Below are positions 1 through 44,966 of a stretch of DNA of 44,966 bases, one piece after another (the first letter of the stretch is position 1; each line of letters opens with the position of its first letter). Under the pieces are notes generated by a model. The model was not told the DNA's origin, did no database searches, and saw only the letters and a program-made list of their open reading frames with translations. Both the position numbers and the translations under genes were made by a program. Origin of the DNA: Deltaproteobacteria bacterium (lineage in GTDB: Bacteria; Myxococcota_A; Polyangia; JAAYKL01); contig JAUXHN010000010.1 in NCBI GenBank assembly GCA_030621515.1, positions 1-44,966 of the forward strand, in the 5' to 3' direction.

Positions 1-69
1 CTCGTTCTCAAGAACCAGTCGAACAGCTCGCTCACGCACTTCCTTTGAATACTTGCTTGGTCTTCCCAT
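1..69 (-). CDS. IS3-family transposase OrfA, N-terminal fragment (runs off the window)
   Basis: Only 23 codons are visible, starting with ATG at 69 and open at the window edge. They read MGRPSKYSKEVRERAVRLVL and then ENE, a typical start of IS3-family OrfA proteins, which carry an N-terminal helix-turn-helix that binds the element ends. In this family OrfA is normally joined to the DDE-type OrfB by programmed frameshifting; that part is outside the window. The gene sits directly inside the terminal repeat ending at 119. Confidence 0.75.
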   Translation of the reverse strand, partial: MGRPSKYSKEVRERAVRLVLENE

Positions 70-119
70 GACTCCACTCTCTCAAGTTATGGAGCCTCCT
101 GGAAATTCGGGGCGGTTCA
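1..119 (-). mobile_element. End of an IS3-family insertion sequence (rest lies outside the window)
   Basis: Read on the minus strand, the boundary at 119 begins TGAACCGCCCCGAATTTCC, a terminal inverted repeat of the TG...CA kind seen in IS3-family elements. Fifty bases inside it an orfA-type transposase gene starts. Only the orfA-proximal end is present, so the opposite end, the target duplication and the intactness of the element cannot be judged. Assignment to IS3 rests on the orfA N-terminus and the shape of the end. Confidence 0.75.
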
Positions 120-388
120 TTATAACAAAAAGAAGCGGCAAGCGTTAGCGCATGAAGGCCGGGGGTGTAACGCCCTGTCAGGGCTATTTCCTTTTTTGTA
201 TCCACGAATCCCGGGGCGGTGCCCCGGGAAAGATCCGGCAATCGTGACGGGTCCGCCGTCGCTCGACGTTTGCCCTGCGTCGCTCGGCTTCTGCCGAGCT
301 ATGCAGGGTAGCACGATGACAAAGCACGACCTTGGATGACGATCAAAACGATTACCTTTTTTTCAGGGCGAGGCAGGCCTCGCCCCTA
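120..388. repeat. Non-coding stretch with four hairpins, REP-like
   Basis: No credible gene lies between the IS end and the Hsp33-like gene. The stretch holds four perfect inverted repeats: 172-184 (GCCCT, 3-nt loop, AGGGC), followed on the plus strand by a T-rich run and so terminator-like; 210-228 (CCCGGGGC, loop GGT, GCCCCGGG); a compound hairpin at 271-310 with inner stem GCTCGGC/GCCGAGC and outer stem CCCTGC/GCAGGG; and 366-385 (GGGCGAGG, loop CAGG, CCTCGCCC). GC-rich palindromes like these are commonly dispersed in genomes as REP-type elements. Whether they repeat elsewhere in this genome cannot be seen. Confidence 0.6.
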
Positions 389-1150
389 CTACCTTTTTAA
401 AACATATTTCCGGGCGCAGCGGGGGCATTCGATGTTGAGTTCTTTTTCATCTCCCCACAACTCTTCTCGTGCGGCGTCTGGGAGGGAGGTGATCATGTCG
501 AGGATCATGTTGTCGTCGCAGCGGCATTCGTAGAAGAGGAAGACTTCCTGCAGCGAGGTGAATTCGCCGTCTTGCGCTTTTTGACGACACAGGCTGATCA
601 TTTCCTGGTCCGCAAGGTCGGCGACGCGATCGAGGTCGCCGTCGGGTAACGCCTGGACCAGCACTCCGCTCCCGTCCGGACCGAGTGCTATCAGGGTCCG
701 GATCTGCTCCACCTGTTCGAAATATCGCTGCACGGCAGCCACCGGATCTTCATTGTCAGGAGAGTAATGACTCTCCATGAGAGGACCGTCGGCCTTCTGT
801 CGCTGGAGATGCACCGAGCCCCTTTCCCTCGGGGCCTCCTTCACCGTCCCGCAGATCATGCCCTCCGGCTCCACGCCGCAGAAGAAACCGTGAGGCGAAC
901 CCGGCAGCGTCAGCGTCCAGCCCCAGGACTCCCTTTGCGCGAGAGACATCGCCGCGAGGCCGGCGGCGGCCATGATCCGCTTGAGAGTTTCTCTTTCGTC
1001 GCCCGTAACCTCGGAGATCCCGTATCGCTCATCGTAGAGTTGTTTACTGACTACCACCTCGGGAAAATCACCGAGCACAACCAGCAGGTTTGATTCCTCC
1101 CACAGGTACCGGCGGTATTTTCCCAGGTGGAGAGTGACGTTCAGATCCAC
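389..1150 (-). CDS. hslO: Hsp33-like redox-regulated chaperone (HslO family, divergent)
   Basis: 253 residues. The C-terminal ~50 residues carry the Hsp33 zinc/redox module: CRC, about 30 residues on a CPRC motif, then the KY ending typical of the family. The mid-protein stretch before it, with an acidic patch, a YFEQVEQ helix and an LxALGPDGSGVLVQALP strand, matches the Hsp33 core layout. The N-terminal third is poorly recognisable, so this is a divergent member. Hsp33 is a cytosolic holdase that unfolds its C-terminus when the four cysteines are oxidised, and it protects proteins during oxidative stress. Start: GTG at 1150 preceded by AAAGGAGG at 5-nt spacing; a TTG at 1168 would place that Shine-Dalgarno inside the gene. 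A 6-bp hairpin (1180-1195, CACCAG/CTGGTG) lies in the predicted leader. Confidence 0.75.
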   Translation of the reverse strand: MDLNVTLHLGKYRRYLWEESNLLVVLGDFPEVVVSKQLYDERYGISEVTGDERETLKRIMAAAGLAAMSLAQRESWGWTLTLPGSPHGFFCGVEPEGMICGTVKEAPRERGSVHLQRQKADGPLMESHYSPDNEDPVAAVQRYFEQVEQIRTLIALGPDGSGVLVQALPDGDLDRVADLADQEMISLCRQKAQDGEFTSLQEVFLFYECRCDDNMILDMITSLPDAAREELWGDEKELNIECPRCARKYVLKR

Positions 1151-1284
1151 ATCGTCCTCCTTTAACAAAAGAGGGTTTGCACCAGGTGGCTGGTGTTATC
1201 AAGGATCTATGGAATGTTGTGCGATTTTTTTAAAAAACCAACAATAGACTCCGTCCCGCCGACGACCATTGGGTAAAGGACGGA

Positions 1285-1803
1285 ATGAAAAACGAAACCG
1301 CAATCGCCATCGCAGACATCTTCACGGAACACGGCCGTGAGATGGAGGCGCGCGCGCGGAGGATCCTCGGCTCGGATGCCGACGCCGAGGACGCGGTGCA
1401 GGAGGCGATGGTCTCGATGCTCAGGTCGCCTCACCTCTTCGCCGGGGTCGAGCGCTTCGGCGGCTGGCTTTTCACCCTGGTCAAACGTCGTTGCGTCGAC
1501 ATCGTGAGGAAGGATACGCGGCGCAAGGCCAGGGAGGCGGAGGTAGGCATCGACGATCTATTCGAACGCGACGATCCGGGCGAGCTCATGGAGAGGACCG
1601 AGTTCGCAAATGCGGTGGCCGACGCGGTGAAGCAACTTCCCGAAAATCAGAAAGAAGCGTTCGTGCAGAACGCGCTCGAAATGAAGACATTCAAGGAAAT
1701 ATCCGAAGCCACGGGCGCACCCATGGGCACCCTGATGGCCAGGAAGAAAAAGGCCGTGGATACCATCCGCGCCAGGCTGAACAGGCAGGGGTATTCCCTG
1801 TAA
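1285..1803 (+). CDS. ECF-type RNA polymerase sigma factor
   Basis: 172 residues, the usual ECF size. Region 2 spans about residues 18-85, with the DAEDAVQEAM motif and the WLFTLVKRRCVD helix for core binding and -10 recognition. Region 4 spans about residues 110-165, with LPENQKEAF and the helix-turn-helix around FKEISEATGAPMGTL for -35 recognition. It should direct RNA polymerase to a small stress or envelope regulon. The gene is followed after 15 bases by a small membrane protein, a likely partner in the same operon. No classical anti-sigma factor with a cysteine motif is evident. A weak AAAGGACGG Shine-Dalgarno precedes ATG 1285. Confidence 0.9.
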   Translation: MKNETAIAIADIFTEHGREMEARARRILGSDADAEDAVQEAMVSMLRSPHLFAGVERFGGWLFTLVKRRCVDIVRKDTRRKAREAEVGIDDLFERDDPGELMERTEFANAVADAVKQLPENQKEAFVQNALEMKTFKEISEATGAPMGTLMARKKKAVDTIRARLNRQGYSL

Positions 1804-1818
1804 CAAAGGAGCATTACA

Positions 1819-2160
1819 ATGACGGGTTCAAGAGTGCTGAAAATAGTGGGCTGGGTTTTTCTGGGCGTGGCGATAGCCGTTTCCCTCGGACTTGTGCTGG
1901 GCTTCGGGCTGATGTGGTTGTGGAACTGGTTGATGCCGGCTCTCTTCGGCTTGCCGGTAATCACGTACTGGCAGGCCGTCGGGCTGTTCGTTCTGTGTCA
2001 TCTCCTGTTCAAGGGGCACCATCACCATGGAGGAGGGGACAAGGACGGAGAATGCGGTCCGCCGTGGAAGAAGCATCGCAACAGCAACCCCTTCGCACGG
2101 AAGATTCATGGGCTCATCTGTAAAGATGGCGGTGAGGTAGAGGATGCGGAGACTGTTTGA
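1819..2160 (+). CDS. Small membrane protein in operon with the ECF sigma factor
   Basis: 113 residues with two predicted membrane helices at about residues 8-34 and 45-64. The segment GLMWLWNWLMPALFGLP resembles a small protein type I recall being encoded next to ECF sigma factors in other phyla. After the second helix come four consecutive histidines and a Gly/Cys-containing polar tail, which could bind metal (inference). An AAAGGAG Shine-Dalgarno precedes the ATG and the gap to the sigma gene is 15 bases, so co-transcription is likely. It could act as a membrane anchor or antagonist of the sigma factor, but nothing in the sequence proves this. Confidence 0.7.
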   Translation: MTGSRVLKIVGWVFLGVAIAVSLGLVLGFGLMWLWNWLMPALFGLPVITYWQAVGLFVLCHLLFKGHHHHGGGDKDGECGPPWKKHRNSNPFARKIHGLICKDGGEVEDAETV

Positions 2161-2270
2161 GGTACCCGCGCGGCGCGAATGCGCCTCCCTCCCCTTTTTT
2201 TTCCCCATTTTCTGCAGATAAACACACCCAGGAATAAAGAGCGTATAATGAGTGGCAGGGAGGTGCTTCA

Positions 2271-2696
2271 ATGACTGATGGATTTGCGAGATCAGCGTAT
2301 TTTGTCTGTTTGCTGGTTGTCTCGGTTTTTTTCCTGTGCGGATGCTCGGAATCACGCGCAAGCGGCGACGGTTCGGACTCGGACAGCGACTCTGATACAG
2401 ACACGGACACCGACTCTGATACGGACACGGACACCGACTCTGATTCAGACACGGACACCGACTCCGACACGGATTCAGATACGGACACGGACACCGACAC
2501 GGACACCGATACCGATACAAACACCGGCCCTGATACAGACACCGGCTATGATACAGACACGGACACCGGTACAGACACCTCCGTCCCCATTGATCCCGCG
2601 TGCGACGCTATCAGCGGCACTTGCGTTCCGTCCAGCATGGTCTGCATCTGGTACGACATCACAATGTGCGGACCCGGATGGATGTGCTGCTGGTAA
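2271..2696 (+). CDS. Lipoprotein with a long Asp-Ser/Thr repeat
   Basis: 141 residues. An N-terminal hydrophobic signal of about 24 residues ends in LCGC, an acceptable lipobox, so a lipid-anchored exported protein is predicted. Roughly residues 34-105 are almost pure Asp-Ser/Asp-Thr dipeptides, a flexible acidic linker. The remaining ~35 residues contain four cysteines (CDAISGTC, MVC, TMC) and end in MCCW, which suggests a tiny disulfide-bonded domain. The start is ATG 2271 with GGGAGG at 7-nt spacing, and a TATAAT -10 box lies at 2244-2249. The protein is too simple to assign a function. Confidence 0.75.
   Translation: MTDGFARSAYFVCLLVVSVFFLCGCSESRASGDGSDSDSDSDTDTDTDSDTDTDTDSDSDTDTDSDTDSDTDTDTDTDTDTDTNTGPDTDTGYDTDTDTGTDTSVPIDPACDAISGTCVPSSMVCIWYDITMCGPGWMCCW
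2373..2579 (+). repeat. Asp-Ser/Thr codon repeat tract
   Basis: Tandem six-base units of the form GAC/GAT followed by TC/AC codons (for example GACACGGACACCGACTCTGA) encode the acidic linker of the lipoprotein. The units are imperfect, with synonymous variation, so the DNA repeat is degenerate while the protein repeat is strict. Confidence 0.85.
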
Positions 2697-2719
2697 GGGC
2701 TCTGTTCGACCAGAACCCT
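2696..2719 (+). terminator. Hairpin at the end of the lipoprotein gene, possible terminator
   Basis: AGGGCTCTG pairs with CAGAACCCT (one mismatch) around a 6-nt loop and begins at the last base of the stop codon. No clean T tract follows, so intrinsic termination is uncertain. Confidence 0.35.
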
Positions 2720-2784
2720 AAGCTAACCGCGCTGTTTTTCGGAAATCGGTTGTGACTCCGAACAACAGAAGGTAGATCTCAGGA

Positions 2785-3654
2785 ATGATTGCGGCGTTCA
2801 GGATTCTGGCGGGCGTGGCCCTCTTCAGACTGAAAAAAATGGAGATGGCCAACATGTTCGCGGCGGCGGCCATCATGTTCGCCCTTCGCCTGTCGTGGCT
2901 CGACATGGGGATCCGGTTCGGCTTCGGTATACTGCTGAACCTGCTCGCCTATCTCACCAACGACTACTGCGATGTGGATCAGGATCTGTCGTCACCCAAC
3001 AAGGACCACGCAAAAGCGCGCTACCTCAAGACTCACATGGGCGCTGCCCTGGGCGCCCAGATCGGCCTGGCGGCCTTCCTGGCGGTCATTGCCTGGGCCT
3101 GGAGCCCGGGCCTGCTGGTGGCGCTCACTGCGGGAGCGGGGATCTGCTGGATATATTCATTCAAGCTCAAACGAATCCCGTACGTGGACGTGCTTGCAAT
3201 GATCTCATGGGGCGTGGCGATGCCCCTGGTGGGATTTCCCCTGGACGCCACACTCGGATGGATCCTGGTAGGGCAGCTCGCCCTCTTCTCCGCCTGTTTC
3301 GAATCGATCCAGGTGATCCGCGATCACGACGAGGACGTTGCCTCGGGAATCAAAACAACCGCCGTGCGCCTTGGCGTGCCGGCAACCAAGATCATGCTCC
3401 GGGGATTCATGGTGCTGAGCGCCGCCTACGCCACGTTGCTCATCAACCGCTGGATCGGGCTCGCCTTGCTCGCGTCGCTTGCGGTCCCGTTCAAAAAAGA
3501 AACCGCCGACGTCTTCTGGGACAAGCAGCGAGTCATCATGGGCACCGTGTGGCTGGCCATGATCGGCTGGATCTTCTGGTACGGATCTTCAAACGGCTGG
3601 CTCGCCAGAATCGACACGGACTCGGTCATCGCGGCGATGGAGTGGTTGAGGTAG
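2785..3654 (+). CDS. UbiA-superfamily prenyltransferase
   Basis: 289 residues, mostly hydrophobic, with about eight or nine membrane helices. The first Asp-rich motif NDYCDVDQD (about residue 58) matches NDxxDxxxD and the second, DHDEDVASG (about residue 183), is followed by KTTAVRLG, as in UbiA enzymes. These motifs bind the prenyl diphosphate through magnesium. Members prenylate quinone precursors, chlorophyll, haem or lipids; the acceptor cannot be told here. The gene stands alone on the plus strand, and its last 29 bases overlap the end of the convergent kamA. It could equally be a MenA-like or phospholipid-linked enzyme. Confidence 0.85.
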   Translation: MIAAFRILAGVALFRLKKMEMANMFAAAAIMFALRLSWLDMGIRFGFGILLNLLAYLTNDYCDVDQDLSSPNKDHAKARYLKTHMGAALGAQIGLAAFLAVIAWAWSPGLLVALTAGAGICWIYSFKLKRIPYVDVLAMISWGVAMPLVGFPLDATLGWILVGQLALFSACFESIQVIRDHDEDVASGIKTTAVRLGVPATKIMLRGFMVLSAAYATLLINRWIGLALLASLAVPFKKETADVFWDKQRVIMGTVWLAMIGWIFWYGSSNGWLARIDTDSVIAAMEWLR

Positions 3655-4717
3655 GGTCGGGATATTCCACCGGTGTTCCATCCGGCGCGCGCAGGATCGT
3701 TTTTCCCTCGTTGTGCCCGATCACGTACTGCGGACCGACGGGTATCTTTCCGAGCCCGCCGGGAAGATCGATCACCAGCTGTGGGATCCCGAGCCCGCCG
3801 ATGCGGCCGCGCAAGTGGGCCATTATCTCGATGCCGTTATCCAGCGATACGCGGAAGTGCCCGATGCCGGGAACCAGATCGCACATGAAGATGTAGTACG
3901 GGCGAACCCTCGCGCGCATGAGGGCGCGGCAGAGATCCTCGATGATCTCGGATGAATCGTTGACACCCGCGAGCAGGACGGCCTGGTTGTTGACCGGAAC
4001 ACCGGCGTCGACCAGACAGCCGACAGCGGCAAGAGCCTCATCCGTCATCTCCGCAGGATGGTTGAACTGGGTGTTGACGTAGACCGGTCCGTGACGCGCA
4101 ATATCCCGGGCCAGGCCCCGTGTGATCCTCATGGGGAGCGTCACGGGAACGCGAGTGCCGATCCTGATTATCTCCACCGACGGGATGGCGCGAACCCGGG
4201 CAAGGATATCGACGAGATCCCGATCCTCCAGAACCAGGGGGTCGCCACCGGATATGATCACGTCCCTGATCTCGGGGTTGTCCTCGATATATCGAAGCGC
4301 ATGGACGAGATCTTCACCGCGGACGGGAACGATCTTGCCTTCGCCCATGTTCCTTCTCGTACAGTGGCGGCAGTGAACAGGACAATCGCCCGACACGAGC
4401 ACCAGCGCTCGATCCGGATAGCGGCGGATCAGGCCCGGCAGCACCGCGTGATCCTCCTCGCGGATGGGATCGTCGACGGTGGAGCCGAAGGAGGCAAGCT
4501 CGTCCAGGTGGGGGAAGGCCATGCGGCGGATAGGATCGTCCGGATCGTCGGCCCTCATCAGGGACAGGTAATACGGTGTGACCGACATGGGAAAACGATC
4601 CAGCACCCGATCCGCGAGATCCCTGTCCACACCGGGGGGATCCCAGGTTCTGACGGTGTTGGCCAGCTGCCAGCGCCAATCGTTCTTTGTTTCCATCGTC
4701 GATAATCTGCCCTTCAT
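3626..4717 (-). CDS. kamA: L-lysine 2,3-aminomutase (radical SAM, PLP-dependent)
   Basis: The protein interconverts L-lysine and L-beta-lysine. It opens with NDWRWQLANTVRT, as in KamA proteins, carries the radical-SAM cluster motif CPVHCRHC (CX3CX2C) near residue 112, and keeps the C-terminal PGGLGKIPVGPQYV segment, whose lysine should hold pyridoxal phosphate. Asp in CDLVPGIGHFR and in VIDLPGG align with the two substrate-binding aspartates of clostridial KamA, favouring free lysine over the EF-P-modifying EpmB type (inference from remembered family sequences). Starts at 4717 (MKGRLST) and 4696 (METKNDW) are both possible; neither has a strong Shine-Dalgarno, and the much longer upstream reading is discarded. 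Beta-lysine could feed osmolyte synthesis or lysine fermentation. Confidence 0.88.
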   Translation of the reverse strand: MKGRLSTMETKNDWRWQLANTVRTWDPPGVDRDLADRVLDRFPMSVTPYYLSLMRADDPDDPIRRMAFPHLDELASFGSTVDDPIREEDHAVLPGLIRRYPDRALVLVSGDCPVHCRHCTRRNMGEGKIVPVRGEDLVHALRYIEDNPEIRDVIISGGDPLVLEDRDLVDILARVRAIPSVEIIRIGTRVPVTLPMRITRGLARDIARHGPVYVNTQFNHPAEMTDEALAAVGCLVDAGVPVNNQAVLLAGVNDSSEIIEDLCRALMRARVRPYYIFMCDLVPGIGHFRVSLDNGIEIMAHLRGRIGGLGIPQLVIDLPGGLGKIPVGPQYVIGHNEGKTILRAPDGTPVEYPDPTSTTPSPR

Positions 4718-4832
4718 CGAAATCGGTTTCAAGGGTTGTTTTGCGGGAGCGTCTTGCTTACCGGCCCTCATGACTGTATAAGCACGCAAAATCTGGTGCC
4801 CCGAGGAACAATGCCGGCACCTGGAGGAAGAA

Positions 4833-5090
4833 ATGGCCAAAGCAGAAAAAATGACCCGAGGTGTGAGCTCCAAGGTCCAGCGTGGCGGCGGCACGGAGAT
4901 CCATCTGCCCCCCGGGATCCACTCCATCGATAGCCACGGGAATATTTTCGCCTCCCTGCCGGAGATCGCCCGCGTGGCGCCCAGGTTTTTCACATTCGAG
5001 CAAATCAAGACGGCATTCGAGGCCGGCAGTTTGACAACCCTTTCCGGCGACGACGTGAAGGCTCTCGAAGGTCTGGTCGCCCGCAAGTAG
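4833..5090 (+). CDS. Small hypothetical protein, first gene of a two-gene unit
   Basis: 85 residues, soluble, basic at the start and with no signal peptide. It has the strong Shine-Dalgarno GGAGG five bases before ATG 4833 and GC-rich codon use, which support it as real. The middle (LPPGIHSIDSHGNIFASLPE) and the C-terminal helical part (FTFEQIKTAFEAGSLTTLSG) show no domain I recognise. It is divergent from kamA (about 115 bases between starts) and 10 bases upstream of the cysteine-cluster gene, so the two are probably co-expressed. Confidence 0.65.
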   Translation: MAKAEKMTRGVSSKVQRGGGTEIHLPPGIHSIDSHGNIFASLPEIARVAPRFFTFEQIKTAFEAGSLTTLSGDDVKALEGLVARK

Positions 5091-5100
5091 AGAAACTGCT

Positions 5101-5556
5101 GTGGACGGACATCCCGCCGTGCTGCCCTTGCCGCTGCCGCAAATGACTGCGGCCGTTCGCGATGAGATAAAGAACCTGTACGAAGCTCTGGACGCGCAAC
5201 TCCAGAGTCTCGAGCTGACCTGTCGTGCCTGCGGAGACTGCTGCGATCTCAACCGTTTCGGCCACGAACTGTGGCTCAGCAACCTGGAGCTCGCGTACCT
5301 TCTGGATTCCAAAAAACCCGGTTCGCGCTCGATGGACGGAGCCTGCCCGTACCAGCTGGAGGGAAAGTGCACCGCAAGGATCGGCCGCGCCCTGGGCTGC
5401 CGTGTGTTCCACTGCGATCTGGATGCGGCATCGATGGAGAGCATCACCGAAACATACCTGGAGAAGATGAAAAATATTGCAACGGCCCACGGCCTTGATA
5501 TCGAATACGGGGAACTTGAATCGAGCCTGTCGCGCTATATTGCCCAGCCGGGCTGA
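5101..5556 (+). CDS. YkgJ/UPF0153-type cysteine-cluster protein
   Basis: 151 residues starting with GTG, 10 bases after the previous gene. The motif CRACGDCCDL (CX2CX2CC, about residues 41-48) followed by LELAYLL, then GACPYQLEGKCTARIGRALGCRVFHCD, is the signature of the YkgJ family, a putative metal or Fe-S cluster-binding family of unknown activity. Eight or more cysteines occur in the conserved pattern. The last 22 bases overlap a convergent small gene. An alternative ATG at 5143 would lose a poorly conserved leader only. Confidence 0.85.
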   Translation: MDGHPAVLPLPLPQMTAAVRDEIKNLYEALDAQLQSLELTCRACGDCCDLNRFGHELWLSNLELAYLLDSKKPGSRSMDGACPYQLEGKCTARIGRALGCRVFHCDLDAASMESITETYLEKMKNIATAHGLDIEYGELESSLSRYIAQPG

Positions 5557-5849
5557 AATCCGTGGACCAGGCGGTAGGTATCGACCTGGTTTCTACCGGG
5601 CCGCAGGATATCAGTGACCGGAGAGGTCCTCACCCTGGTTCTCGACGACATGAATTCAAGAGGGTATCCGACGTATATCGTGCCCACGGGAACATCGACC
5701 ATATCCAGTCCGACCGCCCGGTGCCCCGCCATCCAGGCGGAACTCTGGCGATCCCTCACGGCGACACAGACGCCCGATCGGGTATGGTACTCTCGATTCC
5801 TGGTAATGAAACAGGTGTGAACTCTTCTATCCGGCCCATCATACAGCAT
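5535..5849 (-). CDS. Small conserved-looking protein of unknown function
   Basis: 104 residues. The start ATG at 5849 has an excellent Shine-Dalgarno (GGGGAGG, 6-nt spacing), which decides in favour of this strand over the plus-strand readings of the same DNA. The body YHTRSGVCVAVRDRQSSAWM, then GHRAVGL, VGYPLEFMSS and VRTSPVTDI, looks like a folded beta-rich domain, not random translation. I half recall similar short proteins in myxobacteria but cannot name a family. It is divergent from the outer-membrane protein gene and convergent with the YkgJ-type gene, overlapping it by 22 bases. No signal peptide or membrane segment is seen. Confidence 0.6.
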   Translation of the reverse strand: MLYDGPDRRVHTCFITRNREYHTRSGVCVAVRDRQSSAWMAGHRAVGLDMVDVPVGTIYVGYPLEFMSSRTRVRTSPVTDILRPGRNQVDTYRLVHGFQPGWAI

Positions 5850-6032
5850 GTTCGCCTCCCCGATGACTGTGTAGGTCTATTTCCTACATGTCCAATATAC
5901 GGCGCTGCCCGGAGTGTGGTCAAAAATATTACCCTGTTTTTTTTCCCTTTGATTTCGCAGGAAAAGGAATCTCACTTGAATATTTGGTGTGAATCATGTC
6001 AAAAGTCAGTTGATATCAAACAGGAGGCCGTT

Positions 6033-7082
6033 ATGAAGAATCTTGTTTTCGGGTTCGCCCTGATTTTTACCCTGGCATTCGCCACCACGGCAAACGCTCA
6101 ATACACCGATAACACCGGGGGATCCTATGGTGATACCTCGGGTACGGGGGACACCACAGGGGACGAACAGGGTGGTTATTACGATCCAGCTTACCAGGAT
6201 CCTGACCCGGGGTACGGCGCCCAGCCACAACCACAACCACAGCCCCAACCCCAGCCGGCTGCGGTGACCGTGGGAGTATCCACCGATAACGCCGCGGATG
6301 ACGAGGAAGACTTGTCGGGGTTCGAGCTCGGAATCAACTGGGCGGGCGGCAGTAAGGTTGCCATCCAGCCCGGCATCATGTTCGGCAAGTTCGGCATATA
6401 CCTCTTCATGGGCATGAACATGTACCAGGATCACGCGGAAGCTTCCACCGATGACACCGAATTTGCAGCCTGGGAATTTCCGGGCGCAGGCGCGGCCCAC
6501 CATCCCGGTGAGGGGGATTACGACGAGGAAGTCATGATCGAAACCATGGAATTCCATTACGATGTCGGTCTCGCAGCCCGTTTCTACCTGCTCGAAGAGC
6601 TGAAGGCCCAATCACCAAACCTCTATCTGGAGATCGGGGCGGGATGGCGCGACGCGTATTACAAGCATGACATCGACTGGAACTACACCGGTGACGAGGA
6701 CGCCTTCGAGGCTACATGGGGAGATTTGACCGGAGATGGAGACGTGGACGACGAAGATATAGAGGCCCTCGAGTACGACCGCAACAAGACCTGGAACCGC
6801 GTCGCCAAAGATCTCTCCAAGGACGCGCGGCAGAAGACCCAGGGAATGTGGGCGCGCGTAGGTATCGGCGGCGAGTACGTCTTCGTCGGAGGTTTCGGCG
6901 TGGCGGGCGAGGTCGGTCTGGATCTGTTCTGGAACACCCCGTGGGAGGAAAAGGCGCCGTTCGGTTACGATGACGACCCCGACCTGGATGAATTCGATTA
7001 CGAATACCAGGACGTCAAGTACCACGGTTGGGCCATCGACTTCGGCCTGTACTGGAACCTCGCCCTGCGATATCACTTCTAG
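6033..7082 (+). CDS. Outer-membrane beta-barrel-like protein with Gln-Pro linker and EF-hand-like loop
   Basis: 349 residues. A clear signal peptide (MKNLVFGFALIFTLAFATTANA) is followed by a Gly/Thr/Asp-rich stretch, a (Gln-Pro)6 linker near residues 65-78 and then alternating amphipathic strands ending in WNLALRYHF, with the C-terminal phenylalanine typical of outer-membrane barrels. Around residues 229-245 the sequence DLTGDGDVDDEDIEAL fits a calcium-binding EF-hand/dockerin-type loop inserted between strands. The start ATG 6033 has CAGGAGG at the correct distance; the same frame is open further upstream but without a signal peptide. The gene ends 3 bases from the convergent lipoprotein gene. 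Its cargo or partner is unknown. Confidence 0.75.
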   Translation: MKNLVFGFALIFTLAFATTANAQYTDNTGGSYGDTSGTGDTTGDEQGGYYDPAYQDPDPGYGAQPQPQPQPQPQPAAVTVGVSTDNAADDEEDLSGFELGINWAGGSKVAIQPGIMFGKFGIYLFMGMNMYQDHAEASTDDTEFAAWEFPGAGAAHHPGEGDYDEEVMIETMEFHYDVGLAARFYLLEELKAQSPNLYLEIGAGWRDAYYKHDIDWNYTGDEDAFEATWGDLTGDGDVDDEDIEALEYDRNKTWNRVAKDLSKDARQKTQGMWARVGIGGEYVFVGGFGVAGEVGLDLFWNTPWEEKAPFGYDDDPDLDEFDYEYQDVKYHGWAIDFGLYWNLALRYHF

Positions 7083-7085
7083 ATA

Positions 7086-7775
7086 TTATTTTTCTAGTTT
7101 GACGTTGGAGGTCTGCACCTGCTCGCGGTTGATGCGCATCTCGATCGGCTGATATTTCTTCTTGGAGAGAATCAGTTGTATCTCGTAGTGCCCGGTCTCC
7201 AGAATCAGGGGCTTGCAGGTCTTGCCCTTTCCGGGAACATCCTTTTCTTTTGTTTTTGAATGAACGGTGAAGGACGTGGCGACACAACGCTTGACGTTCT
7301 TGCCGCGGTAGGTGTTGAGAGTTATCTGGCCCGCGGGGAAGATCTCGTCCAGGGTCATCTTCTCGCCCTCAACCTCCACATTCTCCACAAGGTACTTGGG
7401 CTTGCCGAAAACCAGCGATGTCTCGAACTCAATGTTGTATATTCCCTGGTTCAACTCGATCTCCTCACCGAACTTGCCCTTCTTGATTATCTCGGCGCCC
7501 GAGCTATCGAGGAGGCGGTACGAGCCCTCGGGGTTCTTCTCGTTGATGACCTTGAGGTTGACGGTCAGCTTGGTCGGGCCGGTGTAGGCCTCGTCCACAC
7601 TCTCGCTATCTTCTTCCTCTTCTTCCACCTCGACGTCACCGACCAGGGCGGCGATAGGATCGTAGTCCTCGTCATCAGCCGTCTGGGCAACAGGCTCGGC
7701 GCCGCCGCAGGCAAGATTTGAAACGGCGAGGAAAAACGCCAGGAGACAAACAAGAAATCCACGGGTTTCTTTCAT
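7086..7775 (-). CDS. Predicted lipoprotein, acidic N-terminal linker
   Basis: 229 residues from ATG 7775, with AAGGA ten bases upstream; the longer reading from 7853 lacks a signal peptide at its start. The signal peptide ends in NLACGG (lipobox slightly atypical at -3), giving a lipoprotein. An acidic Glu-rich linker follows (EVEEEEEDSES), then beta-rich sequence containing GSYRLLDSSGAEIIKKGKFG and GQITLNTYRGKNVKRCVA and ending in KKKYQPIEMRINREQV. The latter part resembles the short periplasmic beta domains (PEGA-like) often used for envelope binding, but this is only a shape resemblance. Convergent with the outer-membrane protein gene. Confidence 0.7.
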   Translation of the reverse strand: MKETRGFLVCLLAFFLAVSNLACGGAEPVAQTADDEDYDPIAALVGDVEVEEEEEDSESVDEAYTGPTKLTVNLKVINEKNPEGSYRLLDSSGAEIIKKGKFGEEIELNQGIYNIEFETSLVFGKPKYLVENVEVEGEKMTLDEIFPAGQITLNTYRGKNVKRCVATSFTVHSKTKEKDVPGKGKTCKPLILETGHYEIQLILSKKKYQPIEMRINREQVQTSNVKLEK

Positions 7776-7947
7776 GGTTGTTTTATCCTTCCTTATCGAG
7801 AGCCGGACTTTTTTGCTCCGGGCTCCCCTGTTTGAGAAGTTCGATTCTACCACAAGATTTCGTTGAGAGAAGCTCCTGATATTCTGTGGCTTTGGATTTG
7901 ACGCACCCTGATATAGAATACGGTGGTTTCATTGAAGCGAGGAGCAC

Positions 7948-9438
7948 ATGGATCCGTACAAAGCCAGGCAAATCATCGAAACCTGGACCAGGGAGCAGTT
8001 TGGGAAACTCCTCGAGGTACGGGAGGTAAATGTCATCCGACGCGCCGCCGGTCGTGTCTGGTCGGGGGAACTCTACTGTATAATGAAGGAGGGGGAGATC
8101 CTGGTCGGCACCGTGGGCATTGACGAGCAAGGAAAACTGACCAGGACGATCAACGCGGATGACCTCGCAAACACCCTTGCGGAGGTTCGACTCTCCGAGA
8201 GTCGAGCTTCCATGCCGGACACCGCTGTGGCCGATAACGATTTTTCCGACGATTCCTGGGAGGACGATTTCTCCGGAATCGGCCTGGACGAGGGCGGGGG
8301 TGACGATCTGGACGGAGTGTTCGACTCTCTGGATTCGTCGGCAGTCCAGGATCAGGCAAACGCCCTGATCGCATCGGGCGATCACGAAAAACTACTTCAG
8401 GCGCGGGAGATCCTGCCCCAGCTCCTGTCCATCCCCCAGAACCGCGGACGGGTCCTTCAACAGATGGGCGAACTGGAGCTGTTGCTGGGCGAGCTGGATC
8501 TGGGCGTCAACTATCTGGAAGCCGCTGCCCGGGAATTTGCGGACGTGGCCGCCGTGGATGACCTGGATCACGTGGCCGAGATCACACTTCGGGTGATCGG
8601 ACCGGATAAATTCGAGACCAGCCCGGTGAAGCAGCTTCTCGAGCGGGCGCGCGCCAGGATGCGTCCTGTCGAGAAGATCGATCACGCACCGCTATTCGTG
8701 GGCATGGACCAGGAGATCATGTTCCATCTCAACGGCGCCTCCAGCATAATCAACATCGAACACGGGGAGGAACTGCTCGTGGAGGGAGCTCCGGCCATCC
8801 ATGCATTCGTGGTCAGATCCGGAGTCCTGACTATTCGCATCGAGTCGCCGGACGGCTCGGACCGTGTGGTGCGCAGCTGTTTCCCCGGAGACTTCATCGG
8901 CGAATCGAGCGTCATCGAAAAGCCAGGCGCCACCTGCACGGCGACTGTCAAGGGAGAGTGCCTGACGAGCCTCTGGATGTTCGAGGGAGCACGGCTGCGG
9001 GAGCTCCTCGCGGAGTTTCCGGAGATCGGCGTGCGTATCGATTCTGCGCGCACTCTCCACCGACTCGATTCGTTTCTGTCCCAGCACGAGGCCACCGAGA
9101 CGCTCGATACAGCCGTGCGCGATCAACTCCTGAGCAGCATCAGCGGGATCAACAGGTACGGACCGGGGGAGATCCTGAACAAGGCGGGCGAAGTTCCCCA
9201 GGGGGTGTATCTGGTGGCGAGCGGGCGCGTAGAGTACCGAGTGCCGGACCGGCCACCGAGGGTATACCGAGTGGATTCGTTTGCGGGCTTGAGGGACACC
9301 TTGCACGAGCTTCCCCTCGAAGGTGAATTCATCACCGCGAGTGATTGCCTGCTGGTCCGGTTTGATACAAAAAGACTCAAGGAAATCGCCGCTGATGCCA
9401 GCACGGCAGTAGTGGCGGTCTTGGAAAAGATGGAGTAG
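7948..9438 (+). CDS. Protein with two cyclic-nucleotide-binding-type domains
   Basis: 496 residues, soluble. Residues 1-75 form an N-terminal domain of unknown type, 85-125 an acidic linker, and 130-240 helices that look tetratricopeptide-like. Residues ~250-370 form a cNMP-binding jelly roll with the signature order GEELLVEGAPAIHAFVVRSG and PGDFIGESSVI. A second, more diverged roll follows at ~395-490 (GPGEILNKAGEVPQGVYLVASGR). No DNA-binding helix-turn-helix or catalytic domain is present, so it is not a CRP-type repressor as it stands; it may be a cyclic-nucleotide-responsive adaptor. The phosphate-binding arginine of true cAMP sites is not obvious. It has an AGCGAGGAGCAC Shine-Dalgarno region before ATG 7948. 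Confidence 0.8.
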   Translation: MDPYKARQIIETWTREQFGKLLEVREVNVIRRAAGRVWSGELYCIMKEGEILVGTVGIDEQGKLTRTINADDLANTLAEVRLSESRASMPDTAVADNDFSDDSWEDDFSGIGLDEGGGDDLDGVFDSLDSSAVQDQANALIASGDHEKLLQAREILPQLLSIPQNRGRVLQQMGELELLLGELDLGVNYLEAAAREFADVAAVDDLDHVAEITLRVIGPDKFETSPVKQLLERARARMRPVEKIDHAPLFVGMDQEIMFHLNGASSIINIEHGEELLVEGAPAIHAFVVRSGVLTIRIESPDGSDRVVRSCFPGDFIGESSVIEKPGATCTATVKGECLTSLWMFEGARLRELLAEFPEIGVRIDSARTLHRLDSFLSQHEATETLDTAVRDQLLSSISGINRYGPGEILNKAGEVPQGVYLVASGRVEYRVPDRPPRVYRVDSFAGLRDTLHELPLEGEFITASDCLLVRFDTKRLKEIAADASTAVVAVLEKME

Positions 9439-9489
9439 ATTACCTGATCTGTCTTTTGACTTCCCCGACGAGGGGGATGGGAGGAAACC

Positions 9490-10116
9490 ATGGCCTGGAC
9501 CTGTTATTCGTGCGGAATAAAGAACCCCAAGACCGCCGACGTGTGTCAAAAATGCGGAGGGTCGGTCGCTGCTCCGGCGAACTTCTACATCCAGTGGATC
9601 TTCGGAGGCGCGGTGTTTTTTCTCATCTTCTACATCACCGGAACTTTTGCCGGCGGCGTCCTTATCGAGTCCGTTGCCGTCCCGGAGAACTCGGCCGTCC
9701 TCGCGGAGATCAACGCCGCCAGAAAAGCCGACGTTCCGGAGTACAAGAGCCTCGAGACAGCCGAACCGGAAGTGCTGACTGCGGCAAAGGCAGTTGTCAC
9801 TGAAAAAAACAAGGCCAAGATGTCCGGACTTTTCAAGGGAGTGCTCTACTGGTGCTTCCCGGTGGTGCTCTTCGTGCTTTGCGGCATCATCGTCGGTTTC
9901 ATCTCGGACGGAAAAACGATCCTGGAGCCCGGCATCGGATCCATTCTCGGACAGGCGGGGGGTGTCGCCTTGCACGTGTACGTATTCGATTCGGACCTGA
10001 CCTGGATGGTCATGGCCATCGGTGTCGTGCCGGGCTTCGGTCTCGCCGCGCTGGGCGCCTGGCTCGGAGAGATCATCCAGGACAGGCGCGAGCGCGCCGG
10101 CGGAATCACCGCCTGA
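9490..10116 (+). CDS. Zinc-ribbon membrane protein
   Basis: 208 residues. It begins with a four-cysteine zinc ribbon (CYSC, then CQKC, within the first 23 residues), followed by a membrane helix (about residues 36-58), a charged soluble segment, and two to three further helices (about 120-140, 150-165 and 172-192). The ribbon should face the cytoplasm. The gene lies 51 bases after the cNMP-domain gene with GGAGGAAACC before the ATG, and about 90 bases before the lipoprotein gene, so the three may form a loose operon. This architecture (zinc ribbon plus helices) is widespread among uncharacterised membrane proteins; no specific function can be given. Confidence 0.75.
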   Translation: MAWTCYSCGIKNPKTADVCQKCGGSVAAPANFYIQWIFGGAVFFLIFYITGTFAGGVLIESVAVPENSAVLAEINAARKADVPEYKSLETAEPEVLTAAKAVVTEKNKAKMSGLFKGVLYWCFPVVLFVLCGIIVGFISDGKTILEPGIGSILGQAGGVALHVYVFDSDLTWMVMAIGVVPGFGLAALGAWLGEIIQDRRERAGGITA

Positions 10117-10206
10117 ACCCCGATAGATCTCTTTGCATTCCATCCTCGACACCCAATGTCCCTCGGGGGTATTCTTGAACCATAAACGAGTTTCTGGAGG
10201 TGAAAT

Positions 10207-11652
10207 ATGCGCTTGGGGCTTTTCCTTGTCGCTGCCGGCTCGGCGGCGCTTCTACTGACAAACTGCGGCGGCGGTTCCACGATCCTGGCAACCACGCCAA
10301 CGCCGGACGAGGCTTCATCCACAACGCGGATCGCCCCGCCGAACGGCAAACTGCCGATCCCGGATCTCTCCCTCGAATGGACTCCCGCCATGATCGGGGG
10401 GAAGCAGGGCGAGATGCTCGCCGCGGCGATCGCGGATCGCGACGCCGTGATGATGGTGCTCGGACGCGGTCTTTCGGGCGCCCAGTGGGAAGATCGCATT
10501 TTCCAGATGATCAAGGCGGCGTCCGAGAAGACGTCCGTCGTTGCGCGCAAACGCGGCACCCTGGACAAGTTGCTGCTGGAGCGCGGCGAGATCCCCTATC
10601 GAAGAACCCTGGAGACAAGCGGCGTCGATGTGCTGGGACGACCGTACTACCTGCCCAAAGATCATATGCTTAACACGGAATGGCTCTCCAGGAAAAAGGC
10701 GCTGAAAGGAGCCGACGCTCTCATGACCGTGCGCGGGTTGAGCGTGGACGACCGGAAGCTCCGGGAGCTTCGCAAGCGGCGCCGGGGCGGGTGCGGTAAG
10801 CTCGAGACGACCCTCGACGGAGCGATTGATGAAGCCGCAACGTTCTTCGAACCCTTCATAAGCTGGGCAAACGAGGAACTCCAGGGGGCGTTCTCCAGGC
10901 ACCTCGCCAAGGCCGCACCCTTCTGGCGGCGGGAAATATCGTCCACGTCGAACCGCGTGGATCCTGGCGGGCAAGAGGCCGGTTGCCTGGCCGCCTACCG
11001 GGACTATCTCGATGAGTTCGCTCCTTGCATGGAGGGCTCCTGCGCCATCTCTCCCCAATTGAGCCTGGCGACGGACGGGGTGGTGATCGGCATGGACATG
11101 GCTCCACGGAACTTTGTTCCGGACCGATGCCCGTCCGGTCTCATGCGCGATTACGCCGAAGAGATGTCCGATCTTGCGTCGCGAGCGGTCGAGGAAGTCC
11201 TTCCGGGGCTTGGCGATGACTGGACGGCCGAGCTGCTCAGGTACAACGCGCTGAAACGAATCGAGCGCGGGATAAAGGACTTCTGCGCTCCTTCGCACCG
11301 CAGGATCTCAAAAAGCGATCTGACCTCGGCGAGGGAACAGCTACGCGTGCTGGCGTCCGATCTCTCGGAAGACACGCCGATCGGCGAGTGGATCTCCGCG
11401 TCGGGGCGAGGCAGGATTCCCCAAACCGGACCCGTGGAGATCCTGGCGCGGATACGGGCGAAAGGTGGTGACCCGGAAGAAGACGCGGCCCGGTTCGTCG
11501 CCCGGCTGCGGAATTTCAACCGATGCGCACAGGGCGACGAGCGGTTGTTACAGGTCGCGCTCGTGGACGTGGGCTCTTCCGAGGTTGTTTTCATGGGTAT
11601 CTTTTTCGAGGAGCAGCTCGTCTGCGAGGACATGCCGCCTGGCACTCCGTAA
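10207..11652 (+). CDS. Large predicted lipoprotein of unknown function
   Basis: 481 residues, with a signal peptide ending LLLTNCGGG; the -1 residue of the lipobox is Asn, which is unusual, so lipidation is likely but not certain. The mature protein is helical and rich in Arg, Glu and Asp, with seven or so cysteines (for example GGCGKL, AGCLAAY, APCMEGSC, VCED) that could form disulfides. No catalytic motif is recognised. TGGAGGTGAAAT precedes the ATG. It is convergent with the cysteine-rich lipoprotein gene, 6 bases apart. Confidence 0.75.
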   Translation: MRLGLFLVAAGSAALLLTNCGGGSTILATTPTPDEASSTTRIAPPNGKLPIPDLSLEWTPAMIGGKQGEMLAAAIADRDAVMMVLGRGLSGAQWEDRIFQMIKAASEKTSVVARKRGTLDKLLLERGEIPYRRTLETSGVDVLGRPYYLPKDHMLNTEWLSRKKALKGADALMTVRGLSVDDRKLRELRKRRRGGCGKLETTLDGAIDEAATFFEPFISWANEELQGAFSRHLAKAAPFWRREISSTSNRVDPGGQEAGCLAAYRDYLDEFAPCMEGSCAISPQLSLATDGVVIGMDMAPRNFVPDRCPSGLMRDYAEEMSDLASRAVEEVLPGLGDDWTAELLRYNALKRIERGIKDFCAPSHRRISKSDLTSAREQLRVLASDLSEDTPIGEWISASGRGRIPQTGPVEILARIRAKGGDPEEDAARFVARLRNFNRCAQGDERLLQVALVDVGSSEVVFMGIFFEEQLVCEDMPPGTP

Positions 11653-11658
11653 AAGACA

Positions 11659-12216
11659 TCAGAAACCCCCGCAGACGTCCACTATTGCATCCTTTTCGTC
11701 TTCGCAAAAATCGGTGGCGTCCTCCAGGTCTTCGCAGTCGAGAGAAAGGGCGCAATTCTCATAGGTCAAGTAGGCCGACTGGCACGGTTCAGTAAAAATC
11801 TCGTCGCAGTAATCACAGTCGCCGCCGCCGTTGGTACACCATTCCTGGCAGTACTCCTCCACGGTTTCGTACATGGTGTATACGCATTGATTTTTGCACG
11901 CCTCAAGGTCGGGCGTGCCGTCTTCGTACTCAAGATCGCAGTTTTCCTGGCAGTGTTCGATGTAGACATCCGGATCGCACTCCTCCTTGCACACTTCCAG
12001 GATTTCGTCAGTGAAGCCTTCCGGATAACACTCCTGGTATTGCTCGCACTGGAGTTCACACGATTCCTGGGGTGTATCCGCAACAATGTCGTACTCGTAC
12101 TTGTCGTCGTCATCATCTCCTTCATATACATTTACGGGAGAACATCCGACCAAGGCAAAGGCAAGGACGGTTGCAACAAGAATGATGAGCCGGCGAACAT
12201 TTCTTTCATTGAGCAT
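11659..12216 (-). CDS. Lipoprotein with repeated CX3C motifs
   Basis: 185 residues from ATG 12216, which has GAGGGGAG six bases upstream. The signal peptide ends with a good lipobox, LVGC. After an acidic stretch (EGDDDDDKYEYD) the mature protein is unusually cysteine-rich: CELQC, CKEEC, CQENC, CKNQC and CQEWC are five CX3C pairs spaced along predicted helices, followed by further single cysteines. Such pairs fit helical hairpins stapled by disulfides, as in twin-CX3C proteins, though homology is not implied. A role in the periplasm or on the surface is inferred from export and disulfides only. Confidence 0.75.
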   Translation of the reverse strand: MLNERNVRRLIILVATVLAFALVGCSPVNVYEGDDDDDKYEYDIVADTPQESCELQCEQYQECYPEGFTDEILEVCKEECDPDVYIEHCQENCDLEYEDGTPDLEACKNQCVYTMYETVEEYCQEWCTNGGGDCDYCDEIFTEPCQSAYLTYENCALSLDCEDLEDATDFCEDEKDAIVDVCGGF

Positions 12217-12522
12217 TTTTTTCTCCCCTCGATCGACACTTGAAAAACGGCCGGTTGGACCGTGATCTGAATCGGATTCTATTTGCAAAATAAGTTAGAC
12301 CCCACTCCACTGTACAGGGTTTCCCCTTGTGGTGGAGACAATTTTGATCATCAGTGAAGACAACTACCTTATCTCCATTCTTGGATTTCCTATCATTTTG
12401 GCGTAGTATTTCCAGAATCGATCCTGCAAGCGAATGAAAAGACTTCCAAAACCGGAAGTCTTTACGAGTTTGCGTGAGACTTTTCCTTGAAAGGTGCGTA
12501 CGCGCCAAAGGAGGTATCGGGG
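12217..12522. other. AT-richer intergenic region with a 10-bp hairpin
   Basis: This 306-base gap between the divergent cysteine-rich lipoprotein and porin genes is visibly more AT-rich than its surroundings from about 12285 to 12480. It contains one perfect inverted repeat: AAAGACTTCC at 12438-12447 and GGAAGTCTTT at 12454-12463 with a 6-nt loop. It should hold the promoters of both flanking genes, but I see no convincing -35/-10 pair. A 100-codon minus-strand open frame across it has no Shine-Dalgarno or recognisable content and is not called. Confidence 0.5.
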
Positions 12523-14013
12523 ATGAAAAGGTTATTTCAGTGGCTTTCCATCGGACTTGTGGCCCTCGGGTTGATATTGGTACTTCCCGTTTCGGCCTAT
12601 GCGAGTGCTCAGGAGGAAGATGAGAAAGAGGGCGACAAAGACGCAGAAGAGAAAGACGCGGAAGAGGGCGACGCGGAAGAGGGCGACGCAGAAGAGGGCG
12701 ACGCAGAAGAGGAAATCGCGGAGGAGGAAGAGACCTCCGCCCTTTTCGGAGCGGACGATGAGATAGTGACTTCCGAGGAGACCGAGCCCGAACCGGAGCC
12801 AGAGAAGGTCCGGGTGCTGCATGGCGAGTACATGAAGAGCATTACGTTCTCCACGGATGACGGATGGTTCAAGTTCCAGCCCCGTGGAATGGTCCAGCCT
12901 CGTTACGGGCTTCACATCAACGGTGAAGCGGAAGACAAACTCGCGGGCAGCGGATTCTCACTGAAGAGAGCGCGGTTCGGTTTTCAGGCAGACATGTTCG
13001 ACTTCGCCCGCATATATCTGGACACCGGGTGGGGTGGGGGTTACGGCTCCCTCGTGGACTTCTTCGTCGACATCGATCCGTTTGACGGAATGGTGGCCCT
13101 CCGGGCCGGATACTTCCGCCCATGGTTCGGTCGCCAGCTGCTGATGGCCACCACCCAGCTCCAGATGATCGAGTACGCTCAGGCCTGGGAAGATGAATGG
13201 CTCGGCCTCGATCTCGGCCGAGACCTGGGCTTCGGGCTGTTCGGCATGATCGCCGACACGGTAGAGTACGGAATAGGCGTGTGGAACGGTCGGGAGGGAT
13301 TCAGCCTTGGACCGGGGTACACAGAGCACTTCATCGAGACCCCCGCCAACATCGACTACATGTTCGGCGGTCGCATCGCGGTTCATCCCCTGGCCCCTGC
13401 GGGTGTCGGAACCACGCTGCCCCTCGGAGACGTCTCCGATACCGCTATCTCCGACAAGCCGGCCCTCTCCCTCGGCGTGGCCATGCTCTACAACAAGCGC
13501 CACGACAGGGACATCCTGATGCCGAGCGGAGCGTACCAGCTCTATTACGACACCCAGCTCAAGTTCGGCGTGGACTTAGGGTTCAAAATGAAGGGCCTCT
13601 CGGTGCTCGGCGAGTTCTTCCTGACAAAGGTCGCCATTCAGGATGACGCACAGCAGCCGATCAAGGATGCAGTGACCGCGTACAACGAATCCAACGCCAT
13701 CCCCTGGAACATCGACGGCACGGGCATCGGCGCATATGGGCAGGTCGGCTACTTCATCCTCCCGCGCCAGCTCGAAGCGGCCGTCCGCTTCGACATGGTC
13801 GACGAGAACATGGACAAGCGCGGAACCCGGCTATTCCCGGGCGCAGGCCTCACCTACTACTTCTTCGGCAACAACCTCAAGGCCCAGCTCATGTACCGCA
13901 TCAACGTTGGAACAGACTACGTAGATGCGGATCCAGTCGCAGGTACTGCCGCCGATGCCGGTTACATCGACACATCTCACGATATCTTCCTCATGCTCCA
14001 GGCTGCCATCTAA
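12523..14013 (+). CDS. Phosphate-selective porin O/P-like outer-membrane protein
   Basis: 496 residues. The start ATG 12523 is set by AAAGGAGG eight bases upstream and by the signal peptide MKRLFQWLSIGLVALGLILV that follows. After cleavage comes an acidic repeat (Glu-Glu-Gly-Asp-Ala units, about residues 40-70). The barrel opens with FKFQPRGMVQPRYGLHIN and FSLKRARFGFQADMFDFARIYLD, typical of the OprO/OprP porin family that forms trimeric anion channels. The C-terminus (FLMLQAAI) lacks the usual terminal phenylalanine. The CBS-domain gene follows after 24 bases and may be co-transcribed. The phosphate specificity of the family is not assured here. Confidence 0.8.
   Translation: MKRLFQWLSIGLVALGLILVLPVSAYASAQEEDEKEGDKDAEEKDAEEGDAEEGDAEEGDAEEEIAEEEETSALFGADDEIVTSEETEPEPEPEKVRVLHGEYMKSITFSTDDGWFKFQPRGMVQPRYGLHINGEAEDKLAGSGFSLKRARFGFQADMFDFARIYLDTGWGGGYGSLVDFFVDIDPFDGMVALRAGYFRPWFGRQLLMATTQLQMIEYAQAWEDEWLGLDLGRDLGFGLFGMIADTVEYGIGVWNGREGFSLGPGYTEHFIETPANIDYMFGGRIAVHPLAPAGVGTTLPLGDVSDTAISDKPALSLGVAMLYNKRHDRDILMPSGAYQLYYDTQLKFGVDLGFKMKGLSVLGEFFLTKVAIQDDAQQPIKDAVTAYNESNAIPWNIDGTGIGAYGQVGYFILPRQLEAAVRFDMVDENMDKRGTRLFPGAGLTYYFFGNNLKAQLMYRINVGTDYVDADPVAGTAADAGYIDTSHDIFLMLQAAI
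12649..12711 (+). repeat. 15-bp tandem repeat encoding acidic pentapeptides
   Basis: Units of the form GACGCAGAAGAGGGC are repeated about four times with few changes, encoding Asp-Ala-Glu-Glu-Gly steps in the porin's N-terminal linker. The copy number could vary by slippage without changing frame. Confidence 0.8.
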
Positions 14014-14037
14014 CACCTCGATTCCAGGAGGCTCCAA

Positions 14038-14478
14038 TTGAAAATCGGCGACGTCATGAACAAGAAGCCGACGTACATTGTCAATACGTTTACGTTCCGG
14101 CAAGCCGCGAGTCTGGTCTCCGATCTCCAGGTGAGCGATCTGATGGTCGTGGACGATGACGGCATGTTCATCGGTGTTCTGTCCGAAGGCGATCTGATCC
14201 GTTCGACCCTGCCGGGTTACGACGACCTCATGCGGGACGGTACTTCCCTCAAGGGCGCCTGGAAGGTCTTTCTGGAAAAGGGACGAGAGCTCGCGGACAA
14301 GTCCATTCATGAACTTGTCATCAGCGCCCCGGTCACCTTCTCCTCCGGCGACGAGTTACTGAAGGCGGCTTCCACCATGATCAACAAGCAGATCCGGGTG
14401 CTGCCCGTCATTGACGACGGCAAGCTCGTGGGCACCATCTCCCGTGGAGATCTTTGCAAGGCTGTGCTGGGCGAGTAA
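14038..14478 (+). CDS. Two-CBS-domain protein
   Basis: 146 residues forming a single Bateman module: the first CBS domain covers about residues 7-60 (VNTFTFRQAASLVSDLQVSD, then GVLSEGDLIR) and the second about 95-145 (SSGDELLKAASTMI, then GTISRGDLCKAVLG). Such modules bind adenosine nucleotides and act as energy sensors. The start is TTG 14038 with GGAGG six bases before it. With no attached enzyme or channel domain it would act in trans, and the porin 24 bases upstream is the only co-directional neighbour. Confidence 0.88.
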   Translation: MKIGDVMNKKPTYIVNTFTFRQAASLVSDLQVSDLMVVDDDGMFIGVLSEGDLIRSTLPGYDDLMRDGTSLKGAWKVFLEKGRELADKSIHELVISAPVTFSSGDELLKAASTMINKQIRVLPVIDDGKLVGTISRGDLCKAVLGE

Positions 14479-14503
14479 CCTCCGAAGCGGACGCCTCTCT
14501 CCT

Positions 14504-15685
14504 TTACCGTGAACGATCCTCGAAGTACTTGCGAAGCAGTTGCGCCGCGAAGGCTGCGGATTTGATGCGCCACTTTGGCTCGTTGACCACGAGAACCGAC
14601 AGGGCCACCTCGGGATCGTCCGCCGGGGCGATCGCCAGGAACCAGCTATAGGCCCTGTAGGGTTTGCGGCCGGTGAGGGTGCCTGTCTTGCCCGCTATCT
14701 CCATGCCGGGAAGAAGAGGGGCGCCGACGCGATCTCTGAAGGCCTTTCGCGCGGTCCCCTTGCGCACTGTATAGGCCATGGCGCCTCGCAAAGCCCTCGC
14801 GGTCCCCGCGCTGATCGGACGCCCGACGAACTCCGGCGCGCCCTCGTAGATGGTGTTCCCCTTGCCATCCAAGACCTCATCGATAATGTACGGTCGCAAC
14901 ATGGCTCCCCCCTGCGCCACCGCCTGCGCGATGACCGCAGCATGGATTGGCGATATGTGCGTATGCCAGAACCCGGCCGCGGTCCTTGCCCGCTCGAGCC
15001 TGTCTTTCGGAACATCCGCCTCGGATTTCCCGATGGCAATATCGAAAGGGATCTCCTTGTTGAATCCAAAACGATTCGCATACTCCTCCAACACTCCGGG
15101 ATCCAGATTTCGATCCGACAACTTGGCGAAGATCGAGTTGATGGACCGACCGAGGGCGGTCTCGAGGCTCGCACATGCGGCATCATCCCTTTGAGAATCC
15201 TCGAGGTTGTGGATCTTGAGTTTCTGGGATCCGCCGTGGTAACAAGTTTTCGTGTCCAGGGTGACTCCTCCGCGCTCTAGCAACGCCGAGGTTGTGACTA
15301 TCTTGAACAACGATGCCGCCGGCGGCGAAGGATCAAAAGCCACCGACGGGATCTGCGCCGATCGAGGATTGCCCAGGTATTGCGACAGCGTGATGACCCG
15401 GCCGGTACGGGAGTTCAACATCACCGCAGCCCCGGCGGGGACATCGTACCTGGCGAATAGTCGATCAGTGAAACGTTGCATCTCCGGGTCCACGGTGAAC
15501 CGGGTGATCCTTCCGTCGTCGTGTTCCTGCACGAAGCTCGATCCGTTGAAGCGCATCTTATCCAGGGAGACTCCCTCCAGAGCGGGGACATTCTTGCCCG
15601 CCGGCTGCTCGGGTGTGGCTCCCGTAGCGGCAACCACGATCGCAAGAAAGGCAATGATCGTAATTCCGGGTCGTATGGATGACAT
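14504..15685 (-). CDS. Penicillin-binding transpeptidase-domain protein
   Basis: 393 residues with an N-terminal signal or anchor helix (about residues 8-22). All three active-site motifs of the serine transpeptidase fold are present: S125-LFK, S181-IN and K333-TG. This is the DD-transpeptidase that cross-links peptidoglycan in the periplasm. The protein is short: it has neither a glycosyltransferase domain nor a class-B pedestal, resembling isolated transpeptidase modules that need a partner or act as D,D-enzymes. The start ATG 15685 follows GGAGG directly, but this Shine-Dalgarno lies in an 8-bp hairpin (see 15686-15707). It lies 68 bases after the protease gene on the same strand. Confidence 0.85.
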   Translation of the reverse strand: MSSIRPGITIIAFLAIVVAATGATPEQPAGKNVPALEGVSLDKMRFNGSSFVQEHDDGRITRFTVDPEMQRFTDRLFARYDVPAGAAVMLNSRTGRVITLSQYLGNPRSAQIPSVAFDPSPPAASLFKIVTTSALLERGGVTLDTKTCYHGGSQKLKIHNLEDSQRDDAACASLETALGRSINSIFAKLSDRNLDPGVLEEYANRFGFNKEIPFDIAIGKSEADVPKDRLERARTAAGFWHTHISPIHAAVIAQAVAQGGAMLRPYIIDEVLDGKGNTIYEGAPEFVGRPISAGTARALRGAMAYTVRKGTARKAFRDRVGAPLLPGMEIAGKTGTLTGRKPYRAYSWFLAIAPADDPEVALSVLVVNEPKWRIKSAAFAAQLLRKYFEDRSR

Positions 15686-15707
15686 GTAACCTCCGCTTCG
15701 AGGTTAC
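15686..15707 (-). promoter_or_regulatory. Hairpin sequestering the ribosome-binding site of the transpeptidase gene
   Basis: On the minus strand the leader reads GTAACCTC, loop GAAGCG, GAGGTTAC, then ATG. The 8-bp stem is perfect, most of the GGAGG Shine-Dalgarno is paired, and the stem abuts the start codon. It could limit translation until melted by temperature, a protein or ribosomes from upstream; this is inference from base pairing only. Confidence 0.6.
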
Positions 15708-15753
15708 GCGGCCTCGATATCGGTGGTCAAAAAATCGGCCCTGGATGAGAGTC

Positions 15754-16860
15754 TTAGATCAGAGCGCCAAGAATGGAGATCATTCCGGTGTTGGAAACGA
15801 GCTTGCCCGCTGCAACCGCGTCACACGATGTGATCGGGTTGGCGTTGTCCATTCCAAAGGCGTTGAAATCCTCGTCGTCGCCATCCGAGTCGGAATCGGA
15901 GTCGGTGTCGGAATCGGAGTCGGAGTCGGAATCGGAATCGGTATCCGAGTCGGAATCCGAATCGGAGTCGGAATCGGAATCGGAATCGGTATCCGAGTCG
16001 ACATCGGAGTCACTCCCCTGGCCCAGCCCGTGACCGGTCCATGCCATGACCTGATCGTCAATCCAGGAATAGTAGTTGGGAACGGTCACGGAATAGTTCT
16101 CTCCGCTGGTAAGGCAATACTGCCCACCGAAGGAGGTCACGCCCGTAACGGCGGGGCCGGCGCTTGTGGTCGTGAAGAACGGACCGCCCGAATCCCCCTG
16201 GCAGGTTCCCGACGATCCACCGAGCTCGATGACGTCGGACCAGACGCCGAGGACATTTGTGGAGCCGGCACGATGGATGCCGGATCCGGATCCCGTGACG
16301 TTGTTGCCATAACCCACCACCGTGCCGGACTCCCCGGTCGAAACGCCGGTCGATCGAACCGCGTAAATCTCCGGAAGCGTCGAGTAGGCGTACCCGGTTA
16401 CGTGGATGAGCGCCAGGTCGATGGAGCCACCGCCGACTGAACCGGTCCAGTTGGGATGATCGACGATCGCCGTGGCCCCCTGGAAATACCAGACGATCTG
16501 CCCCGAATCGAAGATGTCGGCGCCCCCCAAGATATTGATGCTCCCGGGGCTGTTCAGGACATTGGTGCCGCTCGATGGGTTGTAGACGCAATGACCGGCG
16601 GTGAGGATCACCTCCTCGTCGATGAAGGTGCCGGTGCACAGTCCGCCGCTCTGCTGGTTGTAGACCGCAATCACACCCTGCCACGTGTTGTAACCGGTGG
16701 GCGTGCCGTTGGTTATTCCGTAATGACCGGGCATCTCCGTGTCGGACATTTCCAGAATCACGTCGTGCCCGGGTGGCGCCTCCTCGCATCCGACGCCCGC
16801 CAGAAAAGCAACCGATATCATTACAACAACAACTCCAACCAGATTACGTAAAATGCTCAT
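15754..16860 (-). CDS. Trypsin-like serine protease with Asp-Ser tail
   Basis: 368 residues. The start ATG 16860 has AAAGGG seven bases upstream and directly opens a signal peptide ending near AGVGC, so export and possibly lipidation are predicted. The catalytic triad is visible: H90 in TAGHC, D148 in SIDLALIHV, S224 in CQGDSGGP. This is chymotrypsin-fold (S1) organisation, with an ITNGTPTGYNTW stretch near the expected activation site. A long (Asp-Ser)n linker (about residues 285-325) follows, then ~40 residues with one cysteine and a short hydrophobic end (ISILGALI), which is not a recognised sorting signal. It is a plausible secreted or surface protease. It lies downstream of rplM-rpsI but has its own promoter-like site. 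Confidence 0.85.
   Translation of the reverse strand: MSILRNLVGVVVVMISVAFLAGVGCEEAPPGHDVILEMSDTEMPGHYGITNGTPTGYNTWQGVIAVYNQQSGGLCTGTFIDEEVILTAGHCVYNPSSGTNVLNSPGSINILGGADIFDSGQIVWYFQGATAIVDHPNWTGSVGGGSIDLALIHVTGYAYSTLPEIYAVRSTGVSTGESGTVVGYGNNVTGSGSGIHRAGSTNVLGVWSDVIELGGSSGTCQGDSGGPFFTTTSAGPAVTGVTSFGGQYCLTSGENYSVTVPNYYSWIDDQVMAWTGHGLGQGSDSDVDSDTDSDSDSDSDSDSDSDTDSDSDSDSDSDTDSDSDSDGDDEDFNAFGMDNANPITSCDAVAAGKLVSNTGMISILGALI
15881..16012 (-). repeat. Asp-Ser codon repeat tract in the protease gene
   Basis: Six-base units (TCGGAATCGG on the plus strand, Asp-Ser on the coding strand) are repeated about 20 times with occasional Thr or Val codons. They encode the flexible acidic linker after the catalytic domain. 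Confidence 0.85.
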
Positions 16861-16894
16861 GGACCGGCCCTTTCCCACATCAGGCGACAGGTGA

Positions 16895-16919
16895 CACTGA
16901 CATCAGTGGCATTGTACCA
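16895..16919 (-). promoter_or_regulatory. Extended -10 promoter with palindrome near its start point (protease gene)
   Basis: On the minus strand TGG-TACAAT (16911-16919) fits an extended -10 box. Just downstream is the perfect palindrome CACTGATGTCAGTG (16895-16908), centred near the expected transcription start, the place where a repressor would bind. No -35 box is convincing. Function is inferred from position. Confidence 0.4.
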
Positions 16920-16990
16920 CAATTTTGGACAACGGCATTGAGTGAAATGGCGGATTTTCGGGGAAGATGTTGGCGGCCGGCTTTTGAGGG

Positions 16991-17392
16991 CTAGCGCTTG
17001 GAGAACTGGAAGGACTTGCGGGCGCCGGCCTTGCCGTATTTCTTGCGCTCGACGATACGGGCGTCGCGGGTGAGGAATCCCGCCTTCTTGAGCGACGCGC
17101 GCCGCTCGGGATCGGCCACGCAGAGCACCTTGGCAATGCCGAACTTGATGGCGTCGGCCTGCGCCGAGGATCCTCCGCCGTGGACGTTGACGAGAAAATC
17201 GTACTGACCGTCCGCCTCGACCAGCTCCAGCGGCTGACGCATGATCATCCGCGAGATGATGCGGGGAAAGTAGACTTCCTCCGTCCGGCGGTTGACGACA
17301 ATGCTCCCTGTCCCGGGAGTCATCCATATTCGCGCCACGGCGCTCTTGCGCTTGCCGGTGGCATACCAACGCTGTTCGGTGCTATCGGTCAT
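16991..17392 (-). CDS. rpsI: Small ribosomal subunit protein S9 (uS9)
   Basis: 133 residues, normal length. It shows the S9 signatures [15 protein letters not shown] near the N-terminus, [19 protein letters not shown] in the middle and the basic C-terminus [19 protein letters not shown] that reaches into the P site of the 30S subunit. The start ATG is at 17392; the upstream in-frame extension to 17473 runs into rplM and is discarded. It is cotranscribed with rplM, 19 bases upstream, the standard pair. Confidence 0.97.
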
Positions 17393-17411
17393 CGACCCGT
17401 ACCTCTTCGTT

Positions 17412-17846
17412 CTATAGATCCAGTTTCTCGGCCTTCTGCGCCACGTAACCATGCTCCGGGCAAGGGCCTGCATGTATCTTGAGCTTGTTCAACATCACTC
17501 TACCCAGCTTTGTCTTGGGCAGCATACCCTTGACCGCAAGCTTCATCAGATCGCCCGGCTTCCGCTCCAGTATTTCACGCGCGCTTGTGGAGACAAGACC
17601 GCCCATCCAGCCGGTGTGGTGATGGTACATTTTGCCGTCGAGCTTGTTTCCGGTCAACTCCACCTTGGCCGCATTGACGATCACAACGTAATCACCTGTG
17701 TCCACGTGGGGAGTATAGGAAGGCTTGTTCTTGCCCTGAAGGATAATTGCCACCTTGCTGGCGGTTCTGCCCAGCGGCTTCCCTGCTGCGTCGACGATGA
17801 ACCACCGTGCATCTATTTCGCCCGGCTTGGCACTGTAAGTCCGCAT
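17412..17846 (-). CDS. rplM: Large ribosomal subunit protein L13 (uL13)
   Basis: 144 residues, normal length, starting [20 protein letters not shown] and carrying the family signatures LGRTASKVA and [13 protein letters not shown], then the AVKGMLPK segment followed by [13 protein letters not shown]. It is an early 50S assembly protein. The start ATG 17846 has GGAG six bases upstream; the in-frame TTG at 17858 contains that site and is rejected. First gene of the rplM-rpsI operon, with a strong promoter at 17930-17958. Confidence 0.97.
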
Positions 17847-17929
17847 TGTCTGCTCCAACCTGAATTATTCTCGTTACCTGCAGGGCACACGTCATTCCAA
17901 CGAACGAGCCACCCTCAACAGAGCGCTCC

Positions 17930-17958
17930 TTATTAGTCTGAAGGCATGGGGCTGTCAA
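17930..17958 (-). promoter_or_regulatory. Sigma-70-type promoter of rplM-rpsI
   Basis: On the minus strand TTGACA (17953-17958) and TAATAA (17930-17935) are separated by exactly 17 bases, a near-consensus housekeeping promoter. It lies about 84 bases before the rplM start, as expected for a ribosomal protein operon. Confidence 0.75.
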
Positions 17959-17967
17959 GCGTAGAAT

Positions 17968-18017
17968 CCGTTGTTTTTCAACGGGGTTATAGAGAAGATG
18001 CACTCCCTGCATCAGGG
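17968..18017 (-). terminator. Two hairpins after the hutI operon, possible terminator
   Basis: On the minus strand CCCTG-ATG-CAGGG (18005-18017) follows the stop codon of the small gene, and CCGTTG-AAAAA-CAACGG (17968-17984) comes next, just before the rplM promoter. Neither has a T tract, so they may only insulate or slow transcription. Confidence 0.3.
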
Positions 18018-18018
18018 C

Positions 18019-18303
18019 TCACAAGAGCATGAAGTCCTTGGGGGATTCCAGAACCGTAGCGGAAAGCTCGGCGTAGGAGCGGTTCACCTCGTCGTTGAGG
18101 GTCGCTCCCTTTGTCATCACTTCCTTCAAGAAATCCTCTATTTGCTTGAATTCGGCCCACTTGGTCACAAAATCGTCATACTTCAATTTCCGGATCAGTC
18201 TGCCCTGAAAACGCACCGTCTCCTTGAAATCGGTTTCGCCGAACATCTGCTCGAACTTTTTCAAGTATCGTTTGTAAACATCGAGAAGCCCATCCCTGCT
18301 CAT
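18019..18303 (-). CDS. Small helical protein translationally coupled to hutI
   Basis: 94 residues, charged and predicted all-helical (DVYKRYLKKFEQMFGETDFK, then LIRKLKYDDFVTKWAEFKQI), with no signal peptide or membrane segment. The start ATG 18303 overlaps the hutI stop as ATGA, with GGAGGG nine bases upstream, so its translation depends on hutI. I do not recognise a family. The longer in-frame reading to 18510 lies inside hutI and is rejected. Confidence 0.7.
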   Translation of the reverse strand: MSRDGLLDVYKRYLKKFEQMFGETDFKETVRFQGRLIRKLKYDDFVTKWAEFKQIEDFLKEVMTKGATLNDEVNRSYAELSATVLESPKDFMLL

Positions 18304-19565
18304 ACTGGCGTTCCCTCCATTATCACTTTTCCGCCTATAATGACGGCCATCGTATGGTTGACACCGAAATGATAGAGGAAAGCGCGGAAATCTGGAATAG
18401 ACAAAAGAAGAAGATCCGCCTTTTTTCCGGAAACCAGACTCCCTACCCGGTCCGACATGCCGATTGCCAAAGCGGCGTTCGAGGTGATCCCTTGCCATGC
18501 CTCGGCGCAATCGAGCCCCATGCGGGCCACTCCCATGGACGCCATCAGGGGAAGATTCTCCGACCGGGAACTGCCCGGGTTATTGTCGGTAGCCAGGGCC
18601 ACCGGCACACCGGCGTCCGCGAATCGGCGACCGTCGGGGAAGCTGTCACGCAACGAGAACGCGGCGCCCGGAAGCAGGTTGGCCACGATTCCCCCGCGGG
18701 CCATTGCCTCGACATCCTCATCGGACACAACCTCCAGATGATCCGCGCTCAGGCCTCCGAGTTCGGCCAGAAGCCCGGGCCCCCCCTGGTCGGTGAACTG
18801 GCCGGCGTGGATCTTCGGAGCCATCCCATGATTCGAGGCGACAACCAGGATGGCCCTGGCCTCGTCCGCAGTAAAGGCGCCCTCGTCCAGGAAGACGTCG
18901 CACGCAACGGCGAGCTTCTCCCCTGCTATTTGCGGGATCATTTCCCGGACAACGAGATCGACATACTCGTCGCGCCTGTCCCTGAACTCCCGTGGCACCA
19001 CGTGGGCTCCGAGAAACGTGGGAACAAGTCGAATGGGCTGTTCCCGATCGAGGCGTTTTACCGCGGTCAGGATCTTGATCTCGGCATCCAGGGCAAGCCC
19101 GTACCCGCTCTTGATTTCCATGGTGGTGACACCGAAACGCAGTGCGCACGCCAGCCTGGGCAACGCCAGGCTGACCAGATCCTCCAGTGAAGCGTCCCGG
19201 GTCGCGCGAACAGTCGAGTGTATTCCTCCTCCGGCCGCGAGAATATCCAGGTACGACTCTCCACGCATACGCATTCCGAACTCCAGGTGACGGCTGCCGG
19301 CGAAGACCGTGTGGGTATGCGGATCGACCAGGCCGGGGGCAACGACACACCCGCGGGCGTCGATTGTTTTCCGCGCACGGTACGAGTCGAGTATCTTTTC
19401 GGAGGAACCCACATCCACAATGTCCGTGCCGTGAATCGCCAGCGCACCGTCCGGGATCACCCCGATCCTGGCAGCCTCGAGATCGTCGTCGCCCACGGCC
19501 GCGAGGCGCGGATCCATCGTCAAGAGCTGGCTCGCGCCGTGGACAATCAGATCTATTTCGGTCAT
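18300..19565 (-). CDS. hutI: Imidazolonepropionase
   Basis: 421 residues, the usual length. It hydrolyses 4-imidazolone-5-propanoate to N-formimino-L-glutamate, the third step of histidine degradation. The amidohydrolase metal motif appears in GLVDPHTHTVFAGSRHLEF. Further conserved pieces are AAGGGIHSTVRATR, TTMEIKSGYGL, TFLGAHVVPREF, HAGQFTD and the C-terminal ALATDNNPGSS. The ATG at 19565 has AAGGGAG seven bases upstream. No other hut gene (hutH, hutU, hutF/G) is adjacent; the only partner is the small gene overlapping its stop. Confidence 0.95.
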   Translation of the reverse strand: MTEIDLIVHGASQLLTMDPRLAAVGDDDLEAARIGVIPDGALAIHGTDIVDVGSSEKILDSYRARKTIDARGCVVAPGLVDPHTHTVFAGSRHLEFGMRMRGESYLDILAAGGGIHSTVRATRDASLEDLVSLALPRLACALRFGVTTMEIKSGYGLALDAEIKILTAVKRLDREQPIRLVPTFLGAHVVPREFRDRRDEYVDLVVREMIPQIAGEKLAVACDVFLDEGAFTADEARAILVVASNHGMAPKIHAGQFTDQGGPGLLAELGGLSADHLEVVSDEDVEAMARGGIVANLLPGAAFSLRDSFPDGRRFADAGVPVALATDNNPGSSRSENLPLMASMGVARMGLDCAEAWQGITSNAALAIGMSDRVGSLVSGKKADLLLLSIPDFRAFLYHFGVNHTMAVIIGGKVIMEGTPV

Positions 19566-19819
19566 GGCTCGTCTCCCTTGTGTGGTGCGCGAAGGGTCCG
19601 TGGATTGGCTACCGTTGAATTACTGCGTACCATTTTCAGTCGATCCATAGAGGATTTGCTGTTTTGCAAATGGAGACAAGTAGAAAGGAGTTGGTCATTT
19701 ACTTTTTAGGAACTATTGACTAGAACGTATTGTTTTTCAATATTGGTCGAAATTTCATTTCGGAGTTCTTCAACATCATTAGATTTGAAAACTTCGTATA
19801 ACCTCACTGGAGGACTATA

Positions 19820-22654
19820 ATGATACGCAGGTTGCCTATTGCGGCGCTTGTCATCGCCATCGTGTTCGTCGCTCAGGTGGCAGACGCTCAGTACAAAGCT
19901 CGTCCGGTCATTTCTTCCCTGTCTCCGGCCTCCGGATCTCCGGGAACCGTGGTGACCATCAACGGACAACATTTCGGGCCGGAATACTCCGTGGAGTATA
20001 ACGGCGTCGCACTTAAACCCAAGAGCGTAAGCGCAACGAAGATCGTTGTTAAACTTCCGCCAAACGCAGTCCAGGGACGATTCACCCTTCGGGGACCGAC
20101 TCACCAGGTCACAAGCCCGCAGGTTTTCTGGGTGGTACAGGCAAAGAGCGCGCCGGTCATCACCTTGATCACGCCCTCGTCGGGACCTCCCGGTTCGGTC
20201 ATCACCATCACCGGCAACAATTTCTCGAACAAGGGTCACGAGAACACGGTGACAATCTCGGGCGTGCCGGTGGCCGTCCGTTCGGCTTCGACCACCCGGA
20301 TAACGGGTGTCATTCCCACTTCGGGCAGAACCGGTAACATTACCGTCCAGGTCTACAACGCGGGACAGGCGACATCGCCCCAGTCGTTCACCGTCCTCGC
20401 CCAGCTTGCCATCACTGCGTTCAAGCCGACCATGGGCCCTCCGGGCACACACGTGGAGTTAACGGGCTCGGGCTTCTCGGCTAAAAAGAAAAACAACACG
20501 GTCAAGATTGGTGATCAAAAATGCAAGATCATCAAAGTTTCCTCAAACAAGATGACCGTGGCTCTTCCCAAAAAGAACGTCGAGTCCGGGCGATTCAACA
20601 TCACCGTAAAGGGGTTGGGCACCTACGAGCACCCGACGGTCTTCCCTGTTGCTTATCCTCCGGACATTTCAACTTTCTCTCCCGCAGCGGGCAATATCAA
20701 CACCGAAGTCGTAATAAAAGGTACGCATTTCGGCATCAACCCTGCGGGGATTCAGGTTCTTCTGACTGGACGCGCATGTCGTGTCTCTTCCGCCAACGAA
20801 AACGAGATCCGGGTGCGTGTGCCTCAGGGATCGGTCTCCGGCAAGTTCAAGGTCATCGTGGCCAAAATGGGCACGGTTGAGAGCGACAAGATTTTCGAGG
20901 TGTGGGCTCCTCTTTCGGTCACGCGCATGGATCCGGTATTTGGAATGCCCGGCACAACGGTCAAGATTTACGGCAGCGGTTTCAGGGCCAGGGCCGGCGA
21001 TCACTCGCTCTTCCTGTCGGAAAGTAAAATAAAAATAGAAAAGATCGAGGCCGGGGCGCTTATATTCAAGATCCCCACCAAGGTAGTCGACGGTCCAATC
21101 TCGTTCAGGCTTGAAGTGAAAGATCGCGGCGCCACACTGATCCCCATGCGGTTCACGGTCATGCACTCGCCCGAGATCACGGATTTCTCTCCCAAGCGCG
21201 GCCCGGTGGGAACCGCTGTGGCCATTAACGGAAGCTACTTCGGCACCAGGCCGAACCACGTTCGCATCCTTCTGGGCGGACAGATCATACCCGCGACATC
21301 GGTCACGCCAAATCAGATCATGCTGACGATTCCGCCGGGCGCTGCGTCGGACCAGTTCGAAATCAAGACAATGCGACGCGGCGACGCCAAGTCCAAAAAA
21401 ACGTTTGAGGTATTCGTGCCCGTGCGCGTGACAAGTTTCCTGCCGTCCATGGGCTACGGCGGACAGACCGTTCACCTGTTCGGCTCGGGGTTCGGCATGA
21501 CCAAAAAGCAAAACACGGTCACCCTGAACGGCGTCAAGCTCAAGGTCATCGACGCCTCCCCATCGCGCCTGAAGGTAAAACTCGCCAAGAAGGTCGCCAC
21601 CGGTGGTTTCAAGGTCGAGGTCCCCGGTCGCGGCTCCTCGGAGACCATGCAGAAGTTCAAAGTGGTCAACCAGATCCGGGTCAAGTCTTTTGATCCTTCC
21701 AAAGGTATTCCAGGAACCTACGTGATCATCAAGGGCCAGGGTTTCGAGAACAGCGGTCTTCGCGGTTACATCGGCAAGACGCCCATCGGCGTGAGGATTG
21801 ACTCCCCCAACAAGGTCACCATCGCGATACCGCCCGGAGCCGACTCCGGCAAGTTCCTGTTCACGGCGCCCGGCGCAGGCCGCTCCGAAGCCGCCTCCAA
21901 GTTCAAGGTTCTGATACCTCTCGAAGTCAAGGGTTTCCAGCCGGCTTACGGACCGGTGGGAACAAAGGTGTCCCTGTACGGTTCCGGTTTCGATCTTCGT
22001 CCAAACAAGACCAAGGTGACATACGGCAGGCAGGTCCTCAAGATCGAGAACGGTTCTTCGGACACCATGCTCGTCGTGACCATTCCCAGGAACAGTGACG
22101 ACAACTCGTTCAAGGTCAAGGTGCGCGGAAGGGGAGCCACCGAAAGCGAGAACATCTTCTCGGTCGTCAAACCGGTCGCCGTTCCCACCAAGACAGCACC
22201 CGCTCCGACTCCAGCACCGGTCGTGGCCACCGCGCCGGTTACTGCTCCTGCGACCGCACCGCCCTATACCGCGCCGGCTACCGCTCCCGCCACTGCTCCT
22301 GCAACCGCACCACCTTATGCCGCGCCTGCTACCGCTCCTGCGGCAAAACCGGCAGCCACGCCTGTATCCATGGACGAGATGATGGGCATCTCGAAGGTGC
22401 AGGCCAAGATTACCTCTTTCGATCCCGGCGAGGGTCCGGTTGGCGAGCTCATCATGATCGAGGGAAAGGGATTCGGCGAGAACATGGACGCGGTCAAGGC
22501 CTGGATCGGCAATGTCCCGGCGCCCGTCCTCGGCGTGCTCGACGACATGGTACAGATCGAAGTTCCCATGGGCGTCCGTCGCGGCGCAATCAAGATCAAG
22601 GTGGGAGCCAACCCGATCACCAAGTCCAAGAAGCTGTTCGTTGTAAAGGAATAG
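19820..22654 (+). CDS. Exported protein with ten IPT/TIG repeats
   Basis: 944 residues with a signal peptide (MIRRLPIAALVIAIVFVAQV, cleaved after ADA). Ten immunoglobulin-like IPT/TIG repeats follow, each opening with the pattern (I/V)xxFxPxxGPxGTxVxIxGxxF; starts lie near residues 29, 111, 194, 279, 365, 448, 532, 613, 701 and 862. Nine are contiguous at ~85 residues each. The tenth is separated by an Ala-Pro-Thr-rich linker (about residues 790-850, coded by repeated GCTCCTGCCACC-like units). Such tandem Ig-like arrays usually make long rods for adhesion or scaffold roles outside the cytoplasm. No anchor, catalytic domain or sorting motif is seen at the C-terminus. A CTGGAGGACTATA Shine-Dalgarno region precedes the ATG. 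Confidence 0.88.
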   Translation: MIRRLPIAALVIAIVFVAQVADAQYKARPVISSLSPASGSPGTVVTINGQHFGPEYSVEYNGVALKPKSVSATKIVVKLPPNAVQGRFTLRGPTHQVTSPQVFWVVQAKSAPVITLITPSSGPPGSVITITGNNFSNKGHENTVTISGVPVAVRSASTTRITGVIPTSGRTGNITVQVYNAGQATSPQSFTVLAQLAITAFKPTMGPPGTHVELTGSGFSAKKKNNTVKIGDQKCKIIKVSSNKMTVALPKKNVESGRFNITVKGLGTYEHPTVFPVAYPPDISTFSPAAGNINTEVVIKGTHFGINPAGIQVLLTGRACRVSSANENEIRVRVPQGSVSGKFKVIVAKMGTVESDKIFEVWAPLSVTRMDPVFGMPGTTVKIYGSGFRARAGDHSLFLSESKIKIEKIEAGALIFKIPTKVVDGPISFRLEVKDRGATLIPMRFTVMHSPEITDFSPKRGPVGTAVAINGSYFGTRPNHVRILLGGQIIPATSVTPNQIMLTIPPGAASDQFEIKTMRRGDAKSKKTFEVFVPVRVTSFLPSMGYGGQTVHLFGSGFGMTKKQNTVTLNGVKLKVIDASPSRLKVKLAKKVATGGFKVEVPGRGSSETMQKFKVVNQIRVKSFDPSKGIPGTYVIIKGQGFENSGLRGYIGKTPIGVRIDSPNKVTIAIPPGADSGKFLFTAPGAGRSEAASKFKVLIPLEVKGFQPAYGPVGTKVSLYGSGFDLRPNKTKVTYGRQVLKIENGSSDTMLVVTIPRNSDDNSFKVKVRGRGATESENIFSVVKPVAVPTKTAPAPTPAPVVATAPVTAPATAPPYTAPATAPATAPATAPPYAAPATAPAAKPAATPVSMDEMMGISKVQAKITSFDPGEGPVGELIMIEGKGFGENMDAVKAWIGNVPAPVLGVLDDMVQIEVPMGVRRGAIKIKVGANPITKSKKLFVVKE

Positions 22655-22680
22655 CTGACGCTCTTCAGCCTTGATTCCGA

Positions 22681-23310
22681 TCACGCTATGGCGCAGATTG
22701 CCAACCAAGCGCCGAGCCCTACCAGACACGCGGCCCACGCCAGGACCCTGAGTCCCGTCGATCTTGCATTTCCACGCGGGGCGACACACAGCGCGGCAGC
22801 GCCGCCTATCCAGAGGATGAGACCGCCAAAGAGAATGATGGACGCGATGGGTGACGGATCCCGTGGTCGCGCTATACGACTCGTTTCCCGGCTCCCTTCC
22901 GGATGGGATTCCAGCGCCTGCAAACTCACGATGGCTCGCTCCGCCCGCTCGAGAACATCCTTGTTGGGTTGAACCACGTGTCGCGTCGACAAGACCGAAC
23001 GTCGGATGGATTCCCATATGGTCACGGCATCCGCGATATCACCACGCATCTGTGCCGCCTTGGCCTTCATGGTCAGGCGATCGAGCGCGCGCTCAGGGTA
23101 AGGGCTGCCGGGGAAATACGACCTCGCGGTGTCTTCGAAAGAGGCGACGGCCAGTTTCGATTCCCCTTCCCTGTCCAGGCGGCGGGCTGTCTCGAAGTTG
23201 TTTCTTCCGTCCAGGTATACCCGCGCGGTGAATATCGCGATGAACGCTGCCAGGCCGAGAAGCACTCCGCCGGCGATATTGAGGGGATGCCAGACTGTCG
23301 ACGAGGGCAC
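22681..23310 (-). CDS. Membrane protein with TPR-like middle, coupled to the ABC-2 permease
   Basis: 209 residues starting with GTG 23310, which overlaps the permease stop by one base (TAGTG), implying coupled translation. It has one membrane helix near the N-terminus (about residues 12-33), a helical middle with the tetratricopeptide-like FETARRLDREGESKLAVASF, and two further helices at the C-terminus (about 155-175 and 187-207). Family unknown. Position suggests a role with the permease, perhaps as a scaffold, but the sequence does not say more. It converges on the TIG-repeat gene with a 26-base gap. Confidence 0.7.
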   Translation of the reverse strand: MPSSTVWHPLNIAGGVLLGLAAFIAIFTARVYLDGRNNFETARRLDREGESKLAVASFEDTARSYFPGSPYPERALDRLTMKAKAAQMRGDIADAVTIWESIRRSVLSTRHVVQPNKDVLERAERAIVSLQALESHPEGSRETSRIARPRDPSPIASIILFGGLILWIGGAAALCVAPRGNARSTGLRVLAWAACLVGLGAWLAICAIA

Positions 23311-24098
23311 TAGACGAAATCCCGTCGCGCGAGCAACGCTATCGAGAATACCAGGAAGGCGCCTGTGTAGATCAACCCGTACCCGATCGTCGACGCCAGA
23401 TAACCCGTGGAGACAAACTGATCATGCACCGTCGCCCATGACTCCTCCACCATCTTCCCGCCCGGGTAGAACAGATAGAAGTTTGGAAGAACGGCGGTGA
23501 CTCCGTCGAGGATGGGTCCGAGCCATTCCAGGGATTTCGTCTTTGCAAGCTCGGTGATCAGGTCGGCGTTGCGACCGGCCGTAAAAATGCCGAGGCAAAA
23601 AATGCCGCTGAGAAATGGGCTGGAGAACGACGTGAAGAAGAGCGCAAGCGAGATGACGAGGAGCACCTCCATGAAGATCAGCACGATAGCCCACAGGAGT
23701 CCCGAGGTCAGTTCGCCTCCCATGGGGAGGAGCACCGCGAGAAACACGGCGACCATGAGCATGATCTGAACCGCCATGGTGGCCGCCAGACCGAAGAACT
23801 TTCCCAGCAGATAAGTCGCACGGGAGACCGGTTTGGACAGGACCGTGTAGATCGTGCGCTTCTCGATCTCCTTGTGCAACAGGGTGATGCCCAGGAAGAT
23901 GGCGATGAGCACGGAGAAGAAGGATATCCCCGCAAGCCCCACATCAAGGGTGCAACGGATCTGCTGGTTGAAAGAGAGCTGGCCCAATACCACGCTGAAA
24001 AGGATGAGAAGCACCGCAAAGAAGAGAAACCCGTACAGAATGCGATCACGGATAGCCTCACGAAAAGTGTTCCTTGCAATGGCGAGCATCTGCTTCAT
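23310..24098 (-). CDS. ABC-2-type transporter permease
   Basis: 262 residues with six membrane helices. The start MLAIARNTFREAIRDRILYG and the following VLSKPVSRATYLLGKFFGL segment are characteristic of ABC-2 permeases of the NosY/YhhJ-like type, whose amphipathic helix precedes the first membrane span. Partner ATPases are usually adjacent, but none is in this window. The substrate is unknown. It is first in a two-gene minus-strand unit and divergent from the small membrane protein at 24201. Confidence 0.85.
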   Translation of the reverse strand: MKQMLAIARNTFREAIRDRILYGFLFFAVLLILFSVVLGQLSFNQQIRCTLDVGLAGISFFSVLIAIFLGITLLHKEIEKRTIYTVLSKPVSRATYLLGKFFGLAATMAVQIMLMVAVFLAVLLPMGGELTSGLLWAIVLIFMEVLLVISLALFFTSFSSPFLSGIFCLGIFTAGRNADLITELAKTKSLEWLGPILDGVTAVLPNFYLFYPGGKMVEESWATVHDQFVSTGYLASTIGYGLIYTGAFLVFSIALLARRDFV

Positions 24099-24162
24099 GG
24101 ATACCGTCTCTTTTTGAGTTCAAGTCACGCCTGAAAGTAACTATACTCTTGTCAAATTGCAA

Positions 24163-24183
24163 TTCGCCCGGCGGTCGGGCGAA
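24163..24183 (+). promoter_or_regulatory. Perfect hairpin in the leader of the small membrane protein gene
   Basis: TTCGCCCG pairs with CGGGCGAA around a 5-nt loop, ending 17 bases before ATG 24201 and lying between the divergent permease and small membrane protein genes. It could be a leader structure or an operator; a TATACT -10-like box lies upstream at 24142-24147. Confidence 0.35.
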
Positions 24184-24200
24184 AAGAACCTGGAGGCATC

Positions 24201-24491
24201 ATGGGCGTTGCTGCTTTGGTCTTTGGAATTCTCGGTATTGTAACCTGCTGGGTTCCGTTCGTCGGCATCCTGCTCGGATTGATTGGCCTGATCCTGGGAA
24301 TCATGTCCATGATGAAGAAATCGGGCAACAAGGCGTTCGGACTCATCGGGATCGTTGTCGGGGGCATCGGCATGATCATCTGCGTGGTCATCACCATTCT
24401 GGCGTTTGTTATAGGCGATGCAGCAATGGACTTCTGGGACGACGACCAGATGGAAAACAGCCCGGCGGAATCGATCCCGTTCAATCCGTAG
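24201..24491 (+). CDS. Small membrane protein, DUF4190-like
   Basis: 96 residues with two long glycine/isoleucine-rich membrane helices (about residues 3-33 and 44-70) and an acidic tail (DFWDDDQMENSPAES). This matches the general layout of DUF4190-type small proteins, whose function is unknown. GGAGG stands four bases before ATG 24201. It is followed by a terminator-like hairpin, so it is probably a single-gene transcript. Confidence 0.75.
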   Translation: MGVAALVFGILGIVTCWVPFVGILLGLIGLILGIMSMMKKSGNKAFGLIGIVVGGIGMIICVVITILAFVIGDAAMDFWDDDQMENSPAESIPFNP

Positions 24492-24530
24492 GCGATTCCG
24501 TGTAATCGCCCTGATTTGTTCTTGTCGTTT
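24491..24530 (+). terminator. Intrinsic terminator-like hairpin after the small membrane protein gene
   Basis: GGCGATT (24491-24497) pairs perfectly with AATCGCC (24504-24510) around CCGTGT. The following bases (CTGATTTGTTCTTGTCGTTT) are T-rich but not a clean run. It separates the gene from the sigma-54-controlled regulator downstream. Confidence 0.5.
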
Positions 24531-24574
24531 TGCCATTTATGGTGACGTTTTGCCTCATCCGTGACAAAATGTCA
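24523..24574 (+). promoter_or_regulatory. Upstream activating region of the NtrC-type regulator gene
   Basis: Two direct copies of TGWCGTTTTGCC start at 24523 and 24543 (20 bp apart, 11 of 12 bases identical), and the perfect dyad TGACA-AAA-TGTCA occupies 24562-24574, 19 bp further on. The spacing of about two helical turns and the distance of ~92-143 bp from the predicted transcription start fit enhancer sites for a dimeric bacterial enhancer-binding protein. A similar dyad stands before gspD. Confidence 0.55.
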
Positions 24575-24639
24575 TCAAGATGATGAACCACCCTCCCCTT
24601 CGTTGCTGTAAATACCCGAAATTTATGGCGCAACGATTG

Positions 24640-24655
24640 TGGCTCACCTCTTGCT
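24640..24655 (+). promoter_or_regulatory. Sigma-54 (-24/-12) promoter of the NtrC-type regulator
   Basis: TGGCTCACCTCTTGCT matches the consensus TGGCACGNNNNTTGCW at all but two fixed positions and has GG and GC separated by exactly ten bases (GG 24641-24642, GC 24653-24654). Transcription should begin near 24666, 18 bases before the ATG. Confidence 0.7.
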
Positions 24656-24683
24656 CCGACTCTCTTCCAGCAAGGAGATCTAG

Positions 24684-26027
24684 ATGCCGAGTGAACAACC
24701 GACCATGGTGATAGTGGACGATGACAAAAACAACGTGCTCGCTCTCGAAAAGGTGTTCGACAGGGAGGGGGCCCGCGTTTTCACCGCCCTGAGCGGCCAG
24801 GAGGCCCTGGACCTCTGTCGCAACCACTCGGTCGACGTGGTGCTGACGGACCTGATGATGCCGGGCATGGACGGCAATGAGCTCCTCGAGACGCTCAAGA
24901 CCATCTCGCCGGACAGCGAAGTGGTACTCATGACCGCTTACGGCACGGTCGAGAACGCGGTTGCCGCCATGAAAAGAGGGGCCTACGATTTCGTGGAGAA
25001 ACCGGTCAAGCGCCAGGCCATTGTCAAGACGGTCAGGAAGGCCATCGAAAAGCACTCCCTGGTGGTGGAGAACAAGACCCTCAAGAAACGCCTGATGAAG
25101 TTCGAAAAGCGCTCGATAATCGGAAACGCGCCGTCCTTTCGCAAGTGCATGGAGACAGCCATCCAGGCGGCGCCATCCGTGGCCACCATCCTGGTGCTCG
25201 GGGAATCCGGCACGGGCAAGGAGTTGGTCGCGCGCGCGATTCACGAGAACTCCACCAGGTCCCAGGCCTCCTTCGTGGCGGTGAACTGCGCGGCCATACC
25301 TGAAACCATCATGGAGGCGGAACTGTTTGGATACGAACGAGGCGCCTTCACTGGAGCCATCCAGAGGCGTGACGGGCGCTTCAAGATGGCCGACCGGGGC
25401 ACGATCTTTCTGGACGAGATTGGAGAGATGAGCCAGGCGGCACAGGTCAAGCTACTGCGGGTGTTGCAAGAAGGTGAGTTCGAGTCCCTCGGAGGCAAGA
25501 CGATACAATCCGATGTACGAGTGGTGACGGCGACCAACCGAGATCTTGAAGATGACGTCAAGCGCGGGGTGTTTCGCGAGGATCTCTATTACAGATTGAA
25601 TGTCATTGTGGTGAACCTCCCCCCCCTGCGCCAACGACTTGAGGACATCCCTCTACTGGCCGACCATTTTCTGTCGATGTACACGGCGCGCAACAACAAG
25701 CAGATCGAGGGGATCTCTCCGGATGCTCTGGATCTGATGACCAGCTACTACTGGCCCGGCAACGTGCGCGAACTGGAGAATGTGATCGAGCGGGCAGTGG
25801 TCCTGAGCCGCAACAGCATCATCGAAATAAACGATTTGCCCTCGCGCATCAGCGATGAAGAGCGATACCAGGGTCAGATCACCGTCTCCATCGGAACTCC
25901 CCTGGAAGAAATGGAGCGAAGGATGATCAGGGAGACCCTGCGCCATACCAAGGGAGACAAAAAACTGGCTGCGCGCCTCCTGGGGATCGCCACCCGCACA
26001 ATCTACCGCAAGCTGGAATCATTATAA
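24684..26027 (+). CDS. NtrC-family sigma-54-dependent response regulator
   Basis: 447 residues in three domains. The receiver (1-120) has VIVDDDKNN, phospho-acceptor D56 in LTDLMMPGMDG and the EKPVK lysine. The AAA+ domain (about 142-375) has the Walker A GESGTGKE near residue 173, the sigma-54 contact loop GAFTGA, the Walker B region TIFLDEIGEM and the GNVRELENVIERAV sensor segment. The C-terminal Fis-type helix-turn-helix (about 405-447) is KKLAARLLGIATRTIYRKL. It should hydrolyse ATP to open sigma-54 promoters after phosphorylation. No histidine kinase is adjacent. AAGGAG precedes ATG 24684. Its own promoter and that of gspD are sigma-54 type, so it is the obvious candidate regulator of the secretion operon. 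Confidence 0.95.
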   Translation: MPSEQPTMVIVDDDKNNVLALEKVFDREGARVFTALSGQEALDLCRNHSVDVVLTDLMMPGMDGNELLETLKTISPDSEVVLMTAYGTVENAVAAMKRGAYDFVEKPVKRQAIVKTVRKAIEKHSLVVENKTLKKRLMKFEKRSIIGNAPSFRKCMETAIQAAPSVATILVLGESGTGKELVARAIHENSTRSQASFVAVNCAAIPETIMEAELFGYERGAFTGAIQRRDGRFKMADRGTIFLDEIGEMSQAAQVKLLRVLQEGEFESLGGKTIQSDVRVVTATNRDLEDDVKRGVFREDLYYRLNVIVVNLPPLRQRLEDIPLLADHFLSMYTARNNKQIEGISPDALDLMTSYYWPGNVRELENVIERAVVLSRNSIIEINDLPSRISDEERYQGQITVSIGTPLEEMERRMIRETLRHTKGDKKLAARLLGIATRTIYRKLESL

Positions 26028-26072
26028 CTTCGAAACTTATTTGTCATTGAGTCACCCCCGGACAGCGCCGTT

Positions 26073-26085
26073 TGACAATTTGTCC
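26073..26085 (+). promoter_or_regulatory. Dyad upstream of gspD, likely enhancer-binding site
   Basis: TGACAATTTGTCC contains the perfect dyad GACAA-T-TTGTC and matches 10 of 13 bases of the dyad before the regulator gene. It lies about 99-111 bp upstream of the predicted gspD transcription start, almost the same distance as its counterpart. Further TGTCA and GGACA half-sites lie nearby (26042, 26060). Confidence 0.5.
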
Positions 26086-26157
26086 GTTCGGGATCTTCCC
26101 GGCGAAACGGCTCGCTCTAACTACTTGTTTTTGCACAATAAAACGCATGGGCGGTTT

Positions 26158-26173
26158 AGGCATGATGTTTGCT
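26158..26173 (+). promoter_or_regulatory. Sigma-54 (-24/-12) promoter of the type II secretion operon
   Basis: AGGCATGATGTTTGCT matches TGGCACGNNNNTTGCW except at two fixed positions, with GG (26159-26160) and GC (26171-26172) ten bases apart. Transcription should start near 26184, which makes the TTG codon at 26185 untranslatable in practice and supports the gspD start at 26209. Confidence 0.7.
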
Positions 26174-26208
26174 TTTAAAAGGGGTTGGATAGAGAAGGGA
26201 GTAGCGAC

Positions 26209-28968
26209 TTGCGAAATATTCGGTATATAGCCCTCGCATTGGGTGCGCTTTCGATGGTCATGGCCCCGGCATTGGTGACGGCGAACGAACCGCCTGCCCC
26301 ACAGAAAACCAGACCAACCGGAAATGATGACGATAAGCCCGACAAGGTGAAGCCCGCCCCCCGGCTGTTGCGTAGTAGTCTCAAGGACAAGGGAAAAACC
26401 GGCGCGCAGGGGAAGGCCACGGCTACACCCCGTGGCGGCAAGAAGGTCGGGCAAGGCAAGGGTGGACAGATGAGCGGCGGCGCGGGCGGCGGCGCGGGCG
26501 ACGGCGCGGGCGGCAACGCCGGCGGGGGCAAGAAGAACCAGGACGGATCCGGCACCTTCGGCGCCGGCGGAGATGAGGGCGGGCCCTGGACCGGGGTCAA
26601 GGACGCCGACAAGATGGGGCTCGGTATCGAGTATAGGAAACCCAAGCGTGGAACCAGATTCTCGTTCAACCTGGTCGATGCCGAACTCATCGAATTGATA
26701 AAGATCATCGGAAACATCACGGGAAAGAGCTTCATTCTGGGTGGCAAGGTGCCCAACGTAAAGGCCACCATTTACGCCCCCACCAAAATCACCGCCACGG
26801 AGGCCTACCACGCCTTCTTGAGTGTATTGCAGGTTAACGGCCTGACCGTTGTTCCGGCCGGTCGTTATCTCAAGATCCAGACCGTGGGAGGGGCGACCTC
26901 TCAAAACACGCCGATCATCGCCAGAGGAGCGGTACCGCGAAGAGACCAGTTCATCACGCGCCTTCACCAGCTCGAACACGTGTCCAGCGAGGAGATCGCG
27001 GCGCTGCTCGACAGGTTCAAGTCTCCAGACGGAGACATCACCGTTTACACCCCGACCAACATGCTCATCATTACCGATTACGGAACATCGATAAGGCGGC
27101 TGGTCAAGCTCATCAAGCTGCTCGACGTGCCCGGCATCGGCGAGAAAATCTGGATCGAGCCGGTCAACTACGCCTCGGCACAGGAGTTGGCGGATCGGAT
27201 CATAGAGATCTTCGACATCGCCGCAGGCACCACCTCCAAAACCAAGCGGGAGCCCAACAGGAAAGCCGACAAGCGTTCCAAGAAAAAAAAGCGGTCCGCA
27301 GCCAAAGCCAAAACCCGCGAAACCAGTGCGTCTGTCTACGGCGCCCAAACCGACGGCATGAAGGTCTCCAAGATTCTAGCGGACGAGCGCACGAACTCCC
27401 TCATCATCGTGGCGTCCGAGAACTCGTATCTTCGCATCCTGGAGCTGGTCAAGATCCTGGACGTTCCCATCGCCGGAGAGGGAACCATCCACGTCCACAA
27501 GCTGCAGCACGCGGACGCCGAGGAGATCTCCAAGACCCTGAACAACCTGTCCAAACGGGGCGGTCGCTCGACGACGGGCAAAAAAAGCAAGTCATCCAAA
27601 TCGGGAGGAGAGTCCGCATCGCTCTTCGAAGGAGACATGCAGATCTCCGCCGACCAGGCGACAAACTCCCTGGTCATCGTTTCCTCCCTGCGCGACTACA
27701 TGAGCCTCAAGGCCGTCATCGATGCCCTCGATACCATGCAGCGACAGGTGTTCGTCGAGGCGGTCATCATGGAGGTGAGCCTGGACAAGAACCGCGACCT
27801 CGGCATCGGCGTCCACGGGGGAAACATTATCGGGTCCGGCGATGATCAATCACTGGTCTACGGATCTTCACAGCCCGGCCAGGACTCCAATTCGTTCACG
27901 CAGGTCTTCAGCGTGCCCATGCTCAGCGGTCTGGCAGCGGGCTTGAGCGGTCCGGAACTTGAGGGATCCGAAGACCTGATCGGCATGTCCATCCCGGCGT
28001 TCGGCGTGGCCCTGCACGCGCTCCAGACCAATTCCGATGTAAACGTGCTGTCCACTCCCAACATCCTCGCCACCGACAACGTCGAGGCTACCATCCAGGT
28101 GGGCGAGAACGTCCCTATCCAGCAGGGGTTCAACGGCTCGTCAATGCTGAGCGGCATGGCGGGCAGAGCCGGTAGCGAAGGTAGCACCGCCAACCTGGGT
28201 GCTCTGGGTGGTATGCTCGGCGGATACGGTGGGATGATGGGCGGCATGATGGGCGGCATCGGCCGCCAGAACGTGGGAATAACGCTCAAGGTCACCCCTC
28301 AGATCAACGACGACAATCAGGTCAGGCTTGAAATTGATCTCGAGATCAGCGAGGTCAAATCCATCGATCCGGTCACCGGACCGACCATTTCCCAGCAGAG
28401 CGCAACAACCACGTCGGTTGTGGCGGACCAGCAGACCATCGTCATAGGCGGTCTCATCACAGACAACCAGGTGGAAACCACAACCAAGGTCCCGGTGCTC
28501 GGAGACATCCCGCTCCTGGGAATGCTGTTTCGGCGCAAGAGCAGCCTTACCAAAAAACGGAACCTGCTCATTTTCCTCACCCCGTATATCATCCGATCCT
28601 CCGATGATTTCAAGGAGATCTTCGCCCGCAAGATGGCGGAACGACGCGAGTTCATCGAGCGCTACACAGCGTTCGAATACCACCGCTACGATCCACACCT
28701 GGACTGGTCCCGAACCAACGGCGCCATCGCGGTCATGAACAGAATACTCTCGCAGGAGGAGGAGGACGAACGCCTCCGCCTGATGACTGCAATCGAGGAG
28801 GACGACGATCATTCTCCAAAGGAGCCCATCGAGCTTCCTCCCGGCACCCGCCTGAGCTCAGACGGCAGAACGACGGTCATATCCAGCGAACCAAGATCCA
28901 CCATGGACCGGCCCACCCAGCTGGGCACTCCGATCATGACGCTCCCGGCGTCCGGAGAAGATCGTTGA
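26209..28968 (+). CDS. gspD: Type II secretion secretin GspD
   Basis: 919 residues, longer than usual (~650-750). The start TTG 26209 has AAGGGAG seven bases upstream and opens a signal peptide (NIRYIALALGALSMVMA). A Pro/Lys/Gly-rich linker (about residues 25-130) comes first. Then come the N0 domain (~145-225, FSFNLVDAELIELIKIIGNI), N1 (~245-310), N2 (~320-430, interrupted by a Lys-rich insertion) and N3 (~425-510). The secretin pore domain (~515-815) has VEAVIMEVSLDKN and VPVLGDIPLLGMLFRR. A Gly/Met insertion (GGMMGGMMGG) sits in the pore region near residue 675. The protein ends in an acidic extension that may bind a pilotin. It forms the outer-membrane channel of the system. First gene of the operon. 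Confidence 0.95.
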   Translation: MRNIRYIALALGALSMVMAPALVTANEPPAPQKTRPTGNDDDKPDKVKPAPRLLRSSLKDKGKTGAQGKATATPRGGKKVGQGKGGQMSGGAGGGAGDGAGGNAGGGKKNQDGSGTFGAGGDEGGPWTGVKDADKMGLGIEYRKPKRGTRFSFNLVDAELIELIKIIGNITGKSFILGGKVPNVKATIYAPTKITATEAYHAFLSVLQVNGLTVVPAGRYLKIQTVGGATSQNTPIIARGAVPRRDQFITRLHQLEHVSSEEIAALLDRFKSPDGDITVYTPTNMLIITDYGTSIRRLVKLIKLLDVPGIGEKIWIEPVNYASAQELADRIIEIFDIAAGTTSKTKREPNRKADKRSKKKKRSAAKAKTRETSASVYGAQTDGMKVSKILADERTNSLIIVASENSYLRILELVKILDVPIAGEGTIHVHKLQHADAEEISKTLNNLSKRGGRSTTGKKSKSSKSGGESASLFEGDMQISADQATNSLVIVSSLRDYMSLKAVIDALDTMQRQVFVEAVIMEVSLDKNRDLGIGVHGGNIIGSGDDQSLVYGSSQPGQDSNSFTQVFSVPMLSGLAAGLSGPELEGSEDLIGMSIPAFGVALHALQTNSDVNVLSTPNILATDNVEATIQVGENVPIQQGFNGSSMLSGMAGRAGSEGSTANLGALGGMLGGYGGMMGGMMGGIGRQNVGITLKVTPQINDDNQVRLEIDLEISEVKSIDPVTGPTISQQSATTTSVVADQQTIVIGGLITDNQVETTTKVPVLGDIPLLGMLFRRKSSLTKKRNLLIFLTPYIIRSSDDFKEIFARKMAERREFIERYTAFEYHRYDPHLDWSRTNGAIAVMNRILSQEEEDERLRLMTAIEEDDDHSPKEPIELPPGTRLSSDGRTTVISSEPRSTMDRPTQLGTPIMTLPASGEDR

Positions 28969-30725
28969 GCACATCGAGGGACACTTTCATCGGTGAGATG
29001 CTCGTCGAGAACGGCGCAATATCACCTGCGCAACTGGAAGAAGCCCAGAGCGCTCTTGCGCAGAAGGAAGGGTCGCTGGTGGACTGGCTTGTATCGTCGG
29101 AAAAAATCGAGATCAAGCGACTGTGGTCGACGGTGGCCGACGAGATGGACCTGGAGTTTCTTGAAGCCATCAAGGGCGACGACGTGGAGACTCACCTCAT
29201 AGCGGATCTCCCCATCGTCTTCGCGAAATCCAACAACGTGCTTCCGATCTCGGAGACGAGCCGGGGCGTTCGCGTCGCCTGCGGAAACCCGTTCGATCTC
29301 GGGGCTCTCGACGCGGTGCAGGCCATCCTCGGGCGCCCTGTGGTACCGGTGATCGTTCCGGCGGAAGCGATTCTGGAGGCGATCAACACTGTCTACGAAC
29401 GCTCGGACGCATCCCTGGATGAAAGCGCCGTGAAGGAGGAGGAGGAGCTGACCGACCTCATCGACGCGCAGGACGAGGCGCCGATCATCCGATGGGTCAA
29501 TCAGCTCTTCTTCGAGGCGGTCAAGAGGCGCGCAAGCGATATCCATATCGAGCCCCTCGAACGTGACGTGGGCGTCAGGTACAGGGTCGACGGTGTGCTG
29601 CACGAAGCCAAGAGCGTGAGGAAGGCCTTCTTGCCGTCGATAATCTCCAGGGTGAAGATCCTGGCCAAGCTCAACATCGCCGAGAAGAGACTGCCCCAGG
29701 ACGGACGGATCGGGCTCAAGATTGCCGGCAAGAGCATCGACGTGCGTGTCTCCACAATCCCGACCAGCCAGGGTGAACGAGTCGTGATGCGTCTTCTGGA
29801 CAAGGAAGCCGTTCTCCACGACGTCTCGGACCTGGGATTCTGGGCCGATCACTACCACCTGTTCCACAGGTTGATCCGGCGACCTCACGGGATCATCCTT
29901 GTCACGGGACCCACCGGATCCGGCAAGACCACAACTCTCTACGCCGGACTGTCCCAGATCAACACCCCGGACAAGAACATCCTCACGGTGGAAGATCCGG
30001 TGGAGTACGATATCGAGGGTATCGGGCAGGTCCACGTGAACCCCAAGATCGACCTGACGTTCTCCAGCGGGCTGCGCGCATTCCTCCGGCAGGATCCGGA
30101 CGTGATCCTGGTGGGCGAGATCCGGGATCGGGAGACCTCGGAAATCGCTATTCAGTCCTCCCTCACGGGCCACCTGGTCCTCTCGACCATCCACACCAAC
30201 GACGCCGCGGGCGCGTTGACGCGGCTGGTAGAAATGGACATCGAACCCTTCCTGGTGGCGTCCTCGCTCATCGGAATCCAGGCCCAGCGGCTGGTTCGAG
30301 TGTTGTGCCCGACCTGTAGAGAGCTTTACGAGCCTTCCAGGGAACAACTGGAGGAACTGGGCGTCGATCCCGACAACCCATACGCCAGGCGGTCGGCGCC
30401 CAAATCTCCGATCTACCAGGCGGCCTCGGCCATGGTCCCGGCCATCGTCCCCCTCGACTCGAAGAGAACGATGATCTACCGGGCGGTCGGCTGCGACGAG
30501 TGCCTCGGAACAGGCTATATCGGGCGTACGGGGCTGTACGAGATCATCATGATCACCGACGAAATTCGCGCCAACGTCCTCAAGAACGCGGACTCAAACA
30601 CCATCAAGCGCCTGGCCAGATCAGAGGGAATGGTGAACCTGCGCGAGGACGGCGCGAGGAAGGTTATGGCTGGAAATACAACGATAGAAGAAGTCATGCG
30701 CGTCACCCACGAGGACGTGAAATGA
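28965..30725 (+). CDS. gspE: Type II secretion ATPase GspE
   Basis: 586 residues. The start TTG 28965 overlaps the gspD stop (TTGA), with GGAG seven bases upstream. Residues 1-140 form the N-terminal GspE/MshE-type domain (FIGEMLVENGAISPAQLEEA). The ATPase core has Walker A GPTGSGKTTT (about 315-324), the Asp box LTVEDPVEYDIEG, Walker B ILVGEIRD and the His box STIHTNDA. Two CX2C pairs (C448/C451 and C510/C513) make the zinc-binding module characteristic of GspE. It powers pseudopilus assembly from the cytoplasmic face of the inner membrane, with GspL and GspF. Confidence 0.97.
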   Translation: MSTSRDTFIGEMLVENGAISPAQLEEAQSALAQKEGSLVDWLVSSEKIEIKRLWSTVADEMDLEFLEAIKGDDVETHLIADLPIVFAKSNNVLPISETSRGVRVACGNPFDLGALDAVQAILGRPVVPVIVPAEAILEAINTVYERSDASLDESAVKEEEELTDLIDAQDEAPIIRWVNQLFFEAVKRRASDIHIEPLERDVGVRYRVDGVLHEAKSVRKAFLPSIISRVKILAKLNIAEKRLPQDGRIGLKIAGKSIDVRVSTIPTSQGERVVMRLLDKEAVLHDVSDLGFWADHYHLFHRLIRRPHGIILVTGPTGSGKTTTLYAGLSQINTPDKNILTVEDPVEYDIEGIGQVHVNPKIDLTFSSGLRAFLRQDPDVILVGEIRDRETSEIAIQSSLTGHLVLSTIHTNDAAGALTRLVEMDIEPFLVASSLIGIQAQRLVRVLCPTCRELYEPSREQLEELGVDPDNPYARRSAPKSPIYQAASAMVPAIVPLDSKRTMIYRAVGCDECLGTGYIGRTGLYEIIMITDEIRANVLKNADSNTIKRLARSEGMVNLREDGARKVMAGNTTIEEVMRVTHEDVK

Positions 30726-30742
30726 GAACGGAGTAACCGGAA

Positions 30743-31966
30743 GTGCCCCTTTACCAATACCAGGGAATCCGAAAGGACAACGGAAAGAACGTCAAGGGTT
30801 CCAAGGACGCCGACAGCGAGAAGATGCTGCGCGCGATCCTCAAGCGTGAAGGGATCATGATCGTCAAGATCGTCGAGAAGGGGCATAAGGGGGAACGCAA
30901 AGAGGTAGACTTCAAGAAGATGCTGTTCGGCCGGGTCAAGAGGTTTGACATCGCCATGGCCACGCGACAGCTCGCCACCCTTACTCGCTCGGGGATTTCC
31001 CTGGTGGAATCTCTGACCGCCGTGATCGATCAAAGCGAAAAGGCGGATCTCAAGACGGCCCTGATCGACGTGCGCGATCAGGTGAACCAGGGAATGAGCC
31101 TGTCCGATGCATTCGGAAGACACCCCAAGTACTTTGACAATCTTTTTTGCAACATGGTGAACGCGGGTGAACAATCGGGCACTCTGGAGCAGGTTCTCGG
31201 CCGGCTCTCGGACTTCATCGAGGCCCAGAACAAGCTCCGCTCCAAGGTGTTCTCGGCCATGGCCTACCCCGCCGTGATGGCCGCCATGGGACTCGTCGTT
31301 ATCAGCATCCTGATGGTCGTCGTCGTGCCCAAAGTGACCTCCATCTTCGAAAACTTCGGTCGCGAGCTGCCGATTTACACGAGGGCGCTGATCTGGGCGA
31401 GCGATTTCATGCGCGACTTCTGGTGGTTGCTCCTGGCGGTCTTCATTCTTTGCATCGTCTCGTTCAAAAAATGGAAGAACACCGAAAAGGGCCGGTACAA
31501 GTGGGACGGTTTCATCCTGTGGGCTCCAATCTTCGGAGGCCTGGCCATGATGGTCGCCATCTCCAGGTTCACCAAAACGCTGGCCACGCTGCTCTCGTCA
31601 GGGGTGCCGCTGCTCACTGCAATGGACATCACCAAGGGCGTGCTCGGCAACACTGTTCTCGAACAGGTAATCGTGGAGGCTAGTTCCTCGATCCGCGAAG
31701 GCGAGAGCATCGCCGAGCCCCTCAAAACTTCCGGTCGTTTCCCGCCCATCGTCACACACATGATCGCCGTGGGCGAGCGGTCCGGCCAGCTGGAGAGCAT
31801 GCTCGAGAACGTGGCCGATGCATACGACGCTCAGGTCGATACCAAGATCGCAACCCTGACATCGCTCCTCGAACCGTTGATGATCGTGCTCATGGGCGCG
31901 GGCGCCGGCGGAATAGCTGCGGCGATTCTCATGCCGCTGATACAGATGAACGAGTTTGTTCAATGA
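30743..31966 (+). CDS. gspF: Type II secretion inner-membrane platform protein GspF
   Basis: 407 residues starting with GTG 30743. The N-terminal MPLYQYQGIRKDNGKNVKGS and the two repeated cytoplasmic helical domains (about residues 65-190 and 270-390) with the LATLTRSGISLVES and LATLLSSGVPLLTA signatures define GspF/PilC proteins. Three membrane helices are present (about 170-195, 222-242 and 375-400). It is the polytopic core of the platform, contacting GspE, GspL and the pseudopilus. Its stop overlaps the next start (ATGA). Confidence 0.96.
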   Translation: MPLYQYQGIRKDNGKNVKGSKDADSEKMLRAILKREGIMIVKIVEKGHKGERKEVDFKKMLFGRVKRFDIAMATRQLATLTRSGISLVESLTAVIDQSEKADLKTALIDVRDQVNQGMSLSDAFGRHPKYFDNLFCNMVNAGEQSGTLEQVLGRLSDFIEAQNKLRSKVFSAMAYPAVMAAMGLVVISILMVVVVPKVTSIFENFGRELPIYTRALIWASDFMRDFWWLLLAVFILCIVSFKKWKNTEKGRYKWDGFILWAPIFGGLAMMVAISRFTKTLATLLSSGVPLLTAMDITKGVLGNTVLEQVIVEASSSIREGESIAEPLKTSGRFPPIVTHMIAVGERSGQLESMLENVADAYDAQVDTKIATLTSLLEPLMIVLMGAGAGGIAAAILMPLIQMNEFVQ

Positions 31967-32373
31967 GTGAACGAGGTTCCATGGTTCTGGGTGAAAAAAG
32001 GCGACGACACCCCCTGGGGAAAGTCGGCCGCCGAATTCGCTGGATCGTTATCGCCCTTGCGGTCGCGGGATGCGTGAGCTGGTCCCTGGGGTCTGTAGAC
32101 GAGAAAACCCGAATAAGACAGGCGCTGGTCGACATCTCGCGGATCAGTCACGCAACGCGTCTCTTTCGGGCCGATTTCGGCCGATGCCCCACCGGTGTCG
32201 AGGAGCTGACAGATCCGCCCGAGGGAACCTCGTACATGAACATGATAAAAGATCCGTGGGGGAGGTCATACCGACTGACCTGCCCCGCGCGCCTCGATCC
32301 GGGCGGCGTGGATGTAGTTTCGGGCGGCCCTGATGGTGAGACAACTGGAGATGACAACATTTCGAGCCTTTGA
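31963..32373 (+). CDS. GspG-like membrane protein lacking a prepilin motif
   Basis: 136 residues starting with ATG that overlaps the gspF stop. A basic N-terminus (EKRRRHPLGKVGRRIR) and one membrane helix (about residues 26-44) are followed by a domain that closely follows the major pseudopilin: HATRLFRADFGRCPTGVEEL, then DPWGRSYRL, then VSGGPDGETTGDDNISSL, the loop that binds calcium in GspG. The prepilin cleavage motif (G-F/M-T-L-x-E) is absent, so it should not be processed by the prepilin peptidase but stay as a membrane-anchored GspG-like domain. It sits between gspF and gspG. It could cap, seed or replace the pseudopilus, or be a decayed GspG copy. Confidence 0.8.
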   Translation: MSERGSMVLGEKRRRHPLGKVGRRIRWIVIALAVAGCVSWSLGSVDEKTRIRQALVDISRISHATRLFRADFGRCPTGVEELTDPPEGTSYMNMIKDPWGRSYRLTCPARLDPGGVDVVSGGPDGETTGDDNISSL

Positions 32374-32402
32374 ATTTGGCTGCAAGACAGGAGGATGAAC
32401 AC

Positions 32403-32810
32403 ATGCAACGCCGGAACGACAAATTTTTGCGACGCACAGCGGCTTCGGTAGCCCAGAGAGGTATGACTCTCATCGAGATCATGATCGTCATTATCATCAT
32501 GGCGATGATCGCGACGGGCGTCTCCCTGGCCGTCATGAAGCAACTCGACAAATCGAGGATAAAGGACGCACGAATGGGCGCGTGCACCATGCGTTCGGCG
32601 GTGCAGCTCTACATGGCGGACCACCCCCGCCAGTGCCCGAGTCTCGATGACCTGATGGACGGGTACCTCGACTCCAAGAAGCGCGTCCAGGATCCCTGGA
32701 ACCAGGATTACACCATCGAGTGCGAAGGTGACGAGCCCGACGTCTACTCCGCCGGACCCGACGGAGAAGGCGGCAAGCCCATTCGCTGCGAGAAAGGCGA
32801 GGACGAATAG
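32403..32810 (+). CDS. gspG: Type II secretion major pseudopilin GspG
   Basis: 135 residues from ATG 32403 (AGGAGG eight bases before). A longer-than-usual leader ends in QRG, followed by MTLIEIMIVIIIMAMIATGV, the class III prepilin motif with the fifth-position glutamate; cleavage after the glycine is expected. The C-terminal domain has LYMADHPRQCPSLDDL and the ending DPWNQDYTIECEGDEPDVYS then AGPDGEGG, but the calcium loop is shortened compared with classical GspG and ends in an acidic tail. It polymerises into the pseudopilus in the periplasm. Confidence 0.93.
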   Translation: MQRRNDKFLRRTAASVAQRGMTLIEIMIVIIIMAMIATGVSLAVMKQLDKSRIKDARMGACTMRSAVQLYMADHPRQCPSLDDLMDGYLDSKKRVQDPWNQDYTIECEGDEPDVYSAGPDGEGGKPIRCEKGEDE

Positions 32811-32819
32811 TAGAAGGTC

Positions 32820-33683
32820 ATGAGAAGAGTCGAGCCACAACACGGATTCACGCTGATCGAGATAATCGTCGTGATCGTCATCATCGCGGTGGCGATGACA
32901 GGGGTGGCGCTCGCCCTGGGCAACAGCGCTCGTACGAGCTTGCGGTCATCGACATGGACCCTCGTCGCCGCGTCACGCTATGCGTACTCCCGCGCCGTGA
33001 CGCAGGGCGTGACAGTCAGGATCGTCCTGGACTTCGACAAGCGAACCATCCAGTTGCAGGAAACCGACGGGCGCGTGGTGCTCAACAGGGAGGACGAGAC
33101 CGGAACAGGCCTTCAACGTGAAGGGGTCGATGACCCCAACGATCCCGACGCCGAGGCCGCCGAGGAGTCCGGGGAAGCCCCACCCGCCACCGTCGGCCAG
33201 GGCATGGACTCCACGGGTGGTGGAATCTTCGGCATGGGACTCGACTCGAGTAACTCATTGGATCCCATGGGCGACATGATGTCCGGGGTGGGGATGGGTC
33301 ACCTGACTGATCCATTCCTCGCTTCCATGCAGGGCGCGGAGGGGGTCGGATTGTCCCGAGGGAACCCCAACGGCTACCGTGGACCCAAATTCGCCGCCCT
33401 CGAGGGAAAGCGCGGCAAACCCAGAACACTGGCGGGTGATACCATCTTCCAGCGGGTCTACACCCCCCACGAACCTTCTCCCCGGGAGGAAGGCAGAGCA
33501 TACGTCTACTTTTTCCCCGGCGGAATTACCGAGCACACCATCATCCAGCTCTCGGACAACAATGAGGACGACCCGATGGTCTTCTCGGTAGAGATCCACC
33601 CCCTCAACGGCCGTGCCGTGGTCCACAGCTTTGAGTTCGAACCCGAAGAAGAGCTGGACGACCTGCAGGAGGCCGACGAATGA
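32820..33683 (+). CDS. gspH: Type II secretion minor pseudopilin GspH, with a large insertion
   Basis: 287 residues, about 100 longer than typical GspH. The leader is short and ends in HG, followed by FTLIEIIVVIVIIAVAMTGV with the Glu at +5. The GspH core (SRYAYSRAVTQGVTVRIVLD, then IQLQETDGRVVL) is followed by an acidic and Gly/Met-rich insertion (about residues 95-185, including GIFGMGLDSS and MGDMMSGVGMGH). The core then resumes near VYTPHEPSPREEGRAYVYFF with a C-terminal strand and an acidic tail. Its stop overlaps the gspI start (ATGA). Confidence 0.88.
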   Translation: MRRVEPQHGFTLIEIIVVIVIIAVAMTGVALALGNSARTSLRSSTWTLVAASRYAYSRAVTQGVTVRIVLDFDKRTIQLQETDGRVVLNREDETGTGLQREGVDDPNDPDAEAAEESGEAPPATVGQGMDSTGGGIFGMGLDSSNSLDPMGDMMSGVGMGHLTDPFLASMQGAEGVGLSRGNPNGYRGPKFAALEGKRGKPRTLAGDTIFQRVYTPHEPSPREEGRAYVYFFPGGITEHTIIQLSDNNEDDPMVFSVEIHPLNGRAVVHSFEFEPEEELDDLQEADE

Positions 33684-34375
33684 CCCGACGCACCTCAACG
33701 AATATCATGCGCCCTGAAGGGTTCACCATCATCGAGGTGATGGTCGCCATCCTGCTTCTGTCCGTGTCGATCGTCTCTATCTTTGGAGCGCAGTTCGCGG
33801 CGGTGGCAACGGTGGAGTTTTCCCGCAACGTCACACAGGCCGCCCAGCTGGCCAGGTGCAGGATGAGCGAGATCGAACTCGAGTTCCTGATGAACGACGG
33901 CTTCGAGGAGGGCGACGTCAACGAGTCCGGAGACTGCTGTGAGCTGCTCGACGGTGAGAAGAGCCAGGCGGAGTACACATGCCGATGGGAGATAAAGACA
34001 ATCGAGATGCCGGACATCTCCCAGATGATGACCGGCGACGGTGATGGGGGCGTGTTCGACGACATGTCCGGCGGCATGATGGGCGACATGATGGGCGATT
34101 CCACCGGGGACGATCTCGGGGACATGGGAATGGGGATGATCGGCCCGTTCCTTCCCATCATCACCGAGCTGCTCCAGCAGGCTATTCGCCGGGTGACTGT
34201 TGTTGTGGAGTGGAAGCAGGGTTCCAGGCAAAAGGAGCTGGAAATCGTTCAGTACGTCGTTCATCCCACTCAGGGTCCGCTCCAGCTCATGCAGCAGGTA
34301 AACGCAATGGATCAGATGAGCGAAATGGGCGCCTTCGGAGAGATGCCGACATCGGAAAGAGGGGAAAAACGGTGA
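33680..34375 (+). CDS. gspI: Type II secretion minor pseudopilin GspI, with Met/Gly/Asp insertion
   Basis: 231 residues, about 100 longer than typical. The prepilin motif EGFTIIEVMVAILLLSVSIV directs processing. The core reads AQLARCRMSEIELEFL and YTCRWEIKTIEMP. The insertion at about residues 112-160 is rich in Asp, Gly and Met (GGMMGDMMGD, then DMGMGMIGPF). After it the strand VTVVVEWKQGSRQKELEIVQYV closes the fold. It forms the tip complex with GspJ and GspK. It overlaps both neighbours by four bases or fewer. Confidence 0.88.
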   Translation: MTRRTSTNIMRPEGFTIIEVMVAILLLSVSIVSIFGAQFAAVATVEFSRNVTQAAQLARCRMSEIELEFLMNDGFEEGDVNESGDCCELLDGEKSQAEYTCRWEIKTIEMPDISQMMTGDGDGGVFDDMSGGMMGDMMGDSTGDDLGDMGMGMIGPFLPIITELLQQAIRRVTVVVEWKQGSRQKELEIVQYVVHPTQGPLQLMQQVNAMDQMSEMGAFGEMPTSERGEKR

Positions 34376-35091
34376 GCGCCACAGCCCCAAAACTCGGCCG
34401 GGCCGGTTTTACACTCATCGAGGTGATGGTCTCCATCACCGTGCTGGCCATGATCGCCCTGAGCATATGGGCGGCGACCAGCCAGACCACGCGCACACGA
34501 ACCATCGTCGAGGATTCCCACGACAGGCTGCATCAGGTGAGAGTCGCCTTCGACATGATCTCCAGGGACTTCACATCGGCGTTTCTTTCTCTGCATCGCG
34601 CCCACCTGGAGCCCACCCACGACACTGTCTTCATCGCCGAAGATCACGGTGGTGAGGATCGCGTCGATTTCGCCGCGTTTACCCATCAGAGAAGGTACTT
34701 CGACGTCAACGAATCGGATCAATGCGAGGTAGCCTATTTCATCGCGGACGATCCGGAGATCTCCGGTCAGAAAAACCTGGTTCGCAGGGAATCGCCAATC
34801 ATGGACCTGGAACCCCTCGAGGGAGGACAACAGCTCATCCTGGTGCGGGATGTGGACGAATTCGATCTGCAATTCTTCGACATGGTGATGAACGAATGGC
34901 AGGACGAGTGGGACACGACGGAAGCCACCGGTGAAGCCGGGATCCTGCCTTTCCAGATACGAATCAAGCTGTCGGTGTACAACAGGTTGGGAGACGTGGT
35001 CGCCTACGGCACCCAGTTGCCGATACCCATGAGAACGGCCATCCTTCAACAGGGTTTCACCCCCGGCCCCCCGGTACTGGTGACCCATTGA
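34372..35091 (+). CDS. gspJ: Type II secretion minor pseudopilin GspJ
   Basis: 239 residues. The start GTG 34372 overlaps the gspI stop (GTGA), with AGAGGGG seven bases before; the longer reading to 34210 lies inside gspI. The prepilin motif AGFTLIEVMVSITVLAMIAL is followed by the GspJ features HQVRVAFDMISRDFTSAFLS and the beta-rich region RVDFAAFTHQRRY, then VAYFIAD and LVRRESPIMD. It has normal length for GspJ and no Met/Gly insertion, unlike GspH and GspI. Tip component of the pseudopilus. Confidence 0.92.
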   Translation: MSATAPKLGRAGFTLIEVMVSITVLAMIALSIWAATSQTTRTRTIVEDSHDRLHQVRVAFDMISRDFTSAFLSLHRAHLEPTHDTVFIAEDHGGEDRVDFAAFTHQRRYFDVNESDQCEVAYFIADDPEISGQKNLVRRESPIMDLEPLEGGQQLILVRDVDEFDLQFFDMVMNEWQDEWDTTEATGEAGILPFQIRIKLSVYNRLGDVVAYGTQLPIPMRTAILQQGFTPGPPVLVTH

Positions 35092-36302
35092 AAACCGCCA
35101 GGAACCATAAGAGCCAGCGCGGCATTGCTCTATTGATGGTCCTCATCGCACTGACGATCCTCGGTGCCATGACTGCTGACTTCATGGAGACGAACGAGGT
35201 CTATCTCGCCAACACCGTCAACCACAGGGACGCCGTCAAGGCGGAGTATCTCGCACGCTCCGGAGTGAATCTCAGTCGCCTGGCGCTCTCTGTCCAGCCC
35301 CTGCTCGGCGGGAGCCTGAACTTTCCCTTCTGGCAATACGCGGACCTCCTGCTGGAGCCGTTTACCGACCCCGAAGGTGAAGCGGGGCTCCTCGGAGACA
35401 TGGCCGGAATCACCCTGAAGGATGCGGAGGGGCTCGGCATCAAGGACGGTGACTTCTCCGTCCTGATCGTTGACGAGGACAGCAAGATCAATGTCAACGT
35501 GGGTGCGGTTGGAAAGAAAAAGGATCGTATCAGGCTGATACAACAACTGGGTATGCTGATGGCCCCTCGGGAATACGACGAGATGTTCGACCGACAGGAC
35601 GACAGCGCCTCCTTCTTCGAGCGCGAGGAGATCGTGTGCGAGATCCTGGACTGGGCCGACCCGGACGAGGAGCTGTGCGATCAGTCCGGCGGCGAAGACG
35701 AAACCTACTACTCTCGACAGGACCCGGAATACGAAAGGAAAAACGCCCCCTACGACAGCCTGGAGGAGCTGCATTTCATCAAGGGGATAGGTGACGACTT
35801 CTGGTCCGCGTTTGTAGACCCCGATCCGACGGACCCCGAGAAACGCGTGTTGACCGTCTGGGGCAAGGGCCGGGTCAACGTCAACACCGCGCCGGCGCAG
35901 GTGCTCTTTGCGCAGATCTGCATGCTGTCCGCCGATGAATCCGGAATGAGCCCCTGCATGGATATGGGCATGCGCTTCAACCTGCTCCAGATCCTCCAGG
36001 GGGTGATAATGATAAGGACCTTCATGCCATTCTCCAAGGTCGGCGACTTCATCAAAGCTGTGGAGAACCCGGAAGAGAGGCTGTTTCTCCCCATCACCGG
36101 CTTCCCGGTGGTAAACAAACGCGAGGCGCGTCGGGTGTTGACCACCGAAAGCACAGTCTTCTCGATCTACTCGGAGGGCACGGCCGGAAATACGACCAGG
36201 CGGATACACATGGTCGTGGACATGGAGGGGCTGGACATGCTCAATCCGACTCAGTCGGTCGCGGCGTCAGGCGGCAAAGTGCTCTACTGGAGAATGGAGT
36301 AG
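35088..36302 (+). CDS. gspK: Type II secretion tip pseudopilin GspK
   Basis: 404 residues. The start TTG 35088 overlaps the gspJ stop (TTGA); no strong Shine-Dalgarno is seen, so coupling is likely. The motif QRGIALLMVLIALTILGAMT lacks the +5 glutamate, as normal for GspK, which sits at the very tip. The rest has the GspK domains: AEYLARSGVNLSRLAL, VDEDSKINVNVG, ILDWADPDEELCD, then the helix-hairpin-helix region VNVNTAPAQVLFAQIC. The ending (VFSIYSEGTAGNTTRRIHMVVDM) matches the family. Confidence 0.92.
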   Translation: MKTARNHKSQRGIALLMVLIALTILGAMTADFMETNEVYLANTVNHRDAVKAEYLARSGVNLSRLALSVQPLLGGSLNFPFWQYADLLLEPFTDPEGEAGLLGDMAGITLKDAEGLGIKDGDFSVLIVDEDSKINVNVGAVGKKKDRIRLIQQLGMLMAPREYDEMFDRQDDSASFFEREEIVCEILDWADPDEELCDQSGGEDETYYSRQDPEYERKNAPYDSLEELHFIKGIGDDFWSAFVDPDPTDPEKRVLTVWGKGRVNVNTAPAQVLFAQICMLSADESGMSPCMDMGMRFNLLQILQGVIMIRTFMPFSKVGDFIKAVENPEERLFLPITGFPVVNKREARRVLTTESTVFSIYSEGTAGNTTRRIHMVVDMEGLDMLNPTQSVAASGGKVLYWRME

Positions 36303-36304
36303 AT

Positions 36305-37906
36305 ATGGCTCAGAACGTAATAGGCCTCGATCTCGGAAGCCATACCGTCAAGTTGGTGGTCTTGAAGATGGGGCTGCGTGGAAGCGAGATCGTCAAGTTC
36401 GAGACCGAGCCCGTGAAGCTCGACTCGAGTGGCAACTCCTCAGAAAAGGAAGTCCTCGAGGCGGCGAAACGTTTGATCGAAAGGTTGGGAATAACCACCG
36501 AAATCATCCACTGCGCCGTTCCCGGAGAGGTTGCAACCATCAGGATCATCAACCTGCCGTCGAGCGCCTCGCGCAGCATCGAACAGGTACTCAAATTCGA
36601 ACTCGATGAGATCATTCCCTACGACATCGAGGATTCGGTCTTCGATCACGTGGAGATCGAGCGAGCGAACGACGAGATCAAATTACTGTGCGCCGTGGTT
36701 CCCACCCAGAAGGTACGACTGTTCCTCGATGGGCTGGCGCCCGCCGGTGTCTATCCGCGAGAGGTGGGTGTCGCTCCCCTGGTTTACAAGGAGGATTCGA
36801 CCATTGCGACAGCTTGCGGCGACGAGGTCTGCGCTCTGGTGGATATCGGCCACCTGCGAACCAACGTGGCGATTCTCGGGGATCCGGTACACACGACGAG
36901 AACAATCCTGCGCGGCGGAAAGGACCTGACCTCCCAGCTTGCAAAGGTGGGAAATGTATCCTTTGAAAAGGCGGAGGAATACAAGGTTCGGGACGGCCTG
37001 CACGGAAAGGTTCGCGAGGTCCTCGGCGACGCCCTCAAGCCGCTGATACGAGAGATTCGCCAGACCCTCAAGGGGCATCTGGCGGCGGGCGGAAAGAGGG
37101 CGACGAGGGTACTGTTGTGCGGGGGCAGCTCGTTGATCAGCGGCCTCGAGACACTGATGGCCAATGAGCTGGGTATCCCCGTGCAGCGCTACAGCGTACC
37201 TCTCGACGGCGTCCTCAAAACCGGAACCGAACCGCCGGCGCATGAAACCGCCGTGCAGGCACACGCTCTTGCTCGAAGGGAAGATCTCCAGCGGGCCAGG
37301 AGGTTCAATGTTCGCCGCAATGAGCTGGCCTTCAAGGGCGATTACGAATTCCTGAAGAGGCGAATGGTCTGGGCCGCGACGCTCGTTTTCGCAATATTGG
37401 TCGCATGGGGCTTCACCAACTACGTCAAGTACGGCATTCTCGCCGACGAGGCCGATGCGCAAATTGTGTCCTTAAAAGAGCAGACCATGGAGCTCTTCGG
37501 CAAGGCCATCACCGACAAGACGACCATTGAAAAGAAGCTCGCATCAAAGGACGAGAGCAAGGCGCCGATGCCGACGTATGACGCCTTCGATATCGTCGTG
37601 GAACTCTCTCGCCGGATACCTGTCTCGGTTGTGCACGATGTGGACTTGCTGGACATCAAGCCCAAACGAATAACCATAAAGGCCATGGTCGATTCGGAGA
37701 TCAAGGCTGAAATCACACCCGGACAGGCGCTGGAGGAAGGACAGTCGGATCCTGCGCAAGAGGTTCCGCAACTGTCTCCGACGGATCTTATCCAACAGAA
37801 GCTTTCCGAGTTCACAGAGTGCTTCACAACGATCAGAATAGGCAAGGTGCAGACGGTCAAGGAGCGCAAGAAGTACCAGATGGATATTGAAAGCAAGTGC
37901 CCATAG
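36305..37906 (+). CDS. gspL: Type II secretion inner-membrane protein GspL (PilM-like actin fold)
   Basis: 533 residues. The cytoplasmic part (1-335) has an actin-like fold resembling PilM: VIGLDLGSHTVKLVVLK is the phosphate-1 motif, with CALVDIGHLRTNVAIL and RVLLCGGSSLISGLE as later nucleotide-site signatures. A membrane helix lies at about residues 359-378, and the periplasmic part (380-533) carries the ferredoxin-like domain (RIPVSVVHDVDLLDIKPKRI, then ITIKAMVDSE). GspL recruits GspE to the membrane. Its strong PilM likeness is common in deltaproteobacterial systems. Three bases separate it from gspK. Confidence 0.9.
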   Translation: MAQNVIGLDLGSHTVKLVVLKMGLRGSEIVKFETEPVKLDSSGNSSEKEVLEAAKRLIERLGITTEIIHCAVPGEVATIRIINLPSSASRSIEQVLKFELDEIIPYDIEDSVFDHVEIERANDEIKLLCAVVPTQKVRLFLDGLAPAGVYPREVGVAPLVYKEDSTIATACGDEVCALVDIGHLRTNVAILGDPVHTTRTILRGGKDLTSQLAKVGNVSFEKAEEYKVRDGLHGKVREVLGDALKPLIREIRQTLKGHLAAGGKRATRVLLCGGSSLISGLETLMANELGIPVQRYSVPLDGVLKTGTEPPAHETAVQAHALARREDLQRARRFNVRRNELAFKGDYEFLKRRMVWAATLVFAILVAWGFTNYVKYGILADEADAQIVSLKEQTMELFGKAITDKTTIEKKLASKDESKAPMPTYDAFDIVVELSRRIPVSVVHDVDLLDIKPKRITIKAMVDSEIKAEITPGQALEEGQSDPAQEVPQLSPTDLIQQKLSEFTECFTTIRIGKVQTVKERKKYQMDIESKCP

Positions 37907-37916
37907 GAGTGTGTTG

Positions 37917-38519
37917 ATGGCTTCGTTGGTTCGAAATCTAGTATCTGGAATGTCGGCCAGGGAAAAGAGACTGGCTCTGGGCATGGTCATCGTCATGGGG
38001 ATCTTCTCGATCTTTATGGTTGTGTTTTTTGTCGACTCCGCGATCGGTGATCTCGAAGAAGAAAACATGATCCGGGCTCAAACGTTGAAATTCATCTCCA
38101 TCAAGAAGCCCGAGTATCTGGAGAACAAGCGCCTCGAGGCGTCCGGGCGAACGCTCAGCCGGGTAAAACCCACCCCTCTTCGAACCCTGGTGGATGGTGT
38201 GGCAAACAAGATCGACGCCCCCGATCCGGACACCAAGGAACTGTCCGACCAGCACCACGGAAACGAGTGGATAGTTCACGCTGTGGAGGTATCCATTCGA
38301 AACATGGGCCTGGAAAAGCTCACCAAGTTCATGGAGGAAGTAGAGGCAAATAGAAGGAAATTTCCCATCGCCATCACCAAGCTGGAGATTCGCAAGAGGA
38401 AGCACACTCCGGACTCTTTTGATGTCAAGATGACCATTTCCACATACGAGATCAACCGCGAGGACACCTCAGCGGCCAAGCAGAAGAACGCCAAAACAAA
38501 TCGAAAGGTGGATCGCTGA
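37917..38519 (+). CDS. gspM: Type II secretion protein GspM
   Basis: 200 residues from ATG 37917 (AGGAG seven bases before). The short cytoplasmic head SAREKRLALGM, one membrane helix (about residues 22-44), a coiled segment and the periplasmic ferredoxin-like domain (VHAVEVSIRNMGLEKLTKFM, then FPIAITKLEIRKR) match GspM. It binds GspL and steadies the platform. Its stop overlaps the gspN start (TGATG). Confidence 0.85.
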   Translation: MASLVRNLVSGMSAREKRLALGMVIVMGIFSIFMVVFFVDSAIGDLEEENMIRAQTLKFISIKKPEYLENKRLEASGRTLSRVKPTPLRTLVDGVANKIDAPDPDTKELSDQHHGNEWIVHAVEVSIRNMGLEKLTKFMEEVEANRRKFPIAITKLEIRKRKHTPDSFDVKMTISTYEINREDTSAAKQKNAKTNRKVDR

Positions 38520-40186
38520 TGGCCGGATTTAAAAGGACGCGCATCCTCAAGTTCGTCGGATACCCGGCGTTCTTTATTGGTTCCTTCATCCTCTTTCTCC
38601 TCTGGACATTTCCCATAGATCGTTTCGAGCCCATCCTCGATGAGCAACTGGAAAAGGCGCTTGGCCGGGAAGTCGAGATCGGGGACCTGTCCATCTCACT
38701 GACGGGCAATCTCGTGCTATCCATGATCGAGGTAAGCGTGCCGGAGGCGCCGGAAGAACCCTCCGGAGCGGACGATGATGACGACGAATGGGACGACGAC
38801 GAGAGCGATGGCGAGAGCAAGAACGATAGGAAGGACGACTCCTCCAAGAAGAAGAAAAAACCGGTTCTCAAATACCTGATCGAGGAGATGGTGATCGACA
38901 TAGGCTTTATCGGCCTCGCCTTCGGTCAACTGGACATCGAATTGGATATGGACTTCCTTGGCGGGGATCTGGAGATCTCATTCGAGGGTGCGCTTCCGTC
39001 GGGCGGGGACTCTGCAGCCAACGCCGCGAAACGAGCCGACAAGAGAAGAAAGGCCCAGGCCAAGAAACGTCGCCAGGCCAGACGGCCTGTCGGCGCTCGC
39101 AGTGAAACGGATGAAGAGGGCGAAAACATCGAACAGAGCGAAGAAGAGGACGAGGATGAGGACAACCAGGCACTCTCCTTTTCGCTCGTAGCTACCGGGC
39201 TCAATCTTCGCAAACTCCACGATCTGCGAAACAAGTCCCCCCTCCCCGTATCAGGGGAGATGGATCTGAAGATCAAGATTCGATCTACAACCGGAGATTT
39301 CAGGGACGCGGATGGGCTCATCGTATTCACGGGTCGGAACGTCGTCTTTGGAAACGGCAGGTCCAAGATCGAAGTGGGCGGGATACCCATGTCCGTCGAT
39401 GAGATACAAATTGACTCGCTATCATTTGAGGTGGTTTTCAAAAACGGGATCGGCCAGGTGAAGAAATCCGACGTCGATTCAAGGGACTTTGACGCCAGTA
39501 TCGAGGGCACCATTACCCTGGCGGATCCCATTGAGCGAAGCCGCTTCAACCTTTACCTCATGTTCAAGATCCTTGACGGGTACAAGGACAAGAGCGCCAG
39601 TTCGAAGGCGCTCGCAGAAAACATGGACAGCTTCAGCGTCGAACTGAGGCGGGCCCATCGCACTGACGGCTACTACGGTTTCCTGTACCGGGGAACATTC
39701 CAGACCGCCAGGTTTTCACCCTCCAAGCGCGGCCTCGCCAGAAGCAGAAAGAGCGCGGACCGAGCCAAGCGCAAGAAGAATTCAAGAAAGAAGAGTTCGA
39801 TTGACAGAAAGAAGACTCGTCCCCGCGTCGGCGCTCCGGACAGAGACGCGGAGTTGAAGACCCCCAGGGGTGTTCACACGGGCGGCGAGGATCCCAGGGG
39901 GGCTACCGCCGACCGTCGGCCGCTCACGATACCCGGGATGGACCTCGATGCGAGAAAGTCCGGGCTGGAAGGGTTCCAGGATGCACACGGAGGAAGTGGC
40001 AGGGAACAGGAACCGTTGGTTGACGCCCCCACGGAGCCCGAGGACGAGGCTGTCGAGGAGGAAGAACCGACTGAGGATATTCATGAGGAGGCGGTAGAGG
40101 AAGACTCTCCAAGCGGCGAGGAAACCGGAGAAAACGAACAGGCAGGCAATCCCGAAGGGGCGAATGACGTGCCGGAAGAGGAATAG
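38519..40186 (+). CDS. gspN: Type II secretion protein GspN (deltaproteobacterial type), with charged extensions
   Basis: 555 residues, clearly longer than usual. One membrane helix (about residues 13-32) is followed by FEPILDEQLEKALGREVEIG and LVLSMIEVSVPE, a beginning typical of this GspN type. An acidic then Lys-rich insertion (about residues 83-118) and a second Arg/Lys- and Glu-rich insertion (~168-216) interrupt the beta-rich domain, which resumes with LSFSLVATGLNLRKL and GEMDLKIKIRSTTGDF. After about residue 400 the chain becomes a disordered-looking tail, first basic (KRKKNSRKKSSIDRKK) then acidic (EEEEPTEDIHEEAVEE). The role of GspN is the least understood of the set. Last gene of the operon. 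Confidence 0.8.
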   Translation: MAGFKRTRILKFVGYPAFFIGSFILFLLWTFPIDRFEPILDEQLEKALGREVEIGDLSISLTGNLVLSMIEVSVPEAPEEPSGADDDDDEWDDDESDGESKNDRKDDSSKKKKKPVLKYLIEEMVIDIGFIGLAFGQLDIELDMDFLGGDLEISFEGALPSGGDSAANAAKRADKRRKAQAKKRRQARRPVGARSETDEEGENIEQSEEEDEDEDNQALSFSLVATGLNLRKLHDLRNKSPLPVSGEMDLKIKIRSTTGDFRDADGLIVFTGRNVVFGNGRSKIEVGGIPMSVDEIQIDSLSFEVVFKNGIGQVKKSDVDSRDFDASIEGTITLADPIERSRFNLYLMFKILDGYKDKSASSKALAENMDSFSVELRRAHRTDGYYGFLYRGTFQTARFSPSKRGLARSRKSADRAKRKKNSRKKSSIDRKKTRPRVGAPDRDAELKTPRGVHTGGEDPRGATADRRPLTIPGMDLDARKSGLEGFQDAHGGSGREQEPLVDAPTEPEDEAVEEEEPTEDIHEEAVEEDSPSGEETGENEQAGNPEGANDVPEEE

Positions 40187-40306
40187 GGGAAATCGCTGAT
40201 CATGCCCCCAAACCCGGGGTGACGATTTTGCACACTTTTACGGAAGATTTCTGGTATCATCAAACCTCGCGCTATTAGATAAAAACGAAAATGATGGTGT
40301 TCTTGC

Positions 40307-41899
40307 ATGAGTTTCGTTGACTACACAGGTCAAACCCTCGACGGCAGGTATCGTGTCGAGAGACTATTGGGCAAAGGTGGTATGGGCGCCGTATATTTCG
40401 GACGCCACCTCGTGATCGGCAGGGAAGTGGCCATCAAGTTCCTCCACGCCGAGCTTGCCGTTGACGAAGATGTCGTAAAACGGTTCTATCGCGAGGCACA
40501 GGCTGCCGCGGCCATCAGGCATAACAATATCATCGATGTTCTGGACGTTGGGGTTACTCCTGAGGGGGAACCGTATCTGGTAATGGAATATCTGGAGGGT
40601 GAGGATCTCTCGAGCATGATCAAACGCGTCGGCTCGTTTGATCTGGCGACTACATGCGGAATCCTGGAACCGGTGCTCCTGGCGCTGGCTGCCGCCCATG
40701 AAAAGGGTATCATCCATCGCGATCTCAAACCCGAGAACATTTTTCTGACCAAGTTCGAAAACGAGCCGACCACGATAAAATTGATCGATTTCGGAATTTC
40801 CAAGTTCGTTCAGGCCGGAGACAAGTCTCGCCTGACCCAGACGGGTGTGCTTCTCGGTACGCCGGCGTACATGTCCCCGGAACAGGCCAAGGGTGGCGAT
40901 GTTGACATCCGAACCGACATCTACGCGATGGGTGTCATCCTGTACGAGATGTTGACCGGTGCATTGCCCTTCAAGGGGGAGCACTACAACGAGCTTCTGA
41001 TCAACGTGCTTACCGCGAAGCCCAGATTGCCGAGTGACGCCAACCCGATGTTCCCGGTGGAAGCCGAAGACCTCGTGATGAAAACGCTGTCAAAGGTTCC
41101 CGATGAACGCCCTCTCAACGCAACAGATCTGCTGGATAGACTCAGGAACCTGGAAGCGTTCGAGAACCGCTCGGCAGGACTGACCCTTCTTACTTCGAGC
41201 ATGCAGAAACACGGTTTTGCCGGCGGTAATCTGGGCAAATCGATTAGCACAAAGCAAGATCGAGATGTCGCGGCAAATCTGCTGGCCCAGATAAAAAAGG
41301 GGCGGACACCGAACGAATGGGCAGGAACAAAGTTGAGGACCACGGAGAGCTCTCGACGGGTGTATTTCCTCCTCGCCGGGCTTGGTGTTGCGGTCCTGGG
41401 CCTTGCGGGGTTCTTGATCGCAGGATCATTTTCAAAGGAGAATCCCGACTCAAGGGCAATGCACATCGCCGTACCCCAGGAAACCTCCATGAAGGAGATA
41501 GGTGTGCAGATCACTCTGGAAGATGTTCCAGAGGGCGCAAGGATCTACGTCAACGATTCCATTGTAGATTCCAACCCGGTCTGGCTCAAGAAGAGCCACA
41601 TCATAGTACCGTTTCGAGTGGAAATGGACGAACTTCGGCCATACAAATTTTCTGTAATACCTTCGAAAGATAGATCTATTTGGGTCAAGATGAAGAAAAT
41701 CGAACCGAAAATCGAAGACCCGCCTGAAAAAACCGAGTCGGCCAAACCCAAAGCTCATACCAAAACGGTGAAAACGGCAGCAACGAAAAAGAATGACTCT
41801 TCATCATCCGGAAAGAAAAAGAGTAAGAAAAAGAAATCGGCGGGTAAGAAGCTCACCAGGAACAAACGAGGTCTCGAGATCGCCGAGGATTTCGAGTAG
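40307..41899 (+). CDS. Transmembrane Ser/Thr protein kinase with Lys-rich tail
   Basis: 530 residues. The kinase domain (about 15-285) is complete: the glycine loop GKGGMG (22-27), ATP-binding K44 in AIKF, catalytic HRDLKPEN with D139, DFG with D161, and the activation segment TPAYMSPEQAKGG. It should be an active Hanks-type kinase. One membrane helix lies at about residues 350-370. The external part is short, with a PEGA-like segment (GARIYVNDSIVDSNPVWLKK), then a Lys/Ser-rich tail (SSSSGKKKSKKKKSAGKK). The next gene starts within 20 bases. The promoter region (40187-40306) has a weak sigma-54-like element. Confidence 0.93.
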   Translation: MSFVDYTGQTLDGRYRVERLLGKGGMGAVYFGRHLVIGREVAIKFLHAELAVDEDVVKRFYREAQAAAAIRHNNIIDVLDVGVTPEGEPYLVMEYLEGEDLSSMIKRVGSFDLATTCGILEPVLLALAAAHEKGIIHRDLKPENIFLTKFENEPTTIKLIDFGISKFVQAGDKSRLTQTGVLLGTPAYMSPEQAKGGDVDIRTDIYAMGVILYEMLTGALPFKGEHYNELLINVLTAKPRLPSDANPMFPVEAEDLVMKTLSKVPDERPLNATDLLDRLRNLEAFENRSAGLTLLTSSMQKHGFAGGNLGKSISTKQDRDVAANLLAQIKKGRTPNEWAGTKLRTTESSRRVYFLLAGLGVAVLGLAGFLIAGSFSKENPDSRAMHIAVPQETSMKEIGVQITLEDVPEGARIYVNDSIVDSNPVWLKKSHIIVPFRVEMDELRPYKFSVIPSKDRSIWVKMKKIEPKIEDPPEKTESAKPKAHTKTVKTAATKKNDSSSSGKKKSKKKKSAGKKLTRNKRGLEIAEDFE

Positions 41900-41917
41900 G
41901 TATTGAACGAGAAATCA

Positions 41918-43033
41918 ATGGGAATAAACAACAAACTGGCGTTCCTGGGACTATTACTGGGAATTCTGTTTTTCTCATCGTCAGTCCACGGCCAGGAAAA
42001 AGAGAAAGAAAAGGCAAAGAAGCACTTCGAAGCAGGTAAAAGCCTGATGAAGGTGGAAGACTACGATACCGCTTCCGACCAATTCAAGAAATCCGTGGAT
42101 CTCTTCCCGACAAAGGCGGCAATGCTCAACCTCGCCAATTGCTACATGGCCTTGCACGATTACCACCACGCGCTGAAGTGGTATCAACAACTGAAGTTCA
42201 AGTACAAGAATTCTCTCGGGGAAGACCTTTTGGAGGTGGTTAACGAACACATTCGAGAAATCAGATCCATGTCCGCCAATCTAAAGATCAAAGTGAAGCA
42301 GAATGGCGCGACGGTAAAAGTGGATGGGAAAGAAGTGGGGGTATCGCCGATGACCAGCTATGTTATCGTCTCCCCCGGGGTGCATTCCGTCGAGATATCG
42401 TTGTCCGGCCATAAAGTATTCAGAGGCAAACCCAAAGCCGTGCTCGGAGCTCAGACCGTCCTTGAAATCGATCTCCCAAAACTCGGTGCACCGAAGCCGG
42501 CTCAGGCGACGGTGGCCTGGGCTGCACCCGTAACCAGGCCGCTACCTGAAAAAGAGAAGAAGAAAGACAAGAAAAAGAAGAAAGACAAGAAAAAACATGC
42601 ACAAGAAAAGGTCGATCTGGAACTATTTTTCATTCCTTACGAGAAAACCGAGAAGCCGAAGGTAAACGACGAGAAAAAGCGGCGAAAACGACTCTCGCCC
42701 GTTCCGTTTATCATTACTACCGGAGCTACCCTCGCGCTTGGAGTCTCCTGGATTGGCGTGGATGCCAAGGTAAAGAGCACATACGATGCGGCAAAGGAAA
42801 ATCAGAGTGAGTCGCTGAAAGAGAAAGGAGAAAAACTGCAGAAAGTGGATGGCGTGCTGCTCGGGTTCACTATCGGCGGTGTCGTCGCTTCGTTTGTGGT
42901 GTTTCTCTTCACCGACTTCAAAAAGGAATCGGAGCACAAGACGTCGAACGGCGGCACCGACGTCAAGCTGGGTTCCATTGCTCCCGTGGTGATGAATGGG
43001 GGCGGCGGCGTGTCAATGGGAGGGACTTTCTGA
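41918..43033 (+). CDS. Membrane protein with TPR and PEGA-like domains, partner of the kinase
   Basis: 371 residues from ATG 41918; a TTG at 41903 is an alternative start and neither site has a strong Shine-Dalgarno. A signal peptide (LAFLGLLLGILFFSSSVHG) is followed by tetratricopeptide-like helices (about 30-110: AKKHFEAGKSLMKVEDYDTA, then LNLANCYMALHDYHHALKWY). Then comes a PEGA-like beta domain (~120-185, VKQNGATVKVDGKEVGVSPM), a Pro- and Lys-rich linker (KEKKKDKKKKKDKKK) and two membrane helices (~257-276 and 308-330). TPR-plus-PEGA envelope proteins next to Ser/Thr kinases are common in Myxococcota. The function is unknown. Confidence 0.8.
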   Translation: MGINNKLAFLGLLLGILFFSSSVHGQEKEKEKAKKHFEAGKSLMKVEDYDTASDQFKKSVDLFPTKAAMLNLANCYMALHDYHHALKWYQQLKFKYKNSLGEDLLEVVNEHIREIRSMSANLKIKVKQNGATVKVDGKEVGVSPMTSYVIVSPGVHSVEISLSGHKVFRGKPKAVLGAQTVLEIDLPKLGAPKPAQATVAWAAPVTRPLPEKEKKKDKKKKKDKKKHAQEKVDLELFFIPYEKTEKPKVNDEKKRRKRLSPVPFIITTGATLALGVSWIGVDAKVKSTYDAAKENQSESLKEKGEKLQKVDGVLLGFTIGGVVASFVVFLFTDFKKESEHKTSNGGTDVKLGSIAPVVMNGGGGVSMGGTF

Positions 43034-43043
43034 GTAAGGTGGT

Positions 43044-44366
43044 TTGAACTTGTACCCTGAGTTCAAAAAAAAACTTTTCACCATCCTGATGACGATTTGC
43101 ATTTCGGGATGCGGTTTGTCTCTGGACTTCGATGACCTCGGCCCATTTCAGGATACCGATACAGGTGACAGCGATACTGATACCGATTCTGACACCGATG
43201 CCGATACGGATGTCGATACGGACACCGACACGGATACAGGCACCGACACCGACACGGACACGGATACAGATACAGACACGGACACGGACTGCGACCCGAT
43301 CTGGACCGAGCACACGGTGGATGGAACATTCGGTGGCGCTTGTTCCGTATACGCGGCGGACGTCGACGGCGACGGCGACATGGACGTGCTCGGCGCGGCG
43401 CAAACTGCCGATGCCATCGCCTGGTGGGAGAACACCGCGGGAGACGGAACCGCCTGGACCGAGCACACGGTGGATGGGGCATTCGATGGCGCCAGATCGG
43501 TCTTTGCGGCGGACGTTGACGGAGACGGGGACATGGACGTGCTCGGCGCGGCATTCACCGCCGATGAAATCAACTGGTGGGAGAACACTGCAGGCAACGG
43601 TACCATTTGGGTCGAACACACTGTGGATGGGACATTCGACGGCGCATATTCGGTATACGCGACGGACGTTGACGGAGACGGCGATATGGACGTGCTCGGC
43701 GCGGGGAGCTCTGCCGATGACATCACCTGGTGGGAGAACACCATGGGCGACGGTACCGCCTGGACCGAGCACACGGTGGCCGGGGTTTTCAATACCTCCA
43801 GTTCGGTATACACCGCCGACATTGACGGAGACGGCAACATGGACGTGCTCGGCGCGTCTTATGAAGATGATGACATAATCTGGTGGGAGAACACCGCGGG
43901 CGACGGTACCGCCTGGACCGAGCACACGGTGGATGGAACATTCGGTGGCGCTTGTTCCGTATACGCGGCAGACGTTGATGGAGACGGCGACATGGACGTA
44001 CTCGGCGCGGCACTGGATGCCGATGACATCGCCTGGTGGGAAAACACTGCAGGCGACGGATCCGCCTGGACCTGGCACACGGTGGATGGGAATTTCGATG
44101 GCGCCAATCTACTGTATGCAGCTGACGTCGACGGAGATGGTGATATGGACGTGCTCGGCGCGGCAAGCGCAGGCAACGACATCACCTGGTGGGAGAACAC
44201 CGCAGGCGACGGTACCGCCTGGACCGAGCACGCGGTGGATGGAACATTCGGTGGCGCTTGTTCCGTATACGCGGCAGACGTTGATGGAGACGGCGACATG
44301 GACGTGCTAGGCGCGGCGAGTGGTGACAATGCCATCACCTGGTGGGAGAGCGATTGTATTCCATGA
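43044..44366 (+). CDS. Lipoprotein with Asp-Thr linker and seven VCBS/FG-GAP-type repeats
   Basis: About 440 residues. The start is TTG 43044 or TTG 43050; AAGG stands upstream at better distance for the second. The signal peptide ends in the lipobox ISGC. An Asp-Thr/Ser linker (about residues 37-82) precedes seven repeats of ~51 residues, each WTEHTVDGTF..., SVYAADVDGDGDMDVLGAA and WWENTAGDGTA. The DxDGDGDxD motif binds calcium in integrin alpha-like beta-propellers (FG-GAP/VCBS), so a seven-bladed propeller on the cell surface is likely. The repeats are near identical in DNA in places (copies 1, 5 and 7). Its stop overlaps the start of a paralogous gene. Confidence 0.88.
   Translation: MNLYPEFKKKLFTILMTICISGCGLSLDFDDLGPFQDTDTGDSDTDTDSDTDADTDVDTDTDTDTGTDTDTDTDTDTDTDTDCDPIWTEHTVDGTFGGACSVYAADVDGDGDMDVLGAAQTADAIAWWENTAGDGTAWTEHTVDGAFDGARSVFAADVDGDGDMDVLGAAFTADEINWWENTAGNGTIWVEHTVDGTFDGAYSVYATDVDGDGDMDVLGAGSSADDITWWENTMGDGTAWTEHTVAGVFNTSSSVYTADIDGDGNMDVLGASYEDDDIIWWENTAGDGTAWTEHTVDGTFGGACSVYAADVDGDGDMDVLGAALDADDIAWWENTAGDGSAWTWHTVDGNFDGANLLYAADVDGDGDMDVLGAASAGNDITWWENTAGDGTAWTEHAVDGTFGGACSVYAADVDGDGDMDVLGAASGDNAITWWESDCIP
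43152..43289 (+). repeat. Asp-Thr codon repeat tract in the VCBS-type lipoprotein gene
   Basis: Six-base GAC/GAT-ACC/ACG/TCT units encode the flexible acidic linker after the lipid anchor. The third codon positions vary, so the DNA is an imperfect tandem repeat. Confidence 0.85.
43303..44349 (+). repeat. Seven tandem ~153-bp repeats
   Basis: The units encode the propeller blades. Copies 1, 5 and 7 share the identical run GGCGCTTGTTCCGTATACGC and flanks, whereas copies 3, 4 and 6 have diverged. This patchy identity suggests recent duplication or gene conversion among blades. Confidence 0.85.
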
Positions 44367-44966
44367 ACGGCCTCTTTAAAGCCGGCCGCTATCAACTTCT
44401 CCTTCCCCTCGCAGGGGAAGGCCGGGATGGGGTCAAACTTTTCACCATCTTTTTGGCGACCTGCATTGCGGGATGTGGCTTGTCTCTGGACTTCGATGAC
44501 CTCGGCCCATTTCAGGATACCGACACAGGCGATTCTGACTCTGATTCCGACACCGATACAGACACTGATACCGACACAGACACCGACACGGACACCGACA
44601 CGGACACCGACACGGACACCGACACGGATACCGATACGGACACGGATACAGACACGGACACGTGCGTTTGTACGTCCGGCGTCTGCTGCAATGGGTGCGA
44701 ATACCTGCCAACGACTACGCAGTGCTCGACAACTCCCGAGGATACCGAGTACGGATGCACGGGCGGCGACTGCGGCGCAAATGCCCAGCTGCGACATCGG
44801 TATCGTTACTGTACCGGAGCATCAGCTACATGCGACACGGGCAATCTCCAGTGGAATACCTGGGCGGTAGTAGCTGCGTGTGGAATGAATGATATCTGCG
44901 AATTCGACACATCAAACGCATGGTGCACAAATTGTCCTTACGGTTGCACAACCGGAAGCTGTATTG
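44363..44966 (+). CDS. Cysteine-rich lipoprotein with Asp-Thr linker (runs off the window)
   Basis: An open frame of 201 codons from ATG 44363, which overlaps the previous stop (ATGA), to the window end with no stop. The N-terminal leader reads through a hairpin repeat (44401-44421), then continues VKLFTIFLATCIAGC, a lipobox signal. LSLDFDDLGPFQDT follows, identical to the previous gene and coded by the same 42 bases. An Asp-Thr linker (about residues 52-100) precedes a Cys-rich domain (CVCTSGVCCNGCEYLP and later CTGGDC, CTNCPYGCTTGSC) that looks disulfide-bonded. It is a tandem paralogue of the gene before it, with a different C-terminal domain. Start is uncertain: the ATG may be original or lie outside the true start. 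Confidence 0.7.
   Translation, partial: MNGLFKAGRYQLLLPLAGEGRDGVKLFTIFLATCIAGCGLSLDFDDLGPFQDTDTGDSDSDSDTDTDTDTDTDTDTDTDTDTDTDTDTDTDTDTDTDTDTCVCTSGVCCNGCEYLPTTTQCSTTPEDTEYGCTGGDCGANAQLRHRYRYCTGASATCDTGNLQWNTWAVVAACGMNDICEFDTSNAWCTNCPYGCTTGSCI
44401..44421 (+). repeat. REP-like hairpin inside the second lipoprotein's leader
   Basis: CCTTCCCCT (44401-44409), loop CGC, AGGGGAAGG (44413-44421) is a perfect 9-bp inverted repeat followed by CCGGGATGGGG, a sequence type I recall as a dispersed palindrome in many bacterial genomes. It lies between the ATGA junction and the conserved signal peptide. Confidence 0.65.
44515..44663 (+). repeat. Asp-Thr codon repeat tract in the second lipoprotein gene
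   Basis: Six-base GAC-ACC/ACG units, nearly uniform from 44575 to 44630, encode the acidic linker. This tract is more regular than the other three and could change length by slippage in steps of two residues. Confidence 0.85.

Follow-up and report, generated by a model that had tools for sequence, protein, structure and literature searches.

The window, i.e., the whole stretch of 44,966 nucleotides analyzed here, carries a type II secretion operon comprising gspD, gspE, gspF, X, gspG, gspH, gspI, gspJ, gspK, gspL and gspM. X and gspG both encode proteins with a GspG domain: the product of gspG has the prepilin motif of a pseudopilin, while that of X has a membrane anchor without this motif. 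The question raised by the locus is what an anchored GspG-like protein of this kind might do between the genes for the platform protein GspF and the major pseudopilin. The names gspD, gspE and gspM, as well as that of a gspN-like gene, were given by place and reading of the open reading frames, without a family search. Upstream of gspD, the window holds only an NtrC-like regulator (24684-26185).

The GspG domain and membrane anchor of X

X (31963..32373, + strand; 136 amino acids) was delineated by its T2SSG profile match, its orthologs and its structural model, and consists of a cytoplasmic tail (residues 1-26), a membrane helix (approximately residues 27-43) and a GspG domain (residues 44-136). 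In a Pfam profile search of the window proteins, T2SSG (PF08334) matches residues 47-132 of X (1.1e-12) and N_methyl (PF07963) does not match it; the sequence likewise has no G[FM]T[LI][IL]E motif before the hydrophobic anchor (32041..32091, + strand). The domain includes DPWG at residues 97-100 and the loop SGGPDGETTGDDN at residues 120-132 (32320..32358, + strand), delimited by ortholog alignment. The first-pass annotation had described X as the GspG C-terminal pattern mounted on a motif-less membrane anchor, a description which these features bear out. In the whole genome the T2SSG matches are X and GspG, with no third, and in the window the two proteins share 32% identity over 93 positions. 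The NCBI equivalog TIGR01710 scores X at 36.8 bits and the neighboring GspG at 46.1 bits, both below its cut-off of 88.85, and hence does not discriminate between them.

We take the C-terminal loop of X and GspG to be of the calcium type; for X, this label derives from alignment with GspG structures. In the alignment of X orthologs (A3), S120, G122 and P123 are invariant and G125 and D131 are conserved in at least 90%, while the residue following the GP is aspartate in 41 and serine in 19 of the 63 X proteins read. By sequence, the loop of X is calcium-type, with putative calcium binding.

The AlphaFold2 model of X (mean pLDDT 77.5, pTM 0.57) shows one long helix spanning residues 20-72, followed by the GspG domain. 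Its top matches among solved structures are GspG proteins (3g20, Z 12.7 over 99 residues; 3fu1, Z 12.4, 1.9 A), the PulG pilus subunit 5wda is matched at Z 11.4, and the sequence profile of X agrees, with a GspG chain match at 8e-16. Structure prediction thus returns the GspG fold that had been supposed for this protein.

The fold and helix length of X match residues 1-129 of PulG and the genome encodes prepilin peptidases, which would suit an atypical pseudopilin that is processed at a non-canonical site and then joins the filament. However, this is very unlikely, given that not one of the 63 X orthologs read has a G[FM]T[LI][IL]E-like site and that their tails (about 25-35 residues) remain basic as far as the anchor. 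X should stay out of the filament, because prepilin peptidase cannot remove this tail and the motif with its Glu5 is missing. A further candidate reading, in which X is a lipoprotein, or a soluble periplasmic protein after signal cleavage, was suggested by the lipobox-like VAGC at residues 34-37 in the genus of the window. It is highly improbable and was rejected: VAGC is limited to this one genus, the cysteine is present in 3 of the 14 family members, and in most X proteins 16-18 hydrophobic residues are immediately followed by charged ones.

Distribution and origin of X

X without a prepilin motif is encoded upstream of a motif-bearing GspG in all 14 genomes of the window's family, and it is also found in two named MAGs, at 96% and 94% identity. 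The motif-less X is neither chance nor an assembly fault nor a local mutation, an assembly fault being excluded by its recurrence across the family and by the MAG copies. Further, T2SSG matches 59 of the 59 aligned X proteins (A3) in a profile search and N_methyl matches none, while both profiles match all 22 neighboring GspGs of the control set (A2, which goes without the GspG of L023). When 239 genomes of the window's class, each at least 85% complete, were searched with a profile of 59 X proteins, at least 143 had X, at scores of at least 107.7 bits; 63 X loci were read and the rest were assigned through the gap to the next match, an ordinary GspG at 97.7 bits, and the 143 is a lower figure because the diverged X proteins of G123 and G073 score below the cut. 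In a phylum-wide sample, 31 of 188 genomes have X (at least 122 bits), all of them in the window's class. Outside this class X was found in none of the sampled genomes, the best match there being a GspG with the motif at 88.9 bits.

The 63 loci read derive from 15 family groups. They include L092, L093, L098 and L099, which are absent from A3, and the window's own X (L003), which stands in A3 as the window; left out of the counts were L001 and L002 (the same window region), L033 and L034 (named copies of G002 and G001) and the 10-base stubs L071 and L129. The order gspF-X-gspG is seen in 62 of the 63 loci and X is kept in place across at least 14 families. The annotation of an anchored protein with the GspG fold between gspF and gspG therefore holds class-wide. 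In the single exception (L061, genome G164), an X with a PWE-type tail is followed by an RNase III-like gene, and neither gspF nor gspG is in view. Conversely, in G095, a genome of family f14, gspF runs directly into gspG, so that X has been lost there; taken together, these two cases indicate that X is at times dispensable. In L062 (G075, family f8), both X and GspG pair closely with those of L058, a genome of family f11, which suggests transfer or mis-binning. A GspC was sought with PF11356 and found in none of the 14 family genomes; the profile also finds none in several X-free genomes and a weak GspC in the X-carrying f14, a pattern that neither favors nor opposes a replacement of GspC by X.

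In a tree of the full-length sequences (63 X, 88 GspG and 3 motif-less duplicates), a single branch (99/95), recovered in 98% of 200 bootstrap trees, divides the X proteins from the rest, a separation to which the motif region itself may contribute. When the tree is restricted to the periplasmic part, X no longer forms one group and requires 2 changes, with 5 of the 63 X proteins, apparently including the f5 rows, falling on the GspG side; in a reduced set of 52 rows, a single X clade is not rejected (p-AU 0.514). From these trees, a single origin of X appears likely.

The three duplicates are motif-less GspG-like copies behind gspG (L097, L063 and L089, in f10, f20 and f48, respectively), and the position of the L063 copy is the reason for counting it as a duplicate and not as X. 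They arose separately, with 3 changes in both trees, and the L097 and L089 copies group next to their own GspG; hence, the motif has been lost after gspG duplication more than once. Such tandem copies lend some color to the idea that X is itself a decaying, functionless gspG duplicate. We give this almost no credence, since X is in place in so many families with its tail motif and loop conserved, and its dN/dS within the genus is 0.08-0.16, as against 0.24-0.30 for GspG (three pairs each). These values indicate purifying selection on X, and decay is refuted for the main family, though it could hold for single lineages.

The neighboring GspG and its shortened loop

The major pseudopilin gene gspG (32403..32810, + strand; T2SSG 4.1e-8, N_methyl 1.5e-6) encodes the prepilin motif GMTLIE. 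Its preferred start is the ATG at 32403 over the TTG at 32370, with a GGAGG 8 nt upstream (Shine-Dalgarno sequence at 32390-32394). The loop of this protein is GPDGEGGKPIRCEKGEDE, from which the DD pair is absent, and the first-pass annotation was thus correct in assigning it the MTLIE motif together with a truncated loop. The GspG alignment additionally reveals an extra cysteine pair, with Cys61 (32583..32585, + strand) in the helix and Cys129 (32787..32789, + strand) in the shortened loop. Nine of the 14 family members, including the window, have a GspG whose loop has lost the DD pair and acquired a cysteine, with a second new cysteine in the first helix. Among 88 GspGs, 10 have both cysteines, 3 only that of the helix, 3 only that of the loop and 72 neither; as 9 of the 10 form one clade, the pair was gained in two events at most, not ten. 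In the GspG of the window, a cysteine pair, presumably forming a disulfide, probably stands in place of the calcium site. The X proteins of L007, L008, L009, L011, L013 and L014 are extended by 6-12 residues at the C terminus, and all six occur with a cysteine-type GspG.

The first-pass annotation had gone on to propose that X and GspG split the functions of GspG between them, one supplying the full loop and the other the motif. This does not survive as a general rule: about 51 of the 62 GspGs beside X keep a calcium-type loop (by regular expression with by-eye correction for L035, L059 and L013, a rougher regular expression having given 55), so that a complete GspG normally coexists with X. 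The full loop is accordingly not exclusive to X, and X has taken over no function lost by GspG. The shortened loop of the window is a local change of a sub-clade of nine genomes.

The platform, the cytoplasmic tail and the role of X

The gene preceding X, gspF (30743..31966, + strand), encodes the platform protein (T2SSF 7.1e-66; TIGR02120 459.7 bits, over its cut-off), and in the window its stop codon and the first codon of X share the 4 nt ATGA. Inspection by eye places the start of X on, or at most 2 nt from, the gspF stop codon in 13 of the 14 family members, and finds a Shine-Dalgarno sequence of at least five bases before X in none of the 14 as opposed to 13 of the 14 before gspG. We infer from this arrangement that X is made in GspF-like and not filament-like amounts. 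Further, in distance matrices for 62 loci, the partial correlation of X with GspF given GspG is 0.37, and that of X with GspG given GspF is 0.19, the highest of 999 permutations being 0.16; these correlations are weak and in line with a platform role.

These observations also bear on the possibility that X is a chaperone or reservoir, which would bind membrane-embedded GspG monomers ahead of their assembly and hold them in a folded or stored state, without itself belonging to the platform. The GspG fold, the adjacent gene, the membrane anchor and the weak co-evolution of X with GspG would all fit such a partner. However, the expression expected for X is low relative to GspG, which argues against one-to-one holding, and a conserved cytoplasmic motif would be superfluous for that task, making this an unlikely explanation.

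The motif in question, [LFMN][PS]WE, directly precedes the membrane helix and occurs in 40 of the 63 X proteins as compared with 0 of 88 GspG leaders. Outside the window's family and families f5, f18 and f17, the usual tail of X is [IV].[LF]PWE[RK]R. At the equivalent place the window's family has a reduced tail, [IV]LG.KR, which in the window reads VLGEKR (residues 8-13; 31984..32001, + strand) and aligns with the motif of the other families. If PWE is a docking site, the site must therefore have been altered here. A candidate partner of the tail is GspL (36305..37906, + strand), which combines a PilM-like cytoplasmic domain (PilM_2 2.6e-26) with a membrane helix and matches a PilM-PilN fusion (PDB 5eou) at 4.8e-16. 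GspL has a juxtamembrane motif of its own, conserved in X-carrying and X-free genomes alike, so that the putative docking site for X may be filled in cis; no clear pattern of co-change with X was observed at this motif. The DLGS actin-type phosphate motif at the start of GspL is lost in the X-carrying families f14, f25, f27, f28 and f17 (L100-L139) and kept in f1, f3, f4, f7 and f20; in f7 the NLRxGEF juxtamembrane motif of GspL is also lost. PilN binds PilM through its first eight residues, according to one study (PMC6325625). The PilN tails of the window's class are INLLPxK-like, without Trp-Glu, in the 24 loci, out of 30, where the pattern was found, and the PilN domain PF05137 matches 0 of 59 X proteins. 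The apparent resemblance between the tail of X and that of PilN, which binds PilM, amounts to no more than a lead.

The PWE-type tail motif, along with the start on the gspF stop codon without a ribosome site of its own, suggests that X is a fixed platform subunit and not a filament subunit. The best reading is that X is a non-polymerizing GspG paralog fixed in the inner-membrane platform of the type II secretion system, and we would give a probability of roughly 0.45 to a platform subunit that works as receiver or template at the pseudopilus base. X would lie next to GspF, its tail docked to the cytoplasmic face, for which the PilM-like domain of GspL would be the first candidate partner and GspE or GspF others. 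From there it could present a GspG-shaped surface at the pseudopilus base, to which incoming or last-added GspG subunits would bind, such that X may receive or template new growth and perhaps also tether the filament at its base. An interaction of GspG with GspF is described from two-hybrid tests (PMC8134430). A more far-reaching version, in which X is an undescribed core subunit whose PilN-like docking tail binds the PilM-like domain of GspL while its GspG domain binds the growing pseudopilus, so coupling the ATPase side to the next GspG, is doubtful.

A brake or terminator, sitting as a cap at the pseudopilus base and restricting pseudopilus length by filling the position of the next GspG, would call on the same features, i.e., a GspG fold fixed in the membrane with an uncleavable basic tail that cannot enter the filament core, and nothing distinguishes it from the template role in this respect. 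Nevertheless, the above dN/dS values indicate that X is more constrained than GspG, which one would not expect of a simple inhibitor, and such a brake seems improbable. Taken together, the data point to a platform-bound role, in which starting, guiding, holding and stopping the filament are not separated from one another, nor are template, brake and chaperone. If X is a platform subunit, the membrane-retained GspG domain could serve as a stable, naturally occurring replica of the subunit within the platform, and X suggests an undescribed part of the fiber-building base in a large myxobacteria-like group. It also illustrates that a gspG-like gene in an annotated operon is not guaranteed to have a pseudopilin as its product.

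No description of an X-like protein was found in open-license PubMed Central text. Comparisons are with partial counterparts. GspG, PulG and EpsG share with X the T2SSG domain, the fold (Z 11-13), the long first helix, the calcium-type loop and a gene within the gsp operon. Unlike them, X lacks the prepilin motif and Glu5, retains a basic tail with an extra cytoplasmic motif, has a lower expected expression and is encoded ahead of the true gspG. The mitochondrial GspG1 and GspG2 are GspG paralogs as well, from a system in which no GspO homolog was found (PMC8134430); as described there, they keep Glu5 and features of the processing site, whereas X does not. PilN of the type IV pilus resembles X in its short cytoplasmic tail and in a hydrophobic stretch with a proline before one membrane helix, and the operon of X encodes a PilM-like domain, that of GspL. 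However, the PilN tails of the class lack the Trp-Glu pair, the periplasmic domains are unrelated and X has no PF05137 domain. In Geobacter, a pilin-like domain exists as a separate protein (Spc/PilA-C) encoded next to the pilin gene (PilA-N). There it is the pilin itself that is split in two, whereas here GspG is complete and X is additional.
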